NCBI GenBank assembly: GCA_947490615.1 | Contig: CANLHK010000016.1 | Location: 1-52,394 of the forward strand | Reading direction: 5' to 3' | DNA from: Planctomycetaceae bacterium | GTDB lineage: Bacteria > Planctomycetota > Phycisphaerae > Phycisphaerales > SM1A02 | Length of the DNA: 52,394 nt | In this document: piece after piece, positions 1 through 52,394 of the stretch | Numbering within the stretch: the first letter of the stretch is position 1 | How the letters are laid out: each line of letters opens with the position of its first letter | Program-made: the position numbers and the translations under genes | Notes under the pieces: generated by a model | Databases searched by the model: none | What the model was told of the DNA's origin: nothing | Seen by the model: the letters and a program-made list of their open reading frames with translations, nothing else

Positions 1-1680
1 GTACGCGTTGGTGAGCGTCACGGAGTGGACGGGTTGTTCCTGTCCGTAGCAGCCGTAACTGTCCGAACCCATGATGCAGCCCATCTGGAAAATGCCTGGC
101 GGAACCAGCAGCATTTCGATGCCCGTTCCATTGTCGCGCACCCGCCACGGATAGCCCGTTGCGATGATCGCGCTGCGCAGTGATGCGCTCGTCACCACCG
201 TCGGGTCGGGGAAGTAGGTCAGCACCGTCGCCCACGACGGCACATTGCAATGCCCCCCCGCATACGGCGTCGGACCCCAGTTCGACAGCAGGATCGCGAG
301 ATCCGCGCCTGCGACGAGCCCATCGCCCGACAAGTCCGCGAGCGGATCGTTCGAACCCCAAATGCTCAAGAGGTAAGCGAGATCCTTGCCTCCGACATCG
401 CCACTGAGTCCGAAGTCGCCCAACCGATACTCGCAGGAGTCGGGCGTGCAATTGGCGTTGTCGTCGACGACGCCCTGCAGGAACACATCGCACCGATCCA
501 AGACACCGTTGCCGTCGCAGTCGTGGTCAAGCCCACTCGCGATGTCGCAGGTGTCAGGGATGCCGTTGGTGTTGCAGTCAGGCACTGTGCCCTGCGCGAG
601 CTCGTAGTCGTCGGGCAGACCGTTGCCGTTGCAGTCTTCACAACTGTCGGGCGTGCCGTCGCTGTCAATGTCGTTCGAGTAGCCCGTGGCGATATCGCAG
701 GAATCGGGAATCGCGTTGGCGTTGCAATCGGCAGCCGCGCCATTGGACAGATCGCAGGAGTCGGGCACTCCGTTGGCGTTGCAATCGTTTGCCGTACCCG
801 TGGCGATGTCGCACGAATCAAAGGTGCCGTTGTTGTTGCAATCGGGCGCGCCGTTGGCGATGTCGCAGCTATCAGGAATCTGGTTGAGATCGCAGTCGGC
901 GCTGCTGCCCGTGGCGATGTCGTAGGTGTCGGGCAGGCCGTTCCCGTTACAGTCAGGCTGGCAGGAGTCAGGCACGCCGTTCTGGTCGGCGTCGGTCGAG
1001 GTTCCCGCAGCGATGTCGCACGAATCAGGAATGCCGTTCGCGTTGCAATCCTGCGCGGAACCTGTGGCGATGTCGCAGGAATCGATCGTGCCGTTGTCGT
1101 TGCAATCAGGCGACACCGTGAGGGTCGCCGTCACTTCACTCGACGCGCTTGCACACTGCGCGGCACTCACCAGTGCGTTGCCAACAATCGTGACCGTCAT
1201 GTTTCCGCCCGCGCTCGCCGCCACCAGCGTGTTCCACTGCTTGGGTTGAATGACGAACACCGCGGAGTCGGGCGTCGCTGGGCAATCACTCGCGCCCGTC
1301 TGAAAGAGCGTCGTCGTGATCGTGGTGCCCGCAAGTTGCAGGGTCGCGTACTCCGTCAGGAGATTGAAGTCGCCCACGGCGCGCACCGTGATGACCACAG
1401 GCCAGAGGCTTTGCTCGACCGCACTCAGCGTGCCCGAGGTCGTCACGCCGGAACCAATCGCGCCCATGTTGCCCGTCGTGCGAGTGACGGAAGTCTCACA
1501 GGCGTCACCAACGCCGTCGCCGTCACAATCCGATTGCGTGGGGTTGGCGACCAACGGACAGTTGTCCGAGCCGTCAGGGAAACCGTCGCCGTCGGCGTCC
1601 TGCGCCCATGCAGAGCCCGTCAAGACCATCGACAGGGAGAGCGCGAACCCGAACACCGACAGAGCCAATCGCTTCGTCAT
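1..1680 (-). CDS. Exported calcium-repeat protein with dockerin-like segment and FGE-type domain (3' end outside window)
   Basis: Reading on the minus strand from ATG at 1680, the frame is open to the window edge, so about 560 N-terminal residues are visible. Residues 1-26 form a signal peptide (MTKRLALS..., ending ...GSAWAQ), followed by a DxDxDG-type thrombospondin-3-like stretch. Residues ~190-416 are some ten repeats of the pattern [14 protein letters not shown]. Residues ~420-463 are a dockerin-like duplicate ([12 protein letters not shown] / [14 protein letters not shown]), common in Phycisphaerae exported proteins. From residue ~510 an FGE-sulfatase (SUMF1-like) domain begins ([14 protein letters not shown]). 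Seen: these motifs. Known: the FGE fold oxidises cysteine in sulfatases, but many bacterial members have other or unknown roles. Inference: an extracellular protein. The large plus-strand frames here are shadows of this gene. Confidence 0.85.
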
Positions 1681-1827
1681 GGGACACATCCATTCTCAGG
1701 AACCAAGTTGTCGCCCGCAGAGCGCAGGCAGTGGAAAGGCTACCAAGGCGACGCGTGGGAACCCAGCGGATAGGTGCGGGGTAAACTCCTGGGAAATCGG
1801 CAGCTGCGAGGGGATTCCCTTTGAACT

Positions 1828-1850
1828 GTTGTATTCTCTAAGCCTACAAC
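1828..1850 (+). promoter_or_regulatory. Inverted repeat abutting the start codon (possible operator)
   Basis: GTTGTA (1828-1833) and TACAAC (1845-1850) form a perfect inverted repeat with an 11-nt spacer, ending directly before the ATG at 1851. A TATTCT hexamer (1832-1837) lies inside it and there is no Shine-Dalgarno sequence, so transcript start and operator would coincide. Autoregulation by the winged-helix product encoded next is an inference. Confidence 0.4.
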
Positions 1851-2462
1851 ATGCGAGGGCCCCCGCTCACCGCCATCCAACTCCGCCGCGCGCTAACCGC
1901 GCTGGCTGCACGACTTCCGCAGGAGACCTCTGCCGAGATGACGCTGATCGGCGGTGGTGCGGGGATGCTGTCGGGGCTGCTGCCTGAAGGGCGGCACACC
2001 GTCGATGTGGATGTCATGGAGGTCACTCCGCCAGAGATCTTCGACCTCTGCTGCTACCACGCGCCGAGCATCGCCGAAGAGTGCGCGATCAGTCCGCAGT
2101 GGTTTGATGCGACACCGCACACGATCCGACACACGATGCTCGACGGCTGGCGCGAGCGGACGGTGCCCGTTGGGCAGTTCGGGCCGCTCGCGGTGCGAGC
2201 AGTCGCGCGGATCGACCTCATTTCGCTGAAGCTCATCGCGGGCCGCGAGCGAGACCTCACCGATCTCGCCTCGCTCTGTGTCACCGCGCAAGAGGCGCGC
2301 TTCGTCGCCGAGTCACTTCCGCAGATTCTCGCACGCGGCGTGAACCCTGACTCCGTCGAAGCCGCCATCGCGCTGGCGCGGTCCTACACGAGTCAAGGCG
2401 AGAACCGACATGGCGAAAGCCGACATGGCGAAAGCCGACATGGCGAAAGCCGACATGGCTGA
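1851..2462 (+). CDS. Nucleotidyltransferase-fold protein (DUF6036/AbiEii-like)
   Basis: A 203-residue protein. Residues ~33-55 carry the nucleotidyltransferase signature GGGAGMLSG...R.TVDVDVM, that is a GG loop followed by the D-x-D metal-binding pair. Residues ~115-135 (DLISLKLIAGRERDLTDL) match the K...R...D helix seen in AbiEii/DUF6036-type nucleotidyltransferases. These families include toxin halves of toxin-antitoxin and abortive-infection systems, but also uncharacterised members. The C terminus is four copies of the pentapeptide (N/S)RHGE, encoded by a 15-bp tandem repeat that also encodes the start of the next gene in another frame. An inverted repeat sits at its start codon. Function is not proven; a toxin or nucleotide-transfer enzyme regulated by its partner is the leading idea. 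Confidence 0.7.
   Translation: MRGPPLTAIQLRRALTALAARLPQETSAEMTLIGGGAGMLSGLLPEGRHTVDVDVMEVTPPEIFDLCCYHAPSIAEECAISPQWFDATPHTIRHTMLDGWRERTVPVGQFGPLAVRAVARIDLISLKLIAGRERDLTDLASLCVTAQEARFVAESLPQILARGVNPDSVEAAIALARSYTSQGENRHGESRHGESRHGESRHG
2406..2459 (+). repeat. 15-bp tandem repeat at a gene overlap
   Basis: Three full and one partial copy of CGACATGGCGAAAGC lie head to tail. In frame 1 they encode the (S)RHGE repeats ending the nucleotidyltransferase gene. In frame 2 they encode MAKAD repeats opening the next gene, and they supply four successive in-frame ATG codons at 2410, 2425, 2440 and 2455. The last ATG overlaps the upstream stop codon (TGA 2460-2462) closely. Confidence 0.9.
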
Positions 2463-3201
2463 TCCCGCCATCGAAACCGCTCTCGACGCGATCGTCGCCG
2501 ACTGGCGCAATGTCGGCGTTCTCTACGGTGGACCCGACCCGCGCGGCAAGAGGGCGCGACCCGTCGATCTTGAGCGAGTGTTGCTCGAAACGACGCGGCT
2601 GATGGCGCATATGCCGCGGCTCTTCAACACCACGGCAAGCTGGCTCTCGACCTTTGGCGACCTTGTCGCGAAGCATCGCTTTCGGCGGCTCGTGGCCGAT
2701 GATCTCGCCGCCGAACTCCAGCCTGCGCTCGGCGCACTGCTCGACACCGCGCAGGAGACGCAGAAACCCAAGGAGTTCGCGTCGATCGTCGCGCACCTTC
2801 GCCCTGCCGAAAAGCCAGAATCGATCTTCGCCGTGATGCGCGGTAACGAGGTCCTCACCACTCACGCCAAGCAGCGAACTGGCGCGATCGGAAAGCGCTG
2901 GCGGGTCTACCTGATCGACGAACCCCTCCGCCCCAAAGTCCTCCGCCCCGCCTCCTGGATCATGAAGCGCCACCCTGACTTCGTGCTGCGCGCGGACTTC
3001 AAGGGTGACTTGCGCGCCTCGGTCATGGCGTCTCTGGCCTTTGACGAAGGTGCGGGCGACAGCGAACTCGCCCTCGCCCGCGCGGCTGGCGGAAGTCGCG
3101 CACAAGTGCGCAAGGCGCTCGATCATCTTGAGATGACTGGTCGCGTGCGCCGTGATCGCGCCAAGACGGGATCGCGGCTGACGCTGGTGAAGTTTGCGTG
3201 A
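2410..3201 (+). CDS. Winged-helix-ending protein paired with the nucleotidyltransferase
   Basis: A 263-residue protein. The N terminus is MAKAD repeated three times, then a helical middle of unknown family. The C-terminal ~70 residues (SELALARAAGGSRAQVRKALDHLEMTGRVRRD) read as a winged helix-turn-helix. I chose ATG 2410 because AAGGCGAG (2395-2402) is a plausible ribosome-binding site 7 nt before it. ATG 2455 is a real alternative that would remove the repeat. The gene overlaps the upstream gene by 53 bp, so coupled translation is likely. By analogy with AbiE-type pairs it could be the regulator or antitoxin partner, although the gene order (nucleotidyltransferase first) is reversed relative to abiEi-abiEii. 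No family name is certain. Confidence 0.65.
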   Translation: MAKADMAKADMAKADMADPAIETALDAIVADWRNVGVLYGGPDPRGKRARPVDLERVLLETTRLMAHMPRLFNTTASWLSTFGDLVAKHRFRRLVADDLAAELQPALGALLDTAQETQKPKEFASIVAHLRPAEKPESIFAVMRGNEVLTTHAKQRTGAIGKRWRVYLIDEPLRPKVLRPASWIMKRHPDFVLRADFKGDLRASVMASLAFDEGAGDSELALARAAGGSRAQVRKALDHLEMTGRVRRDRAKTGSRLTLVKFA

Positions 3202-3236
3202 CTTCGGCGCAACGGTCGCGGACAGTTCAGCTGGGC

Positions 3237-3250
3237 GCGAAGTACTTCGC
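3237..3250. promoter_or_regulatory. Perfect 14-bp palindrome, likely ArsR operator
   Basis: GCGAAGTACTTCGC is a perfect palindrome 9 bp upstream of the -35 element of the arsR promoter. ArsR-family repressors bind such dyads at their own promoters. The assignment rests on position and symmetry. Confidence 0.5.
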
Positions 3251-3259
3251 CCCTCGAGC

Positions 3260-3288
3260 TTGACCTCGATCGGTCCCCTGCCTACATT
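3260..3288 (+). promoter_or_regulatory. Sigma70-type promoter of arsR-arsM
   Basis: TTGACC (3260-3265), a 17-bp spacer and TACATT (3283-3288). The start codon follows the -10 by only 6 nt, so the transcript is predicted to begin at or next to the ATG (leaderless). Confidence 0.65.
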
Positions 3289-3294
3289 TGCACC

Positions 3295-3678
3295 ATGACG
3301 CAAGTACGCAAGCGACGCCCTTCCTCTCCCAAGCAAGCCGCGAAGTGCTGCGGGCCGCTCGACAGCCTGCTCGATCCCGTGTTGTTCAAGGCGTTCTCCG
3401 ATCCGACTCGCGTGTCCCTCATCGGCTGCCTGGCCAAGTGCGGTCGGGAGTGCTCGGTCGGCGAGGTCGCGGAGTGTTGTTCCGTGGACTTCTCCGTCGT
3501 CTCTCGGCACCTCGCCCTGCTGGCCCGCTCAGGCGTGCTGAAGGCGACCAAGGAAGGTCGGACCGTCTTCTACAGCGTTCGCTATGCCGAACTTTCCCGC
3601 TCGTTCCGATCGCTCGCGGATGCGTTGGATGAGTGCTGCCCAACGACCAGCGCCAGGCGCAAAGTCCTCTGCTGCTAG
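3295..3678 (+). CDS. arsR: ArsR-family metalloregulatory repressor
   Basis: A 127-residue winged-helix regulator. LFKAFSDPTRVSLIGCL (residues ~24-40) is the ArsR family opening. The recognition region is VGEVAECCSVDFSVVSRHLALL, followed by the beta wing GVLKATKEGRTVFYSV. Cysteines occur as pairs and singles at the N terminus (KCCG), in the CxxxC / CSVGEVAECC segment next to the recognition helix, and at the C terminus (ECC, ending LCC). These are suitable thiol ligands for As(III)/Sb(III), though the exact sensor set cannot be fixed from sequence. It lies 85 bp before an arsenite methyltransferase gene in the same direction, so it presumably represses that gene and itself through the palindrome upstream. 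Confidence 0.88.
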   Translation: MTQVRKRRPSSPKQAAKCCGPLDSLLDPVLFKAFSDPTRVSLIGCLAKCGRECSVGEVAECCSVDFSVVSRHLALLARSGVLKATKEGRTVFYSVRYAELSRSFRSLADALDECCPTTSARRKVLCC

Positions 3679-3763
3679 GGGCGTGATGCCGTTGCGCAGT
3701 TTGTCGAGTTCCTGTTCCTCACGCCGTCCCAATGCCCAAACGGGACAACTGGAGATTCCACCA

Positions 3764-4669
3764 ATGACCCTTCCTCGTTGCTGTGATGATTCGTGCTGTC
3801 CGCCCCCGACCAACGACCTCGCCACCGACACCGCTGCCGACGCTGACGCCGTGCGCGTCAAAGTCCGCGAGGGCTACGCGAAGATCGCGCAAGGCGGACT
3901 GTGTGGTCCAAGCGCCTCGGGCGGCGGCTGCTGTGGCGCGACCGCGTTTACTCCCGATCAACTCGCCGAGGCCATCGGGTACAGCGGCGACGAACTCGCT
4001 CGGACACCCGAAGGCGCCAACATGGGACTCTCCTGCGGCAATCCGACAGCGATCGCTTCGCTGCGCGCTGGCGAGGTCGTGCTCGACTTGGGCTCGGGTG
4101 GCGGGTTTGACTGCTTCATCGCTGGGCCGAAAGTCGGTGCGACTGGGCGCGTGATTGGAGTGGACATGACGCCCGACATGCTCACCAAAGCTCGCCGCAA
4201 TGTCGCTTCGTATCGCACGCAGACTGGCCTAGACAATGTGGAGTTTCGGCTGGGTGAGATCGAAGCCCTGCCCGTTGCCGACAGGAGCGTCGATGTGGTG
4301 ATTTCAAACTGTGTGCTCAACCTCTCGCCCGACAAGGCCCGCGTCTGGCAAGAGATCGCCCGCGTTCTGAAGCCAGGTGGACGCGTCGCCCTGTCCGACT
4401 TGGCGCTCGTGCGAGCGCTCCCTGAGTCCGTCAGAGGCGATGTCGAAGCCCTGATCGGTTGCGTTGCAGGAGCTGTGCTCGTGGAAGAGACGCGCGCTAT
4501 GGCCAGCGCGGCGGGCCTTTCTGACATCGTGCTGAGTGCGAAGCCAGAGTACATCGACGCCATGACCAACTGGGAAGACCCGCTCTACAAGGACATCGTC
4601 GCCAACCTCCCCGCTGGTTCCAAGCCGAGCGACTACATCACGAGCCTCGATGTGTCTGCCCGCCGGTGA
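3764..4669 (+). CDS. arsM: Arsenite S-adenosylmethionine methyltransferase
   Basis: A 301-residue enzyme that methylates As(III) using SAM. Motif I is VVLDLGSGGGFDCFIA; ISNCVLNLSPDK and VLKPGGRVALSDL are typical ArsM/UbiE-type methyltransferase blocks. The ArsM cysteines are visible in GGLCG...GGGCCG near residues 45-60, in MGLSCGNP (~residue 88) and in LIGCVAGA (~residue 230). An extra CC-x-x-x-CC cluster occupies the first 13 residues. I chose ATG 3764 because GGAG lies 8-9 nt before it; a longer in-frame extension to 3584 overlaps arsR and has no family similarity. It forms an arsR-arsM operon for arsenic detoxification. Confidence 0.92.
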   Translation: MTLPRCCDDSCCPPPTNDLATDTAADADAVRVKVREGYAKIAQGGLCGPSASGGGCCGATAFTPDQLAEAIGYSGDELARTPEGANMGLSCGNPTAIASLRAGEVVLDLGSGGGFDCFIAGPKVGATGRVIGVDMTPDMLTKARRNVASYRTQTGLDNVEFRLGEIEALPVADRSVDVVISNCVLNLSPDKARVWQEIARVLKPGGRVALSDLALVRALPESVRGDVEALIGCVAGAVLVEETRAMASAAGLSDIVLSAKPEYIDAMTNWEDPLYKDIVANLPAGSKPSDYITSLDVSARR

Positions 4670-4729
4670 CCAAGGTGTCACGCGATGCGGCGTGATGACT
4701 CGCACGCTCAAGCGCTGTATCGTCCGCCG

Positions 4730-5266
4730 ATGCCCGCACCCCTCATCGTGATCTGTGGCCCGATGTTCGCGGGGAAGACCACCGAACTCCAGCGGCGCGT
4801 GCAATCGGCCCGTGCCGCGGGTGAGCGCGTCGTGGTGGTCAAGCCTGCGCGCGATGACCGCTACGGGAACGACGAGATCGTCACGCACACAGGCGTTCGA
4901 CTTCCTGCACGCAGCGTCGCGACACTCCAAGAGATCGCCGCAGAGAAAGCGGAACTCGTCGCCATCGACGAGATCCACTTCTTCGCCAGTGAGGCCGTCG
5001 CACCCATCGACGCGCTGCGCGAACGCGGCGTGCGCGTCGTGGTGGCGGGTTGCGACCTCGACCACTTCGGCGAGGTGTTCACACCGTTTGACGCGCTGAT
5101 TCCGCAGGCGACCGAACTCGTGCGCATCGCTGGATCCTGCGCCCGTTGTGGCGCGCCAAGCACGCACAGTGAGCGCCTCATCCCCACGACGCAGCGGATC
5201 ATCGTCGGCGGCGCGAAGGAGTTCATCGCCACCTGCGCCCTGTGCTTCAAGCCAAGCCGTCGTTGA
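4730..5266 (+). CDS. tdk: Thymidine kinase (type II)
   Basis: A 178-residue cytosolic enzyme phosphorylating thymidine to dTMP with ATP. The P-loop is ICGPMFAGKTTEL near the N terminus. AIDEIHFF (residues ~82-89) is the DEAQFF-type magnesium motif. The four zinc cysteines appear as CARC and CALC in the last third. The length fits the family. ATG 4730 is preferred over ATG 4685 because the P-loop then sits in the usual place and a TATCGT hexamer (4718-4723) lies 6 nt before it, consistent with a leaderless start. The 3' end overlaps the convergent uridine-kinase-like gene by 20 bp. With that gene and nupC it makes a nucleoside-salvage group. Confidence 0.93.
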   Translation: MPAPLIVICGPMFAGKTTELQRRVQSARAAGERVVVVKPARDDRYGNDEIVTHTGVRLPARSVATLQEIAAEKAELVAIDEIHFFASEAVAPIDALRERGVRVVVAGCDLDHFGEVFTPFDALIPQATELVRIAGSCARCGAPSTHSERLIPTTQRIIVGGAKEFIATCALCFKPSRR

Positions 5267-5849
5267 TCACCACAAACTGCGCAGCCTCTCGATACACAGC
5301 CGCGTGGCGCGCGAAAGTCGGCTCGGCAACCGTGTGAAAGAAGTGCTCGAGGTACTCAATCGTCCACGGTCGCTCGCCTACGCGTTCGCGCTCGACGGCG
5401 CGCGCCCAACGCACCTGTTGCGGTGCCTCGACAAAGACCGTGACATCGACACAGGCGCGCGGCAGTTCGTGCAAGGCATGCAACCCCTCCACGACGATCA
5501 GTGTGCTCGGCACCAGCTCGCGCTCGCCCACACGCGCGTGGGCCTCAAACGACCACTGCGGAATGCGCGTGGTGCGGCCCGCGCGCAGTTGTGCCAGATC
5601 CTTGGCAAGACGCGCGAGATCACTCGATTCAGGCAGGTCGCGCAGCGCCTCCGCGGTCGTGTCGTAATCGGGCAGGTAGTGATCGGTCCCCACCACACAT
5701 TCCGAAAGGGCGCGCGCGAGCGTCGATTTGCCTGAAGCGACCGCGCCCGTCACGCCAATCACAGCGCGCGGACCCACCGCCAACGCCGCAGCACGAATCG
5801 GTTCGAGCGCCGCGCGCATCGAGAGGACAATCGGTCGCGCGCGCTCCAT
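5247..5849 (-). CDS. Uridine kinase-like P-loop kinase
   Basis: A 200-residue protein of the phosphoribulokinase/uridine kinase superfamily. The Walker A motif is IGVTGAVASGKSTLA (residues ~32-46), then VVGTDHYLPDYD (substrate/metal region), VVEGLHAL (Walker B-like) and DVTVFVEAP. Likely reaction: ATP-dependent phosphorylation of uridine/cytidine or another nucleoside or pantothenate-like substrate; the substrate is inferred from the neighbours tdk and nupC. ATG 5849 is chosen because TATCTT lies 7 nt before it on this strand, and an upstream in-frame extension to 5990 would overlap nupC. It is divergent from nupC and convergent with tdk. Confidence 0.75.
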   Translation of the reverse strand: MERARPIVLSMRAALEPIRAAALAVGPRAVIGVTGAVASGKSTLARALSECVVGTDHYLPDYDTTAEALRDLPESSDLARLAKDLAQLRAGRTTRIPQWSFEAHARVGERELVPSTLIVVEGLHALHELPRACVDVTVFVEAPQQVRWARAVERERVGERPWTIEYLEHFFHTVAEPTFARHAAVYREAAQFVVINDGLA

Positions 5850-5901
5850 GGTGCGCAAGATACGGCCCGTCGAGAGGACGCGTGACAAGTATCCTGCGGC
5901 G

Positions 5902-7191
5902 ATGAACCCGACTGGACTTCTCGGTGTCGTCGCCATCCTTGGTCTGGGCGTGCTGCTCTCCACCAATCGCCGCGCCATCAATGTGCGCACGATCGTCGCG
6001 GGCGTGCTGATGCAGTTTGCGCTCGCCCTGCTCTTTCTGAAGTTCCCGCCTGTCGTCGCGCTCTTTCACCTGCTCGCCACACTCGTCACCAAGGTCATCT
6101 CCTTTGCCGACGAAGGCACGCGCTTCATCTTCGGTAACGCCGCCAACGCGGGTGGCGCGTGGGGATTCATCTTCGCGATCAAGGTGCTCCCGATCATCAT
6201 CTTCTTTGCAGCGTTGATGTCGGTGCTCTACCACCTCGGCGTGATGCAACGGCTGATCGCGATCTTTGCGGTGGCGTTTCGCTCGCTCTTAGGCATCACG
6301 GGTGTCGAAGCGATGTCGACGGCCGCCAACATCTTTGTCGGGCAGACCGAAGCGCCGCTGACCGTCAAGCCGTTCATCGCGCGCATGACGCGCTCGCAAC
6401 TCATGTGCGTCATGGTGGGCGGCTTTGCGACGATCGCTGGAAGCGTCATGGGCGCGTACATCGTGATGATCGGCGGCGACGACGAAGCGCGACGCATCGA
6501 AGTCGCCAAGCACTTCATGACTGCGAGCGTGATGGCCGCCGCGGCGGCGGTGGTGATGGCCAAGATCATGCTGCCCGAGACGGAAACTCCCGTCGATGAG
6601 TCGGTGTCGGCGCTGCGCGAAGTGGATCAGAGCGCGACCAATGTGATGGACGCCGCCGCGCTCGGCACCGCCGATGGCCTGCGACTCGCGCTCAATGTCG
6701 CTGCGATGCTCGTGGCGTTTGTCTCGATCCTTGCACTCTTGAATTGGCCGCTCGAAGCCCTCAGCATGGTCGAGACCGATTGGCTCCCGATCGCTTCGTG
6801 GCGCGCAGAACTGGGCATTCCGATCCTGAGCTTCCAGAACATCCTCGGCGCGCTGCTGCAACCGATGGCCTGGCTCATGGGCGCCAGCGGCGACGCGCAT
6901 CAACTCGGAAGCCTCATGGGCGAGTCGATCATCGCAACGGAGTTTGTGGCGTATCTCGACCTCGCGCGCATGTCTGCTGCAGGCGAGATCTCGCCACACG
7001 GCGCGACCATCGCCATTTACGCGCTGTGCGGCTTCGCGAATCTTCCCTCGATCGCCATTCAGATCGGCGGACTCAGCGCGATGGCGCCCGAGCGACGCAA
7101 GGATCTCGCACAGCTCGGACTTCGCGCAATGACCGCAGGCGCGTTGGCTTGCTGGATGACGGGTGCGATCGCGGGCGTGATTGTGGGGTGA
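5902..7191 (+). CDS. nupC: Concentrative nucleoside transporter (CNT/NupC family)
   Basis: A 429-residue inner-membrane protein importing nucleosides, by analogy with Na+ or H+ coupled CNT transporters. N-terminal membrane helices (LLGVVAILGLGVLLS, IVAGVLMQFALALLF) are followed by CNT hallmarks: the gate segment AMSTAANIFVGQTEAPLTVKPF, MCVMVGGFATIAGSVMGAYI, and FVAYLDL...YALCGFANLPSIAIQIGG in the C-terminal half. ATG 5902 follows a TATCCT hexamer by 6 nt. A longer frame from 5728 is antisense to the kinase gene and lacks similarity. It supplies substrates for the neighbouring tdk and uridine-kinase-like products. Confidence 0.92.
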   Translation: MNPTGLLGVVAILGLGVLLSTNRRAINVRTIVAGVLMQFALALLFLKFPPVVALFHLLATLVTKVISFADEGTRFIFGNAANAGGAWGFIFAIKVLPIIIFFAALMSVLYHLGVMQRLIAIFAVAFRSLLGITGVEAMSTAANIFVGQTEAPLTVKPFIARMTRSQLMCVMVGGFATIAGSVMGAYIVMIGGDDEARRIEVAKHFMTASVMAAAAAVVMAKIMLPETETPVDESVSALREVDQSATNVMDAAALGTADGLRLALNVAAMLVAFVSILALLNWPLEALSMVETDWLPIASWRAELGIPILSFQNILGALLQPMAWLMGASGDAHQLGSLMGESIIATEFVAYLDLARMSAAGEISPHGATIAIYALCGFANLPSIAIQIGGLSAMAPERRKDLAQLGLRAMTAGALACWMTGAIAGVIVG

Positions 7192-7244
7192 GCTTCACTC
7201 CGCTTTCACCGCATCGCCGAAGCTCGGCGCGCGCAACGCATCAC

Positions 7245-7376
7245 ACCTTCACCAACCGCGTCACGCGTCCAATCGGAACCCGTGGTTTCACCGCATCGGC
7301 GAAGCACTCGCCGATGCTCTGCGCGCGGAGCGAGCTCAGACCTTCACCAATCTCGTCACGCGTCCAATCGGAACCC
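7245..7376. repeat. Imperfect tandem duplication of a gene 3' end
   Basis: Positions 7245-7281 and 7340-7376 are 37-nt copies differing at two bases, spaced 95 bp. The second copy is the 3' end of the beta-propeller gene. The first copy would encode the same final residues (VPIGRVTRLVKV then stop) with synonymous differences. Between them lies a perfect 10-bp stem hairpin (7293-7317). A second shared stretch (TTTCACCGCATCG...) occurs at 7204 and 7286. Confidence 0.85.
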
Positions 7377-8385
7377 ATTCGACCACAAGGATCGAGCCGT
7401 CCGCGAGGAAGGTCGCGGAGTGTGGGTGGACGAACTTTCCTGGGATGAAGTCCTTTCGGGCCGCACCGCGAAGAGTTGTCGGATGCCCGTCGCCGAGCAC
7501 CGCGAGAGCCTTGTTGTCTTTGCCGAGAAGTTCGACGGCGCTCGAAAGGTCAGGCACCAAGAGCGTGTCGCCGCGCGTCTTGAAGTGACAGGGCTGGCGC
7601 ATCGCGTCAGTCACAAACGAGCGGTGCTTCCAGGGCTTTCCCTTGCCACCATCGTCGAAGTACTGAATGCGATGATTGCCGCGATCGGCGACGGCGAGCG
7701 TGCCCACGCGATCGTCCCACCAGAGTCCGTGCGGGCAAGAGACCTGACCTTCGCCATTGCCTGGGCCCGCGATCGTTTGCGTGTACACGCCATCAGCGGT
7801 GAAGCAGTGGATGAAGCTCTTGCCGTATCCATCGCCGACAAAGATCTCACCCGATGGGCAGAACGCGACATTGGTGGGGTTCCAATCGTTCTCGTTGGCG
7901 TAGCACTTGTTGCCCATGAACTCCGCTTCAACGGGCGCGCCCTTCTCCCAGATCACCGTGCCATCGAGCTTGGTCTTGAGAATGCGTCGACGATTGACAT
8001 CGCAGTGGTAGAGATACTCCGTGCCCTTCTCTTCACGCAGATCAAGTCCGTGTCCGCCGCCCTTCATCTGCGGCAACATCGAACGGACGAACTTGCCGTC
8101 CTTGGTAAAGACATAGACCGCGTCGTCTTTCGTCGCGCCACCACCAACGGTGTGCGAGATGTAGATCTGGCCTGCCTTGTCTTGCGCAACGCCGTGGGTG
8201 TCGCCCCAGGCGAGTCCTTCGGGCGCAACAATCCAATCGTGTTCAACGCGATAGGTCCACTCGCCTGAACCAGTCGTGACATCGCCCGCGAGCAAGGCCG
8301 CTGCGAACGCATTGGAAAACGGCGCAACGGCTGCGAGTCCAGCTGCAGTGCGGATGAACGCTCGACGAGTGTTGGTGGAGTCCAT
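7336..8385 (-). CDS. TAT-exported NHL/six-bladed beta-propeller protein
   Basis: A 349-residue protein. The N terminus NTRRAFIRTAAGLAAVAPF is a twin-arginine signal peptide (residues ~5-28). The remainder shows NHL/SMP-30-like blades: DTHGVAQDKAGQIYISH, NPTNVAFCPSGEIFVGDGYG, CPHGLWWDDRVGTLAVADRGNHRIQYF and HPHSATFLADGSILVVEW. Peptidylglycine alpha-hydroxyglycine lyase-like and planctomycete 6-bladed propellers share this layout; the enzymatic role is unknown. ATG 8385 directly precedes the twin-arginine signal and follows a TACGCT hexamer by 6 nt. It lies 41 bp downstream of the PSCyt1-like gene, probably in one operon. Its 3' end has been duplicated downstream. Confidence 0.8.
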   Translation of the reverse strand: MDSTNTRRAFIRTAAGLAAVAPFSNAFAAALLAGDVTTGSGEWTYRVEHDWIVAPEGLAWGDTHGVAQDKAGQIYISHTVGGGATKDDAVYVFTKDGKFVRSMLPQMKGGGHGLDLREEKGTEYLYHCDVNRRRILKTKLDGTVIWEKGAPVEAEFMGNKCYANENDWNPTNVAFCPSGEIFVGDGYGKSFIHCFTADGVYTQTIAGPGNGEGQVSCPHGLWWDDRVGTLAVADRGNHRIQYFDDGGKGKPWKHRSFVTDAMRQPCHFKTRGDTLLVPDLSSAVELLGKDNKALAVLGDGHPTTLRGAARKDFIPGKFVHPHSATFLADGSILVVEWVPIGRVTRLVKV

Positions 8386-8426
8386 GCGCGAAGCGTACCG
8401 CGAGTTGCGGCGCCTCGGCTGTGCAC

Positions 8427-10022
8427 TCAAGTCGTTGGCTTCGGCTCTTCGGTCTTCGCTTCTTCAGGCTTCGCGTCCTCAGGCATCGGCGGACCCTTCG
8501 GCTGCGCAACGGGAAGATCGGCTCCGACGATCTCGAGGCCCGCGCGCGCGCGCATCGCCTTCGTGGCCTCTGGATCATCCAACGCCGTCTGCCAGACATA
8601 GATGCGCTTGAGCGCACCTTGCGAAGTCACCCAATCTGCGAGCGCAGGCGTGACCTTGGTCGAGACGAGATTGATCGACTCCAAGCGCGGGAGCGTCCCG
8701 AGTGCGCGCACTCCAGCGTCACCGATGGAGGTGCCATCAAGACGCAGACGCTCGAGGTGGATCATCGCGCCGATCTTGGAAAGCCCTGCGTCGGTGATCG
8801 CGCTCTTCGAGAGGTTGAGGTTCGCGGTGACTGGTGCGATGTCCGCAAGCAGACGGATGTCACCGTCATTGAGCGGCGGCTCCGCGCGACTCGCGTTCAC
8901 ATCCCACAGCGGACTCTCGAGCGCCAGCGCTTGGGCGAGCACTCCGCGCGCGATGAGACCCTTCGCAGCGGCCTCGGCTTTGACGCGCACCGCGGGCGGA
9001 ATCTCAACGGCGATCGATCCGCCAAGCCCCAGAGTTCCAGCCGCGGCCAGCGCGGCATTGGCCGCAGAACCCGTGCTGCCAGGCCCGCCACGACCCGCGA
9101 GCGATTTCGTGTTGGGGTAGGCAGCGCCATCATCGATCCAGGTGCGAATCGCGGTGAGCTCTGCTTCAGTCAGGCCAGGGCCTTCAGGCGGCATCGCATC
9201 AGAATCAACGCGCGAGAGCTCGACGCGATGCAGAAGCTCGCTCTCGAGGCTCAAACCAGGAATGACCACCCACTTCGCCTCTTCGCCATTGAAGAGCCAC
9301 GCCTTGCTGTCGAGGCGCAGGCCGCCCTTCTGCTTGCGCGCGCCGTGACACTCGAAGCAGTTGGCCTCAAGGATCGGTAGGACATGCTGCACGAAGTGTT
9401 GTTCAGGCGCCGAAAGAGCGACGGTCGCTGCGCCAGCATCGGCACCTTCGTTCTCCGTGTCCTCCTCGGACGCGAAGAGGCATTCCGTCATGTAGCCCTC
9501 GCCATGCACGAGTTCGCCACCGAAGTGGCCCGTGATGGAAACGCCGAAAGCGCAGACCAGCGCCGCGATGCGAAACCCGCCAACCGCGCTGGCGTTCTTG
9601 CCGCTCGCAACGGTGGTCTGCGCCACCAGCACGCGACACCAGACCGCGAGAACCACGAGCGCGGCCGCGGTCCCAAGACCGAGCCAGCGATGGAGCGCCA
9701 GCGTGAGCCCCTCGTCGTTGGCGGCTTCATACGAGGCGTTCATCCAGCCCGTACCCGCCGAGACCACAGCCGAGACCGCAGCGAGCGTGAGCAACGGGAA
9801 GGTCAGCGCGGACAGCTCCCCACGCCGACAGAGCGCGCGCCACCACTCGGCCGCCACGGCGACAACCGCCAGCGCAATCGGAAAATGCACGAGACCAGCA
9901 TGAAGCCGACCAAGAGCGCGCCCAAGGTCAGGCCCGTCCGACGCCAGCAGTGTGGTCAAACTTGGAGCAGTCTCCAACGGTGCGTGCGGAAGCGTGGCAA
10001 CGAGATCGAGGAAAGGAACCAT
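8427..10022 (-). CDS. PSCyt1-like membrane cytochrome c with leucine-rich repeats
   Basis: A 531-residue protein. Residues ~35-190 hold a DUF2231-like block of four predicted membrane helices (LVHFPIALAVVAVAAEW, LTFPLLTLAAVSAVVSA, ALVVLAVWC, IAALVCAFGVSITGHFGGELVH). A Planctomycete-type cytochrome c domain follows: LPILEANCFECHGARKQKGGLRLDS with the haem motif CFECH at ~221-225, then MPPEG and AIRTWIDDGA. Residues ~390-490 are leucine-rich repeats (LNLSKSAITDAGLSKIG, LRLDGTSIGDAGVRAL). The tail is Pro/Glu/Lys-rich. Typical of planctomycetes, where such proteins are thought to sit in the cell envelope; the function is unknown. ATG 10022 precedes the first helix and follows TACATT by 8 nt. It is followed by the propeller gene. 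Confidence 0.85.
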   Translation of the reverse strand: MVPFLDLVATLPHAPLETAPSLTTLLASDGPDLGRALGRLHAGLVHFPIALAVVAVAAEWWRALCRRGELSALTFPLLTLAAVSAVVSAGTGWMNASYEAANDEGLTLALHRWLGLGTAAALVVLAVWCRVLVAQTTVASGKNASAVGGFRIAALVCAFGVSITGHFGGELVHGEGYMTECLFASEEDTENEGADAGAATVALSAPEQHFVQHVLPILEANCFECHGARKQKGGLRLDSKAWLFNGEEAKWVVIPGLSLESELLHRVELSRVDSDAMPPEGPGLTEAELTAIRTWIDDGAAYPNTKSLAGRGGPGSTGSAANAALAAAGTLGLGGSIAVEIPPAVRVKAEAAAKGLIARGVLAQALALESPLWDVNASRAEPPLNDGDIRLLADIAPVTANLNLSKSAITDAGLSKIGAMIHLERLRLDGTSIGDAGVRALGTLPRLESINLVSTKVTPALADWVTSQGALKRIYVWQTALDDPEATKAMRARAGLEIVGADLPVAQPKGPPMPEDAKPEEAKTEEPKPTT

Positions 10023-10529
10023 CGTTCTGAAATGTACTTGACCTCGCATGCTCACGATGCGACGCGCAGCGAGCGCGCCAAAAACTCTCGCGCTGCAAAA
10101 AGCAAACAACCCAGGGACTTTCCGCGGTACCCGGGTGTTTACATGCACAGGATGCGTAATCGCGGCTGAGCCACGAGATCACGCGCAGACCTTTTTCCAC
10201 GTTTTCGTGGCCTGGATCTGTGCCGCCAAGCCACGACAAGATGTTGAGCGCCTCAAATGACAAAGGGCCCTGAAGTCCGGAGGTGCCGATCGTGTGATCG
10301 GTTGCTCCAACTCAGTGCCCTTTTTCCTAGAGACGCCCGAAGGCTTGTTACAAGAGTGAGGTCTGCCGCAGCTTGCGCCGTGGTATTCCTGACCCTTGTA
10401 TCACTCCGCCCTTGCTCGACTTCGAGCAACAACAAGATGCACCGTGTCGAGGGTGAGTCAAGGAAGTGCCACTCATAAACCTCATTTGGGCAAAGACTTA
10501 CGCGCTCGAGCTCGTGGCGTTACCCAGCC
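10023..10529. other. Non-coding gap with structured elements
   Basis: About 500 bp between ileS (3' end) and the PSCyt1-like gene (5' end), both on the minus strand. No convincing coding frame. It contains a short hairpin CCACG-TTTT-CGTGG (10197-10210), the large hairpin annotated separately (10262-10323) and a TTGCTCG-ACTT-CGAGCAA hairpin (10412-10429). Confidence 0.6.
10262..10323. other. Long imperfect hairpin, possible small RNA or terminator
   Basis: Reading the plus strand, AAAGGGC pairs with GCCCTTT, CTGA(A)GT with ACTCAG, GGAG with CTCC, and CCGATC with GATCGG around a GTGT loop. That gives about 23 base pairs with small internal loops. A TTTTT run (10321-10325) closes the plus-strand copy. 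No plus-strand gene lies upstream, so it may be a stand-alone RNA on the plus strand or a processed element of the ileS transcript on the minus strand. Confidence 0.5.
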
Positions 10530-13439
10530 TCAGGCCAGCCCAACCGCCTGCGCGTCACGGTCCGAAAGAAGGCCGCCGTCCGACCGCGTCCGAACGCTGC
10601 CGTCGCGCTTCCAGCTTCGCTCACAGCGCGGCTCAGCGCGGAGATCGAGGATCTCAATGGCACTCTGGTCGCGCGCGAGGACGACGCGGGAGACGCCAAA
10701 GAGGTCAGGGAGATCGGCAAGGAACTCCTCAAGGTGGTGGTGCGAGGTGGGCAAGAGGACGCCCGCATCGAGCGGGTTCTCGATCCCACGGCTCTTGGCC
10801 TTCTCGAGTTCGCCCTTCACCACTTCGCGCAACGCCAAGACCTCGCTCCACCGCGGATCGCAGGTGTAGAGAAGCGTGCGGTACCGCTCAAGATGAATCG
10901 ACCCTGCGGTGTTGGACGGATCCATTCCAGTCAGTGAACGGAACGCCTCATCGGCCGTGTGGGGAAGGAACGGCGCGAGCATGCGACAGAGTGCATCGCA
11001 CGCGGTGTACATCGCAGCCTGCGAGGCGCGACGCCGCGGACTGTTGCGTCCGTCGCAGTAGAGTCGGTCCTTGGTCGCAGCGCAGTAGATGGCAGAGAGC
11101 GTGTCGTTACAGAGCGTGTAGATCGCCTGCTGCGCTTCGCGGAAGGCGCAGCGCGAGACTGCATCGCGCACGGCTGCTTGCGTCGAAGCAATCTGCGCGA
11201 GCATCCAGTTGTCGATACTGGTGTGCGCGAGTCCGCTGAGGATCGAGTCGCACTCGCCGCCGTCAAACCCTTCGAGATTCGAGAGCAAGTAGCGGATGGT
11301 GTTGCGCACCTTGCGGTAGCTCTCACCAGCGACCTTGAAGAACTCGCTGTCGGCGCGAATGTCGTTCTCGTAGTCGATGCCCGCGACCCACCAGCGGCAG
11401 ACATCAGCGCCGTATTCCTTCAGCAGCGCCTCGACATCGATGGTGTTGCCGATCGACTTGGACATCTTGCGTCCGTCCTTGTCGACAATGAAGCCGTGCG
11501 TCACGAGACGCTTGAACGGCGGCACACCCGTCGCACCAAGCGCAGGAAGCAGCGAGAGCTGGAACCAACCGCGATGCTGGTCGCTGCCCTCAAGGTAGAT
11601 TTCGGCGGGATAGCCAATGCCACGCGCGCGCAGCACGGCGTTCCACGAACTTCCCGCCTCAAACCAGACATCGAAGATGTCCTGCAACTTGCTGAGCGTG
11701 GTGATGTCGAGGCCACGCGGCGCGTCGGGATCTTTCGCAGGCTCGTAGTGAGACAGCAACTCCACGGGTGACTCGAGGAACCACGCATCGCTCCCCTTCT
11801 CAGCAAAGCGCTTGGCGATGGCGCGCACGCTGGCCGCGGTGAGGAAGGTCGCGCCGTCTTGCATCTTGAATGCAGGAATTGGCAGCCCCCACGATCGTTG
11901 GCGACTCACGCACCAATCGGGACGCGACTCGATCATGCCGCGCATGCGATTGCGTCCCCACTCAGGAGTGAACTGCACTTCGCTTTCAATGGCCGCGAGT
12001 GCGCGTTGGCGCAGGCTCTTCCCATCGCGCTTCATCGGAAGGTCGACGCCGATGAACCACTGCTCGGTCGCGCGGAAGATCACCGGCGTCTTCGAGCGCC
12101 AATCGTGGGGATACGAGTGGGTGAAGCGATGGTCGTAGACCAAGTGTCCGCTCGCGCGAAGATGCTCGGCGACTTCGGCGTTGGCGGTCCAAATCGACTT
12201 GCCGCGCAGCCACATCGGCACGCTGTCGTCGTAGGTTCCATCTTCACGAACTGGGCAATACGCAGGCAATCCCTCGCGCAAACCCGTGCGATAGTCGTCA
12301 GCACCGTGGCCAGGCGCGGTGTGCACGAGACCCGTGCCATCCTCGAGCGTGACATAGTCCGCACTGACGATGCGACCCGTGCGATCGCAGAAGGGATGCT
12401 TGTAGGAAAGACCAACGAGCTTCGCGCCATCGACCTCAGCGCGCACCACGAACTTCTCGATGCCCGCCTTCTTGACCACGCGCTCGACCAGCGCCGACGC
12501 CATGATCGTCGTGCTGCCATCCATCTCCACGAGTGCGTAGCGCGCGCGCTCATGAACCGCGATCGCGAGATTCGCTGGAAGCGTCCACGGCGTCGTGGTC
12601 CAGATCATGAAGCTCGGCGTGGCGTCGAGGTAGCGCGCGTCGTCGCTCGCATCGTCGCTCGCATCGTCGCTCGCGCCCGCCTCCGCGAGCAGTCCAAACG
12701 CGGCCGCGACCTTGGCGCGGTCAGCGGCTTCAAAGTCCACATAGACCGAGAGATCTTCGCGGTCTTCGTACTCCAACTCCGCTTCGGCAAGCGCCGTCTT
12801 GTTGGCAATCGACCAGTGCACGGGCTTCAACGCGCGCAGCACCACGCCTTGATCGATGAGATCCGCAAAGACCTCCAGCGTCTTGGCCTCGTACTGCGGC
12901 ATGAGCGTGTAGTAGGGATCGGCGTACTGCGCGAGCGTGAGCAAACGCTTCATCTGCTCGGCCTGGAGACCGATGAACTTCGTCGCCGCCGCTGCGCACT
13001 CGCGGCGAATCGCCATGTGGCGCTGCTCAGGCAACAGCGTGTCGAGCTTGGCGGTCTTGCCCTTCTCGTGCAGCTCAGTCATCACCTTGTGCTCGATGGG
13101 CAAGCCGTGGGTGTCCCAACCAGGAACAAAGCGCACGCGACGGCCTTCCATGAGCGCGCCACGCACGACAAGGTCCTTCAAGACCTTGTTGAGCATGTGG
13201 CCCATGTGAATCGGGCCGTTGGCGTAGGGAGGACCGTCGTGAAAGACGAAGGGCTCCGCCTCCGCGCGCGTGGATTGCAGCCGATCAAAGAGCTTCGACT
13301 CTTCCCAGCGCTTCAGCGACTGCGGCTCCGCCTGGATGAGGTTCGCCTTCATGGCGAATCCCGTCTTAGGAAGGTTCAAGGAGTCCTTGTAGCTGGGCTT
13401 CTCTTGGGGGGGCGTGGCATCTGGCATGGCGTCTGACAT
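10530..13439 (-). CDS. ileS: Isoleucyl-tRNA synthetase
   Basis: A 969-residue class I aminoacyl-tRNA synthetase charging tRNA-Ile. The HIGH-type motif is PYANGPIHMGH (~residue 75). The CP1 editing domain contains MIWTTTPWTLPANLA and DGTGLVHTAPGHG. KMSKS is present exactly (GRKMSKSIGN, ~residue 660). Oddities: an acidic (SDDA)3 insertion encoded by a 12-bp tandem repeat near 12640-12675, and a C-terminal domain where the usual four zinc cysteines are reduced to one (RCERSW...LLSDRD instead of CxxC...CxxC). ATG 13439 is chosen; GTG or ATG codons just upstream are alternatives. The downstream gap holds large hairpins. Confidence 0.96.
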   Translation of the reverse strand: MSDAMPDATPPQEKPSYKDSLNLPKTGFAMKANLIQAEPQSLKRWEESKLFDRLQSTRAEAEPFVFHDGPPYANGPIHMGHMLNKVLKDLVVRGALMEGRRVRFVPGWDTHGLPIEHKVMTELHEKGKTAKLDTLLPEQRHMAIRRECAAAATKFIGLQAEQMKRLLTLAQYADPYYTLMPQYEAKTLEVFADLIDQGVVLRALKPVHWSIANKTALAEAELEYEDREDLSVYVDFEAADRAKVAAAFGLLAEAGASDDASDDASDDARYLDATPSFMIWTTTPWTLPANLAIAVHERARYALVEMDGSTTIMASALVERVVKKAGIEKFVVRAEVDGAKLVGLSYKHPFCDRTGRIVSADYVTLEDGTGLVHTAPGHGADDYRTGLREGLPAYCPVREDGTYDDSVPMWLRGKSIWTANAEVAEHLRASGHLVYDHRFTHSYPHDWRSKTPVIFRATEQWFIGVDLPMKRDGKSLRQRALAAIESEVQFTPEWGRNRMRGMIESRPDWCVSRQRSWGLPIPAFKMQDGATFLTAASVRAIAKRFAEKGSDAWFLESPVELLSHYEPAKDPDAPRGLDITTLSKLQDIFDVWFEAGSSWNAVLRARGIGYPAEIYLEGSDQHRGWFQLSLLPALGATGVPPFKRLVTHGFIVDKDGRKMSKSIGNTIDVEALLKEYGADVCRWWVAGIDYENDIRADSEFFKVAGESYRKVRNTIRYLLSNLEGFDGGECDSILSGLAHTSIDNWMLAQIASTQAAVRDAVSRCAFREAQQAIYTLCNDTLSAIYCAATKDRLYCDGRNSPRRRASQAAMYTACDALCRMLAPFLPHTADEAFRSLTGMDPSNTAGSIHLERYRTLLYTCDPRWSEVLALREVVKGELEKAKSRGIENPLDAGVLLPTSHHHLEEFLADLPDLFGVSRVVLARDQSAIEILDLRAEPRCERSWKRDGSVRTRSDGGLLSDRDAQAVGLA

Positions 13440-13567
13440 GGCGGCGGTTCCTTCGGCGATTCCCGTGCTGCAACCCATCGGTGCCGCGCTGCGGGATTGA
13501 GAGGATACCCGCGTGTCTCACCAGCGGAGAATGCAGGATTCGCCGCGATTGCGCCGATTCTCCTGCG

Positions 13568-14860
13568 ATGCACGCTGATTCTCCTCCGACGCAAGCCTTC
13601 GAGGATCCGCTGGCGCCACCGCCCGCGTTTGCCCATCACGAACAGCTCGCGTCAGGACGCACTCTGGTGCACGATGTCACGGTGCCAGTGGCGCAAGCGC
13701 GCCGCGTCGCGGTGGAGCTCGAAGCAGCGTTCCTGCGTCACGACGGTTTGGCGATCGCGGGAGCGCGCCGACTGCGCACCGCGGCCACTGGGACTCACGA
13801 AGTCGCTGCGCATGGCGCGTTTGTCGTTCACCCCAAGGGATTCGTTCGTCACGGTCGCGGTGCTGCGGGCGATGCGGAGCGTTTCGATGGCGAAGTCGAC
13901 GGCTTCGACGCGGGCGTGTTCGTCGTCGGTAGCGAAGCGTTTGCCATCGCGCGCGGCGAGGCGCTGCTCGATCCCCGCGCGGGCTACGGCGCGTTCGCCC
14001 CGATGGCACTTTCTCTTGAAGTCCGTCGTCGCAAGGCGGGCCGAGTCGTGGCCGTGGCGAGCGCGACGATCGTCGAAGATCCCCGCTGCGAACTGCTGTT
14101 GGAACAGCTCGGCTTTGCCTGCGAGCTCGCGCGCGCACACCTTCGTTCGCACTTCGGTTTCGCGCCGGATGCCTGCGATCTTGACGCGCTCCTGCACAAT
14201 CCCGCGTTGGCAGGCCTTCGCTGGAACGCAAGCGTTTGGGGTGCACCCATCGCGTTTGAAAAGTACGATGCGCGCGGCGCGTATCACTGGAATCTCTACG
14301 CGAGCCACGACGCCTACCGCCGCCGCGCCGACACACTCGTCTCCTTTCTCACCTCCAATATGCCTGCGGGAACGCAGCCCGTACTCGATGTCGGCGCAGG
14401 CGATGGACTCTTTGCTGGACTTCTTGCACGGCATGGTGTCCATGCCGTCGCGCTCGATCCTGAGCCTGAAGCAGTCGCCTGCGCGCGCACCGCGATCGAG
14501 GCCGCGCAGTTCCAGGCGACGGTGACCTGCGTGCACGGAATCGCCGAGCAGATGCCCTTCGAAGACGGGGCCTTTCGCGCAGCGCTTCTCCTCGATGTCA
14601 TCGAGCATCTGCGAAACCCTGTGCGGGCGCTCCGAGAGATCCATCGCTGCCTCGCGCAAGATGGCGCCCTCCTCGTCGCAACGCCTGCCTGGAGATTCGG
14701 CGCGCGCAACGACCCCGCGTATCACCTTGATGAATACCGCGAAGAAGAACTGGTCCGCCAAGTGCGCGCCTGTGGATTCGAGATCCTCAGCACCGCGCGC
14801 ATCAAAGGCGCCTACGACGATGTGGTGGTCCTCGCGCGGCGCAAGAATCATCGCGCGTGA
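13568..14860 (+). CDS. Fusion of glycosyltransferase-like N-terminal region and SAM methyltransferase
   Basis: A 430-residue protein. The C-terminal half is a class I methyltransferase: motif I VLDVGAGDGLFAGLLARHG (~residue 275), acidic VALDPEPEA, DVIEHLRNPVRALREIHRCL and GALLVATPAWR. The N-terminal ~170 residues resemble the end of a family 2 glycosyltransferase fold (VDGFDAGVFVVGSEAFAIARG..., then MALSLEVRRRKAGRVVAVASATIVED), but no intact nucleotide-sugar DxD site is obvious. It may act on a surface glycan or lipid; that is inferred only from this architecture. ATG 13568 lies 128 bp from the divergent ileS start. It ends 10 bp from the convergent small gene. Confidence 0.7.
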   Translation: MHADSPPTQAFEDPLAPPPAFAHHEQLASGRTLVHDVTVPVAQARRVAVELEAAFLRHDGLAIAGARRLRTAATGTHEVAAHGAFVVHPKGFVRHGRGAAGDAERFDGEVDGFDAGVFVVGSEAFAIARGEALLDPRAGYGAFAPMALSLEVRRRKAGRVVAVASATIVEDPRCELLLEQLGFACELARAHLRSHFGFAPDACDLDALLHNPALAGLRWNASVWGAPIAFEKYDARGAYHWNLYASHDAYRRRADTLVSFLTSNMPAGTQPVLDVGAGDGLFAGLLARHGVHAVALDPEPEAVACARTAIEAAQFQATVTCVHGIAEQMPFEDGAFRAALLLDVIEHLRNPVRALREIHRCLAQDGALLVATPAWRFGARNDPAYHLDEYREEELVRQVRACGFEILSTARIKGAYDDVVVLARRKNHRA

Positions 14861-14869
14861 GCGATGCCG

Positions 14870-15067
14870 TTACGGATGCTCGCCAGGCTTCACGACTTCA
14901 TCGAGGTACTTCTGCAGATCGCCCATCTTGTAGGAGAGAAAGCAAAGCGCGTGATGAAGCGCGAAGTACTCAGGGTCGGTCGGGTCCTTGTCGATGTCGC
15001 CGCGCAAACGATTGAGCTCCGCGATGATGACTTCCGCTTTGATGCGCATGATGGAGCCCTGCTTCAC
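14870..15067 (-). CDS. Small helical protein of unknown function
   Basis: A 65-residue protein (59 if the internal ATG at 15049 is used). It is rich in charged helices (MRIKAEVIIAELNRLRGDIDKDP...). The GTG start at 15067 overlaps the stop of the ZIP transporter gene by 4 bp (GTGA), arguing for translational coupling and for a real gene. No family recognised. Confidence 0.6.
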   Translation of the reverse strand: MKQGSIMRIKAEVIIAELNRLRGDIDKDPTDPEYFALHHALCFLSYKMGDLQKYLDEVVKPGEHP

Positions 15068-16119
15068 TTCGACGGCGTTGGAGCCGCGTGGTCGTGTTCG
15101 GCGTGGTCGGCGTGATCGTGATCGGCGTGATCTGCGTGATCGTGCGATTGCGCCACGCTCGATTCGATGCGCGCAATCGCCGCTGCCGTGCCAAGACCAA
15201 GCAGCAAGGCGGCCGAAAGCGCGACGCGATCGTGACGGTGAAACTGCAACTCGGGCAGCAGATCACTCGTGGCGATGCAGATGAAGGTGCCCGCGCTAAA
15301 CGCCAGGGCGTAGGGCAGGATCTCTGCACCAGAGCCAGCGACGCCAAACCAGAGCAACCCAGCGCCGATTGGGACAACCAGCGCAAACAGCGCGTTCACC
15401 GCGTGCGCAAAGCCCGCCGAACGACCCGCCGCCCGCAGTAAGGTCGTGATCGTGAGCCCGTCAAACGGCTTGTGCAGCAGAATGACCAGGAAGGTCGACA
15501 GCCCCGCCAACGCTCCCGCTTGACCATGCGTCGTGGCAGCGAGCACCGCACTCGACAACGCGACGCCCTCAAGGATGCTGTGCAGCGTGAGGCCAATCGC
15601 CGCGCCAACCCAGCCGAGTTCGCGCGCGTGCGACGGTCGATGAGCGTGCGAGTGCACGCTCGCGGCGCCATCATGCGAGCAACCGTCCTCGCAACAATCA
15701 TGATGCCCAGCATGCTCAGGTGTTTCGTGCTGATGGAAGTGGAAGAACCGCTCGAGCAGGAACATCGCGGCGAAACCGAGCAAGACCGCGAGCACCACGC
15801 CATCAAGCGACGCATGCATCGAGCCGTGTGACAGCGCGGCCGACGCAGTTCCCTCGGCGCTCGGCGACTCCAACGCAAGAATGATCGCGTGCGGCAAGAG
15901 ATGCATCAGGCCAACGCCGAGCATCGTGCCGCCGACAAAACTCAACGCGAGTTGCAGGCGTCGATGGCTCAATCGGACCGACGCGCCAAACGCACCGCCC
16001 GCAAAAGACGCCGCTCCCACCGCGAGGCAATACACCGCGACTTGCCACGGAGGTGTGAGCGTTGCGGCGGTCGAACTGTTCTCCGCCGCAGCCTGTGCAA
16101 ATGTGAGAGTCATCGCCAT
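15064..16119 (-). CDS. ZIP-family divalent metal transporter
   Basis: A 351-residue membrane protein likely importing Zn2+ or Fe2+. ZIP signatures are clear: the metal site in helix 4, LTLHSILEGVALSSAV (~residue 185), and in helix 5, LVILLHKPFDGLTITTLL (~residue 215). The long loop between helices 3 and 4 is rich in His and Cys (HFHQHETPEHAGHHDCCEDGC, shortened here), and the C-terminal tail is built of imperfect (DH/AD)H repeats. Both are candidate metal-binding segments. TATCCT lies 10 nt upstream of the start. It is coupled to a small downstream gene. Confidence 0.9.
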   Translation of the reverse strand: MAMTLTFAQAAAENSSTAATLTPPWQVAVYCLAVGAASFAGGAFGASVRLSHRRLQLALSFVGGTMLGVGLMHLLPHAIILALESPSAEGTASAALSHGSMHASLDGVVLAVLLGFAAMFLLERFFHFHQHETPEHAGHHDCCEDGCSHDGAASVHSHAHRPSHARELGWVGAAIGLTLHSILEGVALSSAVLAATTHGQAGALAGLSTFLVILLHKPFDGLTITTLLRAAGRSAGFAHAVNALFALVVPIGAGLLWFGVAGSGAEILPYALAFSAGTFICIATSDLLPELQFHRHDRVALSAALLLGLGTAAAIARIESSVAQSHDHADHADHDHADHAEHDHAAPTPSK

Positions 16120-16172
16120 GCGAGCGCGGAGGATAGCGAGGGATTGCCGCTGAATTGAGGCGCGCGCCGTGG

Positions 16173-16201
16173 TAGGCAGCGTGAGCGTGCTTTGCTATAG
16201 T
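16173..16201 (+). promoter_or_regulatory. Promoter of tRNA-Ala
   Basis: TAGGCA (16173-16178), 17-bp spacer, TATAGT (16196-16201); the mature tRNA begins 15 nt after the -10. Confidence 0.55.
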
Positions 16202-16215
16202 CTCAGCCCTCCCAT

Positions 16216-16288
16216 GGGGTGGTAGCTCAATTGGGAGAGCGCCTCGGTCGCATCGAGGAGGTTGTGAGTTCGATCCTCATCCACTCCA
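16216..16288 (+). tRNA. tRNA-Ala (anticodon CGC)
   Basis: A full cloverleaf: acceptor GGGGTGG/CCACTCC, D arm GCTC...GAGC, anticodon arm CCTCG-GTCGCAT-CGAGG with anticodon CGC, and T arm GTGAG-TTCGATC-CTCAT. The third acceptor pair is G3.U70, the alanine identity element. The discriminator is A and CCA is not encoded. Confidence 0.95.
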
Positions 16289-16307
16289 CTGGCGCTCCGC
16301 GCCGAAG

Positions 16308-16343
16308 AACACGGCCTCGCAATTGCGGGGCTGTGTTGTTTTT
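16308..16343 (+). terminator. Rho-independent terminator of tRNA-Ala
   Basis: A 13-bp stem (16308-16320 with 16325-16337, two G.U pairs) with an AATT loop, followed by GTTTTT. Its position makes a mutS start at 16323 impossible and supports a start further downstream. Confidence 0.85.
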
Positions 16344-16406
16344 CCTCCGCCGAAACTCGCAACGCCTCCGAGCCGAGTCGTCAGCAGTTGGCGGTATCTT
16401 CGTGCT

Positions 16407-19106
16407 GTGGCTGAAAGCGCCGCCATCCTCGATCCGCGCGATGTCTCTTGGGTCGATCCCACGCGGCATCCACACTTCGCGACGCCCGCGATGCGGCAAT
16501 ACGGGCGCGCCAAGGTCGAGCACCCCGACTGCATCCTCTTCTTTCGGATGGGCGACTTCTATGAGATGTTTGATCGCGACGCGGTGCTCGCGCACAAGTT
16601 GCTCTCGATCACGCTGACCGAACGCAGCAAAGGCCTGCCGATGGCGGGCGTGCCCTTTCATGCCGCCGAGGGGTACATCCGCCGACTCGTGGCGATGGGA
16701 CATCGTGTGGCGGTCTGTGAACAGATGCAGGACCCGAAGGACGCCAAGGGCGTCGTGGAACGCGCAGTCACGCGAGTCCTCACGCCCGGAACGCTCGTCG
16801 ATGACTCGCTCCTAGAGAGTGGCGCGTCCAATCGCGTGGCCGCGGTGCATTTTGATGGCGCTGAGGCGCATGTCGCATCGATTGAGATTTCAACCGGCGC
16901 CTTCAGTGTGCTCTCCTGCCCTGCCGCTTCGCTGGAAGATGAACTCGCTCGACTCGCGCCGAGCGAGGTGGTTCACGCCGAAGAACGCGATGGCACGGTT
17001 CCACCTGAGTGCGCGCGACTGGCCGCACGCGGCATCGCGCTGACGGCGAGACCTGGTTGGTACTTCCGAACGCAAGACGCGCTCACCGCGCTCACCGACC
17101 AGTTTGCCGTGCAGAGTCTGGAGGGTTTCGGGTTCGCCAAGGACGAGCCGTCGATTGGTGCAGCTGGCGCGATTCTGCGCTACGCACTGGAGACGCAGGC
17201 CTCTGAGCATCTTCCTGGCGAGGCGAAGGGGCGACTCCTGCACCTCTCTGCGCCCAAGCGCGTTGCCCGAGGCACGCGACTCAATCTCGATGCCACCACG
17301 CTGCGCGCGCTGGAAATCGAACGCACGCTGCGCACGGGTTCAAGCGAAGGCAGTCTGCTCTCGATCTTTGACGCGGCGGCCACACCGATGGGGCGCCGAT
17401 TGATTCGCGATTGGCTCTGCGCGCCGCTCGCGCAACAGCCTGCGATTGACGCGCGATTGGAGCGCGTCGCCGCGTTGGTGGCCGACGAACGGTTCGCGCA
17501 GAGTGTCGCTGGTGTGCTGGCGAACTTGCAGGATGTCGCGCGTATTGCAGGGCGTGCCGCACTGGGCCGCGCCACGCCGCGCGACCTCGTCGCCCTCGCG
17601 CGCTCGCTCGCTGCGAACACGGCGCTGCAAGCCACGCTCGCACCCTGCGCAGCGTTTGCCGATGACTGCGCGGAGCTCGCACACGCTGCCCCGCTGCTCA
17701 CGCCGCTCTCTGCGAAACTCGCCGCGGCGATCAAGCACGATGCGCCGACTCATCTTCGAGAAGGCGGAGTCTTTGCCGACGGCTATGACAGTGTCCTCGA
17801 CGAAACCAGGCTTCTAAGGCGGGATTCGTCGGTGTGGCTCGCCAAGTATCAGGACGAACTCATCGCCGCGAGTGGCATCTCCTCACTCAAGGTCGGTTTC
17901 AACTCGGTGTTCGGCTACTACATCGAGCTCTCTGCGGTGAACGCCGCGAAGGCGCCCGCGACCTTCACGCGCAAGCAGACCCTGCGCAACGCCGAGCGGT
18001 ACATCACGCCTGAGCTGAAGCAGTTCGAAGAGAAGGTCCTTCGCGCCGAGGCCGACGGCATTGCCCGCGAGCGCGAACTCTGGACGCTCATCCTGGCCGA
18101 TGTTGCAGCACTGATCAGCGCGATTGTCTCCTTTGGTGAACGCGCCGCGGAACTCGACGCCGTCTCGTGCCTTGCGACCGTCGCGCGGCGGCAGCGGTGG
18201 ACGCGGCCAACCATGCGCCAAGAGCGCGGCCTCTCCATCACCGCAGGTCGGCATCCCGTCTTGGACCGCACGCTCGCCTCATCGTTTGTTCCCAACGACA
18301 CGCGCCTTGGTGGTGATGCGCCCACGCTCGCGCTGATCACGGGACCGAACATGGCGGGCAAGAGCACCTACATCCGACAGGTCGCGCTCATCGCGCTCCT
18401 CGCGCATGTCGGCTCGTTTGTTCCTGCGGAAGCGGCCGAAATCGGCGTGCTCGATGCGATCCTCACTCGCATCGGAAGTGCCGACGAGATCCACTCAGGC
18501 CAGTCGACCTTCATGGTGGAGATGACCGAGACCGCGAGCATTCTGCATCACGCCACCGCCAACAGCCTCGTCATCCTCGATGAAATCGGCCGGGGCACCA
18601 GCACGCTCGATGGACTCTCACTCGCGTGGGCGATCACCGAGACGCTCGCAGCGCGCGGTGCCTGCACGCTCTTTGCCACGCACTACCACGAGCTCACCCA
18701 GCTTGCCGACACGGTGCCTGCAGTCACCAATCTCCATGTGAGCGTGCGCGAGTGGAACGACGAAGTCGTCTTCCTCCATCGCATTCTTGCGGGCCGCACC
18801 GATCGCAGTTACGGCATTCATGTCGCGCGACTCGCTGGCTTACCGCGTTCGACCGTGGCGCGCGCCAAGGAAGTCTTGGAGATGCTTGGACGAGTCGAAG
18901 TCGGCGACGCGCTGCGTGCGCGCAACGAAGCGGCACCGTCGTCACCGCGCGCGCGTGCCACGGATGCGCAACTCGGGTTGTTCAGCCAACCGCGCACCCA
19001 TCCCGTGGTCGAAGAGCTCCGCGCACTCGACCTCAACAACCTCACCCCGCTTGCTGCGTTTGATCTGCTGCGCAAGTTCGCGCAGCAATCGCACACGCAA
19101 GAGTAA
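16407..19106 (+). CDS. mutS: DNA mismatch repair ATPase MutS
   Basis: An 899-residue protein recognising base mismatches. The mismatch-binding motif GDFYEMF (F-x-E) is near residue 52. The core and clamp domains follow. The ATPase has Walker A GPNMAGKST (~residue 647), QSTFMVEM signature, VILDEIGRGTST (Walker B/D-loop) and the conserved FATHYHEL histidine switch. The C terminus has a short LGLFSQP-type segment and a final helical region (LNNLTPLAAFDLLRKF). I chose the GTG at 16407: a TATCTT hexamer ends 6 nt before it and the tRNA terminator occupies the upstream in-frame region. No mutL in the window. Confidence 0.95.
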   Translation: MAESAAILDPRDVSWVDPTRHPHFATPAMRQYGRAKVEHPDCILFFRMGDFYEMFDRDAVLAHKLLSITLTERSKGLPMAGVPFHAAEGYIRRLVAMGHRVAVCEQMQDPKDAKGVVERAVTRVLTPGTLVDDSLLESGASNRVAAVHFDGAEAHVASIEISTGAFSVLSCPAASLEDELARLAPSEVVHAEERDGTVPPECARLAARGIALTARPGWYFRTQDALTALTDQFAVQSLEGFGFAKDEPSIGAAGAILRYALETQASEHLPGEAKGRLLHLSAPKRVARGTRLNLDATTLRALEIERTLRTGSSEGSLLSIFDAAATPMGRRLIRDWLCAPLAQQPAIDARLERVAALVADERFAQSVAGVLANLQDVARIAGRAALGRATPRDLVALARSLAANTALQATLAPCAAFADDCAELAHAAPLLTPLSAKLAAAIKHDAPTHLREGGVFADGYDSVLDETRLLRRDSSVWLAKYQDELIAASGISSLKVGFNSVFGYYIELSAVNAAKAPATFTRKQTLRNAERYITPELKQFEEKVLRAEADGIARERELWTLILADVAALISAIVSFGERAAELDAVSCLATVARRQRWTRPTMRQERGLSITAGRHPVLDRTLASSFVPNDTRLGGDAPTLALITGPNMAGKSTYIRQVALIALLAHVGSFVPAEAAEIGVLDAILTRIGSADEIHSGQSTFMVEMTETASILHHATANSLVILDEIGRGTSTLDGLSLAWAITETLAARGACTLFATHYHELTQLADTVPAVTNLHVSVREWNDEVVFLHRILAGRTDRSYGIHVARLAGLPRSTVARAKEVLEMLGRVEVGDALRARNEAAPSSPRARATDAQLGLFSQPRTHPVVEELRALDLNNLTPLAAFDLLRKFAQQSHTQE

Positions 19107-19115
19107 GCCGTGCGC

Positions 19116-19682
19116 TCAATCACCATGCTTGGCGCGGAGTCGCGGTGAAAGCCGCAGCATCCAGTGGACGCGCTCAAACTCGTTGGTCCACTCTTGCAGC
19201 ACCGCGTTGGATTCGTCGGCGGGAATCTCAGCCCAAGGCAACTCACACGACGCACCAAATTGCCGTCGCGCCAATCCGCGATAGCGCGCCAGCGGACGAT
19301 CTCCAAGGATGGAACAAACCTCGTAATCCTCCGCGGCAAAGACCACCACGGGCACGCGGCCACCACCACAGATCTTCAGGTGCGAAGCGATCTCCGCTTC
19401 TTCGTCACGATCGACCCAACGCAAATCAATCGCGGGGTTTGCCTCAGCGATGCGCGCCAACATCGGACCTTGTTGAGCGCAGTCCCCGCACCAGATCCCG
19501 CTGACGACGAGCACGGGCATGCGGCGGGTGAAACTCGTCACGGTGGCGCGCTGCAAGTCCGAAAGAGCGACGCGCTCGTAGTTGGTCTTCCAAGAGACGG
19601 CCCGAGCAGGATCGCTCGCGAGGTAGCGATCAAACGGGACTGCGCGATTGAAGACGGACTCCACCAAGGAACGAGCGAGCAT
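19116..19682 (-). CDS. Thioredoxin-like protein
   Basis: A 188-residue protein with a thioredoxin fold. VLVVSGIWCGDCAQQGPML (~residues 57-75) holds the redox motif WCGDC; GRVPVVVF supplies the cis-proline. It lacks a signal peptide, so it is probably cytoplasmic. ATG 19682 is preferred to upstream in-frame codons, which would run antisense across the divergent VWA gene. It is convergent with mutS (9 bp gap). Substrate unknown. Confidence 0.8.
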   Translation of the reverse strand: MLARSLVESVFNRAVPFDRYLASDPARAVSWKTNYERVALSDLQRATVTSFTRRMPVLVVSGIWCGDCAQQGPMLARIAEANPAIDLRWVDRDEEAEIASHLKICGGGRVPVVVFAAEDYEVCSILGDRPLARYRGLARRQFGASCELPWAEIPADESNAVLQEWTNEFERVHWMLRLSPRLRAKHGD

Positions 19683-19732
19683 GACGACGACCTTTCGAAT
19701 TCTAAAGACGCGAGCGTACACTCCACGCACCC

Positions 19733-21349
19733 ATGCGTCTGTGGCTCTTCCTGCGCCTCCTTGCGACTCTACTGTGCTCCCACGCCGTGGCTGCGCAGGT
19801 TGATGTCCCTGTCGTGTTGCAAGACGAGCGCACGCCGACGCCGCCATCCGAAGTTCTCGAACTCGCGGCGGTTCCCGCAGAGGAAGCCGAGGCACTGAAC
19901 CGAATGGCCAACGCGCCGTCGTGGCCGCTGCGCGCGCTGGCGGTGATGCGGCTCGAACGCTTTGATTGCGAGAACAGCGCGCAGCGACTGCTCGCGATGG
20001 CCTCCGACAGTTCCTGGCGCGTGCGCGCGTATGCGTTTGCGTGCCTCGCGCGACGAGGCGTCGTCGTGGCGCACGAACGATTGCTCGAAGAACGCGACCC
20101 GCGCGTCCTTCGGGCGATGCTTCGCGGACGGTTTCTCCTGACGCCTGAAGAACTCGACGCCCGCCTCACGCGGTGTGAGAAGTCCATGAACCTTTTTGAG
20201 GCCATGGTCGCCCTTGAGTGTCTCGCGGCAGCAGACTCCATCAGCGAGTTCTCCGTTGATCCCGCGGTGGTCAAAGAACGACGCAAGCGCATGGATGAGC
20301 TCTTGTCTCGCATCATCCTGCGCATGGATCGTCCGCAAGGAGGAACGCTCTCACCCCGCCTTGCCGCGATCACTTCAGGAGACGATTCAGGGCGAAACTA
20401 CCGTTGGAGAGAGTGGTTTCGGCGGCACAAGATTGATCCTGGCTACCAGAGCGCCGCGTTGGTGACGCGCACCCCCAAGGGCGAACGGCTCGTCGAGCTC
20501 AACAAGGTGGCGCAACTCACGAGTGAACGGTTCGCAGCGTTTCAGACCTACCTCGCCTCGGTGGCGAGTCGGCCGATGGATCTGGCGATTCTCGTGGACT
20601 GCACCGCGAGCATGTCGCGTGAGCTCGCCGACGCGCAGAGTGGCATCGACGATCTCGCGGACTTTCTCGGCAGCATCACCAAAGGCGTGCGCATCGCCAT
20701 CGTCGGATACCGCGATCGCACGGACACCTGGGAGACGCGCGGCTGGGACTTCACCGCGAGTCTCGAAGAAGCGCGCGAACATCTCTGGTCGCTCTCGGTC
20801 GAAGGCGGCGGCGATGCACCTGAGAGCGTGTACGCAGCGATGAAGCTCGCGCTCACCAAGTTCAGTTGGCTTCCCGATCCGACGCCTCCTGGAGAGCTTC
20901 CGATTCGCGCGTGCGTGCTTGTCGGTGACGCGCCACCACATCCTGGTGAAGGCGGACTCTGCGTCGATCTCGCCAAGCGAGGATTCGCGCGCGGCGTGCG
21001 CTTCTACGGCATCATCGCGCGCGACAGTGAAACGAACATGAAAGGCGAAGACGCCGACGACGCGCCGCCCAAGCCCACGGCGCCGATCGCGGAGCCTCCT
21101 CCACCAACGCGCGCGCCGCGCGACACCAAACCAGGACAGGTCGAACCGCCGCGAGCTCCTCCTCCACTGGCGCAGAAGAAGCACAGTTACACCTGGTTTC
21201 CTGAGATCACCGAGGCAGGCGGGGGTCGCGCCGAGGTGCTGTCGGCAAAGGACTCACTCGTCGCAGAGATCGCCGAGCTCACACTCGCGGACAAGTACCG
21301 CGAGGAGTTCGCTGACTTCTTCGCCGCCTACAAAGAGCTCTGTCGGTAA
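19733..21349 (+). CDS. Exported von Willebrand factor A protein with HEAT-like repeats
   Basis: A 538-residue protein. Residues 1-21 (MRLWLFLRLL..., ending VAAQ) are a signal peptide. Residues ~45-200 are helical repeats reminiscent of HEAT motifs (WPLRALAVMRLE, WRVRAYAFACLARRG). The VWA domain begins at ~283 with the metal-binding motif DCTAS (DxTxS variant of DxSxS), and includes IAIVGYRDR and GGDAPESVYAAM. A proline-rich linker (~residues 440-490) precedes the C-terminal part. ATG 19733 follows a TACACT hexamer by 10 nt. Probably envelope or extracellular, function unknown. Convergent with obgE. Confidence 0.82.
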   Translation: MRLWLFLRLLATLLCSHAVAAQVDVPVVLQDERTPTPPSEVLELAAVPAEEAEALNRMANAPSWPLRALAVMRLERFDCENSAQRLLAMASDSSWRVRAYAFACLARRGVVVAHERLLEERDPRVLRAMLRGRFLLTPEELDARLTRCEKSMNLFEAMVALECLAAADSISEFSVDPAVVKERRKRMDELLSRIILRMDRPQGGTLSPRLAAITSGDDSGRNYRWREWFRRHKIDPGYQSAALVTRTPKGERLVELNKVAQLTSERFAAFQTYLASVASRPMDLAILVDCTASMSRELADAQSGIDDLADFLGSITKGVRIAIVGYRDRTDTWETRGWDFTASLEEAREHLWSLSVEGGGDAPESVYAAMKLALTKFSWLPDPTPPGELPIRACVLVGDAPPHPGEGGLCVDLAKRGFARGVRFYGIIARDSETNMKGEDADDAPPKPTAPIAEPPPPTRAPRDTKPGQVEPPRAPPPLAQKKHSYTWFPEITEAGGGRAEVLSAKDSLVAEIAELTLADKYREEFADFFAAYKELCR

Positions 21350-21379
21350 TCGCGACGGCAGCCGCCACGCGCGTCACGC

Positions 21380-22426
21380 TTAGCGACGCCACTCCGTTGG
21401 CACTGCTTCACCCTTGACCAACGCGTAGGAGCGTTCAAGGAGTTCGCGCACACCTTCGCCTGTGGCAGCGGAAATCACCACAGCGGTGTCTTCCTTGCCG
21501 CTGCCCTTACCCAATCCGAGTTCGGTGGAGAGGCGACGAATGCGCTTGGCGCGTTCTTCTTCTGGAACGAGGTCGACCTTCGAGAAGACCACGAGCTCGG
21601 GCTTCTCCGCAAGGATCGGCGAGAACGCGTGAAGCTCCGCGCGGATCATGCGGTAGTTGTCCGCGGGCTTCGAGCCATCCAACGGCGCGAGATCAACGAG
21701 GTGAACGATCGCCTTGGTCCGCTCGATGTGACGCAAGAAGTCATGGCCGAGTCCGGCGCCATCGCTTGCACCTTCGATCAAGCCAGGAATGTCCGCGAGG
21801 ACCACGCGACGATCGCCAGAAAGTTCGGCGATTCCAAGTTGCGGCTTGCGCGTGGTGAAGGGATACGCGCCGACCTTCGCCGTCGCGCGGCTCGTCGCGT
21901 TGAGAAGCGTGGACTTGCCCGCATTGGGAAGCCCAACGAACCCCACATCGGCGATCAATTTCAGTTCGAGTCGAAGCGAACGCTCGACGGCCTCGCCGCC
22001 TGGCGTGCACTCAGTGGGTGACTGATGCGTCGCGCTCTTGAAGCGATCGTTCCCGAGACCGCCCTTTCCACCCTCGGCGACCATGACCCGCTGTCCCTCT
22101 TCGAGAATGTCGGCGACAAACTCATCGGTTGCAGCGTCGCGCACCACGGTGCCAAGCGGCACGCGCACCGTGAGATCGGCGCCATCGCAACCGTGGCACT
22201 TCTTGCGAGCGCCCTTCTCACCAGGCTCTGCGAATCGGTGCGGACGATGCTCAAACTCAATGAGCGTGTCGAGGTGCCCATCGCCTACAAGAAAGACATG
22301 GCCGCCTCGGCCGCCGTCGCCACCATCGGGCCCACCCTTCTGGATGGACTTCTCCTGGCGAAAAGCGACGACGCCGTTGCCGCCGCTTCCGCTTCGAACA
22401 TGGATGATGGCCTCGTCAACGAGCAT
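21380..22426 (-). CDS. obgE: Obg-family GTPase
   Basis: A 348-residue GTPase for late 50S ribosome assembly. The glycine-rich Obg fold occupies ~1-158 (HVRSGSGGNGVVAFRQEK, GGPDGGDGGRGGHVFLVG). The G domain has G1 GLPNAGKST (~residue 165), the switch II/G3 segment DIPGLIEGAS, G4-like SKVD, and SAATGEG. The C-terminal OCT domain is absent, as is common. It lies 148 bp after rpmA, from which a terminator separates it. Confidence 0.95.
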   Translation of the reverse strand: MLVDEAIIHVRSGSGGNGVVAFRQEKSIQKGGPDGGDGGRGGHVFLVGDGHLDTLIEFEHRPHRFAEPGEKGARKKCHGCDGADLTVRVPLGTVVRDAATDEFVADILEEGQRVMVAEGGKGGLGNDRFKSATHQSPTECTPGGEAVERSLRLELKLIADVGFVGLPNAGKSTLLNATSRATAKVGAYPFTTRKPQLGIAELSGDRRVVLADIPGLIEGASDGAGLGHDFLRHIERTKAIVHLVDLAPLDGSKPADNYRMIRAELHAFSPILAEKPELVVFSKVDLVPEEERAKRIRRLSTELGLGKGSGKEDTAVVISAATGEGVRELLERSYALVKGEAVPTEWRR

Positions 22427-22511
22427 GGCGTGTCACGGAGTTGCGCGGCTGAAGCCGAAGGGGCGACAGCGCGCTCAAGAAAGTCGTTCGGCACAGATGG
22501 AACTGAGCGGG

Positions 22512-22540
22512 AAAGAAAGCCGCACGCAGTTGCGTGCGGC
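22512..22540 (-). terminator. Rho-independent terminator between rpmA and obgE
   Basis: GCCGCACGC (22519-22527) pairs with GCGTGCGGC (22532-22540) around a 4-nt loop. On the minus strand the stem is followed by TTTCTTT. Confidence 0.8.
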
Positions 22541-22574
22541 AAGAGATCGAAATGGTCGCAGGAGCGACGCCGAC

Positions 22575-22856
22575 TCAGCGCGTCGAGCCGACGGCCGCGT
22601 AGGCGGGAACGCTCGGATCGGACGGGATGATGTCGACATGCGATTCGCGGAAGCGAACCGTGCCAGCAGCAAGCGCCATCAGCGTGTGATCCTTGCCAAT
22701 GTGCACGAGGTAGCCTGGCTTCCAGCGGGTACCGCACTGACGCACGATGATCGCGCCCGCCTTGGCGAGTTCGCCACCGTACAACTTGATGCCACGGAAC
22801 TGCGGGTTCGAATCGCGTCCGTTCTTGGTCGAGCCTTGGCCCTTCTTGTGTGCCAC
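22575..22856 (-). CDS. rpmA: 50S ribosomal protein L27
   Basis: A 93-residue protein. The start is [18 protein letters not shown], the L27 N terminus that reaches towards the peptidyl-transferase centre, followed by [24 protein letters not shown] and [22 protein letters not shown] 22856 is chosen because it starts exactly at the conserved N terminus and has CGGAG 8 nt upstream. rplU, its usual neighbour, is not in the window. Confidence 0.96.
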
Positions 22857-22964
22857 GAAAAGTACTCCGATGATCCAATGCGGATCAATGTTCCTAGGTC
22901 TGAAGCCATCGTCAGTCAGCAACGGTCGTTGCTGCCTGCCGAGTCGGGAGAAGATACTGAAGCC

Positions 22965-23612
22965 TCAGCGGAAAATCCACTCGCGGCTCACGATCGGATA
23001 GGTCGTGTTTCCGCGGGGTTTTGGGTCGCCAGGGACCAGATAATCGATGCGCGCGGTCTTGCGGAGGGTCACCGACTCACCCGACTTCGGATGTGGACGC
23101 TTCTCCGTCTCTCGCGAGAGTCCTTGCACCATGACGGTGAGTTCAGTCGGTGCCAGGTCATCGGCGCAGAACACAACCAATCCGCTCTTGGCATGTTCCT
23201 TTCCAGGAAGAACCTCGCCGAGAATCTCGAACTGATCCTCAAGCAGGTCATTCTTCAGGTACGCCTTCAACTGGCGAACCACGCTGCTCGACACACCCTC
23301 ACCTTGCGCAAGGATCTTGCCGTGATCGGCGACGAGGTCGATGCGCGGCGCGTAGCGAAGCTCCTTGCCAGTGCTGTTCACGACATCGTAGGTCATGTAC
23401 CAGTAGTGCTTGCCACTGTCAGGGTCCTTATACAAGCGCAGCTCGCTGGGCTTGAAGTCGAGCTCCTTCGACGCGCCAAAGAGAGGGGCGGCGAACGCTG
23501 AGGAAGTGCTGACGAGCCCGACACTCTCACACACTGCGGACCCGACGAACGGGGTTGCGAGGAGGATTGCGAGAGTCGAGAAAGTAGGACGAACGAGTCG
23601 ATGGGTGCGCAT
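22965..23612 (-). CDS. Exported protein of unknown function
   Basis: A 215-residue protein with an N-terminal hydrophobic signal region (residues ~9-40) and no recognised domain. The mature part looks beta-rich (DPDSGKHYWYMTYDVVNSTGKELRY...). GGAG 5 nt before ATG 23612 decides the start. A TATGAT -10-like hexamer (23659-23664, minus strand) lies upstream. It is upstream of rpmA on the same strand. Confidence 0.6.
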   Translation of the reverse strand: MRTHRLVRPTFSTLAILLATPFVGSAVCESVGLVSTSSAFAAPLFGASKELDFKPSELRLYKDPDSGKHYWYMTYDVVNSTGKELRYAPRIDLVADHGKILAQGEGVSSSVVRQLKAYLKNDLLEDQFEILGEVLPGKEHAKSGLVVFCADDLAPTELTVMVQGLSRETEKRPHPKSGESVTLRKTARIDYLVPGDPKPRGNTTYPIVSREWIFR

Positions 23613-23698
23613 GGATGCTCCAAACTCCATTCGGCGTTGGCCGCGCGAAGGGTCCGCGATCATAGCGAAATCCTGCGGGAACCGTGCCCTGCCCGTGC

Positions 23699-23727
23699 TT
23701 GGAGCCCATCGACAACACTGCTACGGT
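23699..23727 (+). promoter_or_regulatory. Candidate promoter of the leader peptide/GNAT unit
   Basis: TTGGAG (23699-23704), 17-bp spacer, TACGGT (23722-23727). It is a weak match to consensus but positioned 9 nt before the mini-ORF start. Confidence 0.35.
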
Positions 23728-23736
23728 AACCGCGCG

Positions 23737-23757
23737 ATGAAGCCGCAATCTCAATGA
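23737..23757 (+). CDS. Putative six-residue leader peptide overlapping the GNAT start
   Basis: ATG AAG CCG CAA TCT CAA TGA encodes MKPQSQ. The stop codon overlaps the GNAT start codon as ATGA (23754-23757). It lies just after a -10-like hexamer, so it would be translated first from a near-leaderless transcript and couple to the acetyltransferase. Short enough to be chance. Confidence 0.35.
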   Translation: MKPQSQ

Positions 23758-24758
23758 GCACCGCCTTGCGCCCAGTCCAAGTCGTCCGCGCAACGCCTGA
23801 GCGCGCTGAGGAAGCCCTGTCAGCGCTCTTAGCCGCAGGACCCGCTGCCTCCGCGAGATTTGCGCGTCAGGCCGAGGCTGCAAAGATCGCCATCGACCGC
23901 ATGTGGTGTCTCGCAGACCAATACGGCAGCTATCGCATGGCCGTCTTAGCGGTCCCCACCATCGGCCGGACGACCATGCTGCTCGCGTCCCATGCGCGAT
24001 CGAGCCTTGAAGCAGCGAACCTTGGTGGCGCCATCGAGGCGGCTGCGTTGGGGTCCGCCGATACGTCCGACATCGTCCAAGCACTCATCGACCCCGATCG
24101 CACCCACGATCTCGAGGCGTTCGTCGCGGGAGGGCTGCAACGGATCGCGACGCTTGACTACCTCGAGTGCCCGATTCCGCGAGCTGTTGGTTCGCCCTTC
24201 GCGCACCCACCGTCCAATCTTCCGCCTGATTGGACCATCGAACTCGCTTGTGACGCGGCAGTGCTTGCGAGCCCCCACGCCGCCGACCTTCCGCCTGCCG
24301 TGCGTGAAGAGATCATCAGCGTGCTCGATGCGTCGTACCAACTGACACGCGACTGCCCAGGACTCGCGGGCATGCGGCGCACGAGTGATGTCCTCGACGG
24401 ACACTTCGGCATCAGTGCGCGGCCGCGCTTCTGGTTGCTTGCCAAGCAGCATGGTCGCGCGCTCGGCGTGTGCCTCATCAATACGACGACCGAACTTGGG
24501 CAGCGCGAGAACCCCGCAGTTCGGGCCAGCGCAGAGCTCGTGTACCTCGGCATCGCTCCCGCAGCCCGTGGAGCCGGCATCGCCCGCGCCCTGCTCGATC
24601 GAGGACTCCAAGAGTGCGCCCATGCGCGCATCGCGAGCCTGAGTTGCGCCGTGGATGCCACGAATGATCCTGCACGAAAGCTCTACGATTCCACAGGCTT
24701 TCGCATGACCTCGTGCCGCGAAGCGTTGGTTCGATCGCTCTCCACGCGGCGCGCGTGA
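23754..24758 (+). CDS. GNAT-family N-acetyltransferase
   Basis: A 334-residue protein. The C-terminal ~130 residues are a GNAT domain with the acetyl-CoA loop LGIAPAARGAGIARALLDRGL (about residues 260-280, Q/RxxGxG/A type) and the C-terminal ATNDPARKLYDSTGF motif. The N-terminal half may be a second, degenerate GNAT fold. Substrate unknown. ATG 23754 overlaps the leader mini-ORF stop. It is followed by the dnaA upstream region. Confidence 0.75.
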   Translation: MSTALRPVQVVRATPERAEEALSALLAAGPAASARFARQAEAAKIAIDRMWCLADQYGSYRMAVLAVPTIGRTTMLLASHARSSLEAANLGGAIEAAALGSADTSDIVQALIDPDRTHDLEAFVAGGLQRIATLDYLECPIPRAVGSPFAHPPSNLPPDWTIELACDAAVLASPHAADLPPAVREEIISVLDASYQLTRDCPGLAGMRRTSDVLDGHFGISARPRFWLLAKQHGRALGVCLINTTTELGQRENPAVRASAELVYLGIAPAARGAGIARALLDRGLQECAHARIASLSCAVDATNDPARKLYDSTGFRMTSCREALVRSLSTRRA

Positions 24759-25294
24759 TGCAAGACGATGGACGCGCGATGAAGCCGACGGTTCTGCTCG
24801 TTGCGAGCAAGCCGCGCCCACGCTGTCAAGGAGTGCCGCGGTGGACCTGCTAGAAAATTTTTCGCAAGTCGGAACGCCAAAGAAGCTCGCGCGCGATTTA
24901 TCCACAGGATTTCCGCCGAGCACTCCGCGGGTGCTCCTTGATCACGCAAAACGCTTGTTTTGAAGTGTTTCCGTGCGCTTGGCGACACTTCTGCGTGGAG
25001 CTGAGTTGCACGATCGTTGGTGCGCGATAGATTGCCGCCTCCTCGCAAGGACGCGGGACTCGCGGTGCTGCCTCGCGAGGACGGACCGGACGCATTCCAC
25101 GCTGACTCGAGGACCTCGCCACGCACCCCCGCTGGCTCCGATCCAAGAGCAACGCGCGTCCGAGCCGGTTGGGCCATTCCTCTCTTACCAATCCTGACTC
25201 TCGACCAAGCGACCACTCTTGCGCCGCACGCTGTCTCACCCGCAGCACTGCGACGCATCGTTCGCTTCGGACCGTCCTTCGCGGAGTTGTCCAG
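24759..25294. other. Non-coding region upstream of dnaA
   Basis: About 535 bp without a convincing gene. It contains an A/T-rich tract (24851-24864), one perfect DnaA box and a T/G-rich stretch (24950-24971). Only a single box was found by eye, so it is not shown to be an origin; it could be the dnaA control region. Confidence 0.6.
24898..24906 (+). promoter_or_regulatory. DnaA box
   Basis: TTATCCACA, a perfect match to the TTATNCACA consensus, 389 bp before the dnaA start codon. It is likely for dnaA autoregulation or part of an origin. Confidence 0.6.
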
Positions 25295-26932
25295 ATGCAA
25301 GCGATCCCTGCTCCAGCGCCACTGCGCCCACTGACTCGCGCGACAGCGGAGACCACCGAACGACCCCGCGCACAGATCCGCGAAGGGACCGCGACTGGTG
25401 CACACGAGCTGGTGTCGGCGGCGGAGTTCTGCAGACAACTCTCGCAAGCCGTCGGACCGCATCGGTTCGGACTTTGGTTTGAACATGGGACGACCTTCAC
25501 GATCTCCGCCACGAGTGTCGAGATCGTCGCAGCCAACAGTTGTGTCCGCGACTGGATCGTGAAGCACTTTCGCGGACAAGTCGACGGCGTCACGACGGCG
25601 CTCCTCGGTCCCGATGCCGTCTGCGATGTCACGGTGGTGGCGGCGCAAGCGCAAGATCATGGAATGGAGCTCACGAGAGCAAGTGCGGAGCTTCCGATCG
25701 ACGAACCACGCGCTGCCGCACGCGTCGTGGGCAAGTTTGGTTCTGGCCGCAGTGCCGCAACCGAACCGCGCGGCGAAGATTCGCGCCGCGCCCCACGCGA
25801 ACAGTCTGGGCTTTCCGCAGCGTCGGACGATGCACGACGCCGCAGCGCTCCTGCTCCAAACGCGCGCGGGCAGTACTACAGGCGACTCGAAGACTTTGTG
25901 GTTGGCGAGTCCAACCGGCTCGCCTTTGCGGCGAGCCAGCAGATCGGTGAAGGTTCCCGCGAAGCGCCCTCGATCCTGTTCATCCACGGGGAGTGCGGCG
26001 TCGGCAAGACCCATCTCATCCAAGGGATCTGCCGTCGGCGCGCCGAACGATCGCCGCGACAGATCATCAAGTATGTCACGGGTGAGCAATTCACCAACGA
26101 GTACATCGCCTCCGTGCGCGATGGGTCACTTGAGGGCTTCCGCAAACGCCTGCGCCGCGTGGACCTCTTGGCCATCGACGATGTCCACTTCCTCGCCAAC
26201 AAGACGGCTACACAAGCCGAGTTTCTGCACACGATCGACGCGATTGGATTCTGCGGGTCACGGCTGGCGCTTGTGTCGGATGAACACCCCCACCACATTC
26301 GCCGCTTCAGCCAATCGCTGGTCAGCCGCTTCCTCTCGGGCATGATCGTGAAGGTCGATCGGCCTGACCGCGGCACGCGCATCGAACTGGTTCGGCGACT
26401 CGCGCGGGAGCGTGGGCTCGATCTCACCACCGCAGGCGAAGAGGCGGTCGCGGGTCGGTGCACCGGCTCGATTCGGGAGGTCGAAGGTGCCATCACGCGC
26501 CTCGGCGCGCTGGTGGAACTTGACGGCGCACGAGGTCAGATCGGGCCTGGCACGGTTGAGCGGCTCTTCGGCGAAGAGCGCCCCACAAGCGTCGGCGGCG
26601 CTCCGATTCGATTGGTCGTCATCCTTGAATCGGTCTGCGATCGCCTGCGCGTGACGCGCGAAGAGTTGCTCGGGAACGGCCGCCACGCGCGGACCGTCGT
26701 TGCCCGCGGCCTTGTCGCCCACCTGGCCCGCGAGCTCACCACCCACAGTTACCCCGAGATTGCTCGTTCGCTCGGTCGAAACACCCATTCGGCCGTGCAC
26801 ACCGCGGCCAAGCGGCTGCGACTCATGATCGACAGCGATGAGAAAGTTGCGCCAGGCGGCGATTCGGTGCGCGAGGTCGTTGACCAACTCCGTCATGACA
26901 TCGCCCGAACCAACCGCGTCAAGAGCGCGTGA
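25295..26932 (+). CDS. dnaA: Replication initiator DnaA (divergent)
   Basis: A 545-residue protein. Domain I-like region ~45-110 (FCRQLSQAVGPHRFGLWFEHG). A variable linker ends near residue 190. The AAA+ domain has RLEDFVVGESNRLAFAA, Walker A GECGVGKTH (~residue 232; usually GGVGLGKTH), VTGEQFTNEYIASVRDG, and Walker B LLAIDDVHFLA. The C-terminal helix-turn-helix YPEIARSLGRNTHSAVHTA (~residues 485-505) is the DnaA signature position, but E. coli-type RDHTT is replaced by NTHSA. ATG 25295 is chosen as the first start downstream of the non-coding control region that keeps domain I; longer in-frame extensions have no similarity. Confidence 0.88.
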   Translation: MQAIPAPAPLRPLTRATAETTERPRAQIREGTATGAHELVSAAEFCRQLSQAVGPHRFGLWFEHGTTFTISATSVEIVAANSCVRDWIVKHFRGQVDGVTTALLGPDAVCDVTVVAAQAQDHGMELTRASAELPIDEPRAAARVVGKFGSGRSAATEPRGEDSRRAPREQSGLSAASDDARRRSAPAPNARGQYYRRLEDFVVGESNRLAFAASQQIGEGSREAPSILFIHGECGVGKTHLIQGICRRRAERSPRQIIKYVTGEQFTNEYIASVRDGSLEGFRKRLRRVDLLAIDDVHFLANKTATQAEFLHTIDAIGFCGSRLALVSDEHPHHIRRFSQSLVSRFLSGMIVKVDRPDRGTRIELVRRLARERGLDLTTAGEEAVAGRCTGSIREVEGAITRLGALVELDGARGQIGPGTVERLFGEERPTSVGGAPIRLVVILESVCDRLRVTREELLGNGRHARTVVARGLVAHLARELTTHSYPEIARSLGRNTHSAVHTAAKRLRLMIDSDEKVAPGGDSVREVVDQLRHDIARTNRVKSA

Positions 26933-27036
26933 CAGGCGCAGGCTCTGAACTCCTCCCTCGCCGCCGACAGGCAACCGCGGGAGCTTCCTCGCTTCTGAGC
27001 GCCGTCGCCTTCAGCGCTTGAGTTACACTCGCACGC

Positions 27037-28683
27037 ATGCCTCGAGGGATTCGTTGCGCCTCACACACTTGCCCTGCTGCGGCGCTCGCGCTTGCCTGCG
27101 GGGTGTCGTGGGCTTCGGTCGCTCTCGTCAGCGCTGAAGCCCGCGCGCAAACTCCGCCAGCCCCGCCCGTCAATGCGCCGGGCGACTACGACGCGCTTGA
27201 TCGCTTCCAAACCGTCTTGCGCACCTTGAGGGAGGGCGTGCTCGCCGAGAACGACGGCAAGCAGCACGCCACACTCGTTGCGCTGCGGCAGCTGCGCGAC
27301 CCCGCGCTCGCGCCGCTCTTCACACGCCTCTTGCACAGTGAAGACTGGTCGCTTCGTGTCGACGGGTTGTTAGGTCTTGCCGAACTGAGCGATGCTGGGA
27401 AGGCGGACCTCGCGCTCCTCGAGCAACTTCCTGGTGAGTCGGATCGCGAAGCTGGCATCAACGCGGTGTTGGCGCTGCGACTCGCCGACTCGGCGCAAGT
27501 CCAGAGCATGCTCTCGTGGATCGACCTCGCGAGTTCACAGCGGGTACTGCTTGCGGGCGAGTTGCGTCGTCTCGGCGGTACTCCAGAGTTGTCGCTCCTC
27601 ACCCGTCTTGCGAATTCGAAGACCCCCGAAGTGGCGGGCCTCGCGGTTGGAATCTTGCTCGACCTCAAGGCCGCCGAAGCGTCGGCGCTGATGGCCAATG
27701 TTCGCGCGCAGATCGCGGGCCTGCCTGTGGCGACCCGCTCGGCGGTTGTCGCGCAAGTCGCCGAAGCATGCACGGCGCAAAATCTCACTGGCGCAGGCGG
27801 TTTTCTAGCGTCTCTGCTCACGCTTCCTGACCTCGCCGATGACGCGCGCCTGCGCGGCCTCGGCAGTTTGCTCATGCTCTCGCCGAGTGACGCCTACCCC
27901 GTCCTCGCTGCGGCCGTCGAGGCGGATCGTTCCACCGCCGCGTTGATGCGTCACGCCTCCGTGCTGCTCGCAAGCGGAGCGCGCGCCGACGCAACGGAGT
28001 GGGCGCGATTTCGCTCGGTCGATCCGCTGCTCGACTCCATCGCAGATGCGGGCGGCGCCATCGCCGCAGGGGATGAAGCGGGTGCGTTCGAGAAACTCGT
28101 CGCGCTCGAGCGTCGCGTCGTCTTGCGCGCTGCGCTCGATGGTGCTCGTCGCCTTGGACCGAGCGCCGATCGCGCGTTCGGGTTGGCGTGTCTTCGATTC
28201 GTGCTCAAGCCTGGTCCCACGCCACCGGCCCTTTCGGAGACTCTGCTCCTCGCACTCTTCCGACTTGCCGAGTTGGAGCCTGCAGAGTTCCGCGCAGCGC
28301 TTGCGACCGACGACCTCGATGAACCAACCAAAGATGCATTGCTCTTGGCGCTCTTGAACGCGGGCACCCCTGCCGCGGCGGAGGTCGCGCGCACGGCGCA
28401 AGGACATTGTTCGCGCACGGGTGAGGGCCAGATTGCCGTACTCATCGCGCGCAACGAGGCCTCGATCCCACCCGCCGTGCAAGAAGAACTCATGCGCGTG
28501 GCTGGCGGCGGAGTGCAGGTGGTCTTCCCGATTCGCGTGCAGGCGGCTTGGCTGTGGATGCGACATACGGGTCACCTCAACGACGCGATCCAATCGCTTG
28601 CCCCTGAAGCCGTCCCGACAGGAACGGCGCGCCAGGGCGAGACCAAGAAGAGCGTGGAGAAGAGCGTGGAGAAGAAGCAATGA
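27037..28683 (+). CDS. Exported HEAT-repeat-like protein
   Basis: A 548-residue protein with a signal peptide (residues 1-37, ending EARAQ). The mature part is almost entirely short alpha-helical pairs typical of HEAT/ARM-like solenoids (LVALRQLRDPALAPLFTRLL, LRVDGLLGLAELSDAG). The C terminus ends in the short repeat KSVEKSVEKK, from a 12-bp DNA repeat. The start codon follows a TACACT hexamer by 7 nt. Its stop overlaps the next gene's start (ATGA), so the two products are probably made together. Function unknown. Confidence 0.7.
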   Translation: MPRGIRCASHTCPAAALALACGVSWASVALVSAEARAQTPPAPPVNAPGDYDALDRFQTVLRTLREGVLAENDGKQHATLVALRQLRDPALAPLFTRLLHSEDWSLRVDGLLGLAELSDAGKADLALLEQLPGESDREAGINAVLALRLADSAQVQSMLSWIDLASSQRVLLAGELRRLGGTPELSLLTRLANSKTPEVAGLAVGILLDLKAAEASALMANVRAQIAGLPVATRSAVVAQVAEACTAQNLTGAGGFLASLLTLPDLADDARLRGLGSLLMLSPSDAYPVLAAAVEADRSTAALMRHASVLLASGARADATEWARFRSVDPLLDSIADAGGAIAAGDEAGAFEKLVALERRVVLRAALDGARRLGPSADRAFGLACLRFVLKPGPTPPALSETLLLALFRLAELEPAEFRAALATDDLDEPTKDALLLALLNAGTPAAAEVARTAQGHCSRTGEGQIAVLIARNEASIPPAVQEELMRVAGGGVQVVFPIRVQAAWLWMRHTGHLNDAIQSLAPEAVPTGTARQGETKKSVEKSVEKKQ

Positions 28684-29831
28684 GCGAACCAATCTGGCTT
28701 GGTCCACGGCCGCCGACACGCAGCGAGTGGCGTGAAATGCAAGACAGCATCGGCTCATCGCCCGCGGTCTACTCCGCGCTCGAGGAGCGCGTCGAAGGCA
28801 TGGTGGCCGACCTCGTGCAACGGCCGTTTGGTGTGAGTTTCGGTTCGACGGGCGACGCCATCGAAGCAGCACTCGACGCGCTCGGTGCGGGACGCAACAA
28901 CGAGATCGTGATTCCTGCGCTCTGTCCTGCGGTGCTCGGTCCAGCTGCAGTGCGCTGTGGCGCGCGCATTCGCTACGCCGATGTCGACGCCAAGACGCTC
29001 ACGCTGCGCGCGCAGAGTGCCGAGGCGTTTCTGAACAACGACACGCGCGTCATCGTCGGTGTCGCGGCGCACGGTCAGCCTGCGGGACTTGAAGAACTCG
29101 CCGCACTCGCCGCGCGCAACGAATTGCCGCTGCTCGAAGTGCTCTGCGGGGGTCTCGGCGGCAACATCGGGCGCGATCCCGTGGGCCGCTTCGGACGGAT
29201 CGCCGTGGTCGCACTCGGTGGCAGCGAGTCCACCATCGGTTCGGGTGGCGCCGTGTGCGTCACCAACGACGACAGCCTCGACAGCGCGCTGCGCCTGATC
29301 CGCAATCTCGGTCGCCGCGAGCCGAAGTCCGAGTGGGAACGCATCGGTGGTGTGCGCGCTCTCGAACGCATCGGGCTCGACGCGCGCATGAATCCGATGC
29401 AAGCGGCGCTTGCCGAAGTGCGACTCAAGCGCTTCGATGAAACCTGCGCGAAGCTCGAGGATGTCTTTCACGACTACCTTCGCCGCCTTGCGATGCATCC
29501 TGATCTCGTGCTGCCAGCGCCGTGTGCCGATGGAACCGTGCGTTGGTCGCACTTCGCGGTCCGCCTGTCGGAACGATTTGGTCGCGACGACCGCGACTCC
29601 ATCTTGCAAGGACTACTGCGACACGACATCGCGGCGACAAGCATTCTCCATGTTCTCCCCGCCGAACCTGCCTTTGCGCATACCGCCGAGGGCGCCGAGT
29701 TCCGCATCGCGCAACGCGCGGCAGATCGCCTGATCGCGCTGCCCTTCTCGACTGCACTCGCTGAGCGGGACATCGACCTCGTCTGCCAGACGCTTCAGGT
29801 CATGATCGCGCGGCAGACCATCCTGCGCTAG
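28680..29831 (+). CDS. DegT/DnrJ-fold protein without PLP-binding residues
   Basis: A 383-residue protein with the overall layout of DegT/DnrJ/EryC1 sugar aminotransferases: FGVSFGSTGDAIEAALDAL, IVIPALCPAVLGPAA, then the equivalent of EDAAQ... reading LLEVLCGGLGG, then VVALGGSESTIGSGGAVCV. The Asp that contacts PLP nitrogen is Val here, and the lysine that forms the Schiff base is Ser, with no lysine nearby. It is therefore probably a non-catalytic or repurposed fold; residues elsewhere (GLDARMNPMQAALAEVRLKRF) are kept. ATG 28680 overlaps the upstream HEAT gene (ATGA). Ligand and role unknown. Confidence 0.72.
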   Translation: MSEPIWLGPRPPTRSEWREMQDSIGSSPAVYSALEERVEGMVADLVQRPFGVSFGSTGDAIEAALDALGAGRNNEIVIPALCPAVLGPAAVRCGARIRYADVDAKTLTLRAQSAEAFLNNDTRVIVGVAAHGQPAGLEELAALAARNELPLLEVLCGGLGGNIGRDPVGRFGRIAVVALGGSESTIGSGGAVCVTNDDSLDSALRLIRNLGRREPKSEWERIGGVRALERIGLDARMNPMQAALAEVRLKRFDETCAKLEDVFHDYLRRLAMHPDLVLPAPCADGTVRWSHFAVRLSERFGRDDRDSILQGLLRHDIAATSILHVLPAEPAFAHTAEGAEFRIAQRAADRLIALPFSTALAERDIDLVCQTLQVMIARQTILR

Positions 29832-29837
29832 CGGAGG

Positions 29838-31400
29838 CTACTCCCACTCAATCGTTGCGGGCGGCTTCGAACTGATGTCGTACACCACGCGGTTGACGCC
29901 CTTGACCTCATTGATGATCCGATTGGAGATCAACGCCAACACGTCGTAGGGAATGCGCGACCAGTCCGCGGTCATAAAGTCCTGCGTATCGACGGAGCGG
30001 ATCGCCACCGTCGCGTCGTAGGTCCGACCATCACCCATCACGCCGACCGACTTCACGGGCAGGAGCACCGCGAAGACCTGGCTCGTGGAGCGATAGAGAT
30101 TGGCCGCGACGATCTCCTCGAGAAGGATTCGATCGCACTCGCGAAGGACATCGAGTTTCTCCCGTGTGATGTCGCCAATCACGCGCACCGCCAATCCTGG
30201 CCCAGGGAACGGATGACGCCACACGATGTGCTGCGGAAGCCCGAGCACCTCTCCGAGCGCGCGAACTTCATCCTTGAAGAGCAGACGCATCGGTTCGATG
30301 AGCTCAAAGCCAAGTTGCTCAGGCAATCCACCCACATTGTGGTGGAGCTTGATGTTCGCGCTCGTGCCGGCGTGACCGTGTCCACTCTCGATGACATCGG
30401 GATAGAGCGTCCCCTGCGCGAGGAACTTCACATCGCCCGAGATGGACTTCGCTGCTTCCTTGAAGACCTCGATGAATCGATGGCCGATCAGGCGGCGCTT
30501 CTGTTGCGGATCGGTGACGCCTTCGAGCTCGCCAAGGAACGCCTTGCTCGCATCCACGACGCGGAGGTCCACATCAAAGTGACCGCGGAAAGTCGTGTCG
30601 ACGAGGTCGCGCTCGTTTTTGCGAAGCAAACCGTTGTCGACAAAGATGCAGGTGACTTGGTTGCCGATTGCTTTCGAGAGCAACGCCGCCACGACTGAGC
30701 TGTCGACGCCACCCGACAATCCGCAGAGGACTTTGGAGTCGCCGACCCGCTTCTTGATGCGAGCGCACTCCTGCGCGACGAACTCGGCCATGGTCCACGA
30801 CCCCGCGCAGCCGCAAGCCTTGAAGAGGAAGTTTGCGAGCATCTCACCGCCTTGCGGCGTGTGCGTGACCTCGGGGTGGAACTGCACTCCGTACATCTTG
30901 CGCGCGCTGTTGCGCACCGCGGCAAACGGACAGGTCGTCGTGCTGGCCAACACCTCGAATCCCTGCGGGATACGCGTGACCTGATCGCCATGGCTCATCC
31001 AAACGGTGGCGTGCGCATCAACACCAGCGAAGAGATCGGTCGTTTCCTTCACATCGATCTTGGCGCGACCAAACTCGCGATGCGCGCACGACTCGACAAG
31101 CCCGCCGAGCAGGTGACTCATCAACTGCATGCCGTAGCAGATGCCTAGCACGGGAATGCCAAGAGAGAAGAGCGCGGGATCACAGCTCGGTGCTCCCGAC
31201 TCAAAGACACTTGCGGGGCCGCCCGACAAGATGATGCCCTTTGGGGCGATCCGTTGAACTTCCTCGGAGGTGATGCGAGGGCTGACGAGAAGGCTAAAGA
31301 CGCCCGCATCGCGCACGCGGCGCGCAATGAGCTGGGCAGTCTGGCCGCCAAAGTCGAGGATGAGGACCGTTTCGGTTCCGGGCGGTGGGAGCTCAATCAT
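29838..31400 (-). CDS. guaA: GMP synthase (glutamine-hydrolysing)
   Basis: A 520-residue enzyme converting XMP to GMP with ATP and glutamine. The class I glutamine amidotransferase domain has the nucleophile in GICYGMQ (~residue 85) and [10 protein letters not shown]. The ATP-pyrophosphatase domain has [14 protein letters not shown] (~residue 235), and the dimerisation/XMP-binding C terminus ends [15 protein letters not shown] 31400 gives the family's usual N terminus. A TACATT hexamer lies 11 nt upstream. Confidence 0.97.
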
Positions 31401-31455
31401 GAGAGCGGCGGAATGTAGCACCCCGCTGCGCTGACTGCTCCTGCGCGTCGGCGGC

Positions 31456-32166
31456 CTATTCCGCGCCAGGAAGCGGCTCGTCGTGCGTCGGCATCATCCG
31501 TGGAATTGGCGAGCCGCGCCCGTGAAGGCCTGGCTCGTTGCCGCGCTGCACCTGCTCCTGCTTCAGCACCTCGTGGAGTCGACGACTCGCTGCATCGTTG
31601 CGCGCTGGACCATGCTTGGCAATGAAGGCAGCTTCGCGGTCGGCAGCGGGATCGACATGATGCGGATCATCGTTGGGCGCAAGCGAGGCAGCGAGCGCAA
31701 CATCTTCGATCCAACGCCACACCAACGCGCAAGTGCCGACCACGAGCCCGATGCGGGCGAGCATGTGCCACAGCGTGTGACCGCTGCCATCGAGAATGGC
31801 GTTGACCTCGGTGCGGGACAGCGCCAGCGCACCAAAGATGGTGATGGCGGCGAAGGTCGCGCCTGCTTTGTCGGAGCGACTGCTCAAGATGACCATGAGT
31901 GAGCCGAGTGCAGCCGCGGCGAGCCCACTGATCGCCAGCGCGGAAGGAATCGTGAGCAACTCGGCGGTGAAGCGTGCAACCTCACGGATCGAGGCGATCA
32001 CTGCGGCGCCAGCTGTCAAGGATTCGGGCCCACCATCCACGACGCCTGCACCTGCGATAACGCACGAGGTCTCAACGGCGCGAGCGAGGAGGCCAAGGCA
32101 CCAGGTCGCACACAAGACGGCGATGACGCGGGTCACGCCACGAGAAAGTCCACGGACTCGTTTCAT
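31456..32166 (-). CDS. Predicted membrane protein of unknown function
   Basis: A 236-residue protein with about four hydrophobic segments in the first 160 residues ([62 protein letters not shown]) and a charged, Pro/His-containing C-terminal tail. GAGAGGG directly before ATG 32166 supports the start. No family recognised. It lies upstream of guaA on the same strand. Confidence 0.6.
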
Positions 32167-32332
32167 GCCCTCTCTGTCGGCACATTCCTGATGATTCCGA
32201 TGCACCTCCGCGGGCCGCTCCGCAAGCGACGCGCGACCGTTCCGATCATGCGGCCTGCGCCCTTTGTGCGGCGTGGATACCTGCATGACTGCCGAGGCGA
32301 TGAAGGGGCGACGCGACTGTTCAGTGCGGCGA

Positions 32333-33145
32333 TTACGCACCCAACGCTAAACGCGACGAAGACGCGACAGGCAGCCGGGACGCCTCGTTGCGCAATCGGG
32401 CGCGCTCAAGGTCGTAGGCCACGCGGCGAAACTCGACGGTCAGCGATTCAAGATCGAGAATCGCGTAACTCGCGCGGTTGTCGCCGTCGCGCGGCTGACC
32501 GACCGAGCCAGGATTCACGATGGCGCGTCCAAACCGCGGAAGGTCGAACTCTGCAGAGCTGATGAAGGCGCCGCGATGCTCCTGCGCGGCACCAAGCAAG
32601 CGGCGCGCGACTTGAAAGGCCTCGACATCGTCCGACTCGGTTGGAGCGAAGGGCTCGGTGATGGTTGCGAAGCACGCGGGAACATGGGTGTGACCGATGA
32701 GCGCGATGGAGTGTTCGACGAACTGAAAGGCTCGCGCGGCATCGGATCGCGTGCGAAGATAGGTCATGCTTCCAGCACTGGGCGTCGGCGAGTCATGCAC
32801 GCCAAACACCTTGTCTTCGCAGGTAAATGTCGCGGGAAGCGCGGCAAGGGCCAGCATGTCGTCGGAGGTGAGTTGCGCACGCGCATGCTCAATGCCTGCG
32901 CGAGCAAGCCCATTCCAATTGGCAGCGAGCGAGGGCTCGAGAACGCCGCGCTCGTGATTGCCGGCCACGATGGTGCGGCAGCAGTGGCGCGCGAGATCGA
33001 AGCATTCCTTCGGATCGGGGCCATAGCCCACGATGTCGCCGAGGCAGACCATCATGTCCGCGCCACGCTTGCGCACATCCGCGAGCACCCGCTCAAACGC
33101 GATGAGATTGCCATGAATGTCCGAGAGCACTGCGATTCGCGCCAT
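32333..33145 (-). CDS. Calcineurin-like metallophosphoesterase
   Basis: A 270-residue protein with the five dimetal motifs in order: SDIHGN (residues 8-13), GDIVGYGPDP, GNHE, GVHDSP and GHTHVP. This is typical of the YfcE/MJ0936-like or PrpE-like branch. Probable phosphodiesterase or phosphatase; substrate unknown. The ATG at 33145 places the DxH motif at the N terminus as usual. Confidence 0.88.
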   Translation of the reverse strand: MARIAVLSDIHGNLIAFERVLADVRKRGADMMVCLGDIVGYGPDPKECFDLARHCCRTIVAGNHERGVLEPSLAANWNGLARAGIEHARAQLTSDDMLALAALPATFTCEDKVFGVHDSPTPSAGSMTYLRTRSDAARAFQFVEHSIALIGHTHVPACFATITEPFAPTESDDVEAFQVARRLLGAAQEHRGAFISSAEFDLPRFGRAIVNPGSVGQPRDGDNRASYAILDLESLTVEFRRVAYDLERARLRNEASRLPVASSSRLALGA

Positions 33146-33364
33146 GATGAAGTCCCTAGACCAACTTGATTGCTACCTCCGCGACACTGACCCGTTTCTC
33201 AGCGCCGCGACTTTCGCCGCGGGATGTTGTGAATCGGAGAAGAGCAGTCTTGTTTTCAAGGAAGAAAGATCCAAATGCACACGGGGTATGAGGAAGAAAC
33301 CCGAGGGGCGCGCGCGGGTGGTCAAGCCGCACACAGCGCACAGGTGCACCTGATCGAGGCGGGT

Positions 33365-34585
33365 CTACGAGCCAACGGCGCAGAACCCTCCGTCCGTCCC
33401 GCGGGCGATCCAGCCCGAAACCTGCAGCTCCAGTGTGGCGCAGGCGAGGCGCTGCACCGACCAACCGAGGATGACCTCGAGCTCATCAAGCCCTGCACAC
33501 TTTTCCGAGCGAATGACTTCGAGTGCGGCGCGCCCGTCGAGACTCGGCTCACTCCGCACTGCGAACTCCCGCGCGGGGATCGATCCCGTGTGAGCGGATC
33601 GGCGCGTGGATAGGTGAGGGCGCGTCGGTGCCTTGCGCGTCACACGTTGCGCGAGCTCATGGGCTCCACGAGCGACTGTCTTGGACTGCTCGATGAGCTC
33701 GCACACATCGTCGGCACTCGTAACGAGCTGAGCCCAGCCTTCGCGAATCGCCCGATGGCAGCCCTCACTCATCGGACTGTCGATCGGGCCAGGGACGCAT
33801 CCCGCTTCCCGCGAAAGATCATCGACGGCGATGCGCGCGGTCAGCAGCGCACCCGAGCGACTCGCCGCTTCGACCACCACGGTCACGAGTGAGAGTGCAG
33901 CGATGATGCGGTTTCGACGCGGAAAGAGATCGGGTCGGGCTGACACCCCCGCGGGTTGCTCCGTGATCGTGCAACCGCCCGCCTCAACGATCGCGTCAAA
34001 CAACGGCGCGTGATCCGCTGGATACGGATGCGTGCAGCCCGTCGCGAGCACGGCAATCGTGCGGCCTCGCGCGCGCAGCGCGCCACGATGCGCCTCGGCA
34101 TCGATCCCACGCGCTCCACCTGAGACGATTGCCACGCCGCGCTCCGCGAGCTCTGCTGCGAGCCGGCCAGCATGCAACCGACCATACGGAGTCGCGCGCC
34201 GCGAACCAACGATCGCCACCGCGGGCTCAGGCGCCGCGTCAAGAACACCGCGCACAAAGAGAAGCGGCGGCGGATCGTGCGACGCGAGCAAGAGGTCTGG
34301 GTAGCCCGCGCTTCCCTCCAGTACGGCGCGACAGTTCAATCGCTCGAGCTGGCGCGATTCGTCGGCGAGATCTTCGGCCTTGGCACTGCGTTGCATGCGC
34401 GCCGCGTCATCCACATGCACGCCGATCGCTGTGGAGAACTCGAGCGCGGGCGCATCGAGCGCCTCGACTGCGCCGCCGAATGCGCCCCGCAGCGCACGCA
34501 GGCGCGCGTGACCAATTCCTGCGACCCGCAACAAGGCCAACGCTGCGCGAGCTTCAGGGTCCAATGGGATACTCGATGGCACCAT
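33365..34585 (-). CDS. dprA: DNA processing protein DprA
   Basis: A 406-residue protein that, in characterised bacteria, loads RecA on incoming single-stranded DNA during transformation. The Rossmann-fold core has VAIVGSRRATPYG (~residue 127), IVSGGARGIDAEAHRGAL, GCTHPYPADH and FPRRNRIIAALS. The C-terminal part contains a winged-helix-like region (ALEVIRSEKCAGLDELEVILGW). ATG 34585 follows a TAGCGT hexamer by 6 nt; a GTG at 34591 is an alternative. Confidence 0.93.
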   Translation of the reverse strand: MVPSSIPLDPEARAALALLRVAGIGHARLRALRGAFGGAVEALDAPALEFSTAIGVHVDDAARMQRSAKAEDLADESRQLERLNCRAVLEGSAGYPDLLLASHDPPPLLFVRGVLDAAPEPAVAIVGSRRATPYGRLHAGRLAAELAERGVAIVSGGARGIDAEAHRGALRARGRTIAVLATGCTHPYPADHAPLFDAIVEAGGCTITEQPAGVSARPDLFPRRNRIIAALSLVTVVVEAASRSGALLTARIAVDDLSREAGCVPGPIDSPMSEGCHRAIREGWAQLVTSADDVCELIEQSKTVARGAHELAQRVTRKAPTRPHLSTRRSAHTGSIPAREFAVRSEPSLDGRAALEVIRSEKCAGLDELEVILGWSVQRLACATLELQVSGWIARGTDGGFCAVGS

Positions 34586-34655
34586 CGCCACACGCTACGG
34601 CGAGTGACATCGATTCCCCGCGGGCAGTCGCTTTTCCACGGAGAGTCCCTGCGTC

Positions 34656-36293
34656 TTACAGCATTTCGCCGTGCGAACCAGTCTCGATCCAGCGCGCATC
34701 CTCGAGTCCGAGGAACAGACTCGTTGAGTCCAGCGCGCGATCAGAGGCCAGCGGAAACGCTGCGGGGCGCCTGACTGTCTCGAAGCAGACGGTCGCATCA
34801 TTGCCGTCAAACTCCTGTTCGTCAGGCAACGCTTCCGTCTGCGCCCGCGCGATCTCGTCGCCAGCATCACGCTGGCTGAAGGTGTCGAACGCGTCGATTT
34901 CGTCACACTCTTCTCTAGAGGGAGCCTCGTCAAAGGATGGCTCGAAGCGACCAGGTTGGTCGGGATCATGAGACGCAGCGCACTCGGCGTCAGTCGTGGC
35001 ACTTCCGCTGTCGACGACGCACGCCTCGTACTGCAGCGCATGCACATCGATGGCCTCGTAGGTCTCGACCTCGCCACGGACGCTGTCGAGCGACTCGGGC
35101 TCGTCCGTTGCGTGAGGCTGGAGCTCCACCGAAAATGTCTCGATCTCGCACTCGGCGATGAGCTCGACGGAACTCATTGGAGGCAATGTTGCCTCCTCCG
35201 CGGCCGGAGGCAGGTCTGAAGGGACGAGTTCGAGCTCGGACTCAAGCTGCCCCAAGTCTTCCACTTGGAGCTGGTCGGGGAGCTGAGCTGAGAGCTCAGT
35301 TGAGAGCTCACCTGAGAGCTCACCTGAGAGCTCGCCTGAGAACTCACCCGTGAGCTCATCCGTGAGCTCATCCGTGAGCTCATCCGTGAGCTCATCCGTG
35401 AGCTCACCCGAGAGCTCACCCGAGAGCTCATCCGCGAGCTCACCTGAGAGCTCACCTGAGAGCTCACCCGAGAGCTCACCCGTGAGCTCATCCGAGAGCT
35501 CATCCGAGAGCTCACCAACGAGCCCCCCCATGAGCCCGCCCGTAAGCTCTTCAATTGGCTCAACTTCCGCCGTACAGGCCGCGTCGGTTGCTGGTATCCC
35601 AGCCGCGGCCACCGCGAGCGGCACCGCGGCGATCGGAACCAGTGTGGCGACCGCAGGGACCTCCGCCACGACCATCGTCGAACCGTCGGCAAGCTCAACC
35701 CGCCCGGCCGGTTCTGTGTCTCGGCGAGCAGCACGCGGCGCGCGAAGGGAGCTCGACGTGAGTGTCGTGGGCGCGAAGAGCATTCCCATGAAGACAAGGA
35801 ACGCCCCAGTCGCGAGGACCCAGAGTCGACGCGGTCCGCTTGCGAGACGTGAAAGCAGCGTGTCGGGGTAAGGCGAGGTCTCGGGAATCTCAATGGTGAC
35901 ACTCGACTCGATCCACTGCGGCACGGTGTTGTTGGCGGTCGGCATCAACAACAACGGGCGTTCATCACGCGGCATCCGATTCAGTTGAGCACGGACCAGT
36001 CGCTCGAGCACACGGGGATCGCTGCTCTCGACATCCGCGAGGAACTGCTCGTACGCAAGCAGTTCCGCCTTGGCGTGCTCTTCGTGCGCTTGGTGCACCT
36101 TGAGTGCCTGATCAAGATCATGCAGCTCGCGCTGTGCAGGGATGAGCACCCCCGACACAATGAGCGCGAGTCCCGCGATAATGAACGGCCACCCTGGATC
36201 GAATCGGAACAACGTGACTGGAGCCGATGGCACAGCCCCGAGCTCACTGCTCGTTCCTTCACGCTGCGAACACGCCTTCGAAACGCCAAACAT
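34656..36293 (-). CDS. Membrane protein with long acidic tetrapeptide-repeat tail
   Basis: A 545-residue protein. Two hydrophobic segments (FIIAGLALIVSGVLI at ~residue 35; LWVLATGAFLVFMGMLF at ~150) flank a charged helical stretch (QALKVHQAHEEHAKAELLAYEQFL...) that resembles the coiled coils of FtsB/DivIC-type proteins, a weak likeness. From about residue 255 some 23 tandem copies of (G/D)EL(S/T) follow, then an acidic tail rich in Glu and Asp. The DNA behind the repeats is a 12-bp unit containing GAGCTC. ATG 36293 is chosen, before the first hydrophobic segment. It is divergent from cheA by 236 bp. Function unknown. Confidence 0.65.
   Translation of the reverse strand: MFGVSKACSQREGTSSELGAVPSAPVTLFRFDPGWPFIIAGLALIVSGVLIPAQRELHDLDQALKVHQAHEEHAKAELLAYEQFLADVESSDPRVLERLVRAQLNRMPRDERPLLLMPTANNTVPQWIESSVTIEIPETSPYPDTLLSRLASGPRRLWVLATGAFLVFMGMLFAPTTLTSSSLRAPRAARRDTEPAGRVELADGSTMVVAEVPAVATLVPIAAVPLAVAAAGIPATDAACTAEVEPIEELTGGLMGGLVGELSDELSDELTGELSGELSGELSGELADELSGELSGELTDELTDELTDELTDELTGEFSGELSGELSGELSTELSAQLPDQLQVEDLGQLESELELVPSDLPPAAEEATLPPMSSVELIAECEIETFSVELQPHATDEPESLDSVRGEVETYEAIDVHALQYEACVVDSGSATTDAECAASHDPDQPGRFEPSFDEAPSREECDEIDAFDTFSQRDAGDEIARAQTEALPDEQEFDGNDATVCFETVRRPAAFPLASDRALDSTSLFLGLEDARWIETGSHGEML
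35283..35530 (-). repeat. 12-bp tandem repeat array inside a coding region
   Basis: About 20 degenerate copies of a 12-bp unit, consensus on the plus strand GAGCTCAYCYGW, each carrying a GAGCTC palindrome. They encode the (G/D)EL(S/T) tetrapeptides. Variation is almost always synonymous or S/T and G/D. Confidence 0.9.
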
Positions 36294-36529
36294 GGAACTG
36301 CGGTTATCGACGCGGGGACATCCGTCGCTGCACATTCCGCGCTGCAAACGAGAGGTCCGGCGTTGCCTTCGCCCCACTCGGGCGATCGCCCCAAACGCCT
36401 CCGTTGCGCCGCGACTTGCACGCCTGCCTTGATTCCAACCAAACCTCCGCCGATGGCAGTAGCGCGCCTCCATTACGGAGTCGCTCCGCGTCAGCGGATG
36501 CATGAAGTCCCCCAACCGAAGGTATCCCG

Positions 36530-39073
36530 ATGGGGCTCAAGGGCTCGATTCAAGCAGCGGCGAAAGCCGCAGTACTCACCGACGCAGCAGACCTCCAAGG
36601 ACTGGTGAATCTGTCCGAGTTGCTCAGGCAACTCGCGACCGATGCAGCAGCCGAGGGGCGCCCTGAGATCGCCGCACGCTCCACCGAGGCCGCCGAGCTC
36701 TCCGATCGGATCGTCCTGCGCCAGGTCGACAATGTCGAAACTGCGTTTCTCCGCGTCGTGGAGTCAATCGGCGCCTGCGAAACCTCGAGCGCCCACGCCG
36801 AGTCCCCGCAGCGCGAGCCGGCTGATCCTGAGCTGCTCGGCGCGTGGATCGCCAGCTGCGAGAGCATGCTCCCCGAAATCGAGCATCTCGCAGTCAAGGC
36901 GGAGAGCCAAGGCTTCGTCGGCGAAACCGCAGCTGAGATCCGTCGACGCATCCACACCCTCAAGGGAGAGTGTGGAGTTCTGTCACTCTCACAGGCCCAG
37001 TTGGTCTGCCATGAACTCGAGAGCTTGATCGACGGAGGCGGCACCCGTTTCCCCGTCGATGCGGTGCTCGCGGTCTGCGATTGGATGCGCTCGCTCACGC
37101 AGCGCCTCGCCCACGATGCGCTCGCTGACGAGCCCGACACGAGCGTGGTTCGAAGTGTTCTCTCGAACACGGTGCTCGCCACTCAGGATCCCACGACCTC
37201 GCCTGCCTCTGGTGCCACCACCAACGCACCGACCCCGACTGCAACTTCGACACCCGTCGAGACGCCTGCCAACACATCCGCGGAAACCGCAGACCCCTTT
37301 GCCGGCATTCACTCGATCCCCGCGGACCAACGCGTCGCGATGAACCTCGAGCACACCGACGAGAATGTCGGCGACTTCGCACTCGAAGCGCGCGAGCACC
37401 TCGCCAACGCCGAGAACGCGGTGCTCTCGCTCGAAGCCAATCCCAACGACGACGAACTAGTCAATGTGGTCTTCCGCGCGTTCCACACCATCAAGGGCGT
37501 CTCAGGATTCCTCAACCTGCCCCGCATCGTCGAAGTGGCGCACGCGGCGGAATTCCTCCTCGACAAAGTGCGCTCGCACAAGGTGCCGCTCTCTCCGCAT
37601 GTGCTCGAACTCGTCCTCGCGACGAGCGACTTGCTCGGCCAACTCATTGGCATGCTGTCAGGTGGCGACGCGCCGAAGGAGCGCGAGTTGCGCATCCTCG
37701 TGCGCAGACTCGAAGCCGCATGCGAAGGCCGTGCGCTTGCCGCACCAGGCGCTCCCGCAGCGCGAAGCCCAGTGAAGGCCGCGGTCACTGAGCAATCTGA
37801 AGCTCCTGTTGTGGAAACCGCCGCAACATTCGCCGAGCCGAAGCAGGTCGCGACGAAGACCGTCGTGACGGCCAAGGCTGATCAGAGTGTCAAGGTTTCG
37901 ACTCAGCGTATGGATGCGTTGGTGAATCTCGTCGGCGAGCTCGTGATCGCCCAGCTCATGGTTGTGCAAGATCCTGAAGTCTCCACCCTGAACGGACAGC
38001 GCGTTCAACGCAATCTCTCGCATCTTGGCAAGATCGTGCGCGATCTCCAAGAGACCTCGATGAGTCTCCGCATGGTCACGCTCAAGTCGACCTTCCAGAA
38101 GATGGCACGACTGGTGCGCGATGTCGCTGTAAAAGCTGGCAAGCGCATCGTCCTCGAGGTCGAGGGCGAGGATGTCGAGCTCGACCGCAATGTCGTCGAA
38201 GAAATCGGCGATCCGCTGGTGCACATGATTCGAAACGCTTGCGATCACGGCATCGAGCCGTCCGACGAGCGCCGCAAGGCTGGCAAGTCCGAAACAGGAA
38301 CACTGCGCCTGCGCGCGTTCCATTCGGGCGGTTCCATCGTCATCGAAGTCGAGGACGACGGCCGCGGACTGAGCCGCGAACGCATTCTCAAGAAGTGTGT
38401 GGAGAAGGAGCTCCTCGATCCCACTCGGGATATCAAGGACATTCCTGACAGCGAGGTCTTCAACTTCGTCTTCCTCCCTGGCTTCTCCACCGCCGAGAAG
38501 GTCACCGACATCTCGGGTCGTGGTGTTGGCATGGATGTGGTCCGCCGCAACATCGAGGCGCTCCGCGGCTCGGTCGAGATTCATTCCACGCAAGGCAAGG
38601 GTTCGGTCTTCTCCATGCGACTCCCGCTGACGATGGCCATCATCGACGGCATGGTCGTCCGCGTGGGCCAGCAGCGTTACATCGTTCCGACCCTGAACAT
38701 CGAGCGCTCGTTCCGCCCGACCGCGGAGCAGCTCACCATGGTGCTCGGCAAGGGCGAGCTCGTGCGCGTGCGCTCTGGATTGCTGCCGATTCACAGGTTG
38801 CAACGCCTCTTCAACCTCAGCGAAGGATGCGACGAGCTCGCGGACGGGCTCCTGCTCATTCTCGAAAATGGCAAGCGACGAGCCTGCGTGTTCGTCGACG
38901 AAATTCTCGGACAACAGCAAGTCGTCATTAAGAACCTCGGTGACACGCAGGCGCAAATCCGCGGCGTCTCCGGCGGCGCCATCCTCGGTGATGGACTCGT
39001 CGCACTCATCGTCGATGTCGGCGGGTTGCTCGAAACCGCCGCCAGTACACCAGCCTCCACTCAACTGACCTGA
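36530..39073 (+). CDS. cheA: Chemotaxis histidine kinase CheA with two Hpt domains
   Basis: An 847-residue sensor kinase. Two phosphotransfer domains are visible: RRIHTLKGECGVLSL with His142 and FHTIKGVSGFLNL with His319. A linker rich in Pro/Thr/Ala precedes dimerisation (VNLVGELVIAQLMVVQ). The catalytic core has HMIRNACDHGIE (N box), EVEDDGRGL (G1) and DISGRGVGMDVV (G2). The C terminus is a CheW-like regulatory domain (MVVRVGQQRYIVPTLN). It is the first gene of the chemotaxis operon, with GAAGG upstream. It phosphorylates CheY- and CheB-type regulators. Confidence 0.96.
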   Translation: MGLKGSIQAAAKAAVLTDAADLQGLVNLSELLRQLATDAAAEGRPEIAARSTEAAELSDRIVLRQVDNVETAFLRVVESIGACETSSAHAESPQREPADPELLGAWIASCESMLPEIEHLAVKAESQGFVGETAAEIRRRIHTLKGECGVLSLSQAQLVCHELESLIDGGGTRFPVDAVLAVCDWMRSLTQRLAHDALADEPDTSVVRSVLSNTVLATQDPTTSPASGATTNAPTPTATSTPVETPANTSAETADPFAGIHSIPADQRVAMNLEHTDENVGDFALEAREHLANAENAVLSLEANPNDDELVNVVFRAFHTIKGVSGFLNLPRIVEVAHAAEFLLDKVRSHKVPLSPHVLELVLATSDLLGQLIGMLSGGDAPKERELRILVRRLEAACEGRALAAPGAPAARSPVKAAVTEQSEAPVVETAATFAEPKQVATKTVVTAKADQSVKVSTQRMDALVNLVGELVIAQLMVVQDPEVSTLNGQRVQRNLSHLGKIVRDLQETSMSLRMVTLKSTFQKMARLVRDVAVKAGKRIVLEVEGEDVELDRNVVEEIGDPLVHMIRNACDHGIEPSDERRKAGKSETGTLRLRAFHSGGSIVIEVEDDGRGLSRERILKKCVEKELLDPTRDIKDIPDSEVFNFVFLPGFSTAEKVTDISGRGVGMDVVRRNIEALRGSVEIHSTQGKGSVFSMRLPLTMAIIDGMVVRVGQQRYIVPTLNIERSFRPTAEQLTMVLGKGELVRVRSGLLPIHRLQRLFNLSEGCDELADGLLLILENGKRRACVFVDEILGQQQVVIKNLGDTQAQIRGVSGGAILGDGLVALIVDVGGLLETAASTPASTQLT

Positions 39074-39100
39074 ACGCATCACTCTGCGAAGGAGCTCCTC

Positions 39101-39640
39101 ATGGCCATGATCGATCGCAACGAAACCGTCTCCCACGAATCGCGTGGGGCTAACGAGAACAAATTCCTCTCCTTCTGCCTCGGCACCGAGCACTATGGAG
39201 TCGAGATCCTGCGCGTGCGTGAGATCATTGGTCTCCTCGCCGTGACGCCCCTTCCCCAGACTCCGTCGTATGTGAAAGGCGTCATGAATCTGCGCGGTCG
39301 CATCATCCCCGTGATTGATCTGCGCCTGCGCTTCGCACTGCCCGCCGCAGAGGCCACCAAGGAAACCTGCATTGTGGTCCTTGAAGCCACTGAGCAGGAT
39401 GGCACGCAGACCGTGATGGGAGCCATCGTCGATAGCGTGCGCGAAGTGCAGGACATTCCAAAGTCCGCCATCGAGCCCTCACCAGAGTTCGGCTGCGAAA
39501 TCCCACTGCGCTACATCCTCGGCATGGGCAAGGTGAAGGACAAGGTCATCGTGCTGCTCGAGATCGCTGAAGTGATTGGGATGCGCGAGCGCGCCCAGAT
39601 TGCTGGAGCGATCAAAGAGACTGAGCGACGCGCGGCCTGA
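39101..39640 (+). CDS. cheW: Chemotaxis coupling protein CheW
   Basis: A 179-residue adaptor linking receptors to CheA. The SH3-like fold shows FLSFCLGTEHYGVEILRVREI, MNLRGRIIPVIDLRLRF and IGAIVDSVREVQDI-type strands. GGAG precedes the ATG. It lies 27 bp after cheA. Confidence 0.95.
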   Translation: MAMIDRNETVSHESRGANENKFLSFCLGTEHYGVEILRVREIIGLLAVTPLPQTPSYVKGVMNLRGRIIPVIDLRLRFALPAAEATKETCIVVLEATEQDGTQTVMGAIVDSVREVQDIPKSAIEPSPEFGCEIPLRYILGMGKVKDKVIVLLEIAEVIGMRERAQIAGAIKETERRAA

Positions 39641-39693
39641 GTAGGCACGCCAACTCCTCAAACGCACTCTGCCCCCGCCGGATAGGAATTCGC

Positions 39694-40542
39694 ATGTCCA
39701 CACTCACTGAATCGACCTACAAGCGCATCGCTGACATCGCCAAGCGCCGATGGGGGCTCGCCCTTGGGGATCGCAAGATCCAACTCGTCGCCAATCGGCT
39801 CGCCTCGCACTTGCGCAAGCAAGGCGGCGGCGAGATCGAAGACTACGTACAGCGGCTCGAGCGGAATCCGTCGGAAGAGGACATGCTGGTCCTCTTCGAC
39901 ATCCTCTCGACGAACGTCACGAGCTTCTTCCGCGATCCCGCGCACTTCGCCTTCCTCGAGCGCGAGCTCTACGCGCCTCTGGCTCGCGGAACTCTCGCGG
40001 TACCAGGGCGTCGATTGCGACTCTGGTCTGCGGCGTGCTCGACTGGCGCAGAGCCCTACTCGCTGGCGATGCAAGCGCTCGAGCTGCTCCCACCGGCGCT
40101 TGGATTTGATCTCCGCATCGTCGCCACCGATCTGTCGAACAAGGCGCTCGACGGCTGCCGCGCTGCGACCTACAACGAGATGCAACTCACTGGACTCTCG
40201 CCGGAGCGCCGCGCGCGGTTCTTCGTCAAGATTGATCCGCCAAAGGATCCCGTCAAGGGCTCTCCGACTGGCCCTCTCTGGCGCGTGAAGGACGAAGTAC
40301 GCAAGCTCGTTGAGGTTCGCAGGCAGAACCTTGTGGAGGACTACAACGGCCTTGGACCGTTTGATGTGGTCTTCCTCCGCAATGTGATGATCTACTTCGA
40401 TCGTGACACGCGACACGAAGTCGTCAAGCGCATGTACGGCGTCGTCCGCACGGGCGGCATCCTCGCCGTTGGCAGCGCCGAAACTCTCTCTGGCCTCGAT
40501 GTCCCCTTCCGCCCTGCTGCGGCGAGCATCTACCTCCGATGA
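39694..40542 (+). CDS. cheR: Chemotaxis protein methyltransferase CheR
   Basis: A 282-residue SAM-dependent enzyme methylating glutamates of receptors. The N-terminal helical domain is followed by TNVTSFFRDPAHF, motif I RLWSAACSTGAEPYSLAM (~residue 110), and the DVVFLRNVMIYFD motif near residue 230. It opposes CheB. No receptor gene lies in the window, so its targets are elsewhere. Confidence 0.95.
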   Translation: MSTLTESTYKRIADIAKRRWGLALGDRKIQLVANRLASHLRKQGGGEIEDYVQRLERNPSEEDMLVLFDILSTNVTSFFRDPAHFAFLERELYAPLARGTLAVPGRRLRLWSAACSTGAEPYSLAMQALELLPPALGFDLRIVATDLSNKALDGCRAATYNEMQLTGLSPERRARFFVKIDPPKDPVKGSPTGPLWRVKDEVRKLVEVRRQNLVEDYNGLGPFDVVFLRNVMIYFDRDTRHEVVKRMYGVVRTGGILAVGSAETLSGLDVPFRPAAASIYLR

Positions 40543-40594
40543 CGACCACTGCTACGACCCCGCGCCCGAGGCTCACTCCTTTGGCAAGGAATCC

Positions 40595-41140
40595 ATGATG
40601 TCCAGGATCCCCTCTACTCCAATCAAAACTTCGCTGGTCCGCCCTGCGGAAGGCGACAAGGTCGTCGTCGGCGTTGCCGATCTTGCCGTCGCGCGCGATG
40701 CGAGCAAGTCGATCATCACCTACGCGCTCGGTTCGTGCATCGGCGTCACGCTCTACGATCCAATCGCGAAGGTCGGCGGCATGCTGCACTTCATGCTTCC
40801 CGAGTCCTCGGTGAGCATAGAGAAAGCTGCCATCAATCCCGCGATGTTCGGCGATGTCGGCCTTCCGATCCTCTTCAACAAGGTGCTCGAAGCAGGCGCG
40901 AAGCGTGAACGACTCATCGTGTGCGCAGCTGGAGGCGCCGAAGTGCTCGCTGACGACGGCCACTTCCGCATCGGCAATCGAAACCGCACGGTGCTGCGAA
41001 AGATCTTCTGGAAACTCAATCTCCTGCTCGCCTCCGACGACACGGGTGGCCAGCACAGTCGCACTATGACGATCCGACTTTCCGATGGACAGATCGCCAT
41101 TCGCTCGCAAGGGAAGGAGTCGCAACTGTGGCCACACTAA
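40595..41140 (+). CDS. cheD: Chemoreceptor glutamine deamidase CheD
   Basis: A 181-residue enzyme deamidating receptor glutamines. The catalytic Cys and His are visible in YALGSCIGVTLYD and GGMLHFMLPESS. It ends by overlapping the HDOD gene start by 13 bp. ATG 40595 (double ATG) is chosen because longer in-frame extension runs inside cheR without similarity. Confidence 0.93.
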   Translation: MMSRIPSTPIKTSLVRPAEGDKVVVGVADLAVARDASKSIITYALGSCIGVTLYDPIAKVGGMLHFMLPESSVSIEKAAINPAMFGDVGLPILFNKVLEAGAKRERLIVCAAGGAEVLADDGHFRIGNRNRTVLRKIFWKLNLLLASDDTGGQHSRTMTIRLSDGQIAIRSQGKESQLWPH

Positions 41141-42024
41141 ACGACACGATCACCGCACTCGAGCGATTGCCCGCACTACCCGCGACTTCCATGCAGCTGA
41201 TCTCGATGCTCGCAGGCGGCGGTCGCGATGCGGACCTGCGCGAAGTCGAGAAGATCGTCAGCCACGATGAAGCGGTCGCTGCCTCGGTGTTGCGCCGTGC
41301 CAACAGCGCTGCCTTTGGTATGCGTGGGCGCGTCGCAGGACTCTCCGACGCCGTGCGACGCCTCGGAACCCGCGAGCTCTGCCGCATCGCCTTGGAAACG
41401 CAGACCACAGGACTGCTCGCCAACGCTGGACGCTCCTACGGACTTCGGCGCGGATCGCTCTCGCAGTCGGCACTCGGCGGCGCAATCGCCGCGGACTCCC
41501 TCGTGCAAACCCATGGAGCTGGCAAGTCCGTTGATCGCGAGATCGCCTTCGTCGCAGCGCTCCTGCGCGACATCGGCAAACTCGCCATCGACATGGTCGC
41601 AGGACCTGACGCGCTCGAGAAGATCTCGGCGGCGGCGGACACGCGACCATTCCTTGAGTATGAGCGGGAAGCGTTCGGCGCGGACCATGCAACACTCGGA
41701 GCCATGCTCTGCGAGCGCTGGGGACTTCCCGAACCGATTGTCCACGCGGTGCGAGGACATCACGCACCTCCGTCGAATCCTGTCGAGCCCTTGACCGACA
41801 TCGTCCACACCGCGGATTGTGTGGCGCGTTGGGCAGGACTCGGCGTCGGCTGTGACGGGCTCATGTATCCCTTTGATGCCGGAGCGCGCGACCGACTCGG
41901 CACCACCCGCGCCGATCTCGAGGCGCTCGTCGCCGACATCCTCGCCGCAACTGCACCCGAAGAAGGAAACGGCCTGCATTCAACCGGGTCACCCAGCGGA
42001 GCCAGCTTAAGGAACACAGCATGA
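41128..42024 (+). CDS. HDOD-domain protein
   Basis: A 298-residue protein starting at GTG 41128, inside the cheD 3' end. The HDOD fold is evident from LPALPATSMQLISMLAGG, IVSHDEAVAASVLRRANSAAFG, and LVQTHGAGKSVDREIAFVAALLRDIGKLAIDMV. The metal-binding HD pair of true phosphohydrolases is altered to RD here, as in many HDOD proteins, so it is likely a regulatory scaffold. Its position between cheD and cheY suggests a role in the chemotaxis pathway. Confidence 0.85.
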   Translation: MATLNDTITALERLPALPATSMQLISMLAGGGRDADLREVEKIVSHDEAVAASVLRRANSAAFGMRGRVAGLSDAVRRLGTRELCRIALETQTTGLLANAGRSYGLRRGSLSQSALGGAIAADSLVQTHGAGKSVDREIAFVAALLRDIGKLAIDMVAGPDALEKISAAADTRPFLEYEREAFGADHATLGAMLCERWGLPEPIVHAVRGHHAPPSNPVEPLTDIVHTADCVARWAGLGVGCDGLMYPFDAGARDRLGTTRADLEALVADILAATAPEEGNGLHSTGSPSGASLRNTA

Positions 42025-42419
42025 CCGCGAATCTGAACTGCCATGTCCTCGTTGTTGACGACTCGCCGATTCTGCGCGCAGCGATCAAGAAGGTGGTCAA
42101 ACTGTCGGGCGTACCCGAAGACCGCATTTTTGAGGCGGGCAACGGCGTCGAGGCGCTCGAAGTACTCGAAATGGTGTGGATCGACCTAGTTCTTCTCGAT
42201 CTCAACATGCCTGTCATGGACGGCGAAGAGTTCGCGCGCGAGTTGCGCAAGCGGCCAGACCTCCAGGATGTCGCCGTCGTCGTCGTCTCGACCGAAGCCA
42301 ACCGCGAACGCCTGCAACGCATGCGCGAGCTTGGCGTCGAGCACACGCTGCGCAAACCCTTCGAGCCCGAAGCCCTCTGCCGCTTGATTTCGGAAGTCCT
42401 CGGCGTCCAACCCTCGTGA
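42021..42419 (+). CDS. cheY: CheY-like response regulator
   Basis: A 132-residue single receiver domain. The acidic pair VVDDS, phospho-acceptor LLDLNMP (Asp ~56), switch residue VVVVSTEA and lysine in LRKPF are all present. The start overlaps the HDOD stop by 4 bp (ATGA). It receives phosphate from CheA and would signal to the motor or another output. Confidence 0.93.
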   Translation: MTANLNCHVLVVDDSPILRAAIKKVVKLSGVPEDRIFEAGNGVEALEVLEMVWIDLVLLDLNMPVMDGEEFARELRKRPDLQDVAVVVVSTEANRERLQRMRELGVEHTLRKPFEPEALCRLISEVLGVQPS

Positions 42420-42435
42420 GCTAGGAGCGATCCAC

Positions 42436-42888
42436 ATGGAACAACCAACCGACACCCTTGATCCCACGACGCTGGCTCGCCTCGTCGTTGATGCACTTGA
42501 GCGCACCGCCTTCGTACTGGCCGATCCCTGCGCTGACACGGAACACCTGCCTGCCGCGGACACCTTCGCGCAGATCGACTTCCACGGTCCGTCCGACGGC
42601 AACGTCGAACTCCATGCCAGTCGCGCCTTCGCACGAAACCTCGCCGCGAGCATTTTGGGTGCAGAACCCAACGAGATCACCGATGGTCAGTCAGAAGAAG
42701 CACTGCGTGAGCTCGCCAACATCGTTGGTGGCTCCGTGATCACGGCGCTCGGCGGAAGCGACTGCCGCTTCTCACTCGGACTCCCACGCCTCGGACGAAG
42801 CACCGATTCGCGCAACGAAACGACCTGCGTCCTTGATGCGGAGGGTGAGCGACTCGAGGTGCATTGCCACCACGCGCGCGCAGCGTAA
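42436..42888 (+). CDS. CheX-like chemotaxis phosphatase
   Basis: A 150-residue protein of the CheC/CheX/FliY type. The key active-site pattern ExxN is seen in EALRELANIVGGSVITAL (~residues 85-102). CheX dephosphorylates CheY-P. AGGAG precedes ATG 42436. In context it is the probable signal-termination phosphatase, as no CheZ is present. Confidence 0.82.
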   Translation: MEQPTDTLDPTTLARLVVDALERTAFVLADPCADTEHLPAADTFAQIDFHGPSDGNVELHASRAFARNLAASILGAEPNEITDGQSEEALRELANIVGGSVITALGGSDCRFSLGLPRLGRSTDSRNETTCVLDAEGERLEVHCHHARAA

Positions 42889-42910
42889 GCAGTGTTGAGG
42901 GAGATCCACG

Positions 42911-44101
42911 ATGCAAGATGCCAAGCCAACCGACCCGAAGTCTGCAACTCCCAACTCCGCGCGCGCGGCTCGGGTGTTGATCGTCGACGACAGCGCCATT
43001 GTGCGCCAGGTCCTTCAAGCTCAACTCTCACGGCAACCCGGCATCGAAGTAGTCGGCGCAGCTGCGGATCCGTTCGCCGCGCGAGAGAAGATCCTCGCCT
43101 TGAAGCCTGATTGCGTCGTGCTCGACATCGAAATGCCGCGCATGGACGGACTCACCTTCCTCAAGAAGCTGATGAAGTTCCATCCCGTGCCGACGATCAT
43201 CTGCAGTTCCATGACGCCCAGAGGATGTGCCTTGGCACTGGAATGCCTCGAAGCCGGCGCCTTCGAAGTCGTCTCGAAACCCAGTGGAAACTTCTCGATC
43301 GGCGAAGTTGCCACGCGACTTGGTGAACTCGTCCGCGCGGCAGTACTCGCGCCCGTACCAAAGGGCGCGGCCCTCGCGCGCAATGCGGGCGCCATGCCGA
43401 TGGAGGAGATGGAGTCCGCACCATCACGCGTCGCACTACCCGCGGCGCCGCTTGCATCGAAACCGAAGATCGCCAACACGGCGTTCCGCCCAGGCTTGTC
43501 GGACAAACTTATCGCGATCGGAACCTCAACGGGCGGAACTGAAGCGTTGCGCGAAGTGCTCACGGCGCTCCCTGTGGATGTTCCGCCGATCGTCATGGTG
43601 CAGCACATGCCCGAAGGATTCACCAAGGCCTTCGCTGAGCGGCTCGATCGCCTGTGCAAGATCCGAGTCAAGGAAGCAGAAGACGGTGATCCACTCATCG
43701 CAGGTTGCGCCCTGCTTGCGCCGGGCAATCGCCACATGCGCCTCGTGCGCGATGGCGCTGCGGGACTGAACAAGTGGCTCGTGCGCGTTGCGGATGGACC
43801 ACGCGTCCTCCGTCACAAGCCGTCAGTCGAAGTGCTGTTTGAAAGTTGCGCGCAATACGCTGGCGCGCGCGCTCTCGGCATCATCATGACAGGCATGGGG
43901 AACGACGGAGCCACGGGGCTGCTCTCGATGCGCAAGGCGGGCGCCGTGACGCTCGGGCAAGACGAGCAGACCTGCATCGTCTACGGCATGCCACGCGAAG
44001 CAGCGCTCTGCGGAGCCGTGCAAATCGTCTCGCCGTTGGATCGCATCGCCAAGTCGATCACCGACTTCGCCAGCGGCGCGCTCGTCGCGCAAGCGGCGTG
44101 A
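42911..44101 (+). CDS. cheB: Receptor methylesterase CheB
   Basis: A 396-residue response regulator/enzyme. The receiver domain has LIVDDSAIVR, LDIEMPRMDG (phospho-acceptor) and SKP (conserved Lys). The methylesterase has the Ser/His/Asp triad motifs GTSTGG (~residue 200), VQHMPEGF, and MTGMGNDGATG. GAGGGAG precedes the ATG. Last gene of the operon. Confidence 0.95.
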   Translation: MQDAKPTDPKSATPNSARAARVLIVDDSAIVRQVLQAQLSRQPGIEVVGAAADPFAAREKILALKPDCVVLDIEMPRMDGLTFLKKLMKFHPVPTIICSSMTPRGCALALECLEAGAFEVVSKPSGNFSIGEVATRLGELVRAAVLAPVPKGAALARNAGAMPMEEMESAPSRVALPAAPLASKPKIANTAFRPGLSDKLIAIGTSTGGTEALREVLTALPVDVPPIVMVQHMPEGFTKAFAERLDRLCKIRVKEAEDGDPLIAGCALLAPGNRHMRLVRDGAAGLNKWLVRVADGPRVLRHKPSVEVLFESCAQYAGARALGIIMTGMGNDGATGLLSMRKAGAVTLGQDEQTCIVYGMPREAALCGAVQIVSPLDRIAKSITDFASGALVAQAA

Positions 44102-44110
44102 GTCTGCGTG

Positions 44111-45407
44111 TCAGTACGCGTCGCAGCACGCACCGGCGAGCCTCTCGGCTGCGCACGGGCGCTTCCGTCGCGCTGTTGGCGGGATACAGGACATACGCGT
44201 CTTCCACGATCTCCCAGACATTTCCGTGCGTCTCAAGGAATCCCCATGGATTCGCGGCAAGGCTCCCGCAACGAACTGGCGCAACGCGCTCGCAAGAGAC
44301 TCGCCCCGCGCCGAGTACATCGCCAATTGAATAGGCCGTCTTGGTGCCAGCTCTGCACGCGTACTCCCACTCCGCTTCACTAGGAAGTCGAAGCGCCCCC
44401 CGCCACGGCAGCGTGAACTCTTCCTAGAGGATGCTCCACGAGAGGTTGTCGACTGGGCGCTGATCGTCGTCGGGAAGTCCACCCCTGCGTCCCGTGAGCG
44501 CCAACCATTCAGCGCAGGAGACCTCGTTCTGCGAGAGGTAATAGGCGCTGCAGATGTTGCGCGTGTGCTGCGCCTCGTCAATGTTGCGCCCGCTTCCGTC
44601 TCGGGCGAACCCATCATGAACTCCCCTGGCGGCACGAGCAACATCACGATGCCGCTCACGGGGTGCTTGATCTTCCAGGGCTTCCCCGTTGCCACGATTC
44701 TCTCGCGCGAGGTCTGCTACCGCGATACCGCGCGCGCTCGGTGTCGGCGGATCCACTTCGCGGATGATCCGCTGGATCTCGCGATATGCCTTCGATCGCA
44801 GCTCCTTCGGATCGAAGGGAAGAACTCCCGTGAGGAGTTCGTAGAGAAGCACGCCAAAGGAATAGTCATCGCTGCGGGTGTCGATGTCGGTCGCATCGGG
44901 ATCAGCCTGCTCAGGACTCATGTATTCAGGTGTCCCGATCATCTGACCAGTCTCGGTGAACACCGTGTGCTCTGCGAGTCAGTGAGAGAGCGCTTTCGCG
45001 ACGCCAAAGTTGATGACGATGGCGTGAAGCTTGTTCTCTTCGCCGCGAGTCACGAGCACATTGGATGGCTTCAAATCACGGTGGACGATGTTCGGATGGT
45101 TCATCACCGCGAGCGCCTGCCGCTCCTGCTCGAAGCGCGCGACGACTTGCTTCGAATTCAGCCCAAGATGGACAAGCTTCAGCGCCAGGCGCTGCACGAA
45201 GGGATGGCGACGCTCAGCGAGCCACACGGTGCCGAAGCCGCGTTCGCCGAGCACGGAAATCAGGTGATAGGGACCGATCGCGTCGCCCGCGCGTTCGACG
45301 ACGCGATTGGCGTCCGAGTTGGGCATCGGGAGATGGCGTGCCACGGCCTCGTCCCATCCAGGAGAGAGGTCGGCCGTTCGATCCGTATCATCGATATCCC
45401 CGAGCAT
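44111..45407 (-). pseudogene. Degraded Ser/Thr kinase-FGE fusion
   Basis: A minus-strand remnant of a planctomycete Ser/Thr kinase fused to a formylglycine-generating-enzyme (SUMF1-like) domain. Kinase pieces: glycine loop with a Gly replaced (LGERGFGTVWLAERR), VAIK-like LALK, then AVMNHPNIV joined straight to HRDLKPSN (about 40-60 residues missing), and NFG instead of DFG. A stop follows (44979-44981, in frame), then TETGQMIGTPEYMSPEQADP. A frameshift leads to HPVSGIVMLLVPPGEFMMGS, and a second shift back to NICSAYYLSQNEVSCAEWLAL. A further stop (44424-44426) precedes LPSEAEWEYACRAG and ETHGNVWEIVEDAY. Clearly non-functional. Confidence 0.9.
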
Positions 45408-45464
45408 GGCGGCACTCTGTGCATCGCCGCTGCCGATTTCAAGCCCACAGGTACTGCCAGCGCG

Positions 45465-46460
45465 TCACACCAGCTTGGGGAAACTGGGCTGGCCCTGCTC
45501 GTTGGGCTTGGCGGCGAGGTCCTTGACGACCTTCACGAGATCCTTGACATGCTGCACGGACTCCTTCAGGAGTGGCGCCTCAGCCTCATTGAGCTTGACC
45601 TCAACGATCTTCTCCATGCCGCCCTTCCCGAGCACGCAGGGCACGCCCACGAAGTACCCAGCACCCTTCGCTCCTGGCGCGACGCCATACTCGTTCTCGC
45701 AGTAGGCAGCGCAAGGGAGAATGCGCTTCTTGTCCTTGATGATCGCCTCGGACATCTGGATGACACCCGATGCGGGCGCGTAGTACGCCGAGGTTCCCAT
45801 GAGCTGCACGATCTCGCCGCCGCCGACCTTGGCGCGTTGCACGCACTTGTCGATGACTTCCTTCGAAAGCAGCTGATCGATGGGGATGCCGTGCACGCTC
45901 GTGAAGCGCGGCAGCGGCACCATGTCGTCGCCGTGTCCACCGAGGAGCAACGCTTGGATGTCCTCAATCGAGCAACCGAGTTCGAGCGAGAGGAAAGCGC
46001 GGAAGCGCGCGACATCGAGGCAGCCCGCTTGGCCAAGCACGCGGCTCGCTGGAAATCCAGATGCCTTCCACGCGGTGTACACCATGGCATCGAGTGGGTT
46101 CGAGAGCACGATGATGATCGAGTTCGGCGCATGCGCCGCGACCTTCTCAGCCACGCTCGAAACGATGCCCATGTTCGTCACGATCAAATCGTCGCGGCTC
46201 ATGCCTGGCTTGCGAGGAATGCCCGCGGTGATGACCACGATGTCGCTGCCCTCGATGAGCGTGTAGTCGCTGCCGCCAGTGATCTTGCAGTCGAACCCCT
46301 CGATCGGCGCGCTCTCGTACAGATCGAGCGCCTTGCCTTTGGCGACGCCGTCGGCAATGTCGATGAGGACGATGTCCCCGAGTTCCTTCGAGGCGGCCCA
46401 AACAGCGCAGGCAGCACCAGTGTTGCCTGCTCCAATGATCGAGATCTTCGCGCGACGCAT
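45465..46460 (-). CDS. mdh: Malate dehydrogenase
   Basis: A 331-residue NAD-dependent enzyme of the TCA cycle. The Rossmann loop is SIIGAGNTGAACAVW (residues ~5-20). The catalytic region includes GIPRKPGMSRDDL, VLSNPLDAMVYTAWKASGF and LLGGHGDDMVPLPRFTSV. It is of the lactate/malate dehydrogenase LDH-like MDH branch. Start ATG 46460 has GGAG 9 nt upstream. It lies next to the kinase-FGE pseudogene. Confidence 0.95.
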   Translation of the reverse strand: MRRAKISIIGAGNTGAACAVWAASKELGDIVLIDIADGVAKGKALDLYESAPIEGFDCKITGGSDYTLIEGSDIVVITAGIPRKPGMSRDDLIVTNMGIVSSVAEKVAAHAPNSIIIVLSNPLDAMVYTAWKASGFPASRVLGQAGCLDVARFRAFLSLELGCSIEDIQALLLGGHGDDMVPLPRFTSVHGIPIDQLLSKEVIDKCVQRAKVGGGEIVQLMGTSAYYAPASGVIQMSEAIIKDKKRILPCAAYCENEYGVAPGAKGAGYFVGVPCVLGKGGMEKIVEVKLNEAEAPLLKESVQHVKDLVKVVKDLAAKPNEQGQPSFPKLV

Positions 46461-46608
46461 GTGACGGGACTCCAAAGCGGTCATGAAAATAGGTAGACAG
46501 TCAACCTCGCGCGGCGCGCGAAGGGGCGGCGATCATAGCGGCTCGAGCGTCGCGCACGGCCGCTCATGAAGGACTCTTGCACTCACGAGGCTCCGATCCC
46601 TTTCCCAC

Positions 46609-46645
46609 AAAAAGAAACGCAGCCGCCACGAATGACGACTGCGTT
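46609..46645 (-). terminator. Rho-independent terminator of tRNA-Ile
   Basis: On the minus strand AACGCAG pairs with CTGCGTT (outer stem 46616-46645, with additional inner G.U-containing pairs), followed by TCTTTTT. Confidence 0.75.
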
Positions 46646-46648
46646 GCA

Positions 46649-46722
46649 TGGGCCAGAAAGGACTCGAACCTTCGACCTCACCCTTATCAGGGGTGTGCTC
46701 TAGCCAACTGAGCTACTAGCCC
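46649..46722 (-). tRNA. tRNA-Ile (anticodon GAU)
   Basis: Minus-strand cloverleaf: acceptor GGGCTAG/CTGGCCC, D arm GCTC...GAGC, anticodon arm CACCC-CTGATAA-GGGTG with anticodon GAT, T arm GAAGG-TTCGAGT-CCTTT, discriminator A. CCA is not encoded. It stands alone with its own promoter and terminator. Confidence 0.96.
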
Positions 46723-46747
46723 GTTACGCCCGTTTGACGGGTCGCGA

Positions 46748-46776
46748 AGTGTACCGAAGCCGATCCACCACTGCAA
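46748..46776 (-). promoter_or_regulatory. Promoter of tRNA-Ile
   Basis: On the minus strand TTGCAG (46776-46771), 17-bp spacer, TACACT (46753-46748). Confidence 0.65.
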
Positions 46777-46837
46777 CGGCTTTGAATCGCAGGGCTCCGC
46801 ATGCTGTGCGATGCGCACGCGCGCTGCAATCGACGCG

Positions 46838-47857
46838 TTACCACGCAGCGAGATCACCAACGAGGGGTTCCACAAGGTCCTTCATGGAGACGATCCCCAA
46901 GGGTGTGTCGACGCGGTCGCCGACGACCGCAAGTTGGACGCGCTCGCGCCGCATTCGTCCGATGGCATCCAGCGCTGTGACCGTAGGACTGAGCAACAAG
47001 ACGGGTCTTGTGATGGCTTCAGTGGATTCTGCTGCGCGCGCAATGTGATCAATCGCAGCAATGATCCCCGTGATGCGCCCTGACGGATCGACGACGGGAA
47101 GCCGACTCGCACCCGAACTGAGAAACCGCTGCGCGCGCTCCGCTGGAGTTGCGGTGGTCAGAACGAATGCGATGGATTTCCACGGGCGCATTTCTTGTCC
47201 GACCGTGATGCCACGCATCGTGAACACCCGATCGGCGAATCCAAGCTGTGCTTCACTGAGTCCCTCAAATCCCGCGCCTTCAGCGAGCAACGCGGCGACC
47301 CGTGCGCGCGACTCTCGACGCTCGCCTCCAGTCTTTCCGCCGAAGATCCTCGTCGCGGCAGCACCGAGCGCGTTGACCAGCGGAACGACGCCAGTCCAAC
47401 ACAACGTGAGACGCAGCACCGTGAGCAACCCCGCATAGCGCGGCATCCAACGATCGGCGTGAACACGAAAGAGGTCCTTCGGCAGCACCTCACCAAACAG
47501 GAACACAACGGGGACGAGCACCAGCAACTCCAACGCGACCGCTTTGACTGGGCCAAATCCGAACCCGTCGAAGATCTGCGCCACACCAAAGCTCGCGACC
47601 CAACCCGCGAGTGCATTGGCGACAAGGAGGGTCGACAGCAACCTCCTCGGTTGCGCACACTCACGCGCGAGCCGTGCCGCCGACGAATCGCCCCGAGACG
47701 CGCGAATCGCGAGGCGCACATGAGACAAGGAGTACATCCCTGTCTCGAGTCCCGCAAGAACTCCAGCGCTCGCAATTCCGAGCAGAGCGATCGCACCAAA
47801 ACTGATTGCAGCGTCGAGCCCCATCGAATCTGCGGTAAGGGCGAGCAAGAGTGTCAT
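46838..47857 (-). CDS. CNNM-domain protein with CBS pair (CorC-like)
   Basis: A 339-residue membrane protein. The N-terminal DUF21/CNNM membrane domain has LAGLETGMYSLSHVRL, LLVANALAGWVASFG and VVFLFGEVLPKDLF. A CBS-type tail follows (ASRLPVVDPSGRITGIIAA, VQLAVVGDRVDTPLGIVSMKDLVEPL). Likely involved in magnesium homeostasis or export, as in CorC/CNNM proteins. The start overlaps the upstream CNNM gene stop by 4 bp (ATGA). Shorter than its neighbour: no CorC/HlyC C-terminal domain. Confidence 0.88.
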   Translation of the reverse strand: MTLLLALTADSMGLDAAISFGAIALLGIASAGVLAGLETGMYSLSHVRLAIRASRGDSSAARLARECAQPRRLLSTLLVANALAGWVASFGVAQIFDGFGFGPVKAVALELLVLVPVVFLFGEVLPKDLFRVHADRWMPRYAGLLTVLRLTLCWTGVVPLVNALGAAATRIFGGKTGGERRESRARVAALLAEGAGFEGLSEAQLGFADRVFTMRGITVGQEMRPWKSIAFVLTTATPAERAQRFLSSGASRLPVVDPSGRITGIIAAIDHIARAAESTEAITRPVLLLSPTVTALDAIGRMRRERVQLAVVGDRVDTPLGIVSMKDLVEPLVGDLAAW

Positions 47858-49143
47858 GGCGCCATCCTTCGCTCGAGCGAGACCAGAACACTCTTGATTC
47901 GCACGCCCATGACGGCTTCCACTTCCATACGAACATTGGCAAGCTCAACACGATCTCCAACGCGGGCGAGCCTCGAGAGCCGCTGCATCACGATTCCGGC
48001 GACGGTGCTCGACCGCGGACTGACGACACGCTCGCCAAAAATCTCGCTCCAACGGGCGACGCTCATCTCTCCGCTGACTCTCCAAACGCCCGAGCTCACT
48101 TCGATCGGCGCGTCCACCGCTTGCTCGCCGATGTCAGCGATGTCCCCGACGATCTCCTCGACGCAATCTTCGAGCGCCACGATCCCTGCTGTCCCTCCGT
48201 ACTCATCGACTGCGATAGCAAGCTTGCTCCCTGTACGGCGAAAGTGCTCAAGCAACTGCTCAAGCGACGCCAATTCGGGAACAAACCGTGCTGGCTCGAT
48301 GCACTCCGCGCGCGCGGGTCGATCCGCCGCAAGCAGGTACCGCTTGAGCTGCAGCACGCCGACGACGTCGTCGACATCGCGCCCGATGATGGGAAGGTGC
48401 GTGAGCCGCGCCCGCGTACAGACCGCGACGATCTCGCTGTCGTCGTCGTCCGATGCCACGAACGACATGTCTACCCGAGGGGTCATGACATCCCGCACGC
48501 GCAATCGGCGCAATCGCATGACGCCTTCGATTGCCTCGCGCTCCCGCGAGTCGATCGACCCCTCGCGTGCGGACTGCTCGAGCAACGCAGCGAGTTCATC
48601 GGGATCTACGATTCCAGCAGGCGCCGCTCCCGCGGCAAGGCGTCCGAGCGGAGCCAGCACCCAGCGATCCAATCCGCGGGCCATTGGCGCCATCGCCGTG
48701 CAAAGGAGGGCAACAGGCGTCACTGCGGCTCGAGCGGATCGCACGCGATCCGCGTTTCCAATCAGTTTGGGAAGCACTTCGGCCGACAGCACCATGCCAA
48801 AAAACGAGACGACGGCGAGCAGGAGAGAAATTGTGAGATTGCTCTCGAGTCGCGTCACGAGAACAGTACTCACCACGAGGTACGCGATACTCGCGACAAG
48901 CGAGCCAACCATCGTGTTCACCAACAACAATCGAGGCTTGGCCAAGAGACCATCTACCAACAATGCAGCGCTGGGGTCGCGCTTCCGCAAGCCGAGCCGC
49001 TCTGCGGGAGTCAAAGCGAAGAAGGTTGTCTCAACGAACGAAAAAAACGCCATCGCGGCGAGCAATGGAAAGAGCAACAGCGACAGCCCGACATCGACCG
49101 CGGTGAACTCCGTGCCACTCAGGGCTGTGGCGAATTCGGTCAT
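47854..49143 (-). CDS. CNNM-CBS-CorC/HlyC transporter-associated protein
   Basis: A 429-residue protein with a CNNM membrane domain (FFSFVETTFFALTPAERL, FGMVLSAEVLPKLI), a CBS pair (RVRDVMTPRVDMSFVASDD, HLPIIGRDVDDVVGVLQLKRYL), and a C-terminal CorC_HlyC domain (AVDEYGGTAGIVALEDCVEEIVGDI). Probable Mg2+/Co2+ efflux-associated protein. Its start overlaps the hscB-like stop and its stop overlaps the next CNNM start (both ATGA), so the three genes are one coupled operon. Confidence 0.92.
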   Translation of the reverse strand: MTEFATALSGTEFTAVDVGLSLLLFPLLAAMAFFSFVETTFFALTPAERLGLRKRDPSAALLVDGLLAKPRLLLVNTMVGSLVASIAYLVVSTVLVTRLESNLTISLLLAVVSFFGMVLSAEVLPKLIGNADRVRSARAAVTPVALLCTAMAPMARGLDRWVLAPLGRLAAGAAPAGIVDPDELAALLEQSAREGSIDSREREAIEGVMRLRRLRVRDVMTPRVDMSFVASDDDDSEIVAVCTRARLTHLPIIGRDVDDVVGVLQLKRYLLAADRPARAECIEPARFVPELASLEQLLEHFRRTGSKLAIAVDEYGGTAGIVALEDCVEEIVGDIADIGEQAVDAPIEVSSGVWRVSGEMSVARWSEIFGERVVSPRSSTVAGIVMQRLSRLARVGDRVELANVRMEVEAVMGVRIKSVLVSLERRMAP

Positions 49144-49649
49144 GAACCTGACGCCTCACGCTCAAGTTGCTCCATCATCCGTTCGTACCCTCGGACAACC
49201 TGCAATTGAACTCGCACCTCCCGCGCGTCGACCTCCGAGATACTTTCGTCGCGCACGCGAGCGAACGCACACTGAATGACCTCGATCGCCTCCATGCGGC
49301 CCGCCTGTGCCTCCCCAATGAGTGCGCCATGCTCCGCACAACCGATCTCTGCCGCGTCGGCGCGCTCTCGCAACTCAATCATCGCTGCGAGAAATCCTAA
49401 TGGCGGCGCGACCGGGCCCACGACTGGCGCGCCCCACCGCGCGAGGAGGGCCTCAGCGCGCCGAACAGGGTCCGACAGAACGATGAGCGCGGCGTTTTCC
49501 AGCGCACTCTGCGAGACTGATCCCCCCGCGTCGGGATGCGAACCTGACGCTCTTCGCAGCCAGGCGGCCCGAAGTGTGCTCGGATCGAGGTCGAACCGCG
49601 GCGGAACGCCGAGCGCGTCAAATGGGTCAAGGTGCAACGGGCTGGTCAT
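49140..49649 (-). CDS. HscB-like J-domain cochaperone
   Basis: A 169-residue protein. The J domain starts DPFDALGVPPRFDLDPSTLRAAWLRRA and contains the HPD motif in SGSHPDAGG (~residue 38). The C-terminal half has DPVRRAEALLARWG and PLGFLAAMIELRERADA, matching HscB rather than DnaJ. HscB cooperates with HscA in iron-sulfur cluster transfer, but no isc/hscA genes are in the window. TAGGAA precedes ATG 49649. Confidence 0.78.
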   Translation of the reverse strand: MTSPLHLDPFDALGVPPRFDLDPSTLRAAWLRRASGSHPDAGGSVSQSALENAALIVLSDPVRRAEALLARWGAPVVGPVAPPLGFLAAMIELRERADAAEIGCAEHGALIGEAQAGRMEAIEVIQCAFARVRDESISEVDAREVRVQLQVVRGYERMMEQLEREASGS

Positions 49650-49909
49650 CGAAACCGATTCCTACTTCATCGGATGGTGAGAATTATCGGCAATCCACGC
49701 ACAGAACCATGACGCGCAGCCGAAACGCAGCCACTCAAACCCGATACCCAACCCCCGAGATTCCTCGGCGACTCAGGTTGACATCTCCAAAACCCTGTAT
49801 GCTCACCCACTGACCGCACCACTGACCGTCAGTCCACTGCGCGTCGAGAACCCACAGCCACGCATGAAGAAATGCACTCAGTGGCTCGACCTGGCCTAGG
49901 AGGCCAGAC
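49650..49909. other. Upstream region of the RRM gene
   Basis: About 260 bp between the hscB-like start and the first RRM gene. It contains a TTGACA (49777-49782) but with only 14 bp to a TATGCT, so I do not call a promoter. No coding signal. Confidence 0.5.
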
Positions 49910-50428
49910 ATGTTCAAGCTCTTTGTCGGAAATCTCAATTATCGTACGACGCCAGATGGCCTTCGCGAAATCTTTTCGGCTCACGGAGAGGTGCTGGATG
50001 TCTTCATCGGAACAGACCGCGAGACTGGCCGCTCGCGAGGTTTCGGCTTCGTGACCATGGGTTCCAAGGAGGCCGGTGCGGCCGCCATTGAGAACCTCAA
50101 CGGCAAGGAATTCGAGAGCCGCGCTCTCGTTGTTAACGAGGCTCAGCCCCGCGCTCCGCGTCCGGGTGGAGGCTTCGGTGGCGGCGGTGGTAGTGGCGGC
50201 GGCGGTGGCGGTGGACGCGGCTTCGGCGGCGGCGGCGGAGGCGGCGGCGGTGGCCGCGGCTTCGGCGGCGGCGGTGGTGGCGGCGGACGCGGCTTCGGTG
50301 GTGGCGGCGGCGGTGGTGGCTTCGGCGGCGGTGGCCGCGGTGGCGACTTCGGCGGTCGTGGCGGCGGACGCGATCACGATCGCGCTCCATCCAATCCACG
50401 GAACAGCCAATTCGACGGCGGCTGGTGA
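49910..50428 (+). CDS. RRM RNA-binding protein with glycine-rich tail
   Basis: A 172-residue protein. The RNA recognition motif spans ~1-80, with RNP2 LFVGNLNY and RNP1 RGFGFVTM exactly placed. The tail from ~90 to 155 is (R)GFGGGG low-complexity sequence, like bacterial Rbp proteins that bind RNA and may form assemblies. AGGAGG directly upstream is a strong ribosome-binding site. It is followed by a strong terminator. Likely a post-transcriptional regulator, often cold-responsive in related bacteria (inference). Confidence 0.93.
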   Translation: MFKLFVGNLNYRTTPDGLREIFSAHGEVLDVFIGTDRETGRSRGFGFVTMGSKEAGAAAIENLNGKEFESRALVVNEAQPRAPRPGGGFGGGGGSGGGGGGGRGFGGGGGGGGGGRGFGGGGGGGGRGFGGGGGGGGFGGGGRGGDFGGRGGGRDHDRAPSNPRNSQFDGGW

Positions 50429-50490
50429 TCCAGCTGGCTTGAGCATCACTCAAGCGGTTCTGAACTCAGAATCTCAGATCAACAACTAGA

Positions 50491-50528
50491 CACAACGCGT
50501 GCGCCTCAGCGCACGCGTTGTGCTTTTT
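50491..50528 (+). terminator. Rho-independent terminator of the RRM gene
   Basis: A perfect 14-bp stem (50491-50504 with 50509-50522, CTCA loop) followed by CTTTTT. Confidence 0.95.
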
Positions 50529-50700
50529 CACGATGAGCATCACGACCGATCGATCCCACGGTCACTGACACCGCCACCACAGCTGGGGGACTCCGTTGGC
50601 GCAGGCCAATGGACCAGAGCTTCGGACAGTCAGGTAGCTCTCTAGTGCCGGCACATGCTCCCAATGAGTCTGACGCGCGACCTCACGGAGAACCTGCAGC

Positions 50701-51330
50701 TCATTGAGTTGGATCTGTACCGCGCTCTACCTGAGAACCGTCGGGGGGTATCGCGCGCTCCCCAGGTTTTCGAGGTTGAATTGGTGGTCCCTGTGATGGT
50801 GCCCCCTCCGCAGCCGGCCTCCCGATAGGTCTGGACGACGGACCTCCCAACCGCGAAGAGCTGGAAGAACCACCCGACCCAGCAACGCCTCCGGCTCCCG
50901 ATTGGCCCGTAGGTGGCCCGCCACTCATTCCGCTCGAACCAGAGCCTCGCGGACCTCGGTTCACACCTCGTCGCACGCTTCCACCACCACGCACAGTACC
51001 GGCGCGACCGCCTCCACCCTGCCGATTGAAATGTGGTCCGAAAGGACCCTGCCGGGTCTCCTTGGCAGCCTTCGCGGCAGCTTGCCCCTTCTTCATGACC
51101 TCGTTGATTGTGAGCGTCTTCCCCAACAATCGCTTGCCCTGGGTCGCCTTCACCGCCGCACGGCCAATCTCTGGATCGCGGACCATGATGATGGCGAATC
51201 CCTTCGGCTTGGCGCTCGCAGGATCATTCACCAGCACGGCATCTTCGATCGTCACAAAGGGCGAAAACAACTCTCGCACCTGCTCGATTTTGACGCGAGG
51301 GTCCAGGTTTCCCACATAGATCTTGAACAT
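50701..51330 (-). CDS. Second RRM RNA-binding protein
   Basis: A 209-residue protein. The RRM has RNP2 IYVGNLDP and RNP1-like KGFAIIMV (weaker than the neighbour's, FGF replaced). The tail is Gly/Arg/Ser/Pro-rich with GGGG and RG/RP stretches. ATG 51330 is chosen since it places RNP2 at the N terminus. It is convergent with the other RRM gene; the two may act together or antagonise (inference). Confidence 0.85.
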   Translation of the reverse strand: MFKIYVGNLDPRVKIEQVRELFSPFVTIEDAVLVNDPASAKPKGFAIIMVRDPEIGRAAVKATQGKRLLGKTLTINEVMKKGQAAAKAAKETRQGPFGPHFNRQGGGGRAGTVRGGGSVRRGVNRGPRGSGSSGMSGGPPTGQSGAGGVAGSGGSSSSSRLGGPSSRPIGRPAAEGAPSQGPPIQPRKPGERAIPPDGSQVERGTDPTQ

Positions 51331-51720
51331 TGGCACAGTGAAGACTCCGTTGAACACAATGGGGGGATTGCTAGCCAAGGCTGAACTGCTTGCCAAGACT
51401 TCGCCCACCACAGGTCGCTGTCGGACCGCTGACACTTCAAGCCAGCGGCGGACAGAATTCAGTCTATCAATTCTTGTCGCCCTTCGCCGCCCCAGCACAT
51501 CTCTGCTCGATGACCGCCACTGCATCGGCACTTCGAGAGCATCCCCTTCTCAGGAATCTTCGAATTCGACTCCTGCCTCTTCCGCTAGATCGAATCCCGA
51601 TCTATGGAAGCCGCCCCTCTAGTCGGCGGCAAGGCGCCCAACTCAGGTTGAACGGATCACCCCGCTTCTCCGCCGTCCCAAGCCGACGATCCATGCGCCG
51701 CCACCAAAGAACAAGTAGCC
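51331..51720. other. Intergenic region between RRM gene and 5S rRNA
   Basis: About 390 bp without a convincing gene. The minus strand carries a possible extension of the RRM frame that lacks similarity. Confidence 0.5.
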
Positions 51721-51762
51721 AAAAATGAATAGGGCCTCCCCAGGTATTACCTGAGGAGGCCC
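51721..51762 (-). terminator. rRNA operon terminator
   Basis: GGGCCTCC.CAGGT pairs with ACCTG.GGAGGCCC (51732-51762). On the minus strand the hairpin is followed by TATTCATTTTT. Confidence 0.9.
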
Positions 51763-51766
51763 GTAA

Positions 51767-51874
51767 AGTCGGCGATAACCTACTTTCCCGCTGAGCAGTA
51801 TCATCGGCGACAAGGGCTTAACTTCTGTGTTCGAGATGGGAACAGGTGTGACCCCTTGTCCATGGTCACCGACA
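51767..51874 (-). rRNA. rrf: 5S ribosomal RNA
   Basis: On the minus strand GTCGGTGA (51873-51866) pairs with TCGCCGAC (51775-51768) as helix I. The conserved CCCATCTCGAACACAGAAGTTAAG core (shortened: CCCATCTCGAACAC) lies between. Ends are estimated to within a few nt. Confidence 0.93.
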
Positions 51875-52011
51875 AAGCCTGAATCGCCCGGTAGAGCGGT
51901 TCAGACAAGAATGCAAATTATGAGTATCGCACCAGATTCGAGCACACTGGCGACACCAGCAAACCAATCGAAGTCGTCTGAAGACGATTCTCCGATCACG
52001 AAAGCCGGTAG

Positions 52012-52394
<383 letters not shown>

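Follow-up and report, generated by a model that had tools for sequence, protein, structure and literature searches.

Genes at the locus

The window, a stretch of 52,394 nucleotides from a planctomycete assigned to the Phycisphaerales (GCA_947490615.1, contig CANLHK010000016.1), carries the following genes around a degT-like gene that a preliminary description had singled out.

21380 to 22426, minus strand: obgE, a marker of the conserved block (synteny, profile match)
23754 to 24758, plus strand: gene for a GNAT acetyltransferase, also part of the conserved block (synteny, profile match)
25169 to 26932, plus strand: dnaA, start codon uncertain, first gene of a dnaA-HEAT-degT run (Pfam Bac_DnaA, synteny)
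27037 to 28683, plus strand: gene for a HEAT-type, all-helical protein with a signal-peptide-like N-terminus; its stop codon overlaps the degT start (ATGA)
28680 to 29831, plus strand: degT, for a DegT-fold protein of 383 residues without the Schiff-base lysine, a pseudo-aminotransferase (intact reading frame, Pfam, predicted model)
29838 to 31421, minus strand: guaA (GMP synthase), the convergent neighbour of degT (profile match, synteny)

The degT gene of the window is a syntenic orthologue within a block comprising obgE, the GNAT gene, dnaA, the HEAT-type gene and degT; the gene beside obgE we take, by eye, to be rpmA (L27). A single copy of TTATCCACA occurs in the window, at 24898, where 0.03 copies are expected. 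A check for an origin of replication found no switch in GC skew at this locus with 4-kb windows.

Lysine-bearing and lysine-less genera carry degT at the same locus. The Schiff-base lysine is kept in all 19 sister-family genomes, and within the family of the window's organism it is present in 26 of 82 aligned members and absent from 56, so that the loss reported in the preliminary description is one that orthologues share; a further 18 family sequences, read later, also lack it. Counted by genus, 21 are lysine-bearing and 21 lysine-less at this one locus, with g40 as a possible intermediate. The lysine-bearing orthologue of genome G034, at the same locus, has a full PLP site and matches ArnB at 8.9e-59.

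Fold and family of the DegT protein

The profile PF01041 matches residues 35-372 with 166 bits (E 1.8e-48), far above its curated cut-off of 19.8, placing the protein in the DegT/DnrJ/EryC1/StrS family. Its AlphaFold model (pLDDT 92.4) has the fold of a type I aminotransferase, the best match among solved structures being GDP-perosamine synthase (3bn1; Z 47.1, rmsd 2.1 over 364 residues), and the structure prediction thus bears out the earlier claim that the fold is retained apart from the PLP residues. The protein scores below the NCBIfam equivalog cut-offs, as do the three lysine-bearing orthologues that were tried. The likeness to ArnB, PseC and GDP-perosamine synthase extends over nearly the full length of the fold, but the lysine, the aspartate and the other tested PLP contacts of those enzymes have been lost.

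Loss of the PLP site

The six positions at which PLP contacts were compared are as follows, all on the plus strand.

28851 to 28853: codon of G58, at the phosphate-binding threonine (Thr in 44/45 lysine-bearing copies)
28926 to 28928: P83 codon, where the aromatic residue that stacks on the ring is expected (Phe in 45/45 lysine-bearing copies)
29139 to 29141: V154 codon, in the position of the aspartate that contacts the PLP nitrogen (from alignments)
29148 to 29150: G157 codon, in the position of the O3' partner, a Glu in 44/45 lysine-bearing copies
29223 to 29231: codons of S182, E183 and S184, spanning the place of the Schiff-base lysine (from alignments; which of the three is its counterpart varies with gap placement)
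29379 to 29381: codon of D234, at the asparagine that binds the phosphate from the other subunit (Asn in 44/45 lysine-bearing copies)

With residue numbers taken from our alignments, V154 corresponds to WbpE D156 and ArnB D160, S182-S184 to WbpE K185 and ArnB K188, and the second-subunit phosphate ligand to WbpE N227. Structure alignment A2 used 19 of 26 viral loci.

The lysine is present in all 45 lysine-bearing copies and the aspartate in 44. The reported change of this aspartate to valine holds, V154 lying in the motif PLLEVLC where lysine-bearing orthologues have, for example, PLLEDAC. For the lysine, said to have become serine, its absence is certain and the serine is not: owing to a one-residue difference in loop length, S182, E183 or S184 may stand opposite the lysine according to where the gap is placed. 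Only four lysines occur in the whole protein (105, 216, 250 and 258), none of them in this loop, and among the 15 sequences of the genus these four positions are lysine in 12, 6, 1 and 1. Within that genus an ungapped reading places S, H, R, D or N opposite the lysine.

The loss goes beyond the two residues first described, since the ring-stacking Phe has become P83, the O3' Glu G157, the phosphate Thr G58 and the second-subunit Asn D234. Neither the window's genus (g1, 0/15) nor its sister genus (g17, 0/4) has the Schiff-base lysine, the aspartate is replaced by Ile, Val or Phe in all 19 sequences of the two, and all six tested columns are changed across these 19. The same is true of the six sequences of g14 and g7, and in a clade of 16 sequences with Arg for Lys five of the six columns are changed, the change at the ring position being mostly a mild one from Phe to Tyr. 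The aspartate is retained in the lysine-less genera g19, g43, g56, g58 and g61. On these sequence grounds, no aminotransferase chemistry is expected of the window protein.

Change is also widespread elsewhere in the protein: of 100 other columns conserved in lysine-bearing copies, 50 are changed in g1 and g17 as well, so that the excess at the PLP site is modest in these genera (Fisher p 0.019) and is not significant in g43 with g56 (p 0.24) or in g61 (p 0.094); these group tests of PLP-contact columns covered genera other than g3. At 17 positions both sets are conserved with a different residue in g1 and g17. The new conserved residues of the window's clade include P83, H131, G157, D234 and H291, some of them at former cofactor contacts; judged by position in the sequence, H131 and H291 may lie in the pocket.

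Could the altered site still be catalytic? The family includes enzymes that lack the lysine: the PMP-dependent 3-dehydrases ColD, E1 and SpnQ have a DegT-type fold in which it is replaced by histidine (PMC8987622). An enzyme of this kind, holding PLP or PMP non-covalently, would fit the histidine found at the lysine position in four of the 15 genus sequences (L063-L066, ungapped reading) and the aspartate kept in some of the other lysine-less genera. The histidine of ColD, E1 and SpnQ is catalytic and their PMP is bound, whereas in the window's genus the residue is variable (S, H, R, D or N) and the other tested contacts are lost, with the aspartate, the aromatic residue at the ring, the O3' contact and both phosphate ligands (the Thr, and the Asn from the second subunit) all replaced in 19 of 19 sequences from g1 and g17. 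The window protein, with Ser or Glu at this place, has neither the histidine nor the cofactor contacts. We regard such an enzyme as very improbable, and reject a ColD-like PMP enzyme for the window's clade because the contacts are gone and the residue at the lysine position is not constant.

It is also conceivable, though unlikely, that the remodelled pocket is that of a new, PLP-independent enzyme acting on a related substrate, with the new His, Asp or Glu residues serving in catalysis or metal binding. Positions that are conserved in both sets with new residues, such as F131H, V291H, N234D and E157G, would suit such an enzyme, as would the Glu directly before the lost Asp, which is present in 101 of 101 sequences. 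The variation at the lysine position within a single genus argues against it, and we know of no DegT-fold enzyme that works without PLP or PMP.

Number of losses

The PLP attachment site has apparently been lost more than once. The fewest changes of lysine state needed are three on the DegT tree, three on the DnaA tree and four on the HEAT tree, and the starred branches force at least two in each. The trees differ over g58, which falls within the large lysine-less clade, on a long branch, in the DegT tree but beside the lysine-bearing g5 and g8 in the DnaA and HEAT trees. In the HEAT tree the large lysine-less group is not a single clade, g3 lying beside a mainly lysine-bearing group, a placement that may reflect a further loss or an error. 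The DnaA and HEAT phylogenies point to about three losses.

The DegT and DnaA trees are quick trees and the HEAT tree was made with FastTree. The DnaA tree holds 89 of 101 rows, leaving out two sequences that were too short and ten loci where no dnaA was matched, the flank being short in at least two of these ten. The HEAT tree holds 91 of 99 upstream reading frames, eight not being linked by BLAST at 1e-6; two of the 101 loci have no upstream frame. The sequence L038 was exchanged for L153, a longer one from the same genome.

Selection on the lysine-less genes

The closest pair in the window's genus has an NG86 omega of 0.033, and over the 12 lysine-less genera in which it could be computed, out of 14 with at least two sequences, closest-pair values run from 0.033 to 0.353, with synonymous sites near saturation in several pairs; seven genera have 0.03-0.07, and g7, g50, g60, g43 and g61 have 0.14-0.35. 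No internal stops occur among the matches listed. Intact frames and values well below 1 are not those of a pseudogene, and we reject that explanation on these grounds.

The rate of change in the window's genus is specific to DegT. The mean distance of the DegT protein from the family ancestor is 2.64 in g1, compared with a median of 0.48 (range 0.35-1.40) in 26 lysine-bearing copies, whereas the corresponding distances are 1.14 against 1.12 for DnaA and 1.88 against 1.67 for the HEAT-type protein. DnaA distances are also long in some other lysine-less genera (g2, g6, g19 and g41).

Fast divergence once the lysine is lost could mean that a gene without function is decaying, as could the segment with the second-subunit Asn, missing from the alignment in g44, and the lack of an orthologue in two fairly complete genomes of lysine-less genera, G097 (95%) and G075 (90%), which shows that the gene at the dnaA locus can be lost. 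Against this, the listed matches are free of stops, the seven genera above have very low omega, and a match at E 1e-40 persists in 155 of 181 family genomes and in 94 of the 104 of high quality. Decay can hardly be credited, and from the full frames, the mostly low dN/dS and the DegT-specific acceleration in g1 we conclude that the lysine-less gene encodes a pseudoenzyme.

The upstream protein

The preliminary description had coupled degT by ATGA to an exported HEAT-repeat protein and saw in this a sign of repurposing. The overlap with the frame at 27037-28683 is real. The nature of the neighbour stands in part: its model (pLDDT 86.5) is all-helical, with 30 helices, the first in a low-confidence N-terminus, giving a predicted repeat architecture, and its start resembles a signal peptide, but no HEAT profile exceeds its cut-off and the window's protein has no Pfam match at E up to 1. 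A sister-family relative (L145) reaches 22.7 bits with HEAT_2, below the cut-off of 27.7, and another relative (L105) has no HEAT profile match. The best PDB matches of the model are HEAT/ARM solenoids, weakly (best E 4e-3, none at 0.001). A crude rule of our own, which admits false positives, finds a signal-peptide-like start in 86 of 99 upstream proteins, and from sequence the HEAT-type protein looks exported and the DegT protein does not.

A homologous HEAT-type frame precedes degT at 91 of the 99 loci with an upstream frame, beside all 56 lysine-less copies and also beside 35 of 45 lysine-bearing ones. The pairing is thus older than the loss of the lysine and does not mark repurposing.

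A scaffold in which the DegT protein acts with this neighbour might be read from that persistence, from the ATGA overlap in 14 of 15 genus sequences (window included) and from the evolutionary distances. With DnaA distances held constant, DegT and HEAT distances have partial correlations of 0.65 across 18 lysine-less genera and 0.58 across 14 g1 sequences (six rows with short dnaA pieces were removed, and one row per genus was used except in the g1 test). These are weak signs, since DnaA distances in the lysine-less set are nearly uncorrelated with those of DegT and HEAT (0.02 and 0.09) and lysine-bearing copies also give 0.44. The overlap is rarer outside the genus, being found at only 26 of 99 loci overall, the pairing extends to lysine-bearing copies, and the HEAT distance barely rises with loss of the lysine. 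One protein looks exported and the other does not, which counts against a direct scaffold, and we consider it quite improbable.

A role for the lysine-less protein

A different partner might be an active DegT paralogue, whose active site the lysine-less protein would complete as a dead subunit. LCB1/SPTLC1, the lysine-less fold-type-I pseudo-subunit of serine palmitoyltransferase, needs an active partner in this manner, and resembles the present protein in having a PLP fold without the lysine that is kept by selection. One or more further strong DegT matches are present in 41 of 43 lysine-less genomes, the window's among them (absence of the lysine was read directly in all 43), and in related dehydratases a loop of the second subunit completes the active site (PMC8987622). 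The two remaining genomes, in contrast, have no other DegT match at E 1e-30 (G064 and G070, 94% and 92% complete, where a partner may be unassembled), the second-subunit phosphate Asn is lost as well, and the paralogues of congeners are only 23-29% identical among the matches listed. A dead subunit seems improbable on this evidence.

Our preferred reading, to which we give a probability of about 0.6, is that the window protein is a PLP-free pseudoenzyme, descended vertically and in place from an ArnB/PseC-like aminotransferase, with a pocket that now binds a ligand and serves regulation. The absence of the lysine from 56 of 82 orthologues, the low dN/dS of many close pairs and the new conserved residues support a role that is non-enzymatic and kept. 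The ancestor would have been a nucleotide-sugar aminotransferase of the ArnB/PseC type encoded behind dnaA. In the window's clade all six tested cofactor contacts are changed, the predicted model keeps the fold, purifying selection holds the frame open, and new conserved residues stand at several positions, former cofactor contacts among them. The protein is probably still a cytosolic dimer, whose remodelled pocket may bind a small ligand, which could be a nucleotide sugar as before, and it could act as a sensor or allosteric partner in place of an aminotransferase. Of the binding or scaffold role first proposed, the loss of PLP chemistry and the selection on the gene are upheld and binding is plausible; a scaffold with the HEAT-type protein found no direct support.

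MocR regulators likewise use an aminotransferase fold as a sensor. They keep PLP binding as a rule, and the window protein has no fused DNA-binding domain. Beyond the His-type PMP dehydrases we found no lysine-less DegT clade in the open-licence literature, which also gave no match for a DegT pseudoenzyme or for DegT in Phycisphaerales; the part of PMC9309667 available to us makes no mention of DegT.

Less probably, the DegT protein linked to dnaA always had a second, non-enzymatic task common to its lysine-bearing and lysine-less forms, such as reporting the supply of cell-envelope sugars to replication or growth. If this unlikely reading were true, it would mean that the activity could be dropped about three times with the gene still in place across some forty genera.

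PLP-fold pseudoenzymes are already known; in this case enzyme and disarmed descendants share one syntenic locus in one bacterial family. The family name DegT alone is therefore insufficient for calling an aminotransferase in these planctomycetes. The position behind dnaA leaves a link to growth or replication open to direct test, and the locus, with a possible intermediate and about three losses, offers a natural series from enzyme to putative binding protein in which to ask what the gene is kept for.

Fold and lost residues

The protein under study is encoded as follows:

28680-29831, + strand: DegT-fold protein, 383 residues (PF01041, 166 bits)

Among proteins of solved structure, the closest in sequence are GDP-perosamine synthase (E 1.8e-27) and WbpE. 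An AlphaFold model, predicted from an alignment of 32 sequences (pLDDT 92.4, pTM 0.91), matches GDP-perosamine synthase (Z 47.1; 364 residues at an rmsd of 2.1) and ArnB (Z 45), so that the rest of the fold is predicted to be kept, as the preliminary description held. The claimed exchange of the aspartate that would pair with the PLP nitrogen is likewise confirmed, Val154 standing in its place. The proposed Lys-to-Ser change at the Schiff-base position is right in that the lysine is gone, but its partner is Ser182, Glu183 or Ser184, depending on how a one-residue loop difference is gapped. No lysine elsewhere is conserved in the alignment columns across the whole of the window's genus, g1.

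Orthologues and gene neighbourhood

A search with the window protein gave matches at E 1e-40 in 155 of 181 same-family genomes, nearly always one per genome. We compared 101 sequences: 80 from matched family genomes with flanks, G018, 19 from sister-family genomes, and the window (82 same-family sequences). The Schiff-base lysine is present in 45, namely all 19 sister-family and 26 same-family sequences, and absent from the other 56 of the 82, including all 15 of g1. A second search took in 11 genomes, ten of which had given no match at 1e-40, and recovered diverged copies in eight (genera g57 and g44), all Lys-less, and ten further genomes from Lys-less genera were Lys-less throughout. Within the family, 21 genera are Lys-bearing and 21 Lys-less, with none mixed among those read. 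The second search gave only distant paralogues, and no orthologue, in G011 (80% complete) and G097 (g43, 95%), and no match whatever in G075 (g41, 90%); true losses of the Lys-less gene are possible in the fairly complete G097 and G075. The most eroded copies seen, L213-L215 (g44), are missing the segment of the second-subunit phosphate Asn in the alignment, and a HEAT-type match still adjoins each. The congeners of the window include ZH-13MAY13-plancto44, described as a freshwater MAG (PMC6461901); the group probably belongs to the Phycisphaerae. Records titled Candidatus Kuenenia stuttgartiensis (L042, L047; DegT identity 67% and 81%) match contigs placed in g1 (G001, G009), and these titles look wrong.

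Among 20 wide loci and the window, dnaA is a neighbour at 18 of 21, and obgE, the gene beside it (by eye, presumably L27) and a GNAT gene at 16 each; this neighbourhood is common to Lys-bearing and Lys-less genera. None of the four was found at two of the wide loci, those from G049 (f6) and G054 (f2). At the short loci dnaA is present in 91 of 101, and was not found at the five f6 loci, G058 (f2), g40, g53 and two cut-off loci. Because they occupy the same locus, Lys-bearing and Lys-less copies are true orthologues. Upstream of dnaA, a single perfect TTATCCACA DnaA-box-like site lies at 24898-24906 (0.03 expected in the window); no GC-skew switch was found within the window. Elsewhere, an ORF at 34656-36515 (- strand) carries a long acidic repeated stretch (ELSGELSGELADELSGEL...), and a short peptide repeat (MAKADMAKADMAKADMAD) opens an ORF at 2410-2460 (+ strand), likely a start-region tandem repeat.

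The reported ATGA coupling is real, the HEAT-type ORF at 27037-28683 overlapping the DegT start. A HEAT-type ORF lies upstream of all 56 Lys-less copies, but also of 35 of the 45 Lys-bearing ones; among the other ten, the BLAST link to HEAT is missing for the upstream ORF at five f2/f3 loci, L119, L136 and L140, and there is no upstream ORF at L090 (contig end) and L155. In its model the HEAT protein is helical throughout, and its first 52 residues form a low-confidence stretch that resembles a signal peptide. The DegT protein has no such start, and the two products should therefore part company. The gene run shared with dnaA and HEAT may concern expression alone.

Loss of the cofactor site

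Judged from the aligned sequences, it is the whole cofactor site that goes, beyond two residues. Six columns were followed, with PLP-contact roles as in ArnB and WbpE. The 45 Lys-bearing copies have the phosphate Thr in 44, ring Phe in 45, ring-nitrogen Asp in 44, O3' Glu in 44, Schiff-base Lys in 45 and second-subunit phosphate Asn in 44; L154 (G048, f5) is the sole one with Val at the ring-nitrogen Asp. In g1 and its sister genus g17 all 19 copies have Thr replaced by Gly/Gln, Phe by Pro, Asp by Ile/Val/Phe, Glu by Gly, Asn by Asp, and Lys by Glu/Asp/Ser (the last gap-dependent), so the loss of Lys and Asp is shared by orthologues. The 16 copies of the clade with Arg at the Lys position (R clade) all have Asp changed to Asn/His, the second-subunit Asn to Asp and Thr to Gly/Ala/Ser; Phe is Tyr in eight and His in one, and the O3' Glu is kept in all. 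The ring-nitrogen Asp is kept in Lys-less genera g19, g43, g56, g58 and g61. In g40 (one genome, G061; copy L089) Lys and Asp are kept while the phosphate Thr, O3' Glu and second-subunit Asn are changed, possibly an intermediate state.

In Lys-bearing copies 106 columns reach 95% conservation or more: the six PLP columns and 100 others. Changes are more frequent among the former (Fisher) for g1+g17 (6/6 vs 50/100, p 0.019), g14+g7 (6/6 vs 44/100, p 0.0093), the R clade (5/6 vs 16/100, p 0.001), g50 (5/6 vs 23/100, p 0.0047), g58 (5/6 vs 37/100, p 0.035) and g19 (4/6 vs 19/100, p 0.019); for g61 (5/6 vs 47/100, p 0.094) and g43+g56 (4/6 vs 43/100, p 0.24) the difference is not significant.

How often was the lysine lost? 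The DegT tree, built with active-site columns left out, needs three label changes, the DnaA tree three and the HEAT tree four; the starred branches by themselves force two in each. Genera g58 and g19 sit among Lys-bearing genera in the DnaA and HEAT trees, apart from the Lys-less bulk. Three losses are the best reading, with two to four possible.

Selection and rate

Closest-pair omega values (NG86), rough because dS exceeds 1 in many pairs, are 0.033 (g1), 0.041 (g41), 0.053 (g14), 0.055 (g56), 0.056 (g18), 0.063 (g17), 0.066 (g58), 0.140 (g7), 0.204 (g50 and g60), 0.273 (g43) and 0.353 (g61) in Lys-less genera (not computable for g19 and g55), and 0.035 to 0.212 in Lys-bearing sets. Distances of DegT from the family ancestor have a median of 0.48 (range 0.35-1.40) for 26 Lys-bearing tips, and Lys-less genus means are 1.17-2.64. 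For DnaA the median is 1.12 (20 Lys-bearing) against 1.14 in g1 (0.95-2.73 across Lys-less genera), and for HEAT 1.67 (22 Lys-bearing) against 1.88 (1.33-2.39). In g1, therefore, DegT is accelerated and both neighbours are not; outside g1 the contrast is smaller, with DnaA also long in g2, g6, g19 and g41. In g1+g17, conservation reaches 95% or more at 88 of 383 positions, and 17 positions are conserved both there and in Lys-bearing copies but with a different residue, such switches including F83P, F131H, E157G, N234D, F290S and V291H.

A proposed role without the cofactor

In ColD-type enzymes a catalytic His replaces the Lys and PMP is kept (PMC8987622); the window protein does not follow this pattern. 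A Lys-less protein might instead serve as the heterodimer partner of another DegT. Another strong DegT match is indeed present in all but two of 43 Lys-less genomes, in each of which the absence of Lys was read directly; in those two, G064 and G070, such a partner seems not to be needed, though incomplete assemblies leave some doubt. No report of this Lys-less DegT clade was found in the open-licence literature searched.

We conclude, with a probability of roughly 60%, that the window protein is a PLP-free pseudoenzyme under selection, whose role lies in binding; any particular ligand is much less certain. It would most likely be a PLP-free, putative dimer of predicted fold, in which the former cofactor and substrate pocket has been rebuilt and retained, and the role that would fit best is that of a ligand sensor or allosteric partner.
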